DNA of 64,000 nt from Xanthomonas sp. DAR 35659 (lineage in GTDB: Bacteria; Pseudomonadota; Gammaproteobacteria; Xanthomonadales; Xanthomonadaceae), in NCBI RefSeq assembly GCF_041242975.1, contig NZ_CP162488.1, positions 2,160,001-2,224,000 of the forward strand, written 5' to 3'. Every line of letters starts with the position of its first letter. Within the stretch, counting starts at the first letter, position 1. The translations under genes and the position numbers were made by a program. Below, in pieces: positions 1 to 64,000 of the stretch. A model generated the notes under the pieces. It made no database searches, was not told the DNA's origin, and saw only the letters and a program-made list of their open reading frames with translations.

Positions 1-787
1 CGCCGAGCACGCGCCGCGCCTTGCCGGCCTCGATCAGCGGCTTGATCGTCGCATCGCTGGCCAGCACCAGGCCTTCGCCGCAGACCAGGCCGCCGATCAG
101 CGCCGCCGAATCGTTGGCCAGCAGGATCGGCTGGATCGGGAACTCGCCGCTCTGCTTGCCGTTGCGCAGCGGCCAGCACAGCCGGTTGCCGCCGTTGCGG
201 CCAGTGCTCAGCGCCAGCGTGCGATGGTGCTGCAGGTCGTCCGGGTGCAGCGGCTCGCCGTGGCGCTCGATGTAGTAGGGACTGGCGAACACCTGGGTGC
301 GGAAGGTGGCGAGCTTGCGCGCGACCATGGTCGAATCCGGCAGCGCGCCCATGTGCAGGGCCACGTCCACGCCCTCGGCGATCGGATCGACCTTGTCGCT
401 GGTCATGACCATTTCCAGGCGCACTTCCGGGTGCTGCTTGTGGAACTCGCCCAGGATCGGCGCGACCCAGGAGATGCCGGCGGAGTAGGGCACGCTGAAA
501 CGCAGCCAGCCGCGCGGACCGGCCTGCAACTGGCCGACCGCGCTTTCGGCTTCCTCCAGTTCGCGGGCGATGCGCTGGCAGTGCTCGTGATAGACCGCGC
601 CGGCCTCGGTCAGCCCCAGGCGGCGCGTGGTCCGGTGCAGCAGGCGCGCGCCCAGCCGCGCCTCCAGGTCCTGCACCTTGCGGCTGACGGTGGTCTTGGG
701 CAGGCCGAGCGCATTGGCCGCGGCGATGAAGCTGCCTTGCTCGACCACCTTGACGAAGATCAGGGTGTCGTTCAGATCGTGGGTCAT
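1..787 (-). CDS. LysR-family regulator, 3' end cut by window (SmeRv-like)
   Basis: Transcription regulator of the LysR family. Reading leftward from the ATG at 785-787, the protein begins MTHDLNDTLIFVKVVEQGSF. A winged helix-turn-helix typical of the family follows (LPKTTVSRKVQDLEARLGARLLHRTTRRLGLT, split here only by description). The effector-binding domain then runs to the window edge, so the C-terminus is missing. About 262 codons are visible of the roughly 300 usual for the family. It is divergent from the efflux operon that starts at about 1146. LysR proteins commonly autoregulate and control the divergent operon. In Stenotrophomonas maltophilia the homologous smeVWX operon has a divergent LysR gene (smeRv), and the gene order here is the same. 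The family call is secure; the exact orthology is inferred from context. Confidence 0.88.
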   Translation of the reverse strand, partial: MTHDLNDTLIFVKVVEQGSFIAAANALGLPKTTVSRKVQDLEARLGARLLHRTTRRLGLTEAGAVYHEHCQRIARELEEAESAVGQLQAGPRGWLRFSVPYSAGISWVAPILGEFHKQHPEVRLEMVMTSDKVDPIAEGVDVALHMGALPDSTMVARKLATFRTQVFASPYYIERHGEPLHPDDLQHHRTLALSTGRNGGNRLCWPLRNGKQSGEFPIQPILLANDSAALIGGLVCGEGLVLASDATIKPLIEAGKARRVLG

Positions 788-1145
788 GGCGGATTCCTGA
801 GGGAATGGGAGGATTGGACCGGTGACGGGACGATTATTCCCCTTAATTCGGACTAATCAAGTGCGACTTTGACGCCTAATTTGTACGCATCCGCCGCCAG
901 CCAGGCCATTTGCCCATGTCGATGCGCACTCTGTTCCAGTTTTTCCTGGGCGCTCGCCGCCCGAACCAGCTAGATGGTACGCCGATCGACGCCGTGGAAA
1001 CCGGTTACCCGCGTGCATTTCGTGAATTCACGCCGCCGCCGCGGCGCCAGGCCGGCAGCGCGTTGCAGCTGGGCCAGTCCGCTGGTGGCCGGCTTGGGCG
1101 AATCGCGATTGTCCCGTTTGCGGGAGTAAAAGTCCCGTGAGCGGG
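788..1145. promoter_or_regulatory. divergent control region between LysR gene and efflux operon
   Basis: A gap of about 360 bases with no convincing gene. The end near the LysR gene is AT-rich (TTAATTCGGACTAATCAA near 843-859), which suits LysR-type T-N11-A sites and the promoter. The end near the operon carries the palindrome AATCGCGATT (1101-1110) followed by two TCCCG-N4-CGGGA palindromes. A short reading frame at 910-1140 has no family features and unconvincing composition, so I do not call it. Confidence 0.6.
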
Positions 1146-1146
1146 A
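1112..1146. promoter_or_regulatory. two tandem TCCCG-N4-CGGGA palindromes, probable operator
   Basis: TCCCGTTTGCGGGA (1112-1125) and TCCCGTGAGCGGGA (1133-1146) are perfect five-base-arm palindromes. Their starts lie 21 bases apart, which is two turns of the helix. The second runs into the start codon of the first operon gene. The same-face spacing suggests cooperative binding of a dimeric regulator. Which protein binds is unknown; the divergent LysR regulator is the nearest candidate. Confidence 0.5.
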
Positions 1147-1910
1147 TGTTGGACCCCGAGGTGCTGGTGCTCGGCGGCACTGGCAACATCGGGCTCGGCG
1201 TGGTCGCTGCCCTGCTCGAAGCCGGCAGCCCGGTGCTGGCGGTGGCGCGCGAGCGTGGCCGCCTGCGCGCCTTGCGCGACCGCTACAGCGACGAGCCGGC
1301 GCTGGACACGCTGTCGGGCTCGGTGGCCAACGACGCCACTGCCGCGGCCCTGGCCACCGCGGTGGCGCAACGTACGCGCCCGCTGGCCGGCATCGTCGCC
1401 TGTCTCGGCAGCCCGCTGCGCGCCGGGCGCCTGCTCGACCAGCCGCTGAGCGCCTTGCGCCGGCGCCTGGACGCCGACCTGCTGCCGCAGCTGGCCGCGG
1501 CGCGGCACCTGCTGCCGCTGCTGGCGCAGGCCGAGCGCGGCGGCCGCTACCTGCTGCTGGGCAGCCCGTGCGCGCTGCGCGCGTGGGCCGGGCACGGCGA
1601 CAGTTCGGTGGTCGCCGCGGCGATCCGCATGCTCGCCCAGGTCCTGCACGAAGAGGCCAAGCCGCTGGGCGTGCGTGTGCAGTTGCTGTCGCTGACCCAG
1701 CCGGTGTGCCGCGGCGATGCCGCCGCGGACGATTGCCCGGAGTGGTTCACCGCGCTGAGCGTGGGCCGCGCCGCGGTGGCGCTGCTCGCCGACGACGGCG
1801 TGCCCGGCCGGGCCGTGGTCGAGGTCGACAAACGCCAGTACGCGCAGCCACGCACTTCCTTGATGACCGCCGCCCCTTTTTCCCCTTCCACTCACCAGGT
1901 GTTTCCATGA
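1146..1910 (+). CDS. smeU1: SDR-like protein of the RND operon (SmeU1-like), active site apparently missing
   Basis: Short-chain dehydrogenase/reductase fold protein of 254 residues. The N-terminal nucleotide-binding loop is present (LVLGGTGNIGLGV, about residues 6-18). The usual NNAG motif is not seen; the equivalent region reads GIVACLGSPLRAG. No Y-x-x-x-K catalytic pair follows the Ser region (LLLGSPCALRAWAGHGD). It may therefore bind NAD(P) without standard SDR catalysis. The ATG at 1146 is chosen because the protein then starts MLDPEVLVLGG. A GTG at 1137 would add three residues, and neither start has a clear ribosome site. The stop overlaps the ATG of the adaptor gene (ATGA at 1907-1910), so the genes are translationally coupled. 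Its position as the first operon gene matches smeU1 of the S. maltophilia smeU1-V-W-U2-X operon. Confidence 0.8.
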   Translation: MLDPEVLVLGGTGNIGLGVVAALLEAGSPVLAVARERGRLRALRDRYSDEPALDTLSGSVANDATAAALATAVAQRTRPLAGIVACLGSPLRAGRLLDQPLSALRRRLDADLLPQLAAARHLLPLLAQAERGGRYLLLGSPCALRAWAGHGDSSVVAAAIRMLAQVLHEEAKPLGVRVQLLSLTQPVCRGDAAADDCPEWFTALSVGRAAVALLADDGVPGRAVVEVDKRQYAQPRTSLMTAAPFSPSTHQVFP

Positions 1911-3115
1911 ACCCCATTCCCATGTCTCTCCCGTCCCCGCCGCGCGCCTGGCGCCCGCTGGCGATCGCGCTGCTGACCCTGGCCCTGGCCGCCTGCGGCG
2001 GCAAGGCCGATGGTCAGGGCGCGCCGCCGCCGCCGGCGGTCGGCGTCGCTCCCGTCCTGCAAAAGGAAATCAGCCAGTGGGACGAGTTCAGCGGCCGCGT
2101 CGAGGCGGTCGAGCACGTCGACCTGCGCCCGCGCGTGTCCGGCTACATCGACAAGGTCAACTATGTCGAAGGCCAGGAAGTGAAGAAGGGCGACGTGCTG
2201 TTCACCATCGACGCGCGCAGCTACCGCGCCGAACTGGCGCGCGCCAATGCCGATCTGGCGCGGGCGCGCACCCAGGCCACGCTCAGCGGCAGCGAGGCGG
2301 CGCGCGCCAAGAAGCTCTCCGACCAGCAGGCGATCTCCACCGAGAGCTGGGAACAGCGCCACGCCGCCGCGGAACAGGCCAAGGCCGATGTGCTCGCCGC
2401 GCAGGCCGCGGTGGACAACGCGCGCCTGAACCTGGAATGGACCCAGGTGCGCGCGCCGATCGACGGCCGTGCCGGACGCGCGATGGTCACCGCCGGCAAC
2501 CTGGTCAGCGCCGGCGACAGCGCCAGCGTGCTGACCACGCTGGTGTCGCTGGACAAGGTGCACGTGTACTTCGATGCCGACGAAGGCACCTTCCTGCGCT
2601 ATGCGCAGATGGCGCGCAAGGGCGAGCGGCCGAGCGAGCGCGACGGGCAGTTGCCGGTGCAGATCGGCCTGGTCGGCGAGGACGGGTTCCCGCATGCCGG
2701 CAAGGTCGATTTCCTGGACAACCAGATCGCCCGCAGCACCGGCACCATCCGCGTCCGCGCGGTGCTGGACAACGCCGAGCGCACCTTCACCCCGGGCCTG
2801 TTCGCGCGCGTGCGCCTGCTCGGCAGCGGCCGCTTCAAGGCGCTGCTGATCGACGACCGCTCGGTGCTGACCGACCAGGACCGCAAGTACGTGTACGTGG
2901 TCGACAAGGACGGCAAGGCGCAGCGCCGCGACGTGCAACTGGGGCGCGACGCCGAAGGCCTGCGCATCGTGCTGGGCGGGCTGAACCCGGGCGACCGGGT
3001 CATCGTCGACGGCGTGCAGAAGGTGTTCATGCCGGGCATGCCGGTCCAGGCCAAGCCGATCGCGCTGGCCACCGCCTCGCCGGCCGCCGCACCCAAGACG
3101 GTCGCGCTCGACTGA
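1907..3115 (+). CDS. smeV: RND efflux periplasmic adaptor (membrane fusion protein, SmeV-like)
   Basis: Lipoprotein adaptor of 402 residues linking the inner-membrane RND pump to the outer-membrane channel. A signal peptide ends in the lipobox LALAACGG (Cys at about residue 27). The split lipoyl (barrel-sandwich) segments follow (SGYIDKVNYVEGQEVKKGDVLF and LEWTQVRAPIDGRAGRAMV, described in pieces). Between them lies an alpha-helical hairpin of Ala/Glu/Lys-rich heptads. The beta-barrel and membrane-proximal domains follow (RTFTPGLFARVRL, LNPGDRVIVDGVQKVFMPGMPV). The length is typical. It overlaps the preceding SDR gene by four bases and lies about 160 bases before the pump gene. The MexE/BpeE/SmeV type is indicated by the operon layout. 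Confidence 0.93.
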   Translation: MNPIPMSLPSPPRAWRPLAIALLTLALAACGGKADGQGAPPPPAVGVAPVLQKEISQWDEFSGRVEAVEHVDLRPRVSGYIDKVNYVEGQEVKKGDVLFTIDARSYRAELARANADLARARTQATLSGSEAARAKKLSDQQAISTESWEQRHAAAEQAKADVLAAQAAVDNARLNLEWTQVRAPIDGRAGRAMVTAGNLVSAGDSASVLTTLVSLDKVHVYFDADEGTFLRYAQMARKGERPSERDGQLPVQIGLVGEDGFPHAGKVDFLDNQIARSTGTIRVRAVLDNAERTFTPGLFARVRLLGSGRFKALLIDDRSVLTDQDRKYVYVVDKDGKAQRRDVQLGRDAEGLRIVLGGLNPGDRVIVDGVQKVFMPGMPVQAKPIALATASPAAAPKTVALD

Positions 3116-3276
3116 GTCGTCCCGACTGACGCGGGCGGCGCGCGCAGCGCCGCAGGCCAGTCGCATTGGCGGCCGGCCATTGCCGGCCGGACCGCTGCGG
3201 TGGTCCGGCGCCGCCGCCGCATTGCCCGCGTTTCCGTTCGGCCACCCGATCCATCCCGTTTCCAGGACCACCACCC

Positions 3277-6200
3277 ATGGACTTTTCCAGATTCTTCATC
3301 GACCGGCCGATCTTCGCCGCCGTGCTGTCGATCGTCATTTTCGCCGCGGGACTGATCGCGATCCCGATGCTGCCCATCGGCGAGTATCCCGACGTGGTGC
3401 CGCCCTCGGTGGTGGTGCGCACGGTGTATCCGGGCGCCAACCCCAAGGTCATCGCCGAGACCGTCGCCACGCCGCTGGAAGAGGCGATCAATGGCGTGGA
3501 AGGCATGATGTACCTCAAGTCGGTGGCCGGCTCCGACGGCGTGCTGCAGATGACCATCACCTTCCGTCCGGGCATCGACCCCGACGACGCCGCGGTCAAG
3601 GTGCAGAACCGCGTCGCCCAGGCGCAGGCGCGCCTGCCCGAGGATGTGCGCCGGCAGGGCGTGACCACGCAGAAGCAGTCGCCGACCTTCCTGATGGTGG
3701 TGCACCTGACCTCGCCCAAGGGCAAGTACGACACGCTGTACCTGCGCAACTACGCGCGCCTACACGTCAAGGACGCGCTGGCGCGGATCCAGGGCGTGGG
3801 CGATGCGCAGGTGTTCGGCGGCGGCGACTACGCGATGCGCGCCTGGCTGGACCCGGAGCGCATCGCCGCGCGCGGGCTCACCGCCGGCGACGTGGTCGCG
3901 GCGATGCGCGAGCAGAACGTGCAGGTGTCCGCCGGCCAGCTCGGCGCCGAGCCGATGCCCGAGAGCAAGTTCCTGACCCTGATCAACGCCCAGGGCCGCC
4001 TGCGCAGCGAGCGCGAGTTCGCCGACATCGTGCTCAAGGTCGGCGCCGACGGCGAAACCGTGCGCCTGGGCGACGTCGCGCGTCTGGAGCTGGGCGCCGG
4101 CGACTACACCCTGCGTTCGCAGCTGGACGGCAAGAACGCGGTCGGCATCGGCATCTTCCAGGCGCCGGGCGCCAATGCGCTGCAGATCCGCGACCAGGTC
4201 ATCGCCGAGATGGACACGCTGACCAAGCAGTTTCCGGACGACGTGAAGTACGAGGCGGTGTACGACACCACCATCTTCGTGCGCGATTCGATCAGCGCGG
4301 TGGTGCACACCCTGCTGGAAGCGGTGCTGCTGGTGGTGCTGGTGGTGATCCTGTTCCTGCAGACCTGGCGCGCCTCGATCATTCCGCTGATCGCCGTGCC
4401 GGTATCGGTGGTGGGTACCTTCGCCGCGCTGTACGTGCTGGGCTTCTCGATCAACACCCTGACCCTGTTCGGCCTGGTGCTGGCGATCGGCATCGTGGTC
4501 GACGACGCGATCGTGGTGGTGGAGAACGTGGAGCGCAACATCGAGGAAGGGCTGAGTCCGCTGGCCGCCGCCCACCAGGCGATGCGCGAGGTGTCCGGCC
4601 CGATCATCGCGATCGCGCTGGTGCTGTGCGCGGTGTTCGTGCCGATGGCGTTCCTGTCCGGCGTGACCGGCCAGTTCTACAAGCAGTTCGCGGTGACCAT
4701 CGCCATCTCCACGGTGATCTCGGCGATCAACTCGCTGACCCTGTCGCCGGCGCTGGCCGCGCGCCTGCTGCGCGCGCACGACGCGCCCAAGGACGCGCCG
4801 TCGCGGCTGATGGAGCGCCTGTTCGGCGGTTGGCTGTTCCGTCCGTTCAACCGCTTCTTCAACCGCAGCTCCGATCGCTACCAGGGCAGCGTGTCGAAGA
4901 TCCTGGGCCGTCGCGGCGTGGTGTTCGTGGTCTACCTCGGCCTGCTCGCGGTCACCGGCGTGATGTTCAAGGCGGTGCCGGCCGGCTTCATCCCGACCCA
5001 GGACAAGATGTACCTGATCGCCGGCGTGAAACTGCCCGAAGGCGCCTCGCTGGAACGCACCGACGCGCTGCTGCGCAAGGTCACCACCATCGCCATGCAG
5101 ACCGACGGCGTCGAGCACGCGATCTCCTTCCCGGGACTGAACGCGCTGCAGTTCACCAATACGCCCAACACGGGCGTGGTGTTCCTGACCTTGAAGCCGT
5201 TCGCCAAGCGCCATCGCAGCGCGCTGGAGATCAACGCCGAAATCAACCAGCGCGTGTCCCAGCTGGGCGAGGGCATGGCATTCGCCTTCATGCCGCCGCC
5301 GATCCTGGGCCTGGGCAACGGCAACGGCTACCAGTTGTTCATCGAGGACCGCGCCAACCTGGGCTACGGCGCGTTGCAGAACGCGGTCAACGCGATGCAG
5401 GGCGCGGTGGCGCAGACCCCGGGCATGAGCTTCCCGATCGGCACCTACCAGGCCAACGTGCCGCAGCTGGACGCGGAAGTCGACCGGGTCAAGGCCAAGG
5501 CGCAGGGCGTGGCCCTGACCGACCTGTTCGACACCCTGCAGACCTATCTGGGCTCGGCCTACGTCAACGACTTCAACCAGTTCGGCCGTACCTGGCAGGT
5601 GATCGCCCAGGCCGATGCGCCGTTCCGCGAGAGCGTGGAGGACATCGCGCGGCTGCGCACCCGCAACGCCGCCGGCGAAATGGTGCCGATCGGCTCGATG
5701 GTGACGATCAAGCAGAGCTTCGGTCCGGACCCGGTGCTGCGCTACAACGGCTATCCGGCGGCCGACCTGGCCGGCGAGGCGGATGCGCGCATGCTGTCCT
5801 CGGCCGAGGCCATGGCCAAGATCACCCAGCTCGCCAAGCAGGTGCTGCCCAACGGCATGGAGATCGAGTGGACCGACCTGAGCTACCAGCAGGCCACCCA
5901 GGGCAAGGCCGCGCTGGTGGTGTTCCCGCTGGCGGTGCTGCTCGCGTTCCTGGTGCTGGCCGCGCTGTACGAAAGCTGGACGCTGCCGCTGGCGGTGATC
6001 CTGATCGTGCCGATGACCCTGCTGTCGGCGCTGTTCGGCGTGTGGTTGACCGGTGGCGACAACAACGTGTTCGTGCAGGTCGGGCTGGTGGTGCTGATGG
6101 GCCTGGCGTGCAAGAACGCGATCCTGATCGTCGAGTTCGCCCGCGAGCTGGAGCTGCAGGGCAAGGGCATCGTCGAGTCGGCGCTGGAAGCCTGCCGCCT

Positions 6201-6450
6201 GCGTCTGCGTCCGATCGTGATGACCTCCATCGCCTTCATCGCCGGCACCGTGCCGTTGGTGTTCTCGCATGGCGCCGGCGCGGAAGTGCGTTCGGCCACC
6301 GGCATCACCGTGTTCGCCGGCATGCTGGGCGTGACCCTGTTCGGCCTGTTCCTCACCCCCGTGTTCTACGTCGCCCTGCGCAAGCTGGCCGGGCGTCCGC
6401 TGGTGTCGCATGCGCCGGCGCACGCCGCCGATGCGCCGAGCCACGCCTGA
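3277..6450 (+). CDS. smeW: RND efflux pump, inner-membrane transporter (SmeW-like)
   Basis: Proton-driven multidrug exporter of the HAE1/RND family, 1057 residues, the normal length. It starts MDFSRFFIDRPIFAAVLSI, the classic N-terminal amphipathic helix and first membrane span. TM4 carries the paired acidic residues of the proton relay (GIVVDDAIVVVENVERN, about residues 405-421). Two large periplasmic loops and a second six-helix half follow, ending VTLFGLFLTPVFYVALRKL. The ATG at 3277 is chosen because upstream in-frame sequence lacks transporter features. Homologues with LysR regulators (MexF, BpeF, SmeW) export quinolones, chloramphenicol and tetracyclines; substrates here are inferred only by analogy. 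Confidence 0.96.
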   Translation: MDFSRFFIDRPIFAAVLSIVIFAAGLIAIPMLPIGEYPDVVPPSVVVRTVYPGANPKVIAETVATPLEEAINGVEGMMYLKSVAGSDGVLQMTITFRPGIDPDDAAVKVQNRVAQAQARLPEDVRRQGVTTQKQSPTFLMVVHLTSPKGKYDTLYLRNYARLHVKDALARIQGVGDAQVFGGGDYAMRAWLDPERIAARGLTAGDVVAAMREQNVQVSAGQLGAEPMPESKFLTLINAQGRLRSEREFADIVLKVGADGETVRLGDVARLELGAGDYTLRSQLDGKNAVGIGIFQAPGANALQIRDQVIAEMDTLTKQFPDDVKYEAVYDTTIFVRDSISAVVHTLLEAVLLVVLVVILFLQTWRASIIPLIAVPVSVVGTFAALYVLGFSINTLTLFGLVLAIGIVVDDAIVVVENVERNIEEGLSPLAAAHQAMREVSGPIIAIALVLCAVFVPMAFLSGVTGQFYKQFAVTIAISTVISAINSLTLSPALAARLLRAHDAPKDAPSRLMERLFGGWLFRPFNRFFNRSSDRYQGSVSKILGRRGVVFVVYLGLLAVTGVMFKAVPAGFIPTQDKMYLIAGVKLPEGASLERTDALLRKVTTIAMQTDGVEHAISFPGLNALQFTNTPNTGVVFLTLKPFAKRHRSALEINAEINQRVSQLGEGMAFAFMPPPILGLGNGNGYQLFIEDRANLGYGALQNAVNAMQGAVAQTPGMSFPIGTYQANVPQLDAEVDRVKAKAQGVALTDLFDTLQTYLGSAYVNDFNQFGRTWQVIAQADAPFRESVEDIARLRTRNAAGEMVPIGSMVTIKQSFGPDPVLRYNGYPAADLAGEADARMLSSAEAMAKITQLAKQVLPNGMEIEWTDLSYQQATQGKAALVVFPLAVLLAFLVLAALYESWTLPLAVILIVPMTLLSALFGVWLTGGDNNVFVQVGLVVLMGLACKNAILIVEFARELELQGKGIVESALEACRLRLRPIVMTSIAFIAGTVPLVFSHGAGAEVRSATGITVFAGMLGVTLFGLFLTPVFYVALRKLAGRPLVSHAPAHAADAPSHA

Positions 6451-6481
6451 TCCCTTCCATCCCGCATTCAAGGACATTCGC

Positions 6482-7216
6482 ATGAGCACGACCCAGAAAA
6501 TCGCCCTCGTCACCGGCGCCACCCGCGGCATCGGCCTGCACACCGTGCGCCAGCTGGCCGAAGCCGGCGTGCACACCCTGCTGGCCGGCCGCGATTCCAC
6601 CCGCGCCACGGCCGCCGCGCTGGAACTGCAGGGCGAAGGCCTGCCGGTGGAAGCACTGACCCTGGACGTCACCGACGCCGCCAGCATCGCCGCCGCGGTG
6701 GCGATGGTGCAGGCGCGCCACGGCCGCCTCGACATCCTGGTCAACAACGCCGGCATCATGATCGACGACATGAAGCTGGCGGTCTCGCAGCAGAGCCTGG
6801 ACACCTGGCGCACCACTTTCGACACCAACGTGTTCGGCCTGATCGCGGTGACCCAGGCATTCCTGCCGCTGCTGCGCGCCGCGCCGGCCGCGCGCATCGT
6901 CAACGTCTCCAGCCTGCTCGGCTCGTTGACGCTGCACAGCCAGCCCGGCTCGCCGATCTACGACTTCAAGGTGCCGGCCTACAACGTCTCCAAGAGCGCG
7001 GTGAACGCGTGGACCGTGCAGCTGGCCTACGAACTGCGCGACACCCCGATCAAGGTCAACACCATCCACCCCGGCTACGTGAAGACCGACATGAATGCCG
7101 GCGAGGGCGAGCTGGAGGTGGCCGACGGCGCGCGCAGCAGCGTGATGATGGCGCTGCTCGACGCCGACGGCCCGACCGGCAGCTACACCCATGTCGGCCA
7201 GGTGCTGCCATGGTGA
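6482..7216 (+). CDS. smeU2: short-chain dehydrogenase/reductase of the RND operon (SmeU2-like)
   Basis: Classical SDR oxidoreductase of 244 residues. The cofactor loop TGATRGIG sits at about residues 11-18, NNAG (VNNAGIM) near residue 90, a catalytic serine in NVSSLLGS, and the catalytic pair in YNVSK (about residues 167-171). The C-terminal motif HPGYVKTDM is also typical. Unlike the first SDR of the operon, all active-site residues are present. It lies 31 bases after the pump gene with AAGGACATTCGC before the ATG. Its last bases overlap the outer-membrane factor gene (7210-7216). The substrate is unknown. In S. maltophilia the two SDR genes of this operon are thought to relate to redox protection. 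Confidence 0.9.
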   Translation: MSTTQKIALVTGATRGIGLHTVRQLAEAGVHTLLAGRDSTRATAAALELQGEGLPVEALTLDVTDAASIAAAVAMVQARHGRLDILVNNAGIMIDDMKLAVSQQSLDTWRTTFDTNVFGLIAVTQAFLPLLRAAPAARIVNVSSLLGSLTLHSQPGSPIYDFKVPAYNVSKSAVNAWTVQLAYELRDTPIKVNTIHPGYVKTDMNAGEGELEVADGARSSVMMALLDADGPTGSYTHVGQVLPW

Positions 7217-8661
7217 TCCGTCCTGTCATCGGCGCGCTGGCGCTGGCGCTGCTCAGCGCCTGCGCCAGCGTCGGCCCCAACTACCGCGCGCCGGAACAGG
7301 CGCCGGTGACCCTGCAGGGCGCGGCGGCGCCGGTGTTCGCCAGCGACTCGCCGGTGGCGTCGTGGTGGGCGCAGTTCGACGATCCGGTGCTGGAGCAACT
7401 GGTGCACGAGAGCCTGGTCGCCAACCTCGACCTGCGCATCGCCCTGTCGCGCGTGCACCAGGCCCGCGCGGCCTTCGCCGAGCGGCGCCTGGACCAGGCG
7501 CCGCACGTCACCGCCGACGGCAGCTACAGCCGCGGCAAGGCGCCGGATCCGAACGCCGGCGGCGCGCGCGTGCTGACCGAAAGCTACAGCCTCGGCTTCG
7601 ATGCGGGCTGGGAACTGGACCTGTTCGGGCGCCAGCGCCGTGCCAGCGAAGCGGCGCGCGCCGACCTGGAAGCCGAGCAGGCCGGCATGGCCGATGCGCA
7701 GGTGACCGTGGCCGCGGAAGTGGCGCGCAACTACTTCGAGCTGCGTGGCGCGCAGAAGCGCATCGCCGTGGCGCGCACCACGCTGGAGAACCTGCGCGAT
7801 ACCCAGCGCCTGACCGAGACCCGCCTGCAATTGGGCGCCGGCAGCGAACTGGACGTGCAGAGCAGCCGCGCCCGGCTGAAGGCGATCGAGGCCGACATCC
7901 CGCTGCTGGAAGTGAGCGAGGCGCAGGCGCGGCATCGCCTGGCGGTGCTGCTCGGGCGCACCCCTGGTGCGCTGGATGAGCTGTTGGCACCACGCGACAC
8001 GCCGGCCTACGCACGGGCATTGCCGCTGGGCGACACCACCCAGTTGCTGCGCCGCCGCCCGGACGTGCGCATCGCCGAACGCCGGTTGGCGGCGGCGACC
8101 GCCCGGGTCGGCGTGGCCACCGCCGACCTGTTTCCGCGGATCAGCCTCAGCGGCTTCGTCGGCTTCTTGTCCGGCGATGCCGGCTCGCTGCTGCAGGGCA
8201 GCAGCAAGGCCTGGTCGCTGACCCCGTCGATCAGTTGGGCGGCGTTCGACTTCGGTACCGTGCGGGCGCGGCTGCGCGCCAGCGAAGCGCAGGCCGACGG
8301 TGCGGCGGCCGATTACGAGAAGACCGTGCTCGGCGCGCTGGAGGACACCGAAAACGCCTTGACCGCCTACGCCAAGCAACAGGCGCGGCTGGCGATCGTC
8401 GTCGATCAGGCGCAGGCCGCACGGCGCGCGGCGGCGCTGGCGGAGATCCGCTACCGCGAGGGGTCGGAGGACTTCCTGACCCTGCTCGACAGCCAGCGCA
8501 CGCAACTGGCGGCCGACGATGCGCTGGCCGACGCCGAGGCGCAGGTCAACGTCGGCGTGGTGCGGGTGTACAAGGCGCTGGGCGGCTGGGGCCAGGACGC
8601 GGTGATGCCGCAGGACGTGGCGCTGGCGCCGCCATCGGCGCCGATGGCGCGGTCGCGCTGA
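7210..8661 (+). CDS. smeX: RND outer-membrane factor, NodT/OprN type lipoprotein (SmeX-like)
   Basis: Outer-membrane channel of the tripartite pump, 483 residues. The signal peptide ends in the lipobox LLSACASVGPNY, and the sequence right after the cysteine (VGPNYRAPE) is the hallmark of the NodT/OprM lipoprotein family. Two repeated halves follow, each rich in Ala/Leu/Arg/Gln heptads that build the periplasmic coiled-coil barrel. YFELRGAQKR and RYREGSEDFLTLLDSQRTQ are family-typical. It is the last gene of the operon and starts inside the end of the SDR gene, so the complex components are translated in a coupled way. Confidence 0.94.
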   Translation: MVIRPVIGALALALLSACASVGPNYRAPEQAPVTLQGAAAPVFASDSPVASWWAQFDDPVLEQLVHESLVANLDLRIALSRVHQARAAFAERRLDQAPHVTADGSYSRGKAPDPNAGGARVLTESYSLGFDAGWELDLFGRQRRASEAARADLEAEQAGMADAQVTVAAEVARNYFELRGAQKRIAVARTTLENLRDTQRLTETRLQLGAGSELDVQSSRARLKAIEADIPLLEVSEAQARHRLAVLLGRTPGALDELLAPRDTPAYARALPLGDTTQLLRRRPDVRIAERRLAAATARVGVATADLFPRISLSGFVGFLSGDAGSLLQGSSKAWSLTPSISWAAFDFGTVRARLRASEAQADGAAADYEKTVLGALEDTENALTAYAKQQARLAIVVDQAQAARRAAALAEIRYREGSEDFLTLLDSQRTQLAADDALADAEAQVNVGVVRVYKALGGWGQDAVMPQDVALAPPSAPMARSR

Positions 8662-8679
8662 TCGCGGTCGGGATGGCGG

Positions 8680-8715
8680 GCGAGGGTGCTGCGGCGGCAA
8701 CGCCGCAGTGCTCGC
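8680..8715. terminator. hairpin between convergent smeX and GGDEF genes
   Basis: CTGCGGCG (8689-8696), loop GCAA and CGCCGCAG (8701-8708) form a perfect 8-bp stem with a GNRA tetraloop. Flanking GCGAG (8680-8684) and CTCGC (8711-8715) extend it. There is no U-tract on either strand, so termination is inferred from the position between two convergent genes. Confidence 0.5.
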
Positions 8716-8806
8716 GTGGGGTACACGTGACGGCACGTTGGCTGTGGTGTGGTCGCATTGCCGTGCATCGAGCGCTATCTCGCGCAGACCGCCTCGCCGC
8801 GCGCAG

Positions 8807-9823
8807 TCACGGCTGTCGCGGCGGCTGGCCGTCCTGCGGCACGTCCTCGGCCACCACGTACATGTCGCGTCCGCCGTTCTTGGCCTGGTACAGCGCCGCG
8901 TCGGCGCGCGAGAACCAGTCCTGCCAATGCAGTTCGTCGCACAGCATCGCCGCGCCGAAGGAGACGGTGATGCGGCCGCCGGGACCGCGCAAGGTCTCGC
9001 GTACGACCTGGTGCAGGCGCTCGCTGAAGCGGATCAACTCGTGGCGCGACTGCAGCCGCGCCACCACCACGAACTCCTCGCCACCGAAGCGGAAGACTTC
9101 GTCCGGCGCGCGCACCTCGAAGCGCAGCAGCGCCGCCAGTTCGGCCAGGGTCGCGTCGCCGGCGGCGTGGCCGTAGAGATCGTTGATCACCTTGAAGTGG
9201 TCGATGTCCAGGACCACCAACCCGTGCCGACGTTGCTTGCGACGCGGATCGGCCATGCGCTGCGACAGGCTGCGCTCGAGCATGCGCCGGTTCGGCAACC
9301 CGGTCAGCGCGTCGTGCGACGCCAGTTGTTCCAGGCGCAGGCGATCCTCCTCCAGGCGCAGCGACAGCATGTAGCCCAGGCCGGTGATCAGCAGCGACAC
9401 CGCGATCAGCGAGAAAGCGAGTTCGGTGCCGGGGATCGCGCCCGGGCCGCTCGAGGTGAACAGCAGGATCACGATCAAGGTGACGTTACAGGCCAGTCCC
9501 ACATTGCGCGCGACGATGAAGAAATTGCTCATCATCGCCAGGTACAGCCACGGAATCGCGGCCTGATGCAGCGCGTGGCCGACCAGCGCGCTGCCGAGCA
9601 GCCAGCTCAGCGCCAGCAGCGCGTCCATGTGGGTGTCGGCGCGGCGCAGCGCCAGCCACGTCGCCAGCGCCGCCAGCGCGGCCACGCCGATTCCGGCCGC
9701 GGCCATCCACGGCTGCGCGTTCGAGAACTGGTAGATACCGAACAGCAGCAACAGCCCGGCCGTGGTCGGCCCGAGGATCCTGATCAGGCCGAGCCGGAAC
9801 TGGTGCTGCATCGAGACGCTCAC
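8807..9823 (-). CDS. membrane-bound diguanylate cyclase (GGDEF)
   Basis: Makes cyclic-di-GMP from two GTP. It has 338 residues. The N-terminal half has about five hydrophobic segments (for example ILGPTTAGLLLLFGIYQF and AGIGVAALAALATWLAL) and acts as a membrane sensor of unknown signal. The C-terminal half is a GGDEF domain beginning near DALTGLPNRRMLE. The active site is GGEEF (RFGGEEFVVVARL). The inhibitory I-site RxxD is intact five residues before it (RAPD-EVFRF-GGEEF), so product inhibition is expected. It is transcribed alone and convergent with the efflux operon. Confidence 0.92.
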   Translation of the reverse strand: MSVSMQHQFRLGLIRILGPTTAGLLLLFGIYQFSNAQPWMAAAGIGVAALAALATWLALRRADTHMDALLALSWLLGSALVGHALHQAAIPWLYLAMMSNFFIVARNVGLACNVTLIVILLFTSSGPGAIPGTELAFSLIAVSLLITGLGYMLSLRLEEDRLRLEQLASHDALTGLPNRRMLERSLSQRMADPRRKQRRHGLVVLDIDHFKVINDLYGHAAGDATLAELAALLRFEVRAPDEVFRFGGEEFVVVARLQSRHELIRFSERLHQVVRETLRGPGGRITVSFGAAMLCDELHWQDWFSRADAALYQAKNGGRDMYVVAEDVPQDGQPPRQP

Positions 9824-9941
9824 GGCGGCAGCAGATCCAGGTCGGCGCGCACGGTCCGACGGCGGCCGTTGGCCGCTGGCCGGCGGCGCTGGTAGAGCGG
9901 GGCGTGCGTGCGCATGAACGGCCGGCGTGGTGGCGACGCGG

Positions 9942-10115
9942 TTACGGTTCGGCGCTGCCGAGCAATCGCAGCCCCTCTGGCTTCAGCGCAAGGTCGCCGT
10001 CCTCGCCCTGCGCGGCATAGCCCTGCCGCACCGCCCAGTTCGCCTCCTCCTCGCTGACCGGGGTGGTGGCATGGATGTCGTGCAGGATGCGAAGCTGGTC
10101 GCGGGTCAATTGCAT
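9942..10115 (-). CDS. small conserved-looking protein of unknown function
   Basis: A 57-residue protein starting MQLTRDQLRILHDIHATTPV and ending GLRLLGSAEP. It is acidic, without signal peptide or membrane span. The ATG at 10113-10115 is chosen because the upstream reading frame is Arg/Ser/Thr-rich and looks non-coding. The helical N-terminus and the phrase EEEANWAVRQGYAAQ-EDGDLALKPEGLRLL resemble a small winged-helix-like fold, but I cannot name a family. It lies between the GGDEF gene and a gene-poor region, on the same strand as the GGDEF gene and 118 bases upstream of it. Confidence 0.55.
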   Translation of the reverse strand: MQLTRDQLRILHDIHATTPVSEEEANWAVRQGYAAQGEDGDLALKPEGLRLLGSAEP

Positions 10116-10279
10116 GGCGCACCGTGGTCGGCGAATCGAGGGCAATACCGTACAGGCCGAGCGTGATGGGGATGTCGCCGCTGTCGCGGCCATGCACGCC
10201 CTTCGTGCCGTGCCGCCTGCCGGTTGTGACACCGTGCGGACACGCCGCGAGGACATCATCGTAACGCCTGCCGACCCAT

Positions 10280-10400
10280 CATATGTTCACCAGCTGTGCG
10301 GCCGAGGTCATTCCGGGGCTGCTTCAAGGATGCAGGCATCCGCGGCTGGACCATCTTTCCTCGTGCACCGGCAGGCGCCTCGCCTGCCGGTGCGTTTGTG
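10280..10400 (+). ncRNA. candidate small RNA ending in a perfect hairpin (tentative)
   Basis: The segment carries a small hairpin (GGATG-CAGG-CATCC, 10328-10341), then a pyrimidine-rich single-stranded patch TCTTTCCTCG (10354-10363). After that comes a perfect 13-bp stem GCACCGGCAGGCG-CCT-CGCCTGCCGGTGC (10365-10393) followed by GTTTGTGTGT. Small stem, anti-ribosome-site-like CUUUCCUC and a terminal GC-rich hairpin is a common layout for trans-acting small RNAs. The U-tract is weak and I cannot place a promoter with confidence. Confidence 0.3.
10365..10397 (+). terminator. perfect 13-bp GC hairpin, terminator-like
   Basis: GCACCGGCAGGCG (10365-10377), triloop CCT and CGCCTGCCGGTGC (10381-10393), then GTTTG. 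There are no mismatches. No annotated gene on the plus strand lies immediately before it, so what it terminates is open; a small RNA is one possibility. Confidence 0.5.
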
Positions 10401-10702
10401 TGTCCGTCCACGTCCAGGGCGTTCGCGATACGCCAGTCGGTGGCGGTATGCGCCGCGCTGCGATCGGAGATCGGCGCATTGGCCTGAAAGGCTCGCTCAC
10501 TAGCAGGCGGTGCCGCGGTAGCGTAGAGCTGATGGCGCATGCCGTGGACGCGATGGCATCTTCAATCGGACGCGTTTTCCCGCATCTCGCGGTGGCCGTC
10601 GGTAGATGAGGTCGCGGACGCCGAAGGAAACATGGTGGAGCGTCAGGGCACCTGTACGCGGCGATTGGAGTGGGCAAACCGGTCGCGTGGCAAACGCCGG
10701 GC

Positions 10703-10732
10703 AATAAAAAACCCCTGATAAATCAGGGGTTC
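10703..10732 (-). terminator. intrinsic terminator of ssrA
   Basis: On the minus strand, AACCCCTGA, a short loop and TCAGGGGTT form a 9-bp stem followed by a run of six T. It begins about ten bases after the CCA end of tmRNA. This is a textbook Rho-independent terminator. Confidence 0.9.
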
Positions 10733-10738
10733 TCAAGA

Positions 10739-11090
10739 TGGTGGAGGTGGGCGGAATCGAACCGCCGTCCGAAGGCACTCCATCCCCGGCACTACATGCT
10801 TAGCTCATCGTTGGATCTCGCCCCGGAACAGCACGATGTGCGAAGCGCATCCCGGGACCAGCCTGCTTTATTTAGCCAATGGCTGACAGGCAGCCACCAC
10901 CGGCGATTCCGTGATAATGACCCTACGTCGCGAGCACGGACACAAGCGATTTCGGGGCTAGGCCTTAAGCGGCCAGAGCGTAGTTGTCGTCGTTGGCAAC
11001 TATAAGTTTGCGGCTGGATTTACGAGGAAAGCTGCCCCCTCGGCATGCGCCAAGCGATTTTGCAACCCCCGTCGAAACCAGTGCACCCCC
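10739..11090 (-). ncRNA. ssrA: transfer-messenger RNA (tmRNA, ssrA)
   Basis: The RNA that rescues stalled ribosomes and tags the nascent chain for proteolysis. The 5' end GGGGGTG (reading down from 11090) pairs over seven bases with CACCTCC next to the discriminator and CCA at 10739, giving the tRNA-like acceptor stem. The T-arm contains GATTCCGCC. The internal tag frame (10965-10997, minus strand) encodes ANDDNYALAA followed by TAA, the expected hydrophobic-Ala-Ala ending. The length is about 352 nt, normal for a one-piece tmRNA. Its partner smpB lies 3.7 kb away on the same strand. The CCA is encoded. Confidence 0.97.
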
Positions 11091-11119
11091 GGGGACAACG
11101 TCAAACGCTGACGTCGCAC

Positions 11120-11148
11120 AGTGTAGGGATCGGGGAGGGCAGTCACAA
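11120..11148 (-). promoter_or_regulatory. sigma-70-type promoter of ssrA
   Basis: On the minus strand TTGTGA (11143-11148), a 17-base spacer and TACACT (11120-11125). Transcription would start roughly 20-25 bases before the mature tmRNA 5' end, leaving a short leader for RNase P processing. Confidence 0.7.
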
Positions 11149-11237
11149 GTCTTGCGACTGGGGCGGCTTAAGCTGGCTTCACTCGGCGGCCGGCACCGGG
11201 CACGTTCCGAGGGCTCTCCCCCACATGGAGCATCGCG

Positions 11238-14081
11238 ATGGCGACCAGGCAACAGCGCACGCCCGGCGGCGGGCGCGACCGCAAGCGTGCGACCGCGGCA
11301 ACCGCGTCCACCGAACAAGCGGCATCATCGAATACGACCAACGCTGCCGACCCCGCGCCGCCGGCGAAGCGGGGCGACGCGGCCAGGAAGGCGGCGCCGC
11401 CGAACAAGAGCGCTGTCAGGCCGACCCGCGCGCAGTCCACCAAACAAACGGCCGCCAGTGCGGACAAGCGCGGCCGGGAGCGTGTGGCGACGTCGGCCAG
11501 TACCAAGCCTGCGGCGCCCAAGTCGCGAGTGGCGAAGACCGCCAGCGCGGTAGGTGCGGCCAAATACACGCGGCCTGCTTCCGCGGACGCCGCTGTCACC
11601 AAGGCCGGATCCGCCGCGCCGTTGCGGCGCAATCCCAATCCGACCGCCGCGACCAGGCGCGCAGCGCCTGCGTCCGTGGACGCCGACGCCGCGATGGCCG
11701 CCGCCGGGCCGCTCGTCCCGGCGGCGCGCATGCCCCGTCCCAAGGCCACTGGCGAAGGCTCGCTGGCGCAGGGCAGGGCGCGCACGGTCGTCTACATCCA
11801 CGGCATCGGCAACAAGCCGCCGGCCGAGGTGTTGCGCTGCCAGTGGGACCGTGCCCTGTTCGGCCGCGCGATGGGCGAGCGCACACGCATGGCCTACTGG
11901 GTCAACCGCGAACGCTATCCGTCGCCGGAGCCGGGCGACTGCCAGGATCAGGACCGCGGGCCGGTGCTGAACCAGGCCGAGCAGCGCGTGCTGAGCGCGC
12001 TGGGCGTGGTTCCGCAACTGGCCGATCTACGCCAGCTCGCCGACACGCTGGCCGGTAGCGACGCCGAGCGCGCGCGGCTGCACCAACTGCTGGACGAAGT
12101 GGAGACTGCGGCGCCGGCACCAGCCGCGGCGACCGCCGATGTACATGCGCAGGGTGTGATCGACGTGCTCAACCGCGCGCTGCTCAAGCTGATCTCCGCG
12201 GCGCTGCTGCAGGACGTGCACGACTTGTTCTTCGTGCCGGCGCGGCGCACGCAGATGCGCGAGAGCCTGCTGCAGCGCATCCGCGCCGGCGGTGGCCCGT
12301 TCGTGGTGATCGCGCACAGCCAGGGCTCGCTGATCGCCTACGACGTGCTGCGCGAGCTGCAGCCGCAGGAGTGCGAGGTGTCGCTGCTGCTCACGCTCGG
12401 CTCGCCGCTGGGGTTGCCGGTGGTGCGCAGCATGTTCAAGGCGTGGACCGGCACGCCGAAGCTGCCGTTTCCGCCCTGCGTGGCGCGCTGGGTCAACGTC
12501 GCCGAGCGGCGCGACCCGGTGGCCCTGGACGACGATCTCGGCGACGACATCGCCGATGCCGCTGGCCGCTTCCACAACATCGCCGGGTCGAAGATCAACC
12601 CGGATTGGCAGCACAACCCGCATTCCGCCGCCGGCTACCTGTCCATCCCCGACGTGCGCGCCGAGGTGCGGCGCGCGGTGGGGGTGGGCTTCGATCAGCC
12701 GATCGCGCATCCGGTACTGATCAAGGACCTGTCCGACCAGTTGGAGGCGCGCGCGCCAGACTATCGGCATGAAGTACTCATCGAGCTGGAGCGGTTGTCC
12801 GAGGCCGGCGATCCGGCGCAGCGCAAGCATGAGCTGATCGCCGCGTTGCGCACGCTCACCGAGGCCTCCACGGGCCTGCACGGCGAGGCGCTGGATGCGC
12901 AGATCGAACTGGAGGACACCCTGCAGCGCTACGTCTCGGCGCGGTTGACCCGGTTCGAGATCGAGAGCCTGCGCGAGCGCTATCGCGACCTCAACCTGAA
13001 GCGTTTGTGGCGTGATGCCGGCAAGCGCGCGCTGATCTACCAGTCGCGCAGCACTATCCAGGTGGACGCGGCGCAGGTGGCCTATCGCGCGTTAGGCGCC
13101 GGCATCGGCTGGGCGGTGCTGGACAGCGGCATCGCCGCGGCGCATCCGCACTTCCACGCCGCCGGGCAGCCGCCGACGGTGCTGGCCCAATGGGACTGCA
13201 CCCAGCGTGGACGTCCGCGCGCGTTGCGCCCGGGCGAGGCCGGCTTCGACACCCTCGACGGCAATGGCCACGGCACCCACGTGGCCGGCATCATCGCCGG
13301 GCAATGCGCCGCGCCGTTGCCCGGCGCGTTGGCTGCAGCGCCGCTGCAGTTCGCCGCTATGGCGCCGCTGGCGCGGCTGTACGGGCTGAAGGTGCTGGAC
13401 GACGACGGCAACGGCCGCGACTCCTGGATCATCAAGGGCGTGCAGCAGGTGGCCGAACTCAACGAGCGTGCCGGCGAACTGGTGGTGCACGGGGTCAACC
13501 TGAGCCTGGGTGGCTACTTCGATGCCGAGAGCTACGGTTGCGGCTTCACCCCGCTGTGCAACGAACTGCGCCGGCTCTGGCGGCAGGGCGTGGTGGTGGT
13601 GATCGCGGCCGGCAACGACGGCCTGGCCTGGCTGATGCAGGGCGATGGCGAGGCCTACCCGCTGAACCTGGACCTGAGCATCGGCGACCCCGCAAACTTG
13701 GAGGAATCGCTGGCGGTAGGCTCGGTGCACAAGAGCAGCCCGCACAGCTATGGCATTTCGTATTTCTCCTCGCGCGGCCCAACCGCCGATGGCCGCTACA
13801 AGCCCGATCTGGTCGCGCCGGGCGAAAAGATCCTGTCGGCGCACCATGCCTTCGCGCTCGACGAGCCAGGCACCTGGATGGTGGAGATGAGCGGCACCAG
13901 CATGGCCGCGGCGCACGTCTCCGGGCTGCTCGCCGCGTTCCTGTCGGCGCGCCGCGAATTCATCGGCGCCCCGGACCGGGTCAAGCAACTGGTGCTGGCG
14001 CAGTGCCTGGACCTGCAGCGCGATCGCTACATGCAGGGCAGCGGACTGCCGAGTCTGATGCGGATGCTTGGTGGGACGTGA
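11238..14081 (+). CDS. dual-enzyme protein: alpha/beta hydrolase fused to S8 subtilisin-like protease
   Basis: 947 residues in three parts. Residues 1-175 are a low-complexity, Ala/Thr/Lys/Arg/Pro-rich basic tail without a signal peptide. Residues about 180-480 are an alpha/beta hydrolase: oxyanion-side motif VVYIHGIGNKP (184-194), nucleophile Ser361 in AHSQGS, and likely Asp426 (RRDPVALDDDL) and His462 (HNPHSAAGYL). A helical linker follows to about 615. Residues about 620-940 are a subtilase: Asp629 (WAVLDSGIA), His678 (GNGHGTHVAG), oxyanion Asn792 (AAGNDG) and Ser888 (SGTSMAAAHVSG). Both triads look intact. GGAG at 11227-11230 sits seven bases before the ATG. It is divergent from ssrA and stands alone. 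No export signal is seen, so it is either cytoplasmic or exported by a non-Sec route. Its function is unknown. Confidence 0.9.
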   Translation: MATRQQRTPGGGRDRKRATAATASTEQAASSNTTNAADPAPPAKRGDAARKAAPPNKSAVRPTRAQSTKQTAASADKRGRERVATSASTKPAAPKSRVAKTASAVGAAKYTRPASADAAVTKAGSAAPLRRNPNPTAATRRAAPASVDADAAMAAAGPLVPAARMPRPKATGEGSLAQGRARTVVYIHGIGNKPPAEVLRCQWDRALFGRAMGERTRMAYWVNRERYPSPEPGDCQDQDRGPVLNQAEQRVLSALGVVPQLADLRQLADTLAGSDAERARLHQLLDEVETAAPAPAAATADVHAQGVIDVLNRALLKLISAALLQDVHDLFFVPARRTQMRESLLQRIRAGGGPFVVIAHSQGSLIAYDVLRELQPQECEVSLLLTLGSPLGLPVVRSMFKAWTGTPKLPFPPCVARWVNVAERRDPVALDDDLGDDIADAAGRFHNIAGSKINPDWQHNPHSAAGYLSIPDVRAEVRRAVGVGFDQPIAHPVLIKDLSDQLEARAPDYRHEVLIELERLSEAGDPAQRKHELIAALRTLTEASTGLHGEALDAQIELEDTLQRYVSARLTRFEIESLRERYRDLNLKRLWRDAGKRALIYQSRSTIQVDAAQVAYRALGAGIGWAVLDSGIAAAHPHFHAAGQPPTVLAQWDCTQRGRPRALRPGEAGFDTLDGNGHGTHVAGIIAGQCAAPLPGALAAAPLQFAAMAPLARLYGLKVLDDDGNGRDSWIIKGVQQVAELNERAGELVVHGVNLSLGGYFDAESYGCGFTPLCNELRRLWRQGVVVVIAAGNDGLAWLMQGDGEAYPLNLDLSIGDPANLEESLAVGSVHKSSPHSYGISYFSSRGPTADGRYKPDLVAPGEKILSAHHAFALDEPGTWMVEMSGTSMAAAHVSGLLAAFLSARREFIGAPDRVKQLVLAQCLDLQRDRYMQGSGLPSLMRMLGGT

Positions 14082-14763
14082 GTGAGTGTGGGGCCGGGAT
14101 GATCAGCCATTCGGCTGCTGAAAAGCTGGGGATTCGGGATTGGGGATTCGCAACGGCGGTCCCGAGGGCGGTACGGCCTCCCCTGTAGGAGCGGCTTTAG
14201 CCGCGACGCGGTGAGGCCGGAATTGGGGATTCGGGAGTGGGGATTCGCAACGGCGGCTCCCTGGGCGGCACGGCCTTCCTCGTGGGGGCGGCTTAGCCGC
14301 GACGCCGTGAGTCGGGATTGGGAATTCGTGAGTAGGGATTGGCAAAGCGGTTCTCAGGCCGCATCGCCTTTGATATGGGAATCTGCTTTCCGCGTGGGGA
14401 TGAGTGCCAGTTTCGGGATGAGGGCATGAAGCGCGCTGGCGCGCCTTCTGAAACCGTCGCGTCCGAAGTACCGCGATTTCGTCGCGTCGCGGCTGAAGCC
14501 GCTCCCACCAGTGGATTCATGCCGCCGAGGCGCTCTTGCAGCCGCTGAATTTCGGCGTCACTGCGCTGCGCTCGCGGTTGAGCTTGTGCGCGTGAGAGCC
14601 GCTGTTGCGACTCTCCAACGCTGGCTTCCCAATCCCAACCCCGAGCTTAGCGTCTCAAGGCTTAAGCCGCTGCCAGAGAAAAGCCTGGACGGGCGGGAAC
14701 GTGGGGCCAAGCAGGGAGTCCGCGGTTGCGAATCCCAACTCCCGACTCCCCAATCCCCGCCCC
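14082..14763. repeat. repeat-filled gap between protease and smpB
   Basis: About 680 bases without a credible gene. It is built from two dispersed repeat families. The first is REP-like copies of the GTAGGAGCGGCTTTAGCCGCGAC type at 14183-14210, 14281-14309 and, inverted, 14486-14508. The second is stretches of the GGGATTCGGGATTGGGGATTC type near 14128-14152, 14219-14248 and 14311-14340, with the complementary form near 14730-14760. It separates the convergent protease and smpB genes. Confidence 0.75.
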
Positions 14764-15267
14764 TCAGGCATTCTTGTTATGCCGCCGCATGATCCGCTGC
14801 TTGTCGCGTGCCCAATCGCGGTCCTTGGCGGCGTCGCGCTTGTCGTGGTCCTGCTTGCCCTTGGCCAGCGCGATCTCGAGCTTGATCTTGTTCTTGCTCC
14901 AGTACATCGCGGTGGGCACCAGGGTGTAGCCGTCGCGCTCGACCCGGCCGATCAGCTTGTCGATCTCGTGCCGGTGCAGCAGCAGCTTGCGGGTGCGGCG
15001 GTCGTCGGCGACCACGTGGGTGGAGGCCTGGATCAGCGGGGTGAACTGCGCGCCGAACAGGAACAGTTCGCCCTGGCGCACGAACGCATAGCTCTCGCCG
15101 ATGTTGGCGCGGCCGGCGCGGATCGACTTGACCTCCCAGCCCTGCAGGGCCAGGCCCGCCTCGTAGCGGTCCTCCAGGTGGTATTCGTGGCGCGCGCGCT
15201 TGTTCAACGCGATGGTCTTGTTGGCCGTCGCGCCGTTTGCTTTATCCTTGGCGGGTTTCTTGCTCAT
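14764..15267 (-). CDS. smpB: SsrA-binding protein SmpB
   Basis: Partner of tmRNA in trans-translation. It binds the tRNA-like domain and mimics the codon-anticodon arm in the ribosome. It has 167 residues with a short Lys-rich N-terminal extension ([12 protein letters not shown]). The conserved core is [45 protein letters not shown] and the basic C-terminal tail [19 protein letters not shown]. The start at 15265-15267 gives the normal N-terminus; upstream in-frame sequence is unrelated. It is divergent from ratA with about 60 bases between. Confidence 0.97.
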
Positions 15268-15328
15268 CTTGCTATTGTCTCCGATTCGGGGTCCTCCCGA
15301 ACGTCTTGGTCCACTTTCCCCGCACCGA

Positions 15329-15760
15329 ATGCCTATCATCCGCCGCAGCGCCCTGGTCGAACACCCCGCAACGCGCATGTTCGACCTGGTCAATGATGTC
15401 GCCGCCTATCCGCGCCGGTTCGCCTGGTGCGATGCGGCGCACGTGCTCGAGCACAGCGACCAGCTGGTGGTGGCGCGGCTGGACCTGGGGCTTGGCTCGT
15501 TCCGCACCTGGTTCACCACCGAGAACCGGCTGCAACGCCCGGACCGCATCGATATGCTGCTGCGCGATGGCCCGTTCAAGCGCCTGCAGGGCCAATGGGA
15601 GTTCCAGGGGCTCAGCGACCAGGCTAGCAAGGTCAGCCTGATGCTGGACTTCGAGCCGGCCTCGCGACTGCTCGGGCCGGCGCTGGCGCTGGGCTTCCAG
15701 AGCCTGGCCGACCGCATGGTCAACGATTTCGTCCGCGTCGCCGACCGCGAAGACCCGTGA
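15329..15760 (+). CDS. ratA: RatA/COQ10-like START-domain protein
   Basis: 143 residues with a SRPBCC (START/COQ10) fold. It starts [31 protein letters not shown], the usual beginning of the family; AYPRRFAWC and [17 protein letters not shown] are typical. In E. coli the homologue RatA has been described as a ribosome-association toxin, while COQ10 homologues chaperone ubiquinone. The second role may be the general one. The stop overlaps the GTG of the next gene (GTGA at 15757-15760), so the pair ratA-rnfH is coupled as in many gamma-proteobacteria. Confidence 0.93.
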
Positions 15761-16020
15761 GCGGGCTGCGGGTCCAGGTGGTGCTGGCCTGGCCGGAGCG
15801 CTTCCTCGCGCGCGACCTGCACCTGCCCGATGGCGCCACCGTCGCCGATGCCGTGGCGGCGGCCGATCTGGCCGAAGCCACGCCAGGAATGCCTTGCGCG
15901 GTGCATGGCAGCATCGCCGCGCCGAACCAACCGTTGCATGACGGCGACCGGGTGGAACTGCTCAGGCCCTTGCTGGCCGATCCGAAGGAAGCGCGGCGCC
16001 GGCGCGCGAAACCGCGCTAG
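15757..16020 (+). CDS. rnfH: RnfH-family ubiquitin-like protein
   Basis: 87-residue beta-grasp protein (RnfH/UPF0125). It begins with GTG overlapping the ratA stop. The core reads VQVVLAWPERFLARDLHLPDGATVADAV, followed by GDRVELLRPLLADPKEARRRRAKPR, the standard ending of the family with a basic tail. Its role is unclear despite the name; linkage with ratA and smpB is widespread. Convergent with bamE. Confidence 0.92.
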   Translation: MSGLRVQVVLAWPERFLARDLHLPDGATVADAVAAADLAEATPGMPCAVHGSIAAPNQPLHDGDRVELLRPLLADPKEARRRRAKPR

Positions 16021-16041
16021 CGCCGCCGCGCCACTGCGCGC

Positions 16042-16440
16042 TTACTCGCCGCGGCGCTGCTTCTTCTTGTCCTTGGCCAGGTTGCGGCCGAACTGACGCA
16101 CGCTGTTCTTGGCCAGTTCCGAATCGCGGTCCGGGAAATAGTCGCCTTCCCAGCGGGTCACGGTGTCGTTGTCGAAGTACACGACGAAGTTCTTGATCTC
16201 GGTCTTGCCCAGGCGATCGACGCGCTCGGTGGAGGTGTAGTCCCAGCGCTGGGCGTGGAACGGATCCGGAATCGACGGCGTGCCCAGCAACGCGCTGACC
16301 TGCTGCTTGCTCTGCCCGACCTTGAGCTGGTCGACGGCCCCCTGCTTGATCAGGTTGCCTTGATAGATGGGCTGCTTGTAGATGATCCCGCAGCCAGCGG
16401 TGGACAGGGCAACAGCGGCGACCAGCAAGAGATTGCGCAT
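16042..16440 (-). CDS. bamE: outer membrane protein assembly factor BamE (SmpA/OmlA)
   Basis: Lipoprotein subunit of the BAM complex, which inserts beta-barrel proteins into the outer membrane. It has 132 residues. The signal peptide ends in the lipobox ALSTAGCGII. The mature part begins YKQPIYQGNLIKQGAVDQLKVGQSKQQVSALLGTP (described in part), the diagnostic BamE sequence, followed by WDYTSTERV. The C-terminus is Lys/Arg-rich (LAKDKKKQRRGE). In Xanthomonas this gene is also called omlA and is divergent from fur with overlapping promoters, as here. Confidence 0.96.
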   Translation of the reverse strand: MRNLLLVAAVALSTAGCGIIYKQPIYQGNLIKQGAVDQLKVGQSKQQVSALLGTPSIPDPFHAQRWDYTSTERVDRLGKTEIKNFVVYFDNDTVTRWEGDYFPDRDSELAKNSVRQFGRNLAKDKKKQRRGE

Positions 16441-16543
16441 CGGGGACAGTACTGAGGGAAATCAGGTCGATGATACACTTCTGACGACCGCCGCGACCCA
16501 TTCCCAGGCAGCTGGCGCTAAACCAGCTATGAACGGAGACGCC
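16441..16543. promoter_or_regulatory. overlapping divergent promoters of bamE and fur
   Basis: On the plus strand TGATACACT (16471-16479) is an extended -10 box (TGnTACACT) for fur. On the minus strand the same region reads TGTATCAT, an extended -10 for bamE. The two -10 boxes share bases, so the transcripts should compete. The -35 matches are weak on both strands. I see no clear Fur box. Confidence 0.55.
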
Positions 16544-16966
16544 ATGGAATCCCACGACCTGCGCAAAGTCGGCCTGAAGGTGACGCATCCGCGGATGCGC
16601 ATCCTGGAGCTGCTCGAGCAGAAATCGGCGCGCCACCACATGACCGCCGAGGAGATCTACCGCCAGCTGCTGGACCACGGCGACGAGATCGGGTTGGCCA
16701 CGGTGTACCGGGTGCTGACCCAGTTCGAGGCGGCCGGGCTGGTGCTCAAGCACAATTTCGAAGGCGGCCAGGCGGTGTACGAACTGGACCGCGGCGGCCA
16801 CCACGACCACATGGTGGACGTGGACACCGGCAACGTCATCGAGTTCGAAAGCGCCGAGATCGAGGAATTGCAGCGCAAGATCGCCGCCGATCACGGCTAT
16901 GAGCTGGAAGAGCACTCGCTGGTGCTGTACGTGCGCAGCAAGCGCCCGGCCGGCAAGAAGGGCTGA
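16544..16966 (+). CDS. fur: ferric uptake regulator Fur
   Basis: Iron-responsive repressor, 140 residues. It starts MESHDLRKVGLKVTHPRMRIL. The ATG at 16544 is chosen because GGAG (16535-16538) lies six bases before it; an ATG at 16529 would add five residues. The winged helix includes HHMTAEEIYRQL and GLATVYRVLTQFEAAGL. Metal-site residues are in ELDRGGHHDHMVDVDTGNVIEF. The CxxC zinc pair common in many Fur proteins is absent after HHDHM (MVDVDTGN), as in other Xanthomonas-type Fur sequences I recall. A monocistronic gene divergent from bamE. Confidence 0.95.
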   Translation: MESHDLRKVGLKVTHPRMRILELLEQKSARHHMTAEEIYRQLLDHGDEIGLATVYRVLTQFEAAGLVLKHNFEGGQAVYELDRGGHHDHMVDVDTGNVIEFESAEIEELQRKIAADHGYELEEHSLVLYVRSKRPAGKKG

Positions 16967-17400
16967 GGCGCGGCGCCTGGGCGGGGCATCTCGAACCTCG
17001 CCTGTGGTATGGCCGCAAGCGCGATGCGGAGCCGGCGCCGTTGGTCGCAGCTGAGGTTGCTTACCATTGGGGGCTGCGACAGGCAGGCTGAAGTTTAGGA
17101 GGGACTTCCGTCCTGGCAGTTTCTGGTGCCTGGATGGTTTGAGGGCTTCGTTCGTCGCGGCTGAAGCCGCTCTTACAGGGGTCTGCGAGGGGCCGGCTGG
17201 TGCAGTGTGGGAGGGACTTCAGTCCCGACAGCCTCTGCATCTTATGGTTCGACTGCTCCGTTCGTCGCGGCTGAAGCCGCTCCTACAGGGTGCACGCTCG
17301 TGGCTGGGTGTTGCGGCTGGGGCTGGGCAGGGGCGGCTTGCCTCGAAGCGGATCCGATCCGAGGCCTGCTGCGGGCTTCCCCGCGCAATAGACGGCGGCC
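16967..17400. repeat. tandemly duplicated REP pair between fur and recN
   Basis: About 430 bases without a gene. Two similar units about 110 bases apart each consist of a GGGACTTC(A/C)GTCC element (17095-17117; 17205-17230) and an inverted GTCGCGGCTGAAGCCGCTC(C/T)TACAGGG element (17154-17180; 17264-17290). The linker between the halves is also similar in both units. This is the BIME-type arrangement of REP sequences. The rest of the gap shows nothing I recognise. Confidence 0.8.
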
Positions 17401-19068
17401 TCAGCCGGCGCTCTGCAGCAGCCGCTTGGCGGCGGCGCGGGCTTCCTTGCTGACCTCGACCCCGCCCAGCATCCGCGCCAGTTCCTCCTCGCGCTGGCGC
17501 GGCCCCAATAGCTCGACCGCGCTCTGGGTCATGCCCTCGACCGGCGCCTTGCTGACCCGGTAGTGGGCGTGGCCCTGCGCCGCGACCTGCGGCAAATGGG
17601 TCACGCACAGCACCTGGCGCTGCTCGCCGAGCGCGCGCAGCTTCTTGCCGACGATGTCGGCGACGGCGCCGCCGATGCCCGAGTCCACTTCGTCGAAGAC
17701 CATGGTCGGCACCGCGTCCAGGCCCAGCGCGGCGACCTCGATCGCCAGCGAGATGCGCGACAGCTCGCCGCCGGAGGCGACCTTGCGCAGGGCGCGCGGC
17801 GGCTGCCCGGCATTGGCCGCGACCAGGAATTCCACGCGCTCGGCGCCGGTCGGATCGGGGCGCTCGACCTCCTGCGCTTCGAGCTGGATTTCGAAGCGGC
17901 CGCCGCCCATGCCCAGTTCGCCGATCAGCGCGGTGGTGTCGCGCGACAGCGCCTGCGCGCCGCGCTGGCGGGTGCCGGTGAGGGCGGCGGCGGCCGTGCG
18001 CCAGGCCTGCGCCGCGTGCCCGATCTCCGCGTCCAGTGCGTCCAGCCGTTCGCCGGCACCTCGCAGGCCCTCGACCTCGGCCAGCAGCGCGTCGCGGTGC
18101 TCGCCCAGGGTGTCCGGGGTGACCCGGTGCTTGCGCGCCAGGTCGTGCAGCCGGCCGAGCCGGCGTTCCATGTCCTCGAACTGCGCAGGGTCGGCATCGA
18201 GGTCGTCGCGGACCCGGTCGATCAGCGCCAGTGCCTCTTCCAACTGGATCGCCGCGCTGTCGAGCAGCGCCTGCACCTCGGCCAGGCGTTCGTCGTACTC
18301 GCCGACCTTGCCCAGGTCGTGGCGGGTCTGCTGCAGCAGGTCCAGCACCGCCGGCGCCTCGTCGCCGTTGATCCGCTGCGCGGCGGCCTCGCAGGCGCCG
18401 ATCAGCGCGGCGGCATGGGCCTGGCGGCGATGGTTGGCATCCAGGGCGGCGATCGCCGCCGGCTCCAGGTCCTCGCGCTGCAGTTCGGCCAACTGGTGTT
18501 CGAGGAAGCCGATGCGGTCGCTGACGTCGCCCTGCGCCAGCAGCGCCTCGCGTTCGGCCAGCAGCGCCTGCCAGCGTGTGGCGGCGGCGCGCACCGCGGC
18601 GCGTTCGGCCTCGTTGCGGGCATAGGCGTCGAGCAGGCCGAGCTGGCTGCCGCGCGACAGCAGCGCCTGGTGCTCGTGCTGGCCGTGGATCTCGACCAGG
18701 CGCCCGGCCAGTTCCGCCAGCTGCGACAGGGTCACCGGCCGGCCGTTGATCCAGGCGCGCGAGCCGCCGTCGGCGCGGATCACCCGCCGTAGCTGGCACT
18801 GGTCCTCGTCGTCGAGTTCGTTGTCGCGCAGCCATGCGCGGGCCGGGGCGTCCGCCGGCACGGCGAATTCGGCCGACAGTTCGGCGCGGTCGGCGCCGTG
18901 GCGGACCACGCCGCTGTCGGCGCGCAGCCCGGACAGGAAGCCGAGTGCGTCCACCATCAGCGACTTGCCGGCGCCGGTCTCGCCGGACACCACGGTCATG
19001 CCAGGGCCGAATTCCAGTTCGGTGCCGCGGACCACGGCGAAATCCTTGATCGAGAGATGTCTGAGCAT
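17401..19068 (-). CDS. recN: DNA repair protein RecN
   Basis: SMC-like ATPase for double-strand break repair, 555 residues. It starts MLRHLSIKDFAVVRGTELEF. Walker A is GETGAGKS (residues 29-36). A long Ala/Leu/Arg/Glu-rich coiled coil fills the middle (about residues 150-370). The C-terminal head has the signature VASGGELSRISLAIEVAAL and Walker B TMVFDEVDSGIGG, then VLCVTHLPQVAAQGHAHY. The ATG at 19066-19068 gives the normal N-terminus; a longer frame to 19134 adds unrelated residues. Divergent from hrcA. Confidence 0.96.
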   Translation of the reverse strand: MLRHLSIKDFAVVRGTELEFGPGMTVVSGETGAGKSLMVDALGFLSGLRADSGVVRHGADRAELSAEFAVPADAPARAWLRDNELDDEDQCQLRRVIRADGGSRAWINGRPVTLSQLAELAGRLVEIHGQHEHQALLSRGSQLGLLDAYARNEAERAAVRAAATRWQALLAEREALLAQGDVSDRIGFLEHQLAELQREDLEPAAIAALDANHRRQAHAAALIGACEAAAQRINGDEAPAVLDLLQQTRHDLGKVGEYDERLAEVQALLDSAAIQLEEALALIDRVRDDLDADPAQFEDMERRLGRLHDLARKHRVTPDTLGEHRDALLAEVEGLRGAGERLDALDAEIGHAAQAWRTAAAALTGTRQRGAQALSRDTTALIGELGMGGGRFEIQLEAQEVERPDPTGAERVEFLVAANAGQPPRALRKVASGGELSRISLAIEVAALGLDAVPTMVFDEVDSGIGGAVADIVGKKLRALGEQRQVLCVTHLPQVAAQGHAHYRVSKAPVEGMTQSAVELLGPRQREEELARMLGGVEVSKEARAAAKRLLQSAG

Positions 19069-19127
19069 GGGGGTCGCAAATCCAGGGCCGCGCAACGCTA
19101 GCACGCGCGGGTAGGTGGGCCAATGAC

Positions 19128-19156
19128 TTGCCAAGCCGGCAGGCAGCCATTATCTA
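19128..19156 (+). promoter_or_regulatory. sigma-70-type promoter of hrcA
   Basis: TTGCCA (19128-19133), a 17-base spacer, TATCTA (19151-19156), followed 25 bases later by the hrcA start. No CIRCE inverted repeat (TTAGCACTC-N9-GAGTGCTAA) is visible in this gap. Confidence 0.65.
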
Positions 19157-19181
19157 GTGTCCAGTCTCACGGAGTGATTCC

Positions 19182-20240
19182 ATGCGCGCCTCCCCGGTCC
19201 ACTCCTCGCTCGATCCGCGTGCCCGGCAGCTTCTGCGCACGCTGATCTCGCGCTACATCCGCGATGGCGAACCGGTCGGCTCGCAGACCCTGGCCCGCCA
19301 CGCCGGGCTGGACGTGAGCCCGGCGACGATCCGCAACATCCTCGCCGACCTGGAGGACGCCGGGCTGCTCAGTTCGCCGCACACCTCGGCCGGGCGCGTG
19401 CCCACCGCCACCGGCTACCGCGTGTTCGTCGACAGCCTGGTGCAGATGCGCCCGCCGGCCGAGGGCGAGGTGGCGCGGCTGCGCGCGGAGATGGCCAATG
19501 CCGCCGGCACCCAGGCGCTGCTGGGCAGCGCCTCGGAGCTGCTGTCGGCGATGACCCATTTCGTCGGCGTGGTCAGCGCGCCCAAGCGCGAGCAGTTCGC
19601 GTTCCGGCACATCGACTTCGTGCCGCTGGACGCGCGGCGGGTGCTGGCGATCCTGGTGTTCGCCGACAACGAGGTGCAGAACCGGGTGATCGAGCCGCGC
19701 AAGGCCTACGAGCCGGCCGAGCTGGAGCGCGTCGCCAACTATTTGAATACGCATTTCGCCGGCCGCGCGCTGGCCGACATCCGCGCCAGCCTGCTGCGCG
19801 AGCTGCGCCATGCGCGCGACGCGATGGAGCAGTTGCTGGCGCACAGCGTGGAGCTGGCCGAGCAGGCGCTGGCCCCGGCCGGCGACGACATGGTGCTGGC
19901 CGGGCAGACCAAGCTGATGGGGGTGCAGGACCTGTCGGACCTGGACCGGCTGCGCGAACTGTTCGAGATCTTCGCCAGCAAGCGCGAGATCCTGCAACTG
20001 CTGGAGCGCACCATCCGCGCGCCGGGCGTGCGCATCTTCATCGGCGAGGAGACCGGGGTGGTGCCGCTGGAGAGCGTGTCGCTGGTCACCGCCCCGTACA
20101 TGGCCGGCGGCCAGGTGCTAGGCGTGCTCGGGGTGATCGGCCCCAAGCGCATGGACTACGACCGGGTGATCCCGCTGGTGCAGACCGCCGCCGACGTGCT
20201 GGGCGCCACCCTCGACCCGACCCCACCGGCCGAACGCTAG
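19182..20240 (+). CDS. hrcA: heat-inducible transcription repressor HrcA
   Basis: Repressor that binds CIRCE elements of chaperone genes and depends on GroEL for activity. It has 352 residues. The N-terminal winged helix reads LDPRARQLLRTLISRYIRDGEPVGSQTLARHAGLDVSPATIRNILADLEDAGLL (described in part). The family hallmark SSPHTSAGRVPTATGYRVFVDSL follows, and the C-terminal GAF-like dimer domain ends VLGVLGVIGPKRMDYDRVIPLV. It is the first gene of hrcA-grpE-dnaK-dnaJ. No CIRCE is visible within this cluster, so its targets (probably groESL) lie elsewhere. Confidence 0.96.
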   Translation: MRASPVHSSLDPRARQLLRTLISRYIRDGEPVGSQTLARHAGLDVSPATIRNILADLEDAGLLSSPHTSAGRVPTATGYRVFVDSLVQMRPPAEGEVARLRAEMANAAGTQALLGSASELLSAMTHFVGVVSAPKREQFAFRHIDFVPLDARRVLAILVFADNEVQNRVIEPRKAYEPAELERVANYLNTHFAGRALADIRASLLRELRHARDAMEQLLAHSVELAEQALAPAGDDMVLAGQTKLMGVQDLSDLDRLRELFEIFASKREILQLLERTIRAPGVRIFIGEETGVVPLESVSLVTAPYMAGGQVLGVLGVIGPKRMDYDRVIPLVQTAADVLGATLDPTPPAER

Positions 20241-20351
20241 CTGTGATCTGTCGGTAGCGTGTTCCTCCCGGGCCGGCCAGCCGGCCGCCGCGCACCCGCT
20301 TTCCCATTCCCGATTCCCGCCTCCCCATTCCCCCAAAATGCAACACAGCAT

Positions 20352-20379
20352 CTTGAATCCCGTCCCGACGCCCACATAG
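20352..20379 (+). promoter_or_regulatory. sigma-32-type heat-shock promoter before grpE
   Basis: CTTGAA (20352-20357), 13 bases, CCCACATAG (20371-20379). This fits the heat-shock consensus CTTGAA-N13-17-CCCCATnT closely. It lies 44 bases before the grpE ATG, inside the hrcA-grpE gap, so grpE-dnaK-dnaJ can be induced separately from hrcA. Confidence 0.75.
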
Positions 20380-20422
20380 GTGGTCCGGTAGGGCGGGTGC
20401 ACCTCCCGCCAGGGAACCGGAA

Positions 20423-20944
20423 ATGAACCAAGACCACCCCGAATTCGATTCTGAACACCTGTCCGAGGCGCAGCAGCCCTCCACCGATCCGCTGCAGGCG
20501 GAGCTGGAGACGCTGCGCAGCGAACTGGCGCTGGTCAAGGCCGATGCGCTGCGCGAGCGCGCCGACCTGGAAAACCAGCGCAAGCGCATCGCCCGCGATG
20601 TCGAGCAGGCACGCAAGTTCGCCAACGAACGCCTGCTCGGCGACCTGCTGCCGGTGTTCGACAGCCTGGACGCCGGCCTGGCCGCCGCCGGCAGCGAGCC
20701 CAGCCCGCTGCGCGACGGCCTGGAGCTGACCTACAAGCAACTGCTCAAGGTCGCCGCCGACAACGGGCTGACCTTGCTCGACCCGACCGGGCAACCGTTC
20801 AACCCGGAACACCACCAGGCGATCAGCCAGGCCGAGGCCGAGGGCGTCGCCCCGGGCCACGTGATGCAGGTGTTCCAGAAGGGCTACCTGCTCAACGACC
20901 GTCTGCTGCGGCCGGCGCTGGTGGTGGTGGCCAAGCACGACTGA
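20423..20944 (+). CDS. grpE: GrpE, nucleotide exchange factor of DnaK
   Basis: 173 residues. It has an acidic N-terminus ([20 protein letters not shown]), a long dimeric helix with [45 protein letters not shown] (described in part), and a C-terminal beta domain with [11 protein letters not shown] and [24 protein letters not shown], the family signature. GGGAACC and GGAA precede the ATG. It is preceded by a heat-shock promoter and followed 150 bases later by dnaK. Confidence 0.97.
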
Positions 20945-21094
20945 GGCGCGCCGCCGCCGGTGCGCGCCTGAATCGGGCGCGTCCGCGGTGGAACGCTTGT
21001 TTGCGGTGATGGCTTGAATGAACCCCGGCCATCCCTATATCCGAACCAGACCCCGGCTGCGGCCGGATACCCGACATTTTCAGGAGTCATTCCA

Positions 21095-23020
21095 ATGGGC
21101 AAGATCATCGGCATCGACCTGGGCACGACCAACTCGTGCGTGGCGATCATGGACGGCGGCAAGGCCCGCGTCATCGAGAATTCCGAGGGCGACCGCACCA
21201 CGCCTTCGATTGTGGCCTACACCAAGGACGGCGAAGTGCTGGTGGGCGCCTCGGCCAAGCGCCAGGCCGTCACCAACCCCAAGAACACCTTCTACGCGGT
21301 GAAGCGCCTGATCGGCCGCAAGTTCACCGACGCCGAAGTGCAGAAGGACATCGGCCTGGTGCCGTACGGCATCGTGCAGCACGACAACGGCGACGCCTGG
21401 GTGGCCACCGCCGACGGGCGCAAGCTGGCCTCGCAGGAAATCTCCGCGCAGGTGCTGGAGAAGATGAAGAAGACCGCCGAGGCGTTCCTGGGCGAGACCG
21501 TCACCGAGGCGGTCATCACCGTGCCGGCGTACTTCAACGACAGCCAGCGCCAGGCGACCAAGGACGCCGGCCGCATCGCCGGTCTGGACGTCAAGCGCAT
21601 CATCAACGAGCCGACCGCCGCGGCGCTGGCCTACGGCCTGGACAAGGGCCAGGGCGGCGACCGCAAGATCGCCGTGTACGACCTGGGCGGCGGCACCTTC
21701 GACGTGTCGATCATCGAGATCGCCAACGTCGACGGCGAGAAGCAGTTCGAAGTGCTGGCCACCAACGGCGACACCTTCCTGGGCGGCGAAGACTTCGACA
21801 AGCGCGTCATCGACTACCTCGTCGACGAGTTCAGCAAGGACCAGGGCATCGACCTGCGCAAGGATCCGCTGGCGCTGCAGCGCCTGAAGGACGCCGCCGA
21901 GCGCGCCAAGATCGAGCTGTCGTCCTCGCAGCAGACCGAAGTCAACCTGCCGTACGTCACCGCCGACGCGTCTGGTCCGAAGCACCTCAACATCAAGCTG
22001 ACCCGCGCCAAGCTGGAAGCGCTGGTCGACGACCTGGTCAAGCGCACCATCGAACCGTGCCGCACCGCGTTGAACGACGCCGGCCTGCGCGCCAGCGACA
22101 TCACCGAGGTGATCCTGGTCGGTGGCCAGACCCGCATGCCGAAGGTGCAGCAGGCGGTGGCCGAGTTCTTCGGCAAGGACCCGCGCAAGGACGTCAACCC
22201 CGACGAGGCGGTGGCGCTGGGTGCGGCGATCCAGGGTGGCGTGCTGGCCGGCGACGTCAAGGACGTGCTGCTGCTCGACGTGACCCCGCTGAGCCTGGGC
22301 ATCGAGACCCTGGGCGGCGTGTTCACCAAGATCATCGAGAAGAACACCACCATCCCGACCAAGGCCTCGCAGACCTTCTCCACCGCCGAGGACAACCAGT
22401 CCGCGGTGACGGTGCACGTGCTGCAGGGCGAGCGCGAGCAGGCCCGCTACAACAAGTCGCTGGCCAAGTTCGACCTGTCCGGCATCGAGCCGGCGCCGCG
22501 CGGCCTGCCGCAGGTGGAGGTGTCCTTCGACATCGACGCCAACGGCATCCTGCACGTGTCGGCCAAGGACAAGAAGACCAACAAGGAACAGAAGGTCGAG
22601 ATCAAGGCCGGTTCGGGTCTGTCGGACGACGAGATCCAGCGGATGGTCGCCGACGCGGAAGCCAACCGCGAGGAAGACAAGAAGTTCCACGAACTGGTGC
22701 AGGCGCGCAACCAGGCCGACGGCCTGATCCACGCCACCCGCAGCGCGATCACCGAGCACGGCAGCAAGGTCGGCGGCGACGTGATCGGCAAGGTCGAGTC
22801 GGCGCTGGCGGATCTGGAAACCGCGATGAAGGGCGACGACAAGGCCCAGATCGAGGCCAAGACCAAGGCGCTGGAAGAGGCCGGCCAGTCGCTGTACGCG
22901 GCCGCGGCGGCGGGCGAACAGCAGCCGGGCGGCAACGCCGGCGGCGCGCAGGCGTCCTCCGCGGCCGACGACGTGGTCGACGCCGAGTTCACCGAAGTCA
23001 AAGACGACAAGAAGGCCTGA
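21095..23020 (+). CDS. dnaK: chaperone DnaK (Hsp70)
   Basis: ATP-driven chaperone, 641 residues. It starts [22 protein letters not shown], preceded by CAGGAG at 21081-21086. The ATPase domain includes [40 protein letters not shown] and [14 protein letters not shown]. The interdomain linker is VLLLDVTP. The substrate domain follows, then the Ala/Gly-rich tail ending [17 protein letters not shown], whose EEVD-like end is typical of proteobacterial DnaK. Cooperates with GrpE and DnaJ encoded on either side. Confidence 0.98.
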
Positions 23021-23042
23021 TCCAGCCTTAGGGAATCGGCTC

Positions 23043-23076
23043 GCGAAGGAGCGGTGCTCAGGCTCCGCTCCTTCGC
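23043..23076 (+). terminator. hairpin between dnaK and dnaJ
   Basis: GCGAAGGAGCGG (23043-23054), a 10-base loop and CCGCTCCTTCGC (23065-23076) form a perfect 12-bp stem followed by CGTTTAAGG. It could be a partial terminator or an mRNA-processing/stability element that lowers dnaJ relative to dnaK. Confidence 0.6.
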
Positions 23077-23170
23077 CGTTTAAGGTTCCCGGTTCCAGCG
23101 CCGCTATGACGTATCGCCACAGGATGCCCGTTTTGAACCATTCCCCATTCCCGATCGCCCATTCCCTGCC

Positions 23171-24301
23171 ATGAGCAAACGCGACTATTACGAGGTGCTG
23201 GGCGTGGCCCGCGGCGCCAGCGACGACGAGCTGAAGAAGGCCTATCGCCGTTGCGCGATGAAGTACCACCCCGACCGCAACCCGGGCGACCAGGCCGCCG
23301 AGGCCGCGTTCAAGGAGTGCAAGGAGGCCTACGAGGTCCTGTCCGACGGCAACAAGCGGCGCATGTACGACGCGCACGGCCATGCCGCGTTCGAGCATGG
23401 CATGGGCGGCATGGGCGGCGGTCCCGGCGGCCCGGACATGGGCGACATCTTCGGCGACATCTTCGGCAACATCTTCGGCGGGGCCGGCGGCGGCGCGCGC
23501 GCGGCGCGGCGCGGTGCCGACATCGGCTACGTGCTGGAGCTGGACCTGGAGGAAGCGGTCGCCGGGATCGAGCGCCGCATCGAGATCCCGACCCTGGGCG
23601 AATGCGAGCACTGCCACGGCAGCGGGTCGGAAGACGGCAAGGTCGAGACCTGCGGCACCTGCCACGGCCGTGGCCAGGTGCGCATCCAGCGCGGCATCTT
23701 CGCCATGCAGCAGAGCTGCCCGCACTGCGCCGGCCGCGGCCAGATCGTGCAGAACCCCTGCGGCACCTGCCATGGCGCCGGGCGCGTCGAGGAGACCAAG
23801 GTGCTGTCGGTCAAGATCCCCGCCGGCGTGGACAATGGCGACCGCATCCGCCTGTCCGGCGAAGGCGAGGCCGGGCCGGCCGGCACGCCGCCGGGCGACC
23901 TGTACGTGGAAGTGCGCGTGCGCGAGCACCCGATCTTCCAGCGCGACGGCGACGACCTGCACTGCGAGGTGCCGATCCGCATCTCCCAGGCCGCGCTGGG
24001 CGACACCGTGCGCGTGGCCACCCTGGGTGGCGAGGCGGAAATCCGCATTCCCGCCGAGACCCAGACCGGCAAGCTGTTTCGCTTGCGCGGCAAGGGCGTG
24101 CGGTCGGTGCGCAGCCGGAGCGAGGGCGATCTGTACTGTCGCGTGGTGGTGGAAACCCCGGTCAATCTCACCGCCGATCAGCGCAAGTTGCTGGAGCAGT
24201 TCGAGGCCACCTTCACCGGCGAGGACGCGCGCAAGCATTCGCCCAAGTCGGCGACCTTCATCGACGGCGTGAAGGGCTTCTGGGACCGGATGACGTCCTG
24301 A
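23171..24301 (+). CDS. dnaJ: co-chaperone DnaJ (Hsp40)
   Basis: Stimulates DnaK ATPase and presents substrates; 376 residues. The J domain at residues 1-70 has the HPD motif ([11 protein letters not shown]). A Gly/Phe/Met-rich linker follows ([20 protein letters not shown]). Four zinc-binding repeats are intact: [24 protein letters not shown] and CGTCHGAG. C-terminal substrate domains follow. Last gene of the heat-shock cluster. The 150-base gap after dnaK contains a strong hairpin and CCCATTCCCGATCG-type repeats. Confidence 0.97.
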
Positions 24302-24320
24302 TCCTCGCGCGCGTGTGGCG

Positions 24321-24339
24321 CGCCGGCATGGTGCCGGCG
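24321..24339 (+). terminator. hairpin after dnaJ
   Basis: CGCCGGCA (24321-24328), TGG, TGCCGGCG (24332-24339): a perfect 8-bp stem 20 bases after the dnaJ stop. No T-tract, so its strength as a terminator is uncertain. Confidence 0.4.
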
Positions 24340-24460
24340 TGACCACCGCACGCTACACGCGTGGCGCAACGCTGCGCGTGCCGGGTTCTGCCGCTGGCGC
24401 GCTCCGGCATGCGACACTGCCGCGGCGCCGACCCAGGCGCGTACGCTTGCAGGATCCGCC

Positions 24461-26542
24461 ATGGACGTCGGCCGTGTTTTTCTCGTTTTCCTTCGCCTCG
24501 CCGCGCTGTTGGTCTGCGCAGGCGGCGCGGCGCCCGCGCTGGCCAGTTCCGACGCCGGCTGCTCGCCCGGCCTGTCGCTGCAGTTCGGCGAGTACGGCGG
24601 CTGCCAGAACACGGTCGCGCTGGCGCCGGGCAGCGACACGCGGATCAACCTGCTGCTGTTGATGCGCGATGGCGCGGCGCCGGCCATCGCGCGTGCCGGC
24701 GCGCTCGCGCCGGCGTTCACCTGGGAGGATGCGGTGGCGGTGCTGCAACCGCCCGGACAGCCGCAGAGCAGGGGCGCCGACGCACTCCTCGACGGCGACG
24801 CCAACCGCTGCAACAGCCATGCGCGCGGCGGCAGCGCGTTCGACGCCGCGCTCGACGCCAATCCGCGCGTGCCGGCGGCCGAAAAAGCGCGCCTGCGGCA
24901 GGCGCGGCCGGCGCAGTGCCCGGACCAGGAAATCGCCGTTCCCACCGAGGTCGCCTCGGCGGCGGGCAGGGAGTTCGCGCAGTACCTGCAGGCCGCCAGC
25001 GCGTTCTATGCCGGCGCGTTCGATGCGTCCGCGCAGGGGTTCGATGGGTTGGGCAAGGCGGCCGATCCCTGGCTCAGGGAAACGGCCCGCTACATGCGCG
25101 GGCGGGTGGCGCTGAATGCGGCGCAGGTCGACAGCTTCGACGAGTACGGCGTTCAGCGCGATCCGCCACAGGTCGACCGCGCCGCGTTGGCGCGCGCCGA
25201 ACAGGCATTCGCCGACTACCTGCGCGACTACCCGCGCGGACGCTACGCCGCCTCGGCGCGCGGCCTGCTGCGGCGCCTGGACTGGCTCGGCGGCGACACC
25301 CAGAAGCTGGCCGCCGAATACGAGCGTCTGCTGCATCTGCCGGCTGCGCAGCGTGGCCTGTCGGACGCGGAACTGGCAGCGGAAATCGACAACAAGCTGC
25401 TCGCGAGCGCCGATCCCGCGGCACTGAGCACGCCATGGTTGCTGGCGGTGGCCGATCTCAAGGCGATGCGCCCGGGCGGCGAGCGCCAGCGGCTCTCGTT
25501 GGCGGCACTGCAGGCGCAGCGGCCGAAGTTCGCCGACACGCCGGCGCTGTTCGCGCTGGTGCTCGCCAGCTACCACTACTACGTGGCCGATGCGCCAGCG
25601 CAGGCGCTGCGGGTGCTGGAAGCGGAGACCGGCAAGGCCGCGCCCGGGCGCGGCAACGTGGCCTTCGCCATCGCCATGCTCAAGGGCCTGGCACTGGAAG
25701 CCAGCGGCGCGCCGGACCTCGCCACCTACTGGCGGCACCTACTCGACAGCGCCGACCCGGCCTCGCAGCGATCGCTGGCGCAACTGGCGCTGGCGCGGCG
25801 CCTGGAGCGCGACCGTACGCTCGACCAGGCGTTCGCCCAGGATTCCCCCATCGACCACCAGGCGGTCCGCGACCAATTGCTGATCTATGCCGCCAGCGCC
25901 GATCTGCTGCGCCGCCATGCCCTGGCGCCGACCGCATCGGCGCACGAGCGCCAGCTCGCCGCCTTCGTGCTGCTGTACAAGGACCTCACCCGGGGCCAGC
26001 CCAAGGCCTTCCTGCAGGACCGCGCGTTGCTGGCCAATCTTCGGCTCGACCGCGACGAGGCGGTGAGCGAGCCGTACTGGCTGCCGCGGTTCTCCTCGCC
26101 GCTGGAGGTGTTCTCCAGCGCCGCCGAGCAGGGCGAGGACGCCTGTCCGGCGATCGAGGCGGTGGCCGCGCGCCTGGCCGAGCGCCCTGCCGATGCGCGC
26201 GCGCAACTGTGCCTGGCCCGGTTCGTGCAGAACAACCAATGGGACGATTTGCCGATCAACCTGCCGCCGCCAGCCGCCGAACTGGGCGGGGCGCCGGCGC
26301 AATTCCCCGGTCCCGTGTACTTCCGCATGCCGGTCTACCAGCGCATCATCGACGACCCGCAGGCGGCCGCCGGCGACAAGGCACACGCCCTGTACGAGGC
26401 GATCAGCTGCTATGCGCCCACCGGCTACAACCACTGCGGCGGCAAGGAGGTGCCGGTGGCCGAGCGCAAGCGTTGGTTCCAGCGGCTGAAACGCGACTTC
26501 TCGTCCTCGTCGTGGGCGCGGGACCTGAAGTACTACTGGTGA
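24461..26542 (+). CDS. uncharacterised exported protein, helical-repeat type
   Basis: 693 residues, family not recognised. A signal peptide is clear (LVFLRLAALLVCAGGAAPALASS, cleavage near residue 29). The mature protein is Ala/Leu/Arg-rich and mostly helical. Segments such as FADYLRDYPRGRYAASARGLLRRLDWLGGDTQKLAAEYERLL (described in part) resemble TPR-like units that often follow YP-x-G/S-RYA in envelope scaffold proteins. Several cysteines lie near the N-terminus (GCSPGLSL, GCQNTV) and C-terminus (ISCYAP, NHCGGKEV) and could form disulfides. AGGA at 24451-24454 sets the start. Its stop overlaps the GTG of the next gene, so the two proteins probably act together. The function is unknown. Confidence 0.75.
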   Translation: MDVGRVFLVFLRLAALLVCAGGAAPALASSDAGCSPGLSLQFGEYGGCQNTVALAPGSDTRINLLLLMRDGAAPAIARAGALAPAFTWEDAVAVLQPPGQPQSRGADALLDGDANRCNSHARGGSAFDAALDANPRVPAAEKARLRQARPAQCPDQEIAVPTEVASAAGREFAQYLQAASAFYAGAFDASAQGFDGLGKAADPWLRETARYMRGRVALNAAQVDSFDEYGVQRDPPQVDRAALARAEQAFADYLRDYPRGRYAASARGLLRRLDWLGGDTQKLAAEYERLLHLPAAQRGLSDAELAAEIDNKLLASADPAALSTPWLLAVADLKAMRPGGERQRLSLAALQAQRPKFADTPALFALVLASYHYYVADAPAQALRVLEAETGKAAPGRGNVAFAIAMLKGLALEASGAPDLATYWRHLLDSADPASQRSLAQLALARRLERDRTLDQAFAQDSPIDHQAVRDQLLIYAASADLLRRHALAPTASAHERQLAAFVLLYKDLTRGQPKAFLQDRALLANLRLDRDEAVSEPYWLPRFSSPLEVFSSAAEQGEDACPAIEAVAARLAERPADARAQLCLARFVQNNQWDDLPINLPPPAAELGGAPAQFPGPVYFRMPVYQRIIDDPQAAAGDKAHALYEAISCYAPTGYNHCGGKEVPVAERKRWFQRLKRDFSSSSWARDLKYYW

Positions 26543-27255
26543 GGCGATCGCTCGGGTACTGCGCCGTGCTGCTGGCGCTGTGCGCCGGCTTCGGCGCAGC
26601 CAGCGCCGCGCCGGTGGACGCGCGCCGCCACGACGCGTTCTGGCTGTGGGCCGGAGTGCGTCCGCAGCCGGTGCTGGCCAGCGCGCGGCGCGTGTATCTG
26701 CTGCAGGCCGAAGTGCCGATGGAGGCGGGGGCGCCGCCGCGTCTGCTGTCGCAACGCGCCGCGTTGCCGCGGCTGCGCCACTGCCAGGTGTGGATGGTGC
26801 TGCGGGTGGAACGCATCGACTGGACGCCGGCCTTGTATGCGGCGGTGCTGGCGCAGTTGCAACGCTGGCGCGAGGCCGGCAACGCGGTGGCGGGCCTGCA
26901 GATCGATTTCGATGCCGGCACCGGCCGGCTCGCGCAGTACGTGGCCTTCCTGCGCACCCTGCGCGCGCACCTGCCGGCCGACTACCAACTCGGCGTCACC
27001 GGCCTGCTGGACTGGAGCGTCAACGGCCGCGCCGAGGCGCTGGACGCGCTGGGCCAGGTGGTGGACGAGGTGGTCTTGCAGATCTACCAGGGACGCGCGG
27101 TGATCCCCGACTACCCGCTCTATGTCGCGCGGCTGGGCAGATTGCGGGTGCCGTTCCGCATCGGCCTGTTGCAGGACGGCGACTGGCAACCGCCGGATGG
27201 ATTGCAGGCCAATCCATGGTTTCGCGGCTACGTGGTGTTCCTGCGCAACCGCTGA
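26539..27255 (+). CDS. DUF3142-like exported protein
   Basis: 238 residues beginning with GTG (26539) that overlaps the upstream stop. A signal peptide is followed by RRHDAFWLWAGVRPQPVL. The centre reads AGLQIDFDAGTGRLAQYVAFLRTLRAHLP and VDEVVLQIYQGRAVI, which look like beta strands carrying acidic residues in a TIM-barrel glycosidase-like fold. DUF3142 proteins have that fold, so a role in binding or cleaving a glycan is possible. Linkage to the 693-residue exported protein is the main functional clue. The family name is from memory of the motif pattern; the catalytic function is not established. Confidence 0.68.
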   Translation: MRRSLGYCAVLLALCAGFGAASAAPVDARRHDAFWLWAGVRPQPVLASARRVYLLQAEVPMEAGAPPRLLSQRAALPRLRHCQVWMVLRVERIDWTPALYAAVLAQLQRWREAGNAVAGLQIDFDAGTGRLAQYVAFLRTLRAHLPADYQLGVTGLLDWSVNGRAEALDALGQVVDEVVLQIYQGRAVIPDYPLYVARLGRLRVPFRIGLLQDGDWQPPDGLQANPWFRGYVVFLRNR

Positions 27256-27396
27256 GCGGTCCGGACTGGACGCGCGTTCGCTGATTGGCCGACTGGCGCT
27301 GCATGGTCGCGCGGCGTGTCATCCGCCGGCGCTGGGCGCATCTCCGATCGGGGCGCGGGCCCTGCGCGCGCCGGTGCCGCGGCCTAGAATGGGCGC

Positions 27397-28305
27397 ATGA
27401 ACGCAGACACCGCCAGCCATCTCGTCCACGGCCGCCGCCAGCGCCCGGATGGACCCTCGCCGATCGATGTGATCTCGGTCCAGTCGCAACTGGTGTACGG
27501 CCATGCCGGCAACAGCGCGGCGGTGCCGCCGCTGCGCGCGCTGGGCGTGCGCGTGGCCGAGATCCCCACCACCTTGCTGAGCAATGCGCCGTTCTACGCC
27601 ACGTTGCGCGGCAAGGTGCTGCCGTCGGACTGGTTCGCCGATCTGCTGCTCGGCGCCAGCGAGCGCGGCCTGCCGCAGCGCGCGCGCATGCTGGTGTCCG
27701 GCTACTTCGGCAGCGTCGGCAACGGCGCCGCGTTCGCCGACTGGCTCGATGCCACGTTGCCGCAGTGCCCGACATTGCGCTACTGCCTGGACCCGGTGAT
27801 CGGCGATACCCACACCGGCCCCTATGTCGAACCGGGGCTGGAACGCGTCTTCGCCGAGCGCCTGTTGCCACACGCGTGGCTGGTCACGCCGAACGCGTTC
27901 GAACTCGGCCGCCTGACCGGCATGCCGGCGCTGGCCCAGGACGATGCCATCGCCGCCGCGCGCGTGCTGCTGGCGCGCGGACCGCAGTGGGTGCTGGCGC
28001 ACAGCGTCGGCGGCGATGCCGGGCAACTGGTGACGCTGGCGGTGAGCCGCGAGGCGGTCTATCGCTGGTGCTCGCCGCTGCTGCCGGTGGACGTGGCCGG
28101 TACCGGCGACGTGCTGATGTCGCTGCTGGTGGCGTTCCTGCTGCGCGGCGAGGCGTTCGAACTGGCGATCGGCCGCGCCATCGCCGGCGTGCACGCCGCG
28201 CTGGAAGCGACGCTGGCCGCCGACTGCGAGGAACTGGATGTGCTCGCCGCCGCGCCGGCGGCGCTGGCCACGCCGCTGCGCTTCGCCGCCGAGCGGCTGG
28301 CGTGA
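27397..28305 (+). CDS. pdxY: pyridoxal kinase PdxY
   Basis: Phosphorylates pyridoxal in vitamin B6 salvage; 302 residues, ribokinase-like fold. Family motifs are SVQSQLVYGHAGNSAAVPPLRALG near the N-terminus (substrate pocket), YCLDPVIGDTHTGPYV, VTPNAFELGRLTG and the ATP/anion-hole motif DVAGTGDVLMSLLVAFLL with catalytic Asp. It is about 15 residues longer at the N-terminus than usual. The GTGA overlap with the next gene couples it to prephenate dehydrogenase. Confidence 0.94.
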   Translation: MNADTASHLVHGRRQRPDGPSPIDVISVQSQLVYGHAGNSAAVPPLRALGVRVAEIPTTLLSNAPFYATLRGKVLPSDWFADLLLGASERGLPQRARMLVSGYFGSVGNGAAFADWLDATLPQCPTLRYCLDPVIGDTHTGPYVEPGLERVFAERLLPHAWLVTPNAFELGRLTGMPALAQDDAIAAARVLLARGPQWVLAHSVGGDAGQLVTLAVSREAVYRWCSPLLPVDVAGTGDVLMSLLVAFLLRGEAFELAIGRAIAGVHAALEATLAADCEELDVLAAAPAALATPLRFAAERLA

Positions 28306-29417
28306 GCCTGCGCCCGGTCGTCGGCATCGTCGGCAGTGCCGGCGCCTACGGCCGCTGGCTGGATCGCTTCTTCCGCGAACGCATGCAATTGGAGGTGCTC
28401 GGCCACGATCCGGCCGACCCGCAGTCGCTGTCGCCGCAGGCGCTGCTGGCGCGCGCGCAGGTCCTGGTGTTCTCGGCGCCGATCCGGCAGACGCCGGCGG
28501 TGATCGGCGAGTACGTGCGCCTGGCCGAGGGACGCGAGCGCGGGCAACTCTGGTTGGACGTGACCTCGGTGAAGCGCGCGCCGGTGGCGGCGATGCTGGC
28601 CTCGCAGGCGGAAGTGGCGGGCCTGCATCCGATGACCGCGCCGCCGAAGTCGCCGACCTTGAAGGGCCGGGTGCTGGTGGTCTGCGAAGCGCGGCTGTCG
28701 CACTGGCAGGCGTGGCTGCAGCAGGCGTGCGTGGCGCTGGAGGCCGAGTGCGTGCGCAGCACGCCCGACCACCACGACCGGGTGATGGCGCTGGTGCAGG
28801 CGATGGTGCACGCCAGCCACCTGGCGCAGGCCGGCGTGCTGCGCGCGCATGCGCCGACGCTGGGGCCGCTGCAGGCGCTGCTGCCTTACCGCTCGGCCTC
28901 GTTCGAATTGGATACCGCGATCATCGCGCGCATCCTGGCGCTGAATCCGGCGATCTACGAGGACATCCAGTTCGGCAACCCGTACGTGGGCGAGGTGCTC
29001 GACGGCCTGATTGAGCAGCTCTCGCGCCTGCGCGACCACGTGCGCGGCGGCGACGACGCGGCGCGCGGCGCGTTCCGCGCCGAGTTCCTCGACGCCAACC
29101 GGCAGGCGCTGGGCGAGGCGGCGATCGCGCAGGGCAACTACAGCTACGAACGCGTCGGCTATCTGCTCGCCGATCTCACCGAACCGCTGACCCTCAGCGT
29201 CTACCTGCCGGAGGATCGCGCCGGTTCGTTGCGGACCCTGCTGTACGTGTTCGAGCGCCATGGGGTGAGCCTGACCTCGATCCATTCCTCGCGCACGCCG
29301 GCCGGGGAACTGCATTTCCGCATCGGCTTCGATCCGGCCACGCCGGCGACGGCCTTGCAGGCGGCCGCGGCGGAGATCGACGCCAGCGGGATCGGCCGGG
29401 TGCTGCCGCAGCAGTGA
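28302..29417 (+). CDS. tyrA: prephenate dehydrogenase (TyrA) with ACT domain
   Basis: Oxidative decarboxylation of prephenate to 4-hydroxyphenylpyruvate in tyrosine synthesis; 371 residues, GTG start overlapping the pdxY stop. A Rossmann segment GIVGSAGAYGRWLDRFF opens the protein. AGLHPMTAPPKSPTLKGRVLVVCE and DHHDRVMALVQAMVHASHLA are TyrA motifs with the catalytic His regions. The C-terminal part (LTEPLTLSVYLPEDRAGSLRTLLYVFERHGVSLTSIHS, described in part) is an ACT regulatory domain that likely senses tyrosine. There is no chorismate mutase domain, unlike E. coli TyrA. Confidence 0.9.
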   Translation: MSLRPVVGIVGSAGAYGRWLDRFFRERMQLEVLGHDPADPQSLSPQALLARAQVLVFSAPIRQTPAVIGEYVRLAEGRERGQLWLDVTSVKRAPVAAMLASQAEVAGLHPMTAPPKSPTLKGRVLVVCEARLSHWQAWLQQACVALEAECVRSTPDHHDRVMALVQAMVHASHLAQAGVLRAHAPTLGPLQALLPYRSASFELDTAIIARILALNPAIYEDIQFGNPYVGEVLDGLIEQLSRLRDHVRGGDDAARGAFRAEFLDANRQALGEAAIAQGNYSYERVGYLLADLTEPLTLSVYLPEDRAGSLRTLLYVFERHGVSLTSIHSSRTPAGELHFRIGFDPATPATALQAAAAEIDASGIGRVLPQQ

Positions 29418-29433
29418 AGCGGCGCCCATTGCC

Positions 29434-29500
29434 CCTGTAGGAGCGGCTTTAGCCGCGACATGCACCGTGCGAGCGCGATGTGGGAGGCGCTTCAGTCCCA
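29434..29500. repeat. REP pair before the DUF2750 gene
   Basis: CTGTAGGAGCGGCTTTAGCC continues into GCGACA (29434-29459). A second variant, GTGGGAGGCGCTTCAGTCCCA, spans 29480-29500. Both belong to the family found elsewhere in the window. Confidence 0.75.
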
Positions 29501-29537
29501 ATGGGTGGCAGCGTCGGCATCAGATGGATGGATAGTG

Positions 29538-29927
29538 ATGATGCATCGAAATAAAATAGAAAACCTCATAAAAATGGATGCGGAAGATCGTTATCGGTAC
29601 TTTTTGAGGAAGGTCGCTGATTACGAGGAGGTTTGGGGTTTGAAGGGGGCGAACGGTTGGTTGACGGTCGATGCCTGCGATCATGGAAGGATCGGGGTGC
29701 CGCTCTGGCCTGAAAAAGAATTCGCGGTGGTAAATTGCGTCGGGGAGTGGGCTCGTGCCAATCCTGAGAAAATAGAGCTATCGGTTTTCATCGAAAGATG
29801 GATTCCCGGATTGATTCGGGATAATAGGGTTATATCTGTGTTCCCCGTTGTTGCTGGAAAATCGGTTCATGTCGATCCGAGGTTATTTCTGTCGGAAATC
29901 GAGAAGGAAATGGATCAATATGAGTAA
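29538..29927 (+). CDS. DUF2750-family protein, AT-rich and REP-bracketed
   Basis: 129 residues from the ATG at 29538 (a second ATG follows directly). The core RYFLRKVADYEEVWGLKGANGWLTVDACDHGRIGVPLWPEKEFAVVNCVGEW (described in part) matches the DUF2750 pattern, with a C-terminal helix ending FLSEIEKEMDQYE. No signal peptide. Its codons are clearly richer in A and T than any neighbour (AAATAAAATAG, GAAAAAATAGAGC-like runs), and it sits between REP elements, so recent acquisition is likely. Proteins of this type occur near polymorphic-toxin and immunity genes in other bacteria, but no toxin gene is visible here. The function is unknown. Confidence 0.8.
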   Translation: MMHRNKIENLIKMDAEDRYRYFLRKVADYEEVWGLKGANGWLTVDACDHGRIGVPLWPEKEFAVVNCVGEWARANPEKIELSVFIERWIPGLIRDNRVISVFPVVAGKSVHVDPRLFLSEIEKEMDQYE

Positions 29928-29977
29928 CGTGTCGCGTGCGCGGGCCGCCGCACAGACGTTGCTTCCTGGCCTCCTCT

Positions 29978-30032
29978 CGGCTTCAGCCGCGACAGGACGT
30001 TCGTCGGTTGGATCCTGTCGCGGCTGAAGCCG
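29978..30032. repeat. REP inverted pair forming a 20-bp perfect stem
   Basis: CGGCTTCAGCCGCGACAGGA (29978-29997) and its exact complement at 30013-30032 are separated by 15 bases; the outer arm continues as CTCCTACAGGG to 30043. Transcribed, this forms a long stem-loop downstream of the DUF2750 gene. The rest of 29928-30196 shows no gene. Confidence 0.8.
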
Positions 30033-30196
30033 CTCCTACAGGGAGGATGGAGGCAATCGGCGCGTCATCCACAGGCGGTGTGGATGGAATGCGCGCAAAC
30101 ATGTGGATAAGTGACTGCGCGCCTTGCAGGACAGGCCTGGCGAGACGCTGGTCAATTATTGACCACGTGTCTCATGCGTGCCTCGCGACGATGCGC

Positions 30197-30406
30197 TCAC
30201 ACCGCGGTCAGGGTCAGCTCGCCGCCAGTGGTGGTGAATTGCTGGCCGCGGCGGATCAGTTTGCGGCCATCGGCCAGTTCGTAGCGCAGCGCCGGTGCGG
30301 CGTGGGCGTCGTGCTGCGCCTGTTGCTGTTGCGGTTCGTCCTGGAACTCGGTGATCAGGTAGGCCTCGCCATCGGGGCCGAGGGCGGGCAATTGGCGGAA
30401 GGACAT
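30197..30406 (-). CDS. small hypothetical protein
   Basis: 69 residues starting MSFRQLPALGPDGEAYLITEFQ. The start at 30404-30406 has GAGAA and AGGAGAACGCC upstream on the minus strand (CAGGAGAACGCCATG), a good ribosome site. A Gln/His-rich middle (DEPQQQQAQHDAHAAP) divides two beta-rich segments (AYLITEFQD and YELADGRKLIRRGQQFTTTGGELTLTAV). No signal peptide or known family. It ends convergent with the DUF2750 gene and lies 129 bases downstream of the ABC exporter stop, on the same strand. Confidence 0.6.
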   Translation of the reverse strand: MSFRQLPALGPDGEAYLITEFQDEPQQQQAQHDAHAAPALRYELADGRKLIRRGQQFTTTGGELTLTAV

Positions 30407-30534
30407 GGCGTTCTCCTGTCGAACGCAGCGTCGAACGAAGGGGCAGCAAGCGCCCATGTGGCGGGCGCGTGGCGCCGCGGACGCTGCACCGGGCGCAGCG
30501 CGACCGTAGCCCCGGCGTCGTTAGCGCGGCGTGC

Positions 30535-32301
30535 TCAGTCGATGAATTGCAGGCGCGCCAGTTCCGCGTACAGGCCGCCCTGCGCCAGCAGTTCGGCGTG
30601 GGTGCCCTGGGCGACGATGCGGCCTTTGTCCATCACCACGATGCGGTCGGCCTTGAGCACGGTGGCCAGGCGGTGCGCGATCACCAGCGTGGTGCGTCCG
30701 GCCATCAGCCGTTCCAGCGCCTGCTGCACGGCGTGCTCGCTCTGCGCGTCGAGCGCGCTGGTGGCCTCGTCGAGCAACAGCAGCGGCGCATCCTTGAGCA
30801 GGGCGCGGGCGATGGCGATGCGTTGTTGCTGGCCGCCGGACAGGCGCGCGCCGCGTTCGCCCAGTTCGCTGGCATAGCCCTGCGGCAACTGGCGGATGAA
30901 CGCGTCCGCCTCGGCCGCGCGCGCCGCGTCCTCGACCTCGGCATGGCTGGCGTCGAGCCGGCCGTAGCGGATGTTGTCGGCGGCGCTGGCCGCGAACAGG
31001 GTCGGGTGCTGCGGCACCAGGGCGATCTGGTCGCGCAACTGCGCCGGGTCCAGATCGCGCAGGTCGGCGTCATCCACCCGCACCGCGCCGGCCTGCGGAT
31101 CGTGGAAGCGCAACAACAGCGACAGCACGGTGCTCTTGCCCGCGCCGGAGGGGCCGACCAGGGCCACGCTCTCGCCCGGATGCACGTGCAGGTCGAAGCC
31201 GTCCAGCGCCGGGTGGTCGGGGCGCTGCGGATAGCGGAACACCACGTTGTCGAAGCGCACCTCGCCACGCAGCGGCTGCGGCAGCGCGCGCGGTTGCGCC
31301 GGTGCCACCACTTCGGGACGTTCGGCGAACAGTTCGGCGATGCGGCCCATGCCGCCGGCGGCGCGTTGCAGGTCGTTCCACACCTCGGCCAGGGAGGCCA
31401 CCGAGCCGCCGCCGAACATGGCGTACAGCACGAACTGGCCGAGCGCGCCGGCGCTCAGTTCGCCGGCCGCCACTTCATGTGCGCCGGACCACAGCACCAG
31501 CACGATGGCGCCGAACACCAGCACGATCGCCGCGGCGGTGATCATCGCCTGCGCCCGCACGCGGCGCCGCGCCACGTCGACCGACAACGCCAGCGCCGCG
31601 CCGAAGCGACCGCGTTCGTAGGGTTCGCGCGCATGCGCCTGTACCGTGCGCACCGCGCCCAGGGTCTCGGCGGCGAGCGTGTTGGCGTCGGCGACGCGGT
31701 CCTGGCTGCTGCGCGAGATCTTCTGCAGGCGGCGCGCGCCGAGCACGATCGGCAGGACCGCCAGCGGAATGCCGAGCAGCGCGTAGGCGGCCAGGTGCGG
31801 GCTGGTCACGAACAGCATGACGATGCTGCCGACCACCGTCACCGTGCTGCGCAGCGCCACCGACATGGTGCTGCCGATCACCCCGCGCAGCAGTTCGCTG
31901 TCGGCCGACAGCCGCGACACCAGTTCGCCGCTGCGGTTGCGGTCGTGGAACCCGGCGTGCAGCCCGATCAGGTGCGCATACAGGCGTCCGCGCAGGTCGG
32001 CGACGACCCGCTCGCCCAGCAGCGACACGAAGTAGAAGCGCAAGGCGGTGGCGACCGCGAGCACCACCGCCACCGCGAACAGCAGCGCGAAGGATTGGTT
32101 GATCCGGCTGCCGTCGCTGAAGCCGTGGTCGATCATCTGGCGGACCGCGACCGGCAGGCTCAGCGTGGCGCTGGAGGACACCGCCAGGGCCAGCAGCCAC
32201 GCGCAGAACAGGCCACGCTGGCGCTGCACGAACGGCCACAAGGTGCGCAGGCTGCCGAGTTTGCGCAGCGACTTGGCCTGGTCGGCCGACGGATCGTTCA
32301 T
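30535..32301 (-). CDS. ABC exporter, fused permease-ATPase (MsbA-related)
   Basis: 588-residue half transporter that works as a homodimer in the inner membrane. The N-terminal six-helix domain begins near LWPFVQRQRGLFCAWLLALAV; it includes GELVSRLSADSELLRGVIG, a coupling-helix motif. The ATPase has Walker A GPSGAGKS, Q-loop LVPQHPTLFAASAADNIRYG, signature LSGGQQQR, Walker B LLLLDEAT and switch His in VIAHRLAT. It resembles the MsbA-related group of lipid/drug exporters; the substrate is unknown. Overlaps the yigZ-like gene by four bases (ATGA), so the two are co-transcribed, with the ABC gene second. Confidence 0.93.
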   Translation of the reverse strand: MNDPSADQAKSLRKLGSLRTLWPFVQRQRGLFCAWLLALAVSSSATLSLPVAVRQMIDHGFSDGSRINQSFALLFAVAVVLAVATALRFYFVSLLGERVVADLRGRLYAHLIGLHAGFHDRNRSGELVSRLSADSELLRGVIGSTMSVALRSTVTVVGSIVMLFVTSPHLAAYALLGIPLAVLPIVLGARRLQKISRSSQDRVADANTLAAETLGAVRTVQAHAREPYERGRFGAALALSVDVARRRVRAQAMITAAAIVLVFGAIVLVLWSGAHEVAAGELSAGALGQFVLYAMFGGGSVASLAEVWNDLQRAAGGMGRIAELFAERPEVVAPAQPRALPQPLRGEVRFDNVVFRYPQRPDHPALDGFDLHVHPGESVALVGPSGAGKSTVLSLLLRFHDPQAGAVRVDDADLRDLDPAQLRDQIALVPQHPTLFAASAADNIRYGRLDASHAEVEDAARAAEADAFIRQLPQGYASELGERGARLSGGQQQRIAIARALLKDAPLLLLDEATSALDAQSEHAVQQALERLMAGRTTLVIAHRLATVLKADRIVVMDKGRIVAQGTHAELLAQGGLYAELARLQFID

Positions 32302-32900
32302 GCGGGGGCGGTTTCCGAACAGCGGACTCTGTTCCGGGTGGCGTCGCGCAGCCGGGTTTTCAAGGCGGCGAGCCGATCGCCGGGCAGGCGCACGCGCAAT
32401 TCGGCGCCGCCGGCATCGAAGCGTTCATCGAGCTTCTCCGCGGCGCAGGCGCTAAGCGCCGCATGCACCAGGCCCAGATCGTCGAACGCGCAGTGTACGG
32501 TCAGCGTGCACAGGGCCAGCAACGGTTGCCGCGGCGCCAGCCGCAGGCACTCGGCGGCGCTGCCGCCGTAGGCGCGGACCAGGCCGCCGGCGCCGAGCTT
32601 GATCCCGCCGAACCAGCGCGTCACCACCACCACCACGCGATCGAAGCCCTGGCCGTCGATCGCGGCCAGGATCGGGCGGCCGGCGGTGCCGGCGGGTTCG
32701 CCGTCGTCGCTGGAGCGGTAGGCGTCGCCGAAGCGGTAGGCCCAGCAGTTGTGGGTGGCGTCGGCCACGGCGACCTGCTGCACGAACGCCAGCGCCTCGC
32801 CGGCGTCCTGGATCGGCGCGGCCTGCGCCAGGAAGCGGCTGTGCTTGATGTCCACGCTATGGCTGACGGGATGGGGGAGCGTATCGGGCATCGGCGCCAT
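32298..32900 (-). CDS. YigZ/IMPACT-family protein
   Basis: 200 residues. The IMPACT (UPF0029) N-terminal domain has KHSRFLAQAAPI, HNCWAYRF, SSDDGEPAGTAGRPIL and VVVVTRWFGGIKLGAGGLVRAYG, the invariant family motifs. A C-terminal ferredoxin-like domain follows. Eukaryotic IMPACT regulates GCN2; the bacterial role is unknown, with suggestions of a nucleic-acid or nucleotide-binding function. The start at 32898-32900 or three codons later are both possible. The stop overlaps the ABC exporter start. Confidence 0.92.
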   Translation of the reverse strand: MAPMPDTLPHPVSHSVDIKHSRFLAQAAPIQDAGEALAFVQQVAVADATHNCWAYRFGDAYRSSDDGEPAGTAGRPILAAIDGQGFDRVVVVVTRWFGGIKLGAGGLVRAYGGSAAECLRLAPRQPLLALCTLTVHCAFDDLGLVHAALSACAAEKLDERFDAGGAELRVRLPGDRLAALKTRLRDATRNRVRCSETAPA

Positions 32901-33217
32901 TCTAGTCGAGGTGCCGCGCTGGGCCGCGGAGGCGGTCGCTGGCGACGCCTGTGCGGACCGGATGCGCGCCTGCGACCTGCTTTTGCGCGGCTCTCGTGCA
33001 AGAGGCGGCGGCAGCGCTGGTCAGCGCATGGCAGTGGGGGCGGCGCGACCGATTCTCATGGTGCGGGTGCGGGTATCAGCGTCGGCACCGGTATGGGGAG
33101 TACCGGTGTTGCCGTAGGCCAAGTGGCGCCCGCATGGCACGCAGGAACAGCGAGTGTCGGCCCAGCGTCGCGTGGCGCGGGCCAGCGTGGCTCAGTGCCG
33201 CAGTTGCGGGCGGCGCG
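32901..33217. other. gap between yigZ-like gene and anti-sigma gene
   Basis: About 320 bases without a gene. It contains a perfect 8-bp stem CACCGGTA-TGGGGAG-TACCGGTG (33086-33108) that may end the sigma/anti-sigma transcript or precede the yigZ one. Nothing else recognised. Confidence 0.45.
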
Positions 33218-34384
33218 TCAGTCGTCGAGCAGCGTGCGCAGATCCTTGGGGATGCGTGCGTGCGGATGCTCGTGTCGGAAGCGTTGCAGGCTGGCGCGCG
33301 CGGTCGCCTCGTCGCCGGCATCGCGGTGCGCGCGTACCCGCGCCAGCCATCGCCGCGGCGACAGTTGCGCATCGTCCTGCACTGCGGCCGCACGCGCCGG
33401 ATCGGAGGCGATGGCCTGTTCGGATGCGGGCAGGGGGGACGCCTGCGCCGCGATCGGCGCTGGCGCAGCCATCGGCGCATTGGCCTGCTTCCGCGCGAGG
33501 TTGCCCGTCACGTCCACAGTGGAGGCGTCAGCGTCGTGCGTTTGCCGTGACGTGTCGTCGTCGGTGCGCTCGGCCCTCGTGCTGGGGAGAGCGCGGCGCA
33601 TGCGGTCGTCCTGCGGCTGCACGCGTCTGGGCGTTGCCGGCTTCGCCAGTGCTTCAGGCTGCTCGGGAAGCGGCGCGAGCTCCATTGCCGGGGCAGGCGC
33701 GGCCGGTGGCGCGGGCGGCGACGGGGGGGCGACGAACGGCGCGGGCTCGGGCTGGCGTGGCGTGTCCACAGGCGGCGGCGTGGCCGCGGCGCGTTTGGGA
33801 GCGCGCGCAGCGGTCGTCGACACCTGTTCCAGCGGCGCGGCCATGGCTGGCGCTGGCGGCGGGGGCGGCGAGGGGGGCGTGAGCGTTCGTGCAGGTGCAG
33901 GAGCATCGGATGCGCTCGCCGCATCCGCGGATCCAGCCGCCGGCTCGGCAGTCGACTCCTGCGCCGTGCTCTCGGTGGCCGCGTCCCCGGTAATCAGGGC
34001 AGGCGCCACCGGCGTGGCCATCGGCGCGGGGGGCGTGCGCAGTTGCCAGGCGATACCGGCCGCCAGCGTCAGCGATGCGGCCAGCCCGGTCCACGCCGGC
34101 CAGCGCCTGCGGCGGCGCCGCGCTAGCGTGCCGGGCTGCGGATGGTCCGTCGCCGAAGCGGCGGACCGCGGCGGCATCGGCGCTGGCGTGGCGCCGGTGT
34201 CAGCTTCGGCGTCGGCGTCGGCATCGTGCGGCGGCGCGGCCGTCGCCGGCGCTGCCGTCACCGCCGCGCGTGCCGCGGCCAGGATGCTCGCATCCAGCGC
34301 CGCCGACGGCAGCGCCTGCCGGCCCAGGCGCAAGCGTTCGGCCAGGGCGCGTTCTTCGGGGGTCAGCGGTTCGTCGCGCTTCAT
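33218..34384 (-). CDS. probable anti-sigma factor with long Pro/Ala-rich periplasmic domain
   Basis: 388 residues. The N-terminus MKRDEPLTPEERALAERLRLGRQALPSAALDASILAAARAAV (described in part) is a short helical cytoplasmic segment. RRRRRRWPAWTGLAASLTLAAGIAWQL is one membrane span with a positive-inside flank (about residues 88-116). The rest is an exceptionally Pro/Ala/Thr-rich periplasmic region followed by a small helical C-terminal domain (SPRRWLARVRAHRDAGDEATARASLQRFRHEHP, described in part), which looks like a TPR-like motif. Its start overlaps the sigma factor stop by four bases, which is the main reason to call it an anti-sigma factor. No zinc-binding HxxxCxxC is present. Confidence 0.7.
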   Translation of the reverse strand: MKRDEPLTPEERALAERLRLGRQALPSAALDASILAAARAAVTAAPATAAPPHDADADAEADTGATPAPMPPRSAASATDHPQPGTLARRRRRRWPAWTGLAASLTLAAGIAWQLRTPPAPMATPVAPALITGDAATESTAQESTAEPAAGSADAASASDAPAPARTLTPPSPPPPPAPAMAAPLEQVSTTAARAPKRAAATPPPVDTPRQPEPAPFVAPPSPPAPPAAPAPAMELAPLPEQPEALAKPATPRRVQPQDDRMRRALPSTRAERTDDDTSRQTHDADASTVDVTGNLARKQANAPMAAPAPIAAQASPLPASEQAIASDPARAAAVQDDAQLSPRRWLARVRAHRDAGDEATARASLQRFRHEHPHARIPKDLRTLLDD

Positions 34385-34935
34385 TCGCCCAGCCTCGCGC
34401 GCAGCTTGTCCATCGCGTAGCGCAGCCGCGACTTGACCGTTTCGCGGCCCACCCCGGTGATCTGTCCGATCTCCTCCAGGCTCAATTCCTGTTCCAGGCG
34501 CAGCAACAGCACTTCGCGTTGTTCCTCGGGCAGATCGTCGAGCGCCAACTGCAACTGGCGCCGCTGTTCGAACGCCGACAGTTGCCGTTCCGGCGTCTCC
34601 GGATCCGGCACGCTGGCGGTGCGCAGGTCGGCATCGACCGGCGCCGGCGGCCGGTGCTTGGCCGCGCGCCAGTGGTCGCCCAGCCGATTGTGGGCGATGC
34701 GCAACAGCCAGGTGCTGAACGCGGCCTGCGGCTGCCAGCCCTGGCGTGCGGCGATGACCCGCTGCCACACGTCCTGGAACATCTCCTCGGCCAGCGCCAC
34801 GTCGCGCAGTTGGCGCAGCAGGTAGTGGTAGAGGCGGCCGCGGTGGCGCGCGTACAAGGTCTCGAACGCGCCGGCATCGCCGGCCGCATAGGCCAGCATC
34901 AGGGCTTCGTCGCTCGTTTCGACCAGGGCGTCCAC
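34381..34935 (-). CDS. ECF-type RNA polymerase sigma factor
   Basis: 184 residues from the GTG at 34933-34935 (starts VDALVETSDEALMLAYAAGD); a longer frame from 35016 exists but adds a Pro/Arg-rich stretch unlike sigma factors. Region 2 reads LYARHRGRLYHYLLRQLRD, FQDVWQRVIAARQGW and FSTWLLRIAHNRLGDHWR. Region 4 reads LPEEQREVLLLRLEQELSLEEIGQITGVGRETVKSRLRYAMDKLRARL (described in part), the helix-turn-helix for the -35 box. Followed at once by the probable anti-sigma gene. The signal sensed is unknown, presumably of the cell envelope. Confidence 0.92.
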   Translation of the reverse strand: MDALVETSDEALMLAYAAGDAGAFETLYARHRGRLYHYLLRQLRDVALAEEMFQDVWQRVIAARQGWQPQAAFSTWLLRIAHNRLGDHWRAAKHRPPAPVDADLRTASVPDPETPERQLSAFEQRRQLQLALDDLPEEQREVLLLRLEQELSLEEIGQITGVGRETVKSRLRYAMDKLRARLGE

Positions 34936-35135
34936 GGCGGCAAGCCTAAGCGTTCGGCGGCCCGGCGCATAGCGTGGCGTGGTGGGGGTGGCAGGCGAGG
35001 GCGGAAAGGCGAGCATTGTGACAATGAACGCCCCACGATCACGCGTGGGGTTATGCGTGCGTCCCCGTATGTACCGGTATGCTGGCGGCAGGGGAGGCGT
35101 CGGGCAGGTCCGACGTCATCTAGGAGTTGTTGTCG

Positions 35136-38006
35136 ATGTTCAAGCCGTCTGCGATCGCGCGCCAGGATCAACCCGACGGCCGTGTGTCCGAACAGGCCGC
35201 CAGCGTGCTGTGCGGCCTGCTGCCGCCGGGCAGCGATGTGGCCATCGCCTGTGGCGACGGCGCGGTCGGCTGGCTGGTCGGCGCCACCGCGCAGGCGCCG
35301 GCGTGGTTGCTGGCGCTGGTCCGGCGCGGCCTGGTGGAGCCGGTGACGGCGCCCGCGCAGGCGCTGCTGCATGTATTGAAGACGCCCGATGGCGCCTGCG
35401 TGGCGGTGGCCGCGCGCCTGCAGCAGCCGCTGGAGGCGGCGCAGGGCGCGGCCTGGGGCGAGATGGCGGTCGCGCACGGCCTGGCGCTGCTGGAAACCGA
35501 GCGGCTGCGCGCGCGCATCGAGGGCCTGGAGAAGTCCAAGCAGCTGCAGCAGGCGCTGTACGAGATCGCCGACCTGGCCGGCGCGGACCTGGAAATGGGG
35601 CAGATGCTGCAGCGGGTGCATTCGGTGCTGGCGTCGCTGATGTACGCGGAGAACTGCTACATCGTCGAGTACGACGAAGAGCAGAAAAGCATGCGTTTCC
35701 TGTATTTCTGCGACAAGCACGACGATTTCGTCGCCGACCCGCAGCAGTTGTACTTCCAGCGCGACATGCCCAACAGCCTCACCTTCGCCCTGCTGCGCCA
35801 CGGCCAGGCGGTGCGTGGACCCTCGGAAGAAGTGCGCGCACGGCTGCTGGTGGGCCAGGACTCGCGGCATGGTCCGGACAGCAAGGACTGGCTGGGCGTG
35901 CCGATGCTGCGCGAGGGCCGCGTGTGCGGCGCGATCGTGGTGCAGAACTACGACCGCGCGCTGCACTACACCGACGCCGACCGCGCGCTGCTGGCCTACG
36001 TCGCCCAGCACGTGCTGACCGCGATGGACCGCCGCCATGCCCAGGTGCAGTTGGAGCGGCGCGTGCAGTTGCGCACCCAGGAGCTGCAGCGCGCCAACCA
36101 CGACCTGCAGGACGAGATCCTGGAACGCAAGCGCGCCGAGACCCTGCAGCTGGCCTTGTTCCGCATCGCCGAGCTGGCGATCCGCTCGGAGAGCCTGCAG
36201 CAGTTCTATGCCGAGGTGCATGGCATCGTCGGCGGCCTGATCGATGCGCGCAACCTGTACATCGCCCTGCTGTCGGACGACGGCAAGATGCTGGAGTTCG
36301 TCTATTCGGTCGACGAGTACACCCCGCGCCGGCCGCGGCGCCGCCGTGGCCGCGGCCTGACCGAGTACGTGATGCGCAAGCGCCAGCCGTCGTTGCTGGA
36401 GCTGGCCGACATCGAGGCGCTGGTGGCGCAGGGCGAGGTGCAGGAATACGGCACCCGCTCGCACAGCTGGCTCGGCGTGCCGTTGTTCGACGAGGGCGAG
36501 GTGGTCGGCGCGATCGTGGTGCAGAGCTACGCCTCGCAGGTGCGGTTCACCGAATACGACCAGCGCCTGCTGACCTTCGTCGCGCACAACGTCGGCGGCG
36601 GCCTGGCGCGGCAACGCGCGCAGGAACGTTTGCAATTGGCGCACGCCGAGCTGGAGCAGCGCGTGGCCGAGCGCACCCGCGAGCTGGCCGAGGTCAATCA
36701 GCAGTTGCTGGCGCAGATCGCCGAACGCTGGCGCGCCGAGCAGCGCCTGACCCACCAGGCGCTGCACGATGCGCTGACGGGATTGCCGAACCGCTCGCAT
36801 CTGCTGGACCGGCTCGGCGAAGCGATCAGCCGCGCGCGCCACGGCGACGGCACTTCCTTCGCGGTGCTGTTCCTGGATCTGGACCGGTTCAAGCTGGTCA
36901 ACGACAGCATCGGCCATGCCGCCGGCGACGAGATGCTGGTCGAGGTGGCCAAGCGCATCGTCTCCACCATCCGCAGCGACGATGTGGTCGCGCGCCTGGG
37001 CGGGGACGAGTTCGCGATCCTGGTGCAGTGCGCGGACGACCTGGACGGGGTGCGCGAGCTGGCGCAGCGCCTGCTCGGCGTACTCGGCCAGCCGATGTGG
37101 GTGGCCGGCCGCGAGCTGTTCCCCTCCGGCAGCCTGGGCATCGCCGCCTGGCATCCGCGCTACAACAGCGGCGAGGAATTGCTGCGCGACGCGGATGCGG
37201 CGATGTACCGGGCCAAGGCGCAGACCCAGGACCGCTGCGCGGTGTTCGACGAGGCGATGCGCGAGGCCGCGCTGCGCAGCCTGGATCTGGAGGCGGACCT
37301 GCGGCGCGCGATCAAGAGCGGCGACTTCGAGCCCTTCTATCAGCCGATCGTGCGCCTGGGCGACGGCCAGGTGGCCGGCTACGAGGCGCTGTTGCGCTGG
37401 CGCCACGAAAGCCGCGGGCTGCTGGTGCCCAGCCAGTTCATCGATCTGGGCGAGGACAGCGGGCTGATCGAGCAGGTCGACTGGCTGCTCTACGAGCAGG
37501 TGATCCAGCGCCTGGCCGGGGGCGAGGAGTGGTACGTGTCGGTCAATGTGTCGCCGCGCCATTTCCGTTCGCCGGACTTCACCGAGCGGCTGTTCGGCCT
37601 GATCGACGGGGCCGGCGCCGATCCGCGGCGGCTGCGCGTGGAGATCACGGAGGTGGCCTTGCTCGACGATGCGCCGCGAACGCTGACGATCCTGCAGGCC
37701 TTGCGCGAGCGTGGGGTGCTGGCGCAGTTGGACGATTTCGGGACGGGGTTTTCGGCGTTGTCGTATCTGCACCGGTTCCCGATCTCGGCGCTGAAGATCG
37801 ATCAGAGTTTCGTCGCCGGGTTGCATGGCGACAGCGGTGCCGGGAGTTACGCGCTGGTGCGCAGCATTCTCGCGCTGGCCAGTACGTTGGGGATCGAGAC
37901 GATCGGGGAGGGGATCGAGACGGAGCAGCAGTTGGAGACGTTGCGGGAGTTGGGGTGCGATTATGGGCAAGGGTATTTGCTGGGGCGGCCTGCGCAGTTG
38001 GATTGA
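35136..38006 (+). CDS. cyclic-di-GMP protein with two GAF domains, GGDEF and EAL
   Basis: 956 residues, no membrane span, so cytoplasmic. GAF 1 at about 140-293 and GAF 2 at about 338-495 are similar to each other (both end in GVP-LR/LFDEG-V-GAIVVQ-Y). Coiled coils lie at about 300-335 and 500-540. The GGDEF domain carries GGDEF at 622-626 with RSDD five residues before it (an intact I-site). The EAL domain carries EALLRW from residue 750, then NVSPRHF, VEITEV, DDFGTGFSALSYL, LKIDQSF and GEGIETEQQ. All key residues for both making and breaking c-di-GMP appear present. TAGGAG at 35121-35126 precedes the ATG at 35136. It is divergent from the sigma factor. Confidence 0.93.
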   Translation: MFKPSAIARQDQPDGRVSEQAASVLCGLLPPGSDVAIACGDGAVGWLVGATAQAPAWLLALVRRGLVEPVTAPAQALLHVLKTPDGACVAVAARLQQPLEAAQGAAWGEMAVAHGLALLETERLRARIEGLEKSKQLQQALYEIADLAGADLEMGQMLQRVHSVLASLMYAENCYIVEYDEEQKSMRFLYFCDKHDDFVADPQQLYFQRDMPNSLTFALLRHGQAVRGPSEEVRARLLVGQDSRHGPDSKDWLGVPMLREGRVCGAIVVQNYDRALHYTDADRALLAYVAQHVLTAMDRRHAQVQLERRVQLRTQELQRANHDLQDEILERKRAETLQLALFRIAELAIRSESLQQFYAEVHGIVGGLIDARNLYIALLSDDGKMLEFVYSVDEYTPRRPRRRRGRGLTEYVMRKRQPSLLELADIEALVAQGEVQEYGTRSHSWLGVPLFDEGEVVGAIVVQSYASQVRFTEYDQRLLTFVAHNVGGGLARQRAQERLQLAHAELEQRVAERTRELAEVNQQLLAQIAERWRAEQRLTHQALHDALTGLPNRSHLLDRLGEAISRARHGDGTSFAVLFLDLDRFKLVNDSIGHAAGDEMLVEVAKRIVSTIRSDDVVARLGGDEFAILVQCADDLDGVRELAQRLLGVLGQPMWVAGRELFPSGSLGIAAWHPRYNSGEELLRDADAAMYRAKAQTQDRCAVFDEAMREAALRSLDLEADLRRAIKSGDFEPFYQPIVRLGDGQVAGYEALLRWRHESRGLLVPSQFIDLGEDSGLIEQVDWLLYEQVIQRLAGGEEWYVSVNVSPRHFRSPDFTERLFGLIDGAGADPRRLRVEITEVALLDDAPRTLTILQALRERGVLAQLDDFGTGFSALSYLHRFPISALKIDQSFVAGLHGDSGAGSYALVRSILALASTLGIETIGEGIETEQQLETLRELGCDYGQGYLLGRPAQLD

Positions 38007-38121
38007 GGGTTGGTGAGGGGCGTTCGTGGGGCGCGCTGGGATCGGCGGCGGAAAGGGGGACGTAGCTCTGTTTGTGTTATGTGGTTGGTGGTGTGCGAGG
38101 GATAGGTCGGCTTAGTGATTA

Positions 38122-38161
38122 AGTCGTAGTCGTAGTCGTAGTCGGAGCAGGAGCAGGAGCA
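38122..38161. repeat. two adjoining hexanucleotide microsatellites
   Basis: AGTCGT units (38122-38145) run straight into GGAGCA units (38144-38161), three to four copies each. Such tracts are prone to slippage. Confidence 0.85.
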
Positions 38162-38458
38162 AAGCTTTCGCGCTTTCGCGCGAGTCACTTTTCTTTGCTC
38201 GTGCAAAGAAGCGCTCCTCAGCAGCCGCAGGCTGATCAAAGTAACCAAAAGAAGCGCTTCACCACAGCCGAAGGCTGGTCAAGCACGCCCTGCCTTGCGC
38301 CCTCCGCGCTGCGCGCTACGGGTCCGCGTCCGTGACGGGGATTCGCGGAAGGGGCATCCTGCCCCTGCCGCGAACGGCGCACATCCATGTGCGCCGCCCC
38401 TCCGGGGTTCTTCCCCGCCACGGCCGCCGCTACGGAAGGGAACCCGATAAATCAAAAG

Positions 38459-38494
38459 CAACAGCAACAACAACAGCAGCAACAACAACAACAA
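38459..38494. repeat. CAA/CAG triplet tract, 12 units
   Basis: Twelve successive CAR triplets (CAA CAG CAA CAA CAA CAG CAG and five CAA). In frame they would give poly-Gln within a frame at 38387-38716, which otherwise has no gene-like features. Confidence 0.85.
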
Positions 38495-38540
38495 TCCACA
38501 GCAACAGCGGCGCACTGCGATTGGTCTGGCAGGAGCCCTT

Positions 38541-38678
38541 TGTGGGGGAGCGACTTCAGTCGCGACGAACGGAGCGGGGAAGCTACAGGCTTGAAGTCGT
38601 CCGGGACGGGACCGAAGCCCGCCACAGCGCACCGGCTAACGCTTCGAAATCCCTGTAGGAGCGGCTTCAGCCGCGACC
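38541..38678. repeat. REP copies (38541-38570 and 38652-38678)
   Basis: TGTGGGGGAGCGACTTCAGT continuing CGCGACGAAC, and CTGTAGGAGCGGCTTCAGCC continuing GCGACC. Both are in the same orientation, about 110 bases apart. Confidence 0.7.
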
Positions 38679-38791
38679 GGGTCTGGCCCGCATGCAGCGG
38701 GCTGTGCGGGCTATAGGATTTGCAATGACCACGAGGGCGCCAGGCGCAACGCCGCGTGCTCTCGGTTTGCGGCTGGTCGAAAAAGCGAGGT

Positions 38792-38827
38792 TCAACGCAA
38801 CGCGTTGCGGCGCTTCTCGTCGATCCG
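38792..38827 (-). pseudogene. duplicated 3' end of the LOG gene
   Basis: A 36-base segment encodes RIDEKRRNALR plus stop, matching the WIDEKRRNALR end of the LOG gene at 38904-38939. Apart from the stop codon, 28 of 33 bases are identical. It lies 76 bases downstream. The stop codons differ (TGA here, TAA in the gene). A remnant of a tandem duplication or of recombination at the gene's 3' end. Confidence 0.65.
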
Positions 38828-38903
38828 CGCCGTAGGAACTATGAGGCGCCGGATTCTGTAACGCGTCGCCACGCGCCAAGCGCTGACCGCCGATCGGCTG
38901 CTG

Positions 38904-39497
38904 TTAGCGCAGCGCGTTCCGGCGCTTTTCGTCGATCCACTTAGAAGCCTGCGCCGGCATGTAATCCCGCATCCAGCCCAGCATCGTGTCGATGTCGCTG
39001 CCATACCACAGGTCGGCGCGCTGGTCCGGATGCAGGAAGCGCTCTTCGACCATGCGGTCGATCATGCCGATCAGCGGGGCGTAGAAGTCCTCCACGTCCA
39101 GGAACGCGCACGGCTTGTTGCCGATGCCGAGTTGACGCCAGGTCAGCATCTCGAAGATCTCTTCCATCGTGCCGAAGCCGCCGGGCAGGGCGACGAAGCC
39201 GTCGGACAGGTCGAACATGCGCGACTTGCGCTCGTGCATCGAGCCGACGATCTCCAGTTCGGTCAGACCGCGGTGCGCCACTTCCCAGTCTGCCAGTTGC
39301 TTGGGGATCACACCGGTGACCTGGCCTCCCGCGGCGAGTACCGCATTGGCCACGGTGCCCATCAGGCCGACGTTGCCGCCGCCGTAGACCAGGCGCAGGC
39401 CCTGCTCGGCGATGCGCGTGCCCAACGCGGCTGCGCGCTCGGCGTAGGCGGGTTTGTTGCCGGCGTTGGAGCCACAATAAACGCAGATCGATTTCAT
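38904..39497 (-). CDS. LOG-family protein (cytokinin riboside monophosphate phosphoribohydrolase type)
   Basis: 197 residues from the ATG at 39495-39497 (MKSICVYCGSNAGNKPAY). Rossmann-like fold. GLRLVYGGGNVGLMG and the active-site motif PGGFGTMEE, with ERKSRM before it, identify the LOG/TIGR00730 family, which removes ribose 5-phosphate from nucleoside monophosphates; in plant-associated bacteria this can yield cytokinins. Whether it is of plant-hormone relevance here is unknown. The 3' end is partly duplicated just downstream. Confidence 0.93.
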   Translation of the reverse strand: MKSICVYCGSNAGNKPAYAERAAALGTRIAEQGLRLVYGGGNVGLMGTVANAVLAAGGQVTGVIPKQLADWEVAHRGLTELEIVGSMHERKSRMFDLSDGFVALPGGFGTMEEIFEMLTWRQLGIGNKPCAFLDVEDFYAPLIGMIDRMVEERFLHPDQRADLWYGSDIDTMLGWMRDYMPAQASKWIDEKRRNALR

Positions 39498-39531
39498 TGA
39501 GTGTGTTCCGTCGATGCGACCGGGAAAGCGG

Positions 39532-39720
39532 TCAGTCAGTCGGTGTACGTTCTTGCTTTTTGCTCTTTGCGCGTAGCAACCACGACGCGCCGATCGCGAC
39601 GAACATCGCGCCGCATCCGGCAAAGGCCAACTGCCTGCCGAGCGCGGCGGCGGCGAAGAACATCAGTCCGGCGGCGACGAACAGGATGCCGCCGAGGGCG
39701 GGGTGGGTTGGAACTGCCAT
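39532..39720 (-). CDS. small membrane protein, two spans
   Basis: 62 residues, MAVPTHPALGGILFVAAGLMFFAAAALGRQLAFAGCGAMFVAIGASWLLRAKSKKQERTPTD described in part: two hydrophobic segments (about residues 8-27 and 30-49) and a basic C-terminal tail. AAGGAACCCGCCATG gives a good ribosome site on the minus strand. It lies 34 bases upstream of the LOG gene and may be co-transcribed. No known family. Confidence 0.65.
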   Translation of the reverse strand: MAVPTHPALGGILFVAAGLMFFAAAALGRQLAFAGCGAMFVAIGASWLLRAKSKKQERTPTD

Positions 39721-39747
39721 GGCGGGTTCCTTCACTGGAAAACGAAA

Positions 39748-39775
39748 GAAGGCTTCGTCACGAGACGAAGCCTTC
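39748..39775. terminator. bidirectional terminator hairpin after lpdA
   Basis: GAAGGCTTCGTC (39748-39759), ACGA, GACGAAGCCTTC (39764-39775): a perfect 12-bp stem. On the minus strand it is followed by TTTCGTTTTCC, a fair U-rich tail. It lies 25 bases after the lpdA stop. Confidence 0.85.
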
Positions 39776-39800
39776 TGCAACGACGAGTGACACAGGCGCC

Positions 39801-42595
<2,795 letters not shown>

Positions 42596-42641
42596 TGCAG
42601 GGGGCGTCCTAGTGGTGTCTTTATTGGAAGGTGAAGGAGGT

Positions 42642-45467
<2,826 letters not shown>

Positions 45468-45554
45468 GATGGTGGGGTCGGGTCGCTTTATGGGTTGGCT
45501 TGCGATAGGAACCGGCGGGCGCTGGGGCCTGCGCGGGCGTAATCGAGCGAAAAA

Positions 45555-45560
45555 ATTATA
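45555..45560 (-). promoter_or_regulatory. -10 box of sucA
   Basis: On the minus strand a perfect TATAAT followed by TTTTT, about 90 bases before the sucA start. A matching -35 is not obvious, so activation by a regulator is possible. Confidence 0.5.
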
Positions 45561-45650
45561 CCCCCATGCGCCAGTCGGGGTGTGCATTTCGGATACACAG
45601 GGGTGACGTCGGTTCATCCGCCGCGCCGCGGCGGGCACGGGCGCGCCGCG

Positions 45651-46553
45651 CTACCAGCCCAGTGCGCGCAGTTCCGTGCAGTCGCGCGAGCGCTCCCAGA
45701 CCCGCGCGAACGTGTCGCGCAGCTGGCGCGCGCGCGGGCCGCCGAGCAGGTCGGTCTCGCCGTCGTAACGGTGACCCAGCGCACGGAAGTAGACGCCGCC
45801 GCCATCGTTGACCAGGTAGGCGGCGGCGTCGCCGCGATCCACCGGATCGGCCACTTCGCGGAACTGGAACACGCTCGGCAGGCGTTGCGCCAGGCCCAGC
45901 AGTGGCGCGGCGGCGCGCTGCGCCGCGGCCGCGTCGTGCAGCAGGACCCGCACCTGCTTGGGGTGCGCGGCCACGGCGAAGCGGCGCAGTTGCGCCAGCA
46001 CCGGCGGGCTGTCCAGCAGGCCCGGATCCAGCGCGCGGCTGTAGATCAGCACCTGGCGCCGCGCCTGCGCGAGCAGGCCGATGCTGGCGGCGATCGCCGC
46101 GGCGGCGTCCTCCACCGCCGCGGCGCCGCCGAACAGGCGCTGCATCGGCTGGCGCTCGCCGTCGGCGCCAGCCACGCGCGCGCCGCGCGGCAGGAAGCCG
46201 TGCCGTGCATAGAAGTCCTGGGCGGCCGGCGGCGCCTGCAGCGTCAACTGCGGCCAGCGCCGGCGCTGCGCTTCCTCCAGCAGCGCCGCCAGCAGCGCGC
46301 CACCGACGCCGCGGCCACGCCAGGCCGGCGCCACCGCCAGGCCGTCGATGCGCTGGTCGGGGCGCAGGCGCGCGCTGCCGAGCGGCTGGCCGTCGTCGGC
46401 ACGGGCCAGCGCGTGGTGGCTCAGCGCATCCAGGGCGGCCTCCGCGGACGCCGGCGGCATGGCCAGGCCGGCTTGCGCGCGCAGCGCCCGCAGTGCGTCG
46501 GCCTGGTGTGCCGGGTCGAGGATTTCGATGCGGAAGCCGGGGGCGGAGGGCAT
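45651..46553 (-). CDS. GNAT acetyltransferase fused to a second domain (DUF7931-like)
   Basis: 300 residues in two parts. Residues about 5-140 are a GNAT acetyltransferase with the acetyl-CoA loop in APAWRGRGVGGALLAALLEEA and AAQDFYARHGFLPRG. Residues about 150-300 form a separate domain (QVLIYSRALDPGLLDSPPVLAQLRRFA, VRVLLHD, AYLVNDGGGVYFRALGHRYDGETDL, described in part) that recalls a phospholipase-D-like fold without obvious HKD motifs. It follows the ribosomal-oxygenase gene by nine bases on the same strand, so the two are likely co-expressed. The substrate is unknown. Confidence 0.8.
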   Translation of the reverse strand: MPSAPGFRIEILDPAHQADALRALRAQAGLAMPPASAEAALDALSHHALARADDGQPLGSARLRPDQRIDGLAVAPAWRGRGVGGALLAALLEEAQRRRWPQLTLQAPPAAQDFYARHGFLPRGARVAGADGERQPMQRLFGGAAAVEDAAAAIAASIGLLAQARRQVLIYSRALDPGLLDSPPVLAQLRRFAVAAHPKQVRVLLHDAAAAQRAAAPLLGLAQRLPSVFQFREVADPVDRGDAAAYLVNDGGGVYFRALGHRYDGETDLLGGPRARQLRDTFARVWERSRDCTELRALGW

Positions 46554-46562
46554 GGCGGCGGC

Positions 46563-47807
46563 TCAGTCCTGCGCGTCGGCGTCCTCGTCGTCGAGGCCGG
46601 CGGTGTCCAGCGGCTGGTAGAAGCCGGCTTCGACCAAGTGCAGCAGGGTCTGGCGGCCGGCGGCCGACAGCGTGGCGTAGTCGCTGCCGTCGATCCGCTC
46701 GGCCGCGGCCAGGTGGCGCGCGTCCTTGATCGGCAGGGCGAATTCCAGGCCGCTGCAGAACAGGGTCGCGCCGCGCGTGGCCCGGCGCCAGGCCAGCCGC
46801 GCCCACGGGTGGCGCTGCAGCGTGAGGCCCTGCGCCAGGGCCGCGGCCACCGCTTCGGCGGTCGGCGGCTCGGCCGGCGGCAGGATCTCGCCGGCGGCGC
46901 GGTAGGTGGTGATGAAGCGGCCGAACCAGGCGCCGAGCTTGTCCGGGTCGTTCATGCGCAGCGCGTTCAGCGCCTCGACCACGCGGCCCATCGCCGCCGC
47001 GTCGATCTCGTAGGGGTCGGCCGGCGCCTGCAGGTCCTCGTCGTGGTAGCGCAGTGCCTCGTCGGCGCCGTCGATCAAGGTGTCCAGGTAATCGGCGATC
47101 AGCTCGGCCGAGGACGGCGCGCGCATGCCCACCGAGAAGGTCAGGCAGGCGTCCTCGGCGACGCCGTGGTGCGGCACCAGCGGCGGCAGGTACAGCATGT
47201 CGCCCGGCCCCAGCACCCAGTCGTGGGTCGGGTCGAACTGGCGCAGCAGCTTCAGCTCCACGTCGTCGCGGAAGTCGGTCGGTGGGGCCGGGCGGCCCAG
47301 CGCGACGCTGGCGTCGATCTGCCAGCGGCGGTGGCCCTGGGCCTGCAGCAGGAACACGTCGTAGTGGTCCACGTGCGCGCCGACCGAGCCGCCGGGCGCG
47401 GCGAAGCTGACCATCACGTCGTCCACGCGCCAGCGCGGCAGGAAGCGGAACTGCTCGAGCAGGGCGCGGATGTCCGGGTCCCACTTGTCCACGTCCTGCA
47501 CCAGCAGGGTCCAGTCGTGGTCGGGCATGCCGGGGAATTCGCTTTCCTCGAACGGGCCGCTGCGCACCTGCCAGCGGTCGTTGGCGCGGTCGTGCGCCAC
47601 CAGCCGCGACAGCGCCGCCTCCTCGCAGGCCAGGCCGGCCAGGTCGCCCGGCTCGATCGGCGAGACGAAGCCGGGGAAGGCGTTGCGGATCAGCAGCGGA
47701 CGCTTGTGCCAGTAGTCGCGCAGGAAGGTCGCGGCGGGCATGCCCAGCGGTTGCCCGGGGCGGGCGTGGAGTTCGATGACGGGAGCGGCGGTCTTGCGGG
47801 CGGCCAT
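46563..47807 (-). CDS. ribosomal oxygenase RoxA-like (50S L16 arginine hydroxylase, YcfD family)
   Basis: Fe(II)/2-oxoglutarate JmjC-type oxygenase, 414 residues. The iron ligands are H145 and D147 (GAHVDHYDVF) and H213 (LVPHHGVAED). WHKRPLLIRNAFPGF and GPGDMLYLPP are family motifs. A C-terminal winged-helix/dimer domain follows. The homologue in E. coli hydroxylates an arginine of ribosomal protein L16. Start at 47805-47807, with AAGGA six bases before it; an upstream ATG would add five residues. The C-terminus ends in an acidic tail (DEDADAQD). Confidence 0.9.
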   Translation of the reverse strand: MAARKTAAPVIELHARPGQPLGMPAATFLRDYWHKRPLLIRNAFPGFVSPIEPGDLAGLACEEAALSRLVAHDRANDRWQVRSGPFEESEFPGMPDHDWTLLVQDVDKWDPDIRALLEQFRFLPRWRVDDVMVSFAAPGGSVGAHVDHYDVFLLQAQGHRRWQIDASVALGRPAPPTDFRDDVELKLLRQFDPTHDWVLGPGDMLYLPPLVPHHGVAEDACLTFSVGMRAPSSAELIADYLDTLIDGADEALRYHDEDLQAPADPYEIDAAAMGRVVEALNALRMNDPDKLGAWFGRFITTYRAAGEILPPAEPPTAEAVAAALAQGLTLQRHPWARLAWRRATRGATLFCSGLEFALPIKDARHLAAAERIDGSDYATLSAAGRQTLLHLVEAGFYQPLDTAGLDDEDADAQD

Positions 47808-48069
47808 GGAGGGTCCTTGCGGCATGATGGGGAGGGCGGCGAATGCTGGCGCCGGGCCGAAAGCGGCCATTGTCCGCCGGTTTGACGCGTTCAGCCATCG
47901 CGTGCGCCGCGGCATCCGGATCGGTTTGCGGTGGCGGCGGCCGCGCATGTGGCGTTCGGATACCGAAACGCCAGCCTGCGTGGTGCGCACCTGGCGGGCG
48001 CCGGAATCACGGGCGGAGGGAGGAGTGGCGCCGGACGCACCGCGGGCCAGGTGACGCCGCGGCGTCGCG

Positions 48070-48666
48070 CTACTGGCGGAGGACGCGGTTGTCGCGGCCG
48101 CCGTCGCTGACCTGGGCGCTGCCGGTGCGCTGGACGATGGCGTTGTCGCTGCCCTGCAGGGCGATGCTGCCGATCTCGGTGGCGTGCAACTGGTTCTGGT
48201 CGCCTGACACCTCCAGCGTGGCGATGCCCGCCGTCTGCAGCCTCGCCTGGCGGCCGAACAGCGCGACCGTGCCGACGTCGCCGCGCAGCGCCACCTGGGC
48301 GTTGTCGCCCAGGATGCGCAGCGTGTCGGCCTGGTCGATCTGCAGGTTGCCGTTGCGGCCGAACAGGCTGACCGTGGCGCAATGCCCGCGCAGTACCAGG
48401 GAGGCGTCGCGGCCGACGATATTCAGGTCGCGGCCGTCGCAGTCGATCTCGCCGCTGTCCGAGGGCGTCATGCGGATCCCGGACTCGGTGTCGCGCGCGC
48501 CGTCCTCGCTGGCGCTGGTCGACAGCGCTGCCGTGGGCGGCGCTGCCGCCGACATGACGACGGTACGGGTGGCATCGCCGGCGCCAGGGCCGTCCGGCGG
48601 GCGCGGCGTCCGTGTGCAGCCCGCCAGAGCCAGCAGCGATAGCGAGAACAACAGGGGGTGTTTCAT
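48070..48666 (-). CDS. DUF3060-type lipoprotein 1
   Basis: 198 residues. Lipobox LSLLALAGCTRT. A disordered Ala/Thr/Ser/Asp-rich spacer to about residue 75 is followed by a repetitive all-beta domain: IDCDGRDLNIVGRDASLVLRGHC, VSLFGRNGNLQI, LRILGDNAQVALRGDV and so on, the period of short strands expected of a beta-solenoid. It is very similar to the lipoprotein at 50874-51491 (both have LVLRGHCATVSL) and more distantly to the one at 48823-49326. The function of DUF3060 is unknown; location is probably the outer membrane or periplasm. Confidence 0.8.
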   Translation of the reverse strand: MKHPLLFSLSLLALAGCTRTPRPPDGPGAGDATRTVVMSAAAPPTAALSTSASEDGARDTESGIRMTPSDSGEIDCDGRDLNIVGRDASLVLRGHCATVSLFGRNGNLQIDQADTLRILGDNAQVALRGDVGTVALFGRQARLQTAGIATLEVSGDQNQLHATEIGSIALQGSDNAIVQRTGSAQVSDGGRDNRVLRQ

Positions 48667-48822
48667 CGCGGGACTCGTGCTGCGAGTCGCCAGCATGCGC
48701 CGGCTGGATTAACCCAGGATGGATGGCCACGGCGCGGTTGCAGTGTGCGAGGTCGGCGACCATGCGGGCTCGCTCGGTCGCATGCTGCGCGGTCCTGCAC
48801 GTGCCGCGCGCGGGCAGGGCGA

Positions 48823-49326
48823 CTACAGCAGCGCGTTGCCGTGACCGCGGTCGTCCAGGGCCGGCGTGTTGTCGGGGTTGACGCTGTTGCGGTCGCCGAT
48901 GAAGCGCACCTGATCGATCTTGCGGGCGATGACGCGGTTGTCGTTGCCGCGCAGTTCGACGCTGCCGGCGTCGGTGAGGTTGAGGATATTGTGCTGGCCG
49001 CCGACGATCACCTCGTCCACACGGCTGTTGAGCACGGTGACGTCGCTGCCGTCGATGCGGATCGAGCGCGCCCCGTCCAGGTTCAGGGCGACGTGCGATG
49101 CGCTGATCGTCACCGCGCCGCAGTCGCCGTCGATGACCAGCCGCGCGTTGTCCTGGGTGATCGCCAGGTCCTTGCCGCCGCAGTGTGCGCCGGATGCCGG
49201 ATCATGCAGGGCTGAAGCTGGCGCCGCCGTGGCCGGCGCCGCGGATGGGGCCGTGCCACCGCAGCCGCCGGCGATGCCGGCGGCGAGCAGGGCCAGTGCC
49301 TGGGAAAGGATTCGTTTCGTGTCCAT
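48823..49326 (-). CDS. DUF3060-type lipoprotein 2
   Basis: 167 residues, lipobox GIAGGCGG. After a short Ala/Pro-rich spacer come repeats such as HCGGKDLAITQDNARLVIDGDCGAVTISAS, LNLDGARSIRIDGSDVTVLNS and SVELRGNDNRVIARKI (described in part), with a pair of cysteines that may form a disulfide. More divergent than the other two copies. Divergently transcribed from the OmpA-like gene at 49497, which links them. Confidence 0.78.
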   Translation of the reverse strand: MDTKRILSQALALLAAGIAGGCGGTAPSAAPATAAPASALHDPASGAHCGGKDLAITQDNARLVIDGDCGAVTISASHVALNLDGARSIRIDGSDVTVLNSRVDEVIVGGQHNILNLTDAGSVELRGNDNRVIARKIDQVRFIGDRNSVNPDNTPALDDRGHGNALL

Positions 49327-49437
49327 GGCGTGTTTTCTCCTGACGCTGTCGACGGCGCACCTTACGCAAGCCATTGGCGGAGCGGGTTAATTTCGCGTGA
49401 GGCGCCGCCGGTGCCGGTCGGCATTTCGCAGCGCTGT

Positions 49438-49467
49438 TTGACAAGGGCCAGGCGCGACCGCTTAGAG
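49438..49467 (+). promoter_or_regulatory. probable promoter of the OmpA-like gene
   Basis: TTGACA (49438-49443), an 18-base spacer, TTAGAG (49462-49467), 30 bases before the ATG; AAGGACC is the ribosome site. Confidence 0.5.
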
Positions 49468-49496
49468 TTGCCGCCGCATAACAGAAGGACCATGCG

Positions 49497-50711
49497 ATGC
49501 GCGTACTCTCGATTCTGCTACCACTGCTGTTGTTGACCGGCTGTGGTGCGTCGGACACCACCACTCCTTCACCGGCCCCCTCCACCACGCCGAAGGCGCC
49601 TGGCGGCGCCGCGGGGGCGACGCCTGCGGACGCGGCCGAGACGCGGGGCGCGAACGCGTCGGAGGCGCCCGCCGCCATGGAGTTTCCTGCCATTCCCGCC
49701 ATCGTGGTTCCCGAAATCTTCGGGGTGACGCCGGCGCAGCGCGCGCTGGAAGCGTCCATGCAGGATGTTCTGGATCCGATGCAGGGCGTCAGCATCGCTC
49801 CCGCGCGCTGCGACGGCGGCGGCCGCCTGGTCAACGATGCCGGCATCACCTCGGTGGATGCGCAGGGCAATCTGACGCGCAATGGCGACGAAGGACTGTT
49901 CCGGATCAATGCCGACGGCAGCGGTACCGCCAATTTCGAAGGCGGCCTGGTGCGGGTCGAGGCCGACGGCAGCGGTACCATCAACGGCGAGGTCGGCGAA
50001 GGCGAGCGCGCGATCGTGCGGGTGGAGGCCGACGGGTCGGGCAGCTACAACGGCCCCGCCGGCCTGATCACGCTCGACGGCAAGGGCGCCGGCAGTTGGA
50101 ACGGCAAGGGCGGGCTGATCCGCAACAATGGCGACGGCAGCGGCACCTGGAACGGCGCGATGGGGTTGGTCACCGTCAACGGCGACGGCTCCGGTACCTG
50201 GAACGGCCCACAGGGCCTCGTCCGCAACCTGGGCGACGGCACCGGCATGGTCGGCACTCCCGGGCGCAGCGTGGCGATGGCGCCATTGCCCAAGCTGCCG
50301 CCCGCCGGGCGCTTCCCGCCGCTGCGCAAGTTCGCGCCGCCGGGCGCGCCGTGCGGCTACCTGATCACCTTGAACGACCGCGTGCTGTTCGATTTCGACA
50401 AGTCCGAGATCCGCGCCGACGCGGCCAAGGTGCTGGACACGCTGGCCGCCGCGCTCGGTCGCGTGCAGGCGCACGACCTGGAAGTGGGCGGGCATACCGA
50501 CAGCAAGGGCAGCGACGCCTACAACCAGGCGCTGTCCGAACGCCGCGCCCAGGCGGTGCTCGATGCGTTGCGCAGCCGCGGGCTGGCGCTGCAGGCAGCG
50601 GCCAAGGGCTATGGCGAAGCGCGGCCGGTGGCGCCAAACGAGTTGAACGGCGAAGACAATCCGGCCGGGCGGCAGTTGAACCGGCGCGTGGAGATCTTTG
50701 TCAGGACCTGA
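49497..50711 (+). CDS. OmpA-like lipoprotein with internal DGSGTxNG repeats
   Basis: 404 residues. Lipobox LLLTGCGAS (Cys16). Residues 20-60 are a Pro/Ala/Thr-rich tether. Residues about 130-250 hold about seven 17- to 25-residue repeats with the consensus GLVRV-ADGSGTWNG. The C-terminal peptidoglycan-binding OmpA domain (about residues 288-404) has VLFDFDKSEIRADAAK, GGHTDSKGSDAYNQALSERRAQAV and NRRVEIFVRT, with the Asp and Arg that bind diaminopimelate. Probably lipid-anchored to the outer membrane and clamped to peptidoglycan, with the repeats exposed between. It sits between DUF3060 genes. Confidence 0.85.
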   Translation: MRVLSILLPLLLLTGCGASDTTTPSPAPSTTPKAPGGAAGATPADAAETRGANASEAPAAMEFPAIPAIVVPEIFGVTPAQRALEASMQDVLDPMQGVSIAPARCDGGGRLVNDAGITSVDAQGNLTRNGDEGLFRINADGSGTANFEGGLVRVEADGSGTINGEVGEGERAIVRVEADGSGSYNGPAGLITLDGKGAGSWNGKGGLIRNNGDGSGTWNGAMGLVTVNGDGSGTWNGPQGLVRNLGDGTGMVGTPGRSVAMAPLPKLPPAGRFPPLRKFAPPGAPCGYLITLNDRVLFDFDKSEIRADAAKVLDTLAAALGRVQAHDLEVGGHTDSKGSDAYNQALSERRAQAVLDALRSRGLALQAAAKGYGEARPVAPNELNGEDNPAGRQLNRRVEIFVRT

Positions 50712-50763
50712 GCGTGCGCTAGTCGCGTGCGCGAGACGCCGCGGCACGCGGGAAACCCACTTG

Positions 50764-50802
50764 AACCGACGCCAGCGCGCTTGGCGTGCGCTGGCGTCGG
50801 TT
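50764..50802. terminator. perfect 15-bp hairpin between convergent genes
   Basis: AACCGACGCCAGCGC (50764-50778), a 9-base loop, GCGCTGGCGTCGGTT (50788-50802). It lies between the OmpA-like gene and the third DUF3060 gene, which converge, and can serve both. Confidence 0.8.
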
Positions 50803-50873
50803 GCCAGGCGGGAATGGCCTGGCCTGACGCAGTGGAGCGTCGCGATGCGTGCGGCGGGACGCGCCGCACGGTA

Positions 50874-51491
50874 TCAGTTGCCGGCGACTTTGTTGTCGCG
50901 GCCGTAGTCGCTGACCTTGGCGCTGCCGGTCTGCTGGGTCAGTTCGTTGTTGTTGCCTTGCAGATACGCTTCGCCGATCGCGGTGGCGCGCAGCTGGTTG
51001 TAGTCGCCGGGCACCGTCAGTTGTTCGATGCGGCCGATCTGCAGGTTGCCGTGCCTGCCCAGCAGGTCCACGGTCCTGGCGTCGCCGGCCATGGTCACCT
51101 GCGCGTTGTCGCCGACCACGCGGATGTCGTCGGCATGCTCGATCCGCAGCGTGCCGTTCGCGCCGAGCAGGGACACCGTGGCGCAGTGGCCGCGCAGCAC
51201 CAGGTTGGTGCCGTCGCCGATGACGTCCAGGTTGTGGCCGCCGCAGTCGACGCTGCCGTTGGTCGAGGTGATCGTCAACGTGCCGTGGTCGCCGGCCTGA
51301 GCGTCGTCCGCCGGCGATCCTGATTCGCGCGCGGCGGCGGCTGCCGGCGCGACCGGCGCCTCCGGTGCGGCGGGTGCAGCAGGCGCGGGGGCTGCGGCCG
51401 GCGCGGTATCCGTGGGTACCGCCGGCGCGGGCTGCTGGGTGCAGGCGGCCAGCGCAAGCAAGGGCAGGCAAAGGCGCAGGATCCGTGTCAT
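50874..51491 (-). CDS. DUF3060-type lipoprotein 3
   Basis: 205 residues, lipobox LLALAACTQQ. The spacer is almost pure Ala/Pro (PAAAPAPAAPAAPEAPVAP). The beta domain reads SVDCGGHNLDVIGDGTNLVLRGHC, VSLLGANGTLRI, VVGDNAQVTMAGDARTVDLLGRHGNLQIG and NNELTQQTGSAKVSDYGRDNKVAGN (described in parts). The same C-terminal motif (QxTGSAxVSD-GRDN+V) ends lipoprotein 1, so these two are recent paralogues flanking the OmpA-like gene and lipoprotein 2. Confidence 0.82.
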   Translation of the reverse strand: MTRILRLCLPLLALAACTQQPAPAVPTDTAPAAAPAPAAPAAPEAPVAPAAAAARESGSPADDAQAGDHGTLTITSTNGSVDCGGHNLDVIGDGTNLVLRGHCATVSLLGANGTLRIEHADDIRVVGDNAQVTMAGDARTVDLLGRHGNLQIGRIEQLTVPGDYNQLRATAIGEAYLQGNNNELTQQTGSAKVSDYGRDNKVAGN

Positions 51492-51555
51492 CGCAATCTC
51501 CTTGTCGGCTGCGCGGCCGGGTGGCCGCGACGGGGAATCGTGCGCGCGACCTCGC

Positions 51556-54744
<3,189 letters not shown>

Positions 54745-55734
54745 ATGAAATCCTCTTTGCGTCTGGCGGCGCTGGCTGCCGCTGTGTCCATTTTCCTGAG
54801 CGCCTGTGGTGGCAAGCCCTCGGCCACGTCCACCGATCCGGCTGCCGGCCACGCGTCCGCCGACGCCGCACCGAGCGAGGCGGACGAAGCGCTGACCCGC
54901 AAGCTCAACGCCTATATCGAGTGCTTCAACAAGGTCGACGCCGACATCCACCGCGGCGCGCAGTCCTATACCCAATGGATGGACGATCCCGCCGCGGGCC
55001 CGACCGGCAAGGAAACCCACGTGTACGGGCCTGCGCAAATCGACGAGTACGACATGAAGCTCTGCGACGCGCCGATGACGGAGGCGATCGCGGCCCGGCC
55101 GTCCCTGCCGGCGCTGGACGCGGCGGCCAAGCGTTACCTGACCGCCCTGAAGACGCTGCAGCCGCTCGGCAACCAGGTGCGCGACTATTACGAGCGCGAG
55201 GACTACCAGGACGACCAGTTCGCCAAGGGCAAGCAACTGCACGCGCCGCTGATGGCCGCGCTGTCCGAGTTCGGCAGCGCCAGCGAGGCGTTCAGCCATG
55301 AGCTGGACGTGCAGAACGACGCCGCGCAGCGCGAGCAGCTCAAGGCGATGGAAAAGGCCGAAGGCCGCACCCGCGATTTCTATCGGCTCTCGATGATGCT
55401 CGAAGCCAAGGAGATCGTCGGCCTGCTGCAGGAGGATGCGTTCGATCCGGCCAAGGCCACTGCCTTGCTCGACGGCTTCAACAAACTGTCGGACGAGGCG
55501 CACGCCAAGGTCGCCGACCAGGAACCGGGCAAGCTGGACTGGAACAGTTTCGAGACCGCCGCGGAGAACTTCCGCAAGGAAGGCAAGGCGCGGATCAAGC
55601 GGGTCGTGGACAAGACCCCGTACAGCAAGATCGAACAGGGCTGGCTGGACAACCCGACGCTGGCGCCGGAAGGCTCGCCGGGACGGCTGCTCAAGCGCTA
55701 CAACGAGCTGGTGTTCCAGAGCAACCGGCAGTAA
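54745..55734 (+). CDS. DUF3829 (YiiG-like) lipoprotein
   Basis: 329 residues, lipobox FLSACGGK. The mature part is helical with LTRKLNAYIECFNKVDADIHRGAQSYTQWMD, ARLLRARG-like heptads, YYEREDYQDDQFAKGKQLH and a C-terminal end SPGRLLKRYNELVFQSNRQ (described in part), the pattern of DUF3829. AGGGA precedes the ATG. Stands alone. The function is unknown; E. coli YiiG is a comparable predicted lipoprotein. Confidence 0.82.
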   Translation: MKSSLRLAALAAAVSIFLSACGGKPSATSTDPAAGHASADAAPSEADEALTRKLNAYIECFNKVDADIHRGAQSYTQWMDDPAAGPTGKETHVYGPAQIDEYDMKLCDAPMTEAIAARPSLPALDAAAKRYLTALKTLQPLGNQVRDYYEREDYQDDQFAKGKQLHAPLMAALSEFGSASEAFSHELDVQNDAAQREQLKAMEKAEGRTRDFYRLSMMLEAKEIVGLLQEDAFDPAKATALLDGFNKLSDEAHAKVADQEPGKLDWNSFETAAENFRKEGKARIKRVVDKTPYSKIEQGWLDNPTLAPEGSPGRLLKRYNELVFQSNRQ

Positions 55735-56186
55735 TCGCGGCGGCGGCGCACTGCCGCCGCCGACGCCGCCGGAGCGTGCGTGGATGGAGCGCGCCGCGGC
55801 ATCGCACCGCGCGTGCGCACGCACGCCGGCGTAGGCGCGACCGACGGCCGGTGCTTGGCGCCAGCGCCGCCGCAGGTGCACGAAGGCGCATTGCCAGAGG
55901 AGCGGGGGGCGGCACGATGCGTGTCGCCATCGTCACTAGTGCGCCGTCTCCAGCGCCACCGTGCGCATGCCGGCCGCGGTACGCCTGTCGCGGGCGGCGC
56001 ACGCGAGGCGCGCGACAGGCCGCTCCTCCAGACATTGCTAACATTCGCGGGCGCACACTGGCTGACGCCGGGCGCTGCGCGGCGGATAATGCGCGCGCCA
56101 GCCGCAGCCCCGCCAGCCTGCCTTCCCGGACGTCCTTCGCGACCGCGCCGGGTGGATTCCTCTTATGCAGATGCGGAGATTGCGCA
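55735..56186. other. gap before fumC with a 10-bp inverted repeat
   Basis: About 450 bases without a credible gene. GCCTGTCGCG (55983-55992) and CGCGACAGGC (56011-56020) form a perfect 10-bp stem with an 18-base loop; it may end the DUF3829 transcript. Nothing else recognised. Confidence 0.5.
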
Positions 56187-57599
<1,413 letters not shown>

Positions 57600-57607
57600 G
57601 GCGGCGC

Positions 57608-57636
57608 GCATGGCGCGGCGGATCGCCGTGCCATGC
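57608..57636. terminator. hairpin after fumC
   Basis: GCATGGCGCGGCG (57608-57620), GAT, CGCCGTGCCATGC (57624-57636): 13-bp stem with one G-U pair, nine bases after the fumC stop. No T-tract. Confidence 0.55.
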
Positions 57637-57821
57637 CGAGGTGGCGGGGCTGGGCCGCGTGCCGGCTGGCCCCGATTCGATTCACGTGCCGGCGTGGTGG
57701 CCGTGATGCGCCCAGTTGCGCGGCAGCGACGCCATGCGGGGGTAGGCTAGCGGCTGCGCCGTCGCCATTGCAGCCTGGAATGTTCAGGGCAACAGCGTCG
57801 CCCGCACCGCGGTCGCCGCGC

Positions 57822-58262
57822 TCAGCGCCGCTCCGCCTGCAGGTTGCCGAAGCTCTCCCGGTACGGCTGCAGCGAGGGAATCTCTTTCAGCACCGTTTCC
57901 TGCAACGCGGTGATCTCCGGCGTGGTGGCGAAGCCGACCGAGCGCATGTTCGGGTCCGGCGGCGCGGTCTCCAGGGTGCGTTGGCGCTGCATCTGCAGGT
58001 GCATGAACAACTGCTGCAGTTCGGCGCGCTGCGCCTGCGGCAGCGGTAGTTCGATGTCGTCGATGCGCAGGCTGCCGTCGGGGCCGATCGAGGCGTTGGC
58101 GGCCGGCGCGCGGCGCAGCATCACGGTCATGCTGTCCACCGCCACGCGCGGCTTGCCGCGTTCGGCGCGCGAGGATCCCGGGCTCGCGCCGTCGCGCGCG
58201 CCGCACGCGGCCAGCAGCAGGCAGAGCGCAATCAGGGAGAACCAGGCGGTGAGCTTGTTCAT
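57822..58262 (-). CDS. small uncharacterised lipoprotein of the GntR operon region
   Basis: 146 residues, lipobox CLLLAACGARDG (start MNKLTAWFS at 58260-58262). The mature part has PRVAVDSMTVMLRRAPAAN, SLRIDDIELPLPQAQRAELQQLFMHLQMQRQRTLE and ends GNLQAERR (described in part): a short beta segment then a long helix. No family recognised. It lies 51 bases after the DUF2884-like gene on the same strand and is likely the last gene of the operon. Confidence 0.65.
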   Translation of the reverse strand: MNKLTAWFSLIALCLLLAACGARDGASPGSSRAERGKPRVAVDSMTVMLRRAPAANASIGPDGSLRIDDIELPLPQAQRAELQQLFMHLQMQRQRTLETAPPDPNMRSVGFATTPEITALQETVLKEIPSLQPYRESFGNLQAERR

Positions 58263-58313
58263 CGGTCGGTCGGGCAGGGAAGACCCGGCCATTTTAGGCC
58301 GGGCGCCACGCAA

Positions 58314-58877
58314 TTACTTGGCCGAATCCTCACAGTCGTTGATGTCGCTGGCATCGAGGCTGGCGTAGGGGCGGAACGCCGGCAGTTGTTGCGCCAGCGC
58401 GTCCTGCGCCTTGCGCAGCGCCATCACCTGCTGGCAGATCTTCAGTGCTTCCTGCTTGAGCTTGTCGGCCTGGGCTTCGATATGCTCGCCGACATGCTCG
58501 GTGTCGCCACTGAATACCCCGGCCAAGGCGTCGCCGGCCGCCTTGACGCCGAGCGCGGCGCCTTGCTTGCCGACCTCCAGGCCCTGTGCGCCGATCGCGC
58601 CGAGTTGCGCGCGGTAGGCCACCAACAGCGCGTGCTGTTCGGCATTCACCGCGACCTGCTTTCCATCGATCAGCAGATCGCCTGCGCTGGTGATGGTCGC
58701 CGGCGGATGGCCGGAGGCCTTCAGGGTGATGTCGCCGTTGTTGAAGCTCAAACTGTGTTGGCCGCTGCCGCTGCCGCCGGCACCGGTGTCGGTCTTCGGG
58801 GCGGAGCGGTCGCAGGCGGTCAGCGCCAGCACGGCGGCCACGGCGATGCCGGCCAGTTGCAGGGAACGGTGCTGCAT
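58314..58877 (-). CDS. DUF2884 (YggN-like) lipoprotein
   Basis: 187 residues, lipobox LALTACDRS. GDITLKASGHPPATITSAGDLLIDGKQVAVNAEQHALLVAYRAQL (described in part) is the diagnostic YggN-like segment, followed by helical repeats and a C-terminal pair of cysteines (KICQQV, NDCEDS). The function is unknown. It lies 40 bases downstream of the GSGD-repeat protein in the ABC operon. Confidence 0.75.
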   Translation of the reverse strand: MQHRSLQLAGIAVAAVLALTACDRSAPKTDTGAGGSGSGQHSLSFNNGDITLKASGHPPATITSAGDLLIDGKQVAVNAEQHALLVAYRAQLGAIGAQGLEVGKQGAALGVKAAGDALAGVFSGDTEHVGEHIEAQADKLKQEALKICQQVMALRKAQDALAQQLPAFRPYASLDASDINDCEDSAK

Positions 58878-58917
58878 GGGTGTGTCCTCGTTTTGAGAGA
58901 GAGGAAAAGACCTGGGT

Positions 58918-59742
58918 TCAACGCGGCTTGGGGATGCTGACGCTGCCGCGCACGCCGCTATGACGGACGTCGCCGCTGCCGACCCGCTCGACGTTGAGGT
59001 TGCCGCCGACGCCGTCGACCTCCAGGTCGCCGGAACCGACCGATTGCACCGTCACGTTGCCGGTGACCTCGCGCAGCTGCGCGTCGCCGGAACCGATGCT
59101 GCCGATCTGCACCGCGCCGCGCACGCCGTGCACGCTCAGGTCGCCGGAGCCGACCGTGCCGATCCTGACGTCGCCGCCGATCTGGCGGGCGGTGACGTCG
59201 CCCGAGCCCAGCGTCGGCAGCGCGACGCTGCCGACATTGCGCAGGTCGATGTCGCCGGAGCCGACCGTGGCGCTGACCGCGCCGCGGAGATCGTGTGCGT
59301 GCAGGTCGCCGGAGCCGACCTTGGCATCGAGCGATGCCACGCCGCTGATCTCGGCATCGCCCGACCCCAGTTGCAGTTGCACCGGCAGGTTGGCGGGGAT
59401 GCTGCCGGCCACGTTCAGGTAGGCGTAGCGGTTGCCGGCGCTGATGCCGTGGATCTTGCCTTCGTGCTTGAGGGTCACCACCAGGGTGTCGCCGTCGCGG
59501 CGCTGGCGCAGGGTCAGTTCCTTGAGCATGTCCGCGTCGGAGGCGCAGGCGCGACCGCGCAGCGCGTAGCCGCCGGCACCGGCACCGGTCAGCTTGATGT
59601 TGTTCTGCTGCACGTCCAGCAGCACCGACTTGATTCCGGTCAGGTCCAGCGCCAGTTCGCGCGGGTCGGAATACTTGCAGTCGTCGGCCATGGCCAGGCC
59701 CGGCAGCAGCAGCGCGCACAGCGCGAAGGTCTTGCGCATCAT
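58918..59742 (-). CDS. exported beta-solenoid protein with eight GSGD repeats (DUF2807-like)
   Basis: 274 residues with a signal peptide (MMRKTFALCALLLPGLAMADD). A first domain to about residue 120 is followed by eight GSGD motifs at 17- to 19-residue spacing (for example LGSGDAEISG, VGSGDLHAHDLRG, IGSGDAQLREVTG), ending VGSGDVRHSGVRG. Such regular strand-turn units form a right-handed beta-solenoid, as in the DUF2807 'head GIN' family. It follows the ABC permease gene by 47 bases and is probably in the GntR operon. The function is unknown. Confidence 0.85.
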   Translation of the reverse strand: MMRKTFALCALLLPGLAMADDCKYSDPRELALDLTGIKSVLLDVQQNNIKLTGAGAGGYALRGRACASDADMLKELTLRQRRDGDTLVVTLKHEGKIHGISAGNRYAYLNVAGSIPANLPVQLQLGSGDAEISGVASLDAKVGSGDLHAHDLRGAVSATVGSGDIDLRNVGSVALPTLGSGDVTARQIGGDVRIGTVGSGDLSVHGVRGAVQIGSIGSGDAQLREVTGNVTVQSVGSGDLEVDGVGGNLNVERVGSGDVRHSGVRGSVSIPKPR

Positions 59743-59789
59743 CGGAAACTCCTTGCGGAAAGAGGGAAGCGGGCGGGCTGTCGGACGCA

Positions 59790-60770
59790 TCAGTTTTCGT
59801 CGCGCCAGCGGCGCAGGTAGATCGCGGCGACGATGAAGGCGAGGCCGATGGCGGCGCCGACCCAGATGTCTGCGCTCTGGAAGATGCGCCAGGCGTCGCT
59901 GAGCTGGATCACGTTCGCCAGATCCTGCGGGCCGGAGATGTGCGTGGGCGGCGCGGTTTCGTTGAGGACCGGCAGCCAGGTGCCCGGCAGCACGCTCAGC
60001 AGGCCGCGGTAGACCACCGTGTACCAGATCAGATTGTGGTTGACGTGCAAGCTGGGCAGGATGCCCATCATGCTCGCCATCACGCAGCCCAGGATCGGGA
60101 CCAGCACCGCCCACAGGAACGGCTTGGAGCGGGCCCAGGCCGAGCAGAACATCAGCCAGCCGATGGTCGGCAGCGACCACATCACGTAGATCGGCAGGTT
60201 GGCCAGCACGCCGCCGATGATGCGCAGCGGATGCGAGTGGGTGAACAGCGCGCTGCTTTGCGGGATGCCGTTGACCGAAATGGTCAATGCGGTCACCACC
60301 CACAGCGCGATGCCGATCAGCAGGCCGATGCCGATCGCCACCAGCGGCGCCAGCAGCAGCGCCCAGGCGGCCTTGGACAGCACCGTGCTGAGATCCGACA
60401 GCGGCAGCGACTTCCAGAACAGCACGCTGCGGTCGCGGCGGTCGTCGTACAGCGCGCCCAGCGCGTAGAAGAACACCACGAAGCCGAGCACGATGCAGGC
60501 CATCATCACGCCGGCCAGCATGGTGCCGTCGCCGACCGCGCCGATGATCTCGTTCACCTTCTGCGGGTTGCCGTTCCAGTCGATGCTGTTGGCGTTGTTG
60601 CCGTGCCCGGCCATGGTGCCGATCAGTGCCAGCAGCGCGTACAGCACGGTGACGATGGTGCCGGCGATGACCGGCGCCCACAGGAAACCGCCGCGGTGTT
60701 CCCAGTACTCGCGCTTGAGCAGCCACTTGAACGTGGACAGGGAGGAGATGGACTTGGCGGGAGCGTTCAT
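59790..60770 (-). CDS. ABC transporter permease of the GntR operon
   Basis: 326 residues with about six membrane spans (for example WAPVIAGTIVTVLYALLALIG, GVMMACIVLGFVVFFYALGAL, LLLAPLVAIGIGLLIGIALWV). DDRRDRSVLFWKSLPLSDLSTVLSK is a typical ABC-2 permease loop. A large extracytoplasmic loop follows. It overlaps the ATPase gene (ATGA at 60767-60770), so subunits are made together. The substrate is unknown. Confidence 0.88.
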   Translation of the reverse strand: MNAPAKSISSLSTFKWLLKREYWEHRGGFLWAPVIAGTIVTVLYALLALIGTMAGHGNNANSIDWNGNPQKVNEIIGAVGDGTMLAGVMMACIVLGFVVFFYALGALYDDRRDRSVLFWKSLPLSDLSTVLSKAAWALLLAPLVAIGIGLLIGIALWVVTALTISVNGIPQSSALFTHSHPLRIIGGVLANLPIYVMWSLPTIGWLMFCSAWARSKPFLWAVLVPILGCVMASMMGILPSLHVNHNLIWYTVVYRGLLSVLPGTWLPVLNETAPPTHISGPQDLANVIQLSDAWRIFQSADIWVGAAIGLAFIVAAIYLRRWRDEN

Positions 60771-61648
60771 GCGTAGGTGCCCTTCATGATGGCGACGAAC
60801 AGGTCGGCCAGGCCGGGGGTGCGGGTTTCGCCGAGCGCGGCCAGTTGCGCCTGCGGCACGCCGTCGAACAGGAACACGGTCTTGCCGAACGGCAGGCCGC
60901 GCTCGTCGATCGGCTGCAGCGCGCGCGCGGCCTCCACGCGTTCGGCCGGTACCAGCAGTTCGGTGTAGCGGGTGGCCATGTGCTCCATGTCGGCGCTGAG
61001 CACGATGCGGCCGTCGCGGATGAACAGCACGTCGGTGAGGATGTGCTCGATCTCCTCCACCTGGTGGGTGGTGATGATGATGGTCTTCTCTTCGTCGAAG
61101 TAGTCCTCCAGCAGGCGCTGGTAGAACTCCTTGCGGTACAGGATGTCCAGGCCCAGGGTTGGCTCGTCGAGTACCAGCAGGCGCGCGTCGATCGCCATCA
61201 CCAGCGCCAGGTGCAACTGCACGATCATGCCCTTGGACATCTCGCGCACGCGCAGCTTGGGCGAGAGCTTGGTATTGGACAGGAAGCGCTCGCACTTGGC
61301 GCGGTCGAAGCGCGGATGCACGCCGGCGACGAAGTCGATCGCCTCGCGCACCCGCATCCAGCGCGGCAGCACCGCCACGTCGGCGATGAAGCACACCTCG
61401 TTCATCAGCGCGTCGCGCTGCTTGCGCGGGTCCATGCCCAGCACGCGCAGTTCGCCTTCGACCGCGGTCAGGCCGAGCACCGCCTTCAGCGCGGTGGTCT
61501 TGCCGGCGCCGTTGGGGCCGATCAGGCCGACGATGCGGCCCGGCGCGATCGCGAAGGAGGTGTCGGCCAGCGCCGGCTTGTGGTTGTAGGTCTTGCGCAG
61601 CGAGCGCGCGGAGACGACGGATTCGGATGCGGCGACAGCGGCAGTCAT
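60767..61648 (-). CDS. ABC transporter ATP-binding protein of the GntR operon
   Basis: 293 residues. Walker A GPNGAGKT, Q-loop in NEVCFIADVAVLP, Walker B LLVLDEPTLGLD, and switch His in IIITTHQVEEIEHIL. The canonical LSGGQ is replaced by MSKGMIVQLHLALVMA, as in YtrB/BcrA-type ATPases. A C-terminal extension of about 70 residues (ELLVPAERVEAARALQP) is usual for this group. The four-base overlap with the GntR gene upstream (61645-61648) makes gntR-ATPase-permease one coupled unit. Confidence 0.92.
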   Translation of the reverse strand: MTAAVAASESVVSARSLRKTYNHKPALADTSFAIAPGRIVGLIGPNGAGKTTALKAVLGLTAVEGELRVLGMDPRKQRDALMNEVCFIADVAVLPRWMRVREAIDFVAGVHPRFDRAKCERFLSNTKLSPKLRVREMSKGMIVQLHLALVMAIDARLLVLDEPTLGLDILYRKEFYQRLLEDYFDEEKTIIITTHQVEEIEHILTDVLFIRDGRIVLSADMEHMATRYTELLVPAERVEAARALQPIDERGLPFGKTVFLFDGVPQAQLAALGETRTPGLADLFVAIMKGTYA

Positions 61649-62007
61649 GGTGTTTTCCCCGGTGGCAACAAGTCTTCCAATGTCAGGCCCAGGCGCTGGA
61701 TCCGTTCCAGCACCAGGGGCCACTCTTCGTTGAGGAAGCGGTCGCGCTCGCTGCCGCGCAGCTTCTTGGCCGCTTCCTCGGTCATGAACATGCCCAGCCC
61801 GCGGCGCTTCTCGACCAGGGCCTCGTCGGCCAGTTCCTGGTAGGCGCGCGAGACGGTGATCGGGTTGAGCTGGTACTCGGCGGCGACCTGGCGCACCGAG
61901 GGCAGGGCGTCGCCGGGCTTGAGGATGCCGTCGAGCATCATCGCGATGACCCGGTCCTTCAGTTGGCGGTAGATGGGAGCGCCGTCGCTCCATTGGATGT
62001 CGCTCAT
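61645..62007 (-). CDS. GntR-family repressor, YtrA subfamily
   Basis: 120 residues. The winged helix is APIYRQLKDRVIAMMLDGILKPGDALPSVRQVAAEYQLNPITVSRAYQELADEALVEKRRGLGMFM (described in part), with the YtrA-type short C-terminal dimerisation helices (LRGSERDRFLNEEWPLVLERIQRLGL). Such regulators repress their own operon, usually an ABC transporter of the antibiotic-response type. A palindrome that fits its expected site overlaps the operon promoter (62264-62287). Confidence 0.92.
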   Translation of the reverse strand: MSDIQWSDGAPIYRQLKDRVIAMMLDGILKPGDALPSVRQVAAEYQLNPITVSRAYQELADEALVEKRRGLGMFMTEEAAKKLRGSERDRFLNEEWPLVLERIQRLGLTLEDLLPPGKTP

Positions 62008-62009
62008 GG

Positions 62010-62240
62010 TCAGCTCCGTGGGCGCAGCGTGTGCGCGAAGGAGAAATAGGGCATCGACAGCGAGGCGCGCATCCGCCGCGCGGGGGCGGCGGGTGCATCG
62101 TCGCTGTCTTCCTGCGGCTCGCTGGCGCCATAATCGGACGACCGTCCCTGGCCATACTGGGCGCCGACCCAACTCGCCGAGAGCAGGGCGCCGACGATGA
62201 CCAGGGCCGGAAGGCTGCGCTGCATGCGTTGAAGGTTCAT
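62010..62240 (-). CDS. small exported protein, first gene of the GntR operon
   Basis: 76 residues. A signal peptide-like start (MNLQRMQRSLPALVIVGALLSASWVGAQYG) is followed by an acidic, Pro/Ala-rich stretch (SEPQEDSDDAPAAPARR) and an aromatic end (SMPYFSFAHTLRPRS). No family recognised. Its stop is two bases from the GntR start and its own start lies 24 bases from the palindromic operator, so it is the leading gene of the operon and under direct control. Confidence 0.6.
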   Translation of the reverse strand: MNLQRMQRSLPALVIVGALLSASWVGAQYGQGRSSDYGASEPQEDSDDAPAAPARRMRASLSMPYFSFAHTLRPRS

Positions 62241-62263
62241 CGTGTCCCCTGCTCTGGATGAGT

Positions 62264-62287
62264 GGTGTTGTATTTAACTATAACACC
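62264..62287. promoter_or_regulatory. GntR operator palindrome GGTG-N16-CACC over the -10 box
   Basis: GGTGTTGTA and TATAACACC (62264-62272 and 62279-62287) are inverted arms matching at eight of nine positions around TTTAAC. The outer bases give GGTG-N16-CACC, which I recall as the type of site bound by the YtrA regulator of Xanthomonas citri (not checked). It covers the -10 box of the minus-strand promoter, so binding would repress it directly. Confidence 0.75.
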
Positions 62288-62304
62288 GTTACACGTCATG
62301 TCAA
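62277..62304 (-). promoter_or_regulatory. strong promoter of the GntR/ABC operon
   Basis: On the minus strand TTGACA (62299-62304, perfect -35), a 16-base spacer, TATAGT (62277-62282). The -10 lies inside the palindromic operator. Confidence 0.75.
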
Positions 62305-62370
62305 CACGATGACCGACCCAACCTATGGGCGACGTCCCGCCCATCCCTTTCTCCATGACACGGTGTCCCG

Positions 62371-62937
62371 ATGAAACTTCCCAAGCGACTGTTTTTCCTT
62401 GCGATCCTGGCCGCCGCCGGCACCGTCGGCAGTGCCTGGGCAGCCTCGCTGCTGGACCAGGACTACCGTCCGCTGGCCGGCAAGGACAAGGTGAATCTGA
62501 ACAAGGCCTATGGCGGCAAGGTGCTGCTGGTAGTCAACACCGCCAGCAAGTGCGGCTACACCCCGCAGTACGACGGCCTGGAGAAGTTGCAGCAGCAGTA
62601 CGCGGCGCAGGGCTTCAGCGTGCTCGGCTTCCCGTCCAACGACTTCAAGGGCCAGGAGCCTGGATCGGAGAAGCAGATCCAGGAATTCTGCACGCTGACC
62701 TACGGCGTGAAGTTCCCGATGTTCGAGAAGGTGCACGTGCTCGGCGACGCGGCGACGCCGCTGTACAAGCAGCTGACCCAGGCCACCGGCGTGGCGCCGG
62801 GCTGGAACTTCCACAAGTATCTGATCGCGCGCGACGGACGCGTGGTGGCGCAGTTTCCGAGCAAGGTCGCGCCCGACGATGCGGCCTTGCGCGCGGCCAT
62901 CGAACGCGAACTGAAAGCGCAGCCGGCATCACACTGA
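62371..62937 (+). CDS. glutathione peroxidase, exported
   Basis: Reduces hydroperoxides; 188 residues. A signal peptide (LFFLAILAAAGTVGSAWAAS) makes it periplasmic, unlike the cytoplasmic BtuE/Gpx. The peroxidatic Cys61 is in NTASKCGYTPQYDGL, followed by FPSNDFKGQEPGS (catalytic Gln) and GWNFHKYLI (Trp and Asn of the tetrad). No selenocysteine. Thioredoxin-type reductant is likelier than glutathione in this group. Divergent from the GntR operon, across a 130-base shared region. Confidence 0.93.
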   Translation: MKLPKRLFFLAILAAAGTVGSAWAASLLDQDYRPLAGKDKVNLNKAYGGKVLLVVNTASKCGYTPQYDGLEKLQQQYAAQGFSVLGFPSNDFKGQEPGSEKQIQEFCTLTYGVKFPMFEKVHVLGDAATPLYKQLTQATGVAPGWNFHKYLIARDGRVVAQFPSKVAPDDAALRAAIERELKAQPASH

Positions 62938-63023
62938 AACCGGGTCGATATCGTTGCCGCGCATGCGACAATGCGGCCTCTGCGCCATCGCGGCGCTCCA
63001 GTTCACTTCCAGGAAAGTAGCGA

Positions 63024-63989
63024 ATGAAGAAGGGAATGCGCGGCGTTGCGGCGTCGCTGTTGATGGGGATGGCCGTGGTGGCGGGTAGTGCGTTCGCGCA
63101 GGCGCCGGGTGCCAAGCCGGCGGCGCTGACCAGCGAGAAGCAGAAGGTCAGCTACGCGATCGGCATGGACGTGGCGCGTTCGTTCGAGCCCATCGCCCAG
63201 GACATCGACGTGGACGCCATGCAGCGCGCGATCGAGAACGCGTTCAAGGGCGGGCAGCCCCTGCTGTCCGACGAGCAGACCAAGGCCACCGACGCCGCGT
63301 TGCGCACCCAGTTGGCCGCGCGCAGCGGCCAGCCGGTGCCGGGGATGGCGCCGGGCAGCCAGCCGCCGCCGGTGTCCAAGCAGAACGTGGGCCTGATGCT
63401 CGGCGATCGCGCGGTCGGCCCGTCGCTGGCGCAGATCAAGGACGAGATCGATCTGCCCACGCTGATGAGCGCGTTGCGCACCGCCTTCGCCAAGGGCGAG
63501 CCGGCGCTGACCCAGGAACAGGCGACCGCCGCCCTGCAGTCCTTCGCCGCCGCCAAGCAGGCCGAGATGAGCGCCAAGCAGGCCGGCATGGCCGCCGAGA
63601 ACCGCCAGAAGGGCAACGATTTCCTGGCCAAGAACAAGACCCAGAAGGGCGTGGTCACCACGCCGTCGGGGTTGCAGTACATGGTGCTGCGTCAGGGCAG
63701 CGGCGAGCGGCCGATGCCGACCAGCAAGGTGCGGGTCAATTACGAGGGCCGGCTGATCGACGGGCAGGTGTTCGACAGCTCGTACAAGACCGGGCAGCCG
63801 GCCGAGTTCTCGCTCAACCAGGTGGTCCCGGGCTGGAGCGAGGGCGTGGCGCTGATGCCGGTCGGCTCCAAGTACCGTTTCTGGATTCCGTCCAACCTGG
63901 GCTACGGCGCGCAGGGCACGCCGGGCGGCCCGATCGGTCCGGATTCCATGCTGACCTTCGACGTGGAACTGTTGGGCATCCTTCAATAA
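63024..63989 (+). CDS. FKBP-type peptidyl-prolyl isomerase, Mip/FkpA-like
   Basis: 321 residues. A signal peptide (SLLMGMAVVAGSAFAQ) is followed by the N-terminal helical dimer domain (KQKVSYAIGMDVARSFEPI, characteristic FKBP_N). This domain seems duplicated: a second similar unit runs from SKQNVGLMLGDRAVGPSLA to about residue 190. The C-terminal FKBP domain (about residues 215-320) has VRVNYEGRLIDGQVFDSSYKTG, VVPGWSEGVALMPVGSKYRFWIPS and SMLTFDVELLGI. Folding of envelope proteins. GGAAAG before the ATG is the likely ribosome site. The gene ends 11 bases before the window edge. Confidence 0.92.
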   Translation: MKKGMRGVAASLLMGMAVVAGSAFAQAPGAKPAALTSEKQKVSYAIGMDVARSFEPIAQDIDVDAMQRAIENAFKGGQPLLSDEQTKATDAALRTQLAARSGQPVPGMAPGSQPPPVSKQNVGLMLGDRAVGPSLAQIKDEIDLPTLMSALRTAFAKGEPALTQEQATAALQSFAAAKQAEMSAKQAGMAAENRQKGNDFLAKNKTQKGVVTTPSGLQYMVLRQGSGERPMPTSKVRVNYEGRLIDGQVFDSSYKTGQPAEFSLNQVVPGWSEGVALMPVGSKYRFWIPSNLGYGAQGTPGGPIGPDSMLTFDVELLGILQ

Positions 63990-64000
63990 CCGAGAGGAGA

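Follow-up and report, generated by a model that had tools for sequence, protein, structure and literature searches.

Pro-subtilisins such as pro-subtilisin E (3whi), pro-Tk-subtilisin (2e1p) and ProN-Tk-SP (3afg) consist of an inhibitor-9 (I9) propeptide and a catalytic domain, and lipid-acting alpha/beta hydrolases, among them lysosomal PLA2 and LCAT, acyl-protein thioesterase 1 (APT1) and PGAP1-like proteins (PF07819), have in common a fold and a Ser-Asp-His order of catalytic residues. In the IetAS system, IetS works with an ATPase partner. Proteases are also associated with gasdermins: passages of PMC9612521 state that bacterial gasdermins (bGSDM) often adjoin proteases, and passages of PMC10989679 that the fungal subtilase HET-Q2 activates the gasdermin HET-Q1. 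A literature search by title or abstract returned no paper on a hydrolase-subtilase fusion, and the database names seen for members of the family described here are "S8 family peptidase", "subtilisin family serine protease" and "hypothetical protein".

The window analyzed, a 64,000-nucleotide stretch of the Xanthomonas sp. DAR 35659 chromosome, encodes such a fusion (Table 1). A sequence-only reading had described a 947-residue, single-frame protein with two catalytic triads between the tmRNA gene and smpB; S361, D426, H462, D629, H678 and S888 are all present, both neighbors lie where described, and the observation of a two-enzyme fusion ORF is confirmed. One residue required correction, as position 792, named as the subtilase oxyanion Asn, is a Gly and the oxyanion Asn is N793. 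An SD-like GGAG (11227–11230) lies 7 bases upstream of the ATG, and an equivalent ATG and MA[ST]RQ start is kept in 8/8 same-genus relatives compared, which supports the long start; one database version (P0001, judged by length) starts at Met153. As that reading had also stated, a signal peptide is not apparent, the best 19-residue hydropathy window among starts in the first 59 residues being −0.38.

Table 1. Features of the fusion gene and its neighbors, in positions of the window
Feature	Positions	Strand	Basis
ssrA (tmRNA), left neighbor	10739..11090	-	tmRNA search
Whole fusion gene, 947 aa	11238..14081	+	single open frame, ATG to stop
Basic low-complexity tail, residues 1-175, predicted disordered	11238..11762	+	composition, pLDDT ~30
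Lipase-like alpha/beta hydrolase domain, residues 176-495	11763..12722	+	predicted structure, structural matches, lone homologues
H188-G189, expected oxyanion-hole motif	11799..11804	+	88/89 fusions (1 gap), 16/16 lone hydrolases
S361, hydrolase nucleophile (AHSQG)	12318..12320	+	89/89 fusions, 16/16 lone hydrolases
D426, hydrolase acid	12513..12515	+	89/89 fusions, 16/16 lone hydrolases
H462, hydrolase base	12621..12623	+	89/89 fusions, 16/16 lone hydrolases
Inhibitor-I9-like propeptide domain, residues ~508-599	12759..13034	+	predicted structure
Predicted autoprocessing junction, residues 596-604	13023..13049	+	inferred from pLDDT, conservation
Subtilisin-like serine protease domain, residues 605-947	13050..14078	+	Peptidase_S8 and predicted structure
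D629, subtilase triad	13122..13124	+	89/89 fusions, 17/17 unfused subtilases
H678, subtilase triad	13269..13271	+	89/89 fusions, 17/17 unfused subtilases
N793, subtilase oxyanion Asn	13614..13616	+	89/89 fusions, 17/17 unfused subtilases
S888, subtilase nucleophile (GTSMA)	13899..13901	+	89/89 fusions, 17/17 unfused subtilases
smpB, right neighbor	14764..15267	-	ORF and locus comparison

The C-terminal domain matches Peptidase_S8 over residues 626 to 934 (8.3e-43; 147.2 bits against a cut-off of 21.8), the only Pfam family above cut-off in the window protein, and this profile match, the Asp-His-Ser triad and the oxyanion Asn mark it as a probable subtilase (S8). Between hydrolase and protease lies what looks, in the predicted model, like an I9-type propeptide: residues 511 to 592 run strand-helix-helix-strand-helix-strand (pLDDT block means 77–96), and the region, directly before the catalytic domain, superposes on the propeptide parts of pro-subtilisin E and pro-Tk-subtilisin. 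Propeptide and catalytic domain together superpose on these two structures and on ProN-Tk-SP over 343 to 371 residues, with the same triad and oxyanion Asn. Unlike the pro-subtilisins, the fusion has a second enzyme and a basic tail ahead of the propeptide, has no apparent signal peptide, and goes unmatched by the Pfam I9 profile, no I9 family being found in the window protein at E up to 1. Residues 600 to 602 are the only stretch of the model with pLDDT below 50, and the junction is conserved among the fusions at K596 (88/89), L599 (80/89) and S603 (81/89). Because an inhibitor-9-like propeptide lies between the two halves, self-processing is the favored mechanism, and the chain is predicted to cleave itself.

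Assignment of the other enzyme rests on conservation and predicted structure, as Pfam matches on this half fall below cut-off (Thioesterase 0.022, PGAP1 0.12). In the model, strand 355 to 360 leads into S361, and D426 and H462 sit in loops after strands 418 to 423 and 445 to 450; with the fold matches, this topology gives the Ser-Asp-His order of the alpha/beta hydrolase superfamily. The nucleophile elbow reads AHSQG, not GxSxG, and H188-G189 is, by role, presumably the oxyanion-hole motif. Structural matches include lysosomal PLA2, LCAT, APT1 and a Bacillus subtilis lipase, all distant (9–19% identity), and the fusion hydrolase differs from these lipid-acting enzymes further in being joined to a protease. 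Since the matches are distant and RBBP9 and 5f2h, which are non-lipid or generic alpha/beta hydrolases, score as high as the lipid-acting ones, the structures suggest a lipid substrate weakly; a lipid or an acyl ester or thioester would nonetheless be the most likely target. Lone homologues of about 300 residues exist, some matching PGAP1 below cut-off or carrying a PGAP1 flag; of the 16 lone hydrolases aligned, P0311, P0321 and P0349 end in an apparent propeptide start and may be truncated fusions. A first structure model, built from 21 sequences, had a poor protease half and was used for the hydrolase fold search only.

The N-terminal 175 residues hold 32 K/R against 10 D/E at a pLDDT of about 30, bearing out the basic tail described from the sequence. 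Tails of at least 20 residues occur in 151/164 proteins examined; 150 of these 151 are net positive and 144 have a charge of +5 or more. Between the window gene and eight same-genus relatives, tail dN/dS is 0.41 to 0.99. Judged from these comparisons, the tail is conserved in charge, not in sequence.

Taken with the predicted model, we consider it reasonably probable that the protein is a cytoplasmic, self-inhibited pair, composed of a basic tether, a lipase-like hydrolase, an inhibitor-9-type propeptide and a subtilisin, whose maturation separates the two enzymes. The tail would probably anchor the chain to an anionic surface, and the propeptide, like its counterparts in other pro-subtilisins, would assist folding of the protease and block its active site. 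Self-cleavage by the protease would then follow at its junction with the propeptide, near residues 596 to 604, and because the hydrolase lies beyond the cut, maturation would also separate it, still joined to tail and propeptide, from the protease. Once the propeptide was destroyed, both enzymes would be free, the hydrolase to act on a lipid or an acyl ester or thioester and the protease on nearby proteins. Autocleavage, hydrolase detachment, a lipid substrate and anionic binding are the parts of this scheme that we infer.

In a protein search with residues 176 to 947, 3519 of 7994 scored proteins had E ≤ 0.001; the 120 listed cover 91 to 100% of the query, a figure that applies to those 120, as the 3519 include some proteins without a hydrolase. 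On genome contigs, at least 560 of at least 588 pattern matches encode relatives. Both halves are matched in 65 of the 80 loci kept (L001–L064 and L076), with a few copies broken; in the remaining 15 the match begins at the propeptide or the protease. Full-length carriers are found in Xanthomonas, Pseudoxanthomonas, Burkholderiales, Alphaproteobacteria and Cyanobacteria, and in MAGs of Acidobacteria, Planctomycetes, Verrucomicrobia, Gemmatimonadota, Chloroflexi (Ardenticatenales) and Hydrogenedentota; the protein is thus not peculiar to the DAR 35659 genome. Alignments comprised 89 fusions (the window protein included), 17 unfused subtilases and 16 lone hydrolases, with L061 left out for frame breaks. 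In a protease-domain tree of 45 of the 89 fusions (44 chosen at random and the window protein) and all 17 unfused subtilases, the fusions fall on one side of a single branch (support 100/100; 100% of 200 bootstrap trees), consistent with one ancient fusion event. Placement of the unfused L084, which sits on a very long branch, is uncertain. The possibility, raised at the outset, that the halves are separate genes in relatives holds in that each half also occurs alone elsewhere, and fails in that the fusions form one group on the tree.

Against the eight same-genus relatives, dN/dS is 0.08 to 0.21 in the hydrolase, 0.02 to 0.17 in the propeptide and 0.08 to 0.22 in the protease; these ranges exclude the distant loci L003, L013 and L016, where the three domains give 0.22 to 0.58 and the tail is saturated in two comparisons and 1.12 in one. 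Retained catalytic residues and low dN/dS indicate that both enzymes are maintained, and the claim that both halves are intact stands, with catalytic residues in 89/89 fusions and purifying selection on both. Near-full-length matches (at least 700 of 772 residues) occur in 45/297 genomes of the family, one with an in-frame stop, and in 15/18 genomes of the window's genus, where one genome has a remnant and two have none. The gene, missing or broken in some strains, is dispensable.

The order ssrA, fusion gene, smpB is found in 23/23 loci from Xanthomonas, Pseudoxanthomonas and one Lysobacteraceae MAG (L001–L020, L037, L059 and L063), and in 10/10 loci from DAR 35659 and nine others of its genus (L094–L103, two being the genomes of L001 and L002). 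L017 and L020 have extra DNA ahead of smpB, and L059 has it within the fusion gene. Eleven genomes lacking a near-full-length match were compared at this interval: in the gene-free G016, G117 and G253, smpB and ssrA are same-strand neighbors 130 to 260 bp apart, in G226 they adjoin in a different orientation, and the other seven have no ssrA within 1.5 kb of smpB. G016, G117 and G253 belong to genus group g16, as do the Pseudoxanthomonas of L005 and L018. The earlier suggestion of an insertion into a conserved block is partly supported: three gene-free genomes have the pair adjacent, while the presence of the gene in 23/23 loci argues for long residence between ssrA and smpB; either the gene entered the block before the Xanthomonas/Pseudoxanthomonas split, or it was lost in some lines. 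Outside Xanthomonadaceae, five cyanobacterial loci have a stretch in common, and genes resembling response regulators or ABC ATPases turn up repeatedly at varying distances (Response_reg in 3/122 nearest neighbors), but no close neighbor common to groups of fusion loci was found there.

Several of these observations are consistent with a cytoplasmic housekeeping protein that strips acyl or ester groups from a carrier protein before degrading it, with no killing: APT1 is among the structural matches, the gene is near full length in most genomes searched of the genus, the five cyanobacterial loci have common surroundings, and purifying selection is strong. Patchy distribution in the family, copies that are absent, remnant or broken, and the lack of a pathway neighbor weigh against such turnover, which we regard as possible rather than probable.

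The unfused subtilases bear on a second alternative. In six loci (L069, L071, L072, L073, L078 and L080; hosts a Burkholderiaceae MAG, Adhaeribacter, two Gemmatimonadetes MAGs, a Chloroflexi MAG and Novosphingobium), a partner gene that starts 5 to 42 bases downstream encodes a GHSFG- or GHSLG-type motif; the L069 partner was called in two pieces. Plasmids of Rhizobium, Sinorhizobium and Rhodococcus have the same arrangement, an "S8 family peptidase" followed by a "hypothetical protein". The GHSFG-type partners form a family of their own (8 aligned), with Pfam matches below cut-off for L071 and L083 and none for L081, and are taken for alpha/beta hydrolases on those matches and their conserved motifs. 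They were considered as split versions of the fused hydrolase and rejected as such: BLASTP with L081 found nothing (best E 0.96), and profile comparison aligned 14 columns around GHSxG only (probability 15.5). If the partners are indeed alpha/beta hydrolases, this subtilase clade would have been coupled to such enzymes more than once. Roughly half the unfused loci have a phosphoesterase, not a hydrolase, as partner: seven acidobacterial loci (L065–L068, L070, L077 and L079) have a calcineurin-like phosphoesterase, checked by Pfam in L065 and by BLAST cluster in the others. The L075 partner is a protein with TPR-S, trypsin and endonuclease parts, and in L074 the partner position is off the contig. 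A patatin gene lies just upstream in the Novosphingobium locus, a Miltoncostaea plasmid locus has an MBL gene followed by one for a Tle1-like hydrolase (9.2e-61), and in a Pseudoalteromonas plasmid locus, where the S8 protein has 1259 residues and a PA domain, a partner of this kind is absent.

In one fusion relative, P0187 (1085 aa), a bacterial gasdermin (NF051890, 9.9e-59, residues 11–213) takes the position of the tail, and the hydrolase-propeptide-protease chain after it is the same. By analogy with gasdermin-protease pairs, a membrane-attack role is possible, in which proteolysis would free a membrane-damaging hydrolase in stressed or infected cells; HET-Q2 and HET-Q1, as presented in passages of PMC10989679, offer a precedent, and the patatin (L080) and Tle1-like (L084) genes adjoining unfused members point the same way. 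The PADLOC "subtilase" model PDLC03014 also matches the window protein strongly (2.6e-67 over 368–940), although this is a model match rather than a tested function, and 5/5 unfused subtilases scanned match it too. Against this reading, P0187 is the only gasdermin-flagged protein among 234 relatives listed, the window protein has a basic tail instead, and no gasdermin match was found in the DAR 35659 genome or in 50 carrier genomes (41 with a fusion and 9 with an unfused subtilase), in a search in which no control genome matched. Across 398 genomes of the phylum one match was sub-threshold, and the gasdermin piece had no match among plasmids.

A defense-island setting is not supported either. 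The 122 neighbors of fusion genes from 41 loci outside the Xanthomonas-Pseudoxanthomonas set (out of 134 listed, leaving out 10 from the cyanobacterial L042, L044, L053 and L054, taken for near-duplicates, and those at the L023 contig start and L038 contig end) gave matches to 33 PADLOC models at 1e-10, and each of the 25 models shown matches 1/122 neighbors. The IetA and IetS matches among them are probably one pair. With its site in Xanthomonas stable and chromosomal, and no common defense neighbor, the protein is a doubtful candidate for protease-triggered membrane attack. Membership of IetAS was rejected: the S8 domain of that system resembles the fusion protease, but the best IetS match (2.2e-8) covers 294 to 531 of 749, the S8 part only, NCBIfam NF042956 "S8 family anti-phage peptidase" (IetS) does not match the window protein, and its neighbors are ssrA and smpB, with no adjacent IetA. 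Phage cargo was likewise discarded: among phage and plasmid records, none has a single region that matches 80% of the query. Just two viral contigs (L121 and L122) were found with the fusion; each ends in it and has ssrA beside it, and an integrase adjoins ssrA in L121, so that both look like host DNA at a prophage edge. Subtilases dominate the matches in a viral structure library, where alpha/beta hydrolase matches are far weaker and no fusion appears by name.

A secreted or injected effector against host or rival cells is very unlikely. Many carriers are Xanthomonas, and the hydrolases of P0195 and P0314 weakly resemble the T6SS protein Tle3, below cut-off; yet a signal peptide is not apparent, the neighbors are ssrA and smpB, and cyanobacteria also carry the fusion, as do MAGs of Chloroflexi, Acidobacteria, Planctomycetes and other groups. 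An orphan protein, or a sequencing or assembly artefact or accidental read-through of two genes, can be dismissed as having a negligible chance, since the 120 listed relatives of 3519 all span nearly the whole two-domain region, and the fusion recurs in many unrelated genomes and forms one tree group.

The first interpretation of the protein is thus partly supported, and the best-supported reading, on the predicted model, is a cytoplasmic pro-subtilisin with a lipase-like hydrolase as N-terminal cargo, belonging to a large family. Two serine hydrolases with independent intact triads and an apparent protease inhibitor between them lie on one apparently cytoplasmic chain in many phyla, which raises the idea that maturation of one enzyme releases the other. 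That the family is a widespread class of one-chain, protease-released membrane-attack proteins, in which the activated subtilisin frees the N-terminal lipase-like hydrolase, is a tentative and rather improbable extension. If true, proteolysis would turn a silent cytoplasmic protein into a lipid-attacking one, P0187 would free a gasdermin as well, and the family would be a bacterial parallel to gasdermin pyroptosis with an enzyme instead of a pore. Given the repeated pairing of this subtilase clade with a second hydrolase, and the relative that bears a gasdermin, a connection to regulated membrane damage merits testing.

The interval between the fusion gene and smpB is occupied by repeats of the GGGGATTCGGGATTGGGGATTCGCAACGG type, present in both direct and inverted orientation. 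On the other side of the fusion gene, the tmRNA specifies the tag ANDDNYALAA, and this tag varies among groups of relatives: several other Xanthomonas have ANDDNYGSDFAIAA, and two Pseudoxanthomonas have ANDDNYGSDFALAA. In two contigs from a viral collection (L121 and L122), the fusion gene lies at the contig end with ssrA adjoining. L121 additionally carries an integrase gene on the opposite side of ssrA from the fusion gene, the order that a prophage integrated at ssrA and bordered by host DNA would show.

Some copies of the fusion gene are broken. The copy of X. hortorum jj2001 is interrupted by an insert of about 6 kb, and that of X. phaseoli ATCC 49119 was matched in several BLAST pieces. 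The copies at two further loci (L019 and L020) and in three genomes (G265, G175, and G214) variously have a disrupted reading frame, contain a stop, or survive as a remnant. One database relative (P0187) combines a bacterial gasdermin, the alpha/beta hydrolase, the propeptide, and the subtilase in a single chain.

Among 122 neighboring proteins of fusion genes from 41 loci outside the Xanthomonas–Pseudoxanthomonas set, PADLOC models detected IetA- and IetS-like proteins, each model in a single member. Response-regulator-like genes were located near the subtilase or fusion gene at 10 of the loci outside Xanthomonas, within the flanks retrieved; this proximity is perhaps due to chance, because the family is common. 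At acidobacterial loci (L065–L068, L070, L077, and L079), the unfused subtilase is paired with a calcineurin-like phosphoesterase, and a gene resembling GMC oxidoreductases lies close by. Five of these loci (L065, L066, L067, L070, and L077) contain an additional gene, of which the copy tested (L067) matches a RoxA-like cytochrome. Downstream of the unfused Rhodopirellula subtilase, a protein combining TPR-S, trypsin, and NucA-type endonuclease is encoded, an arrangement resembling the peptidase–NucA systems described in PMC7159879.

Coordinates of the tmRNA gene, repeats, and selected neighboring genes
Feature	Location	Coordinates	Strand
tmRNA (ssrA)	window	10739–11090	−
Direct and inverted repeats	window	14127–14763	
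Unfused subtilase with TPR-S, trypsin, and NucA-type protein	Rhodopirellula L075	9941–15537	
Response-regulator-like gene	L074	8370–8747	
Response-regulator-like gene	L031	12658–13401
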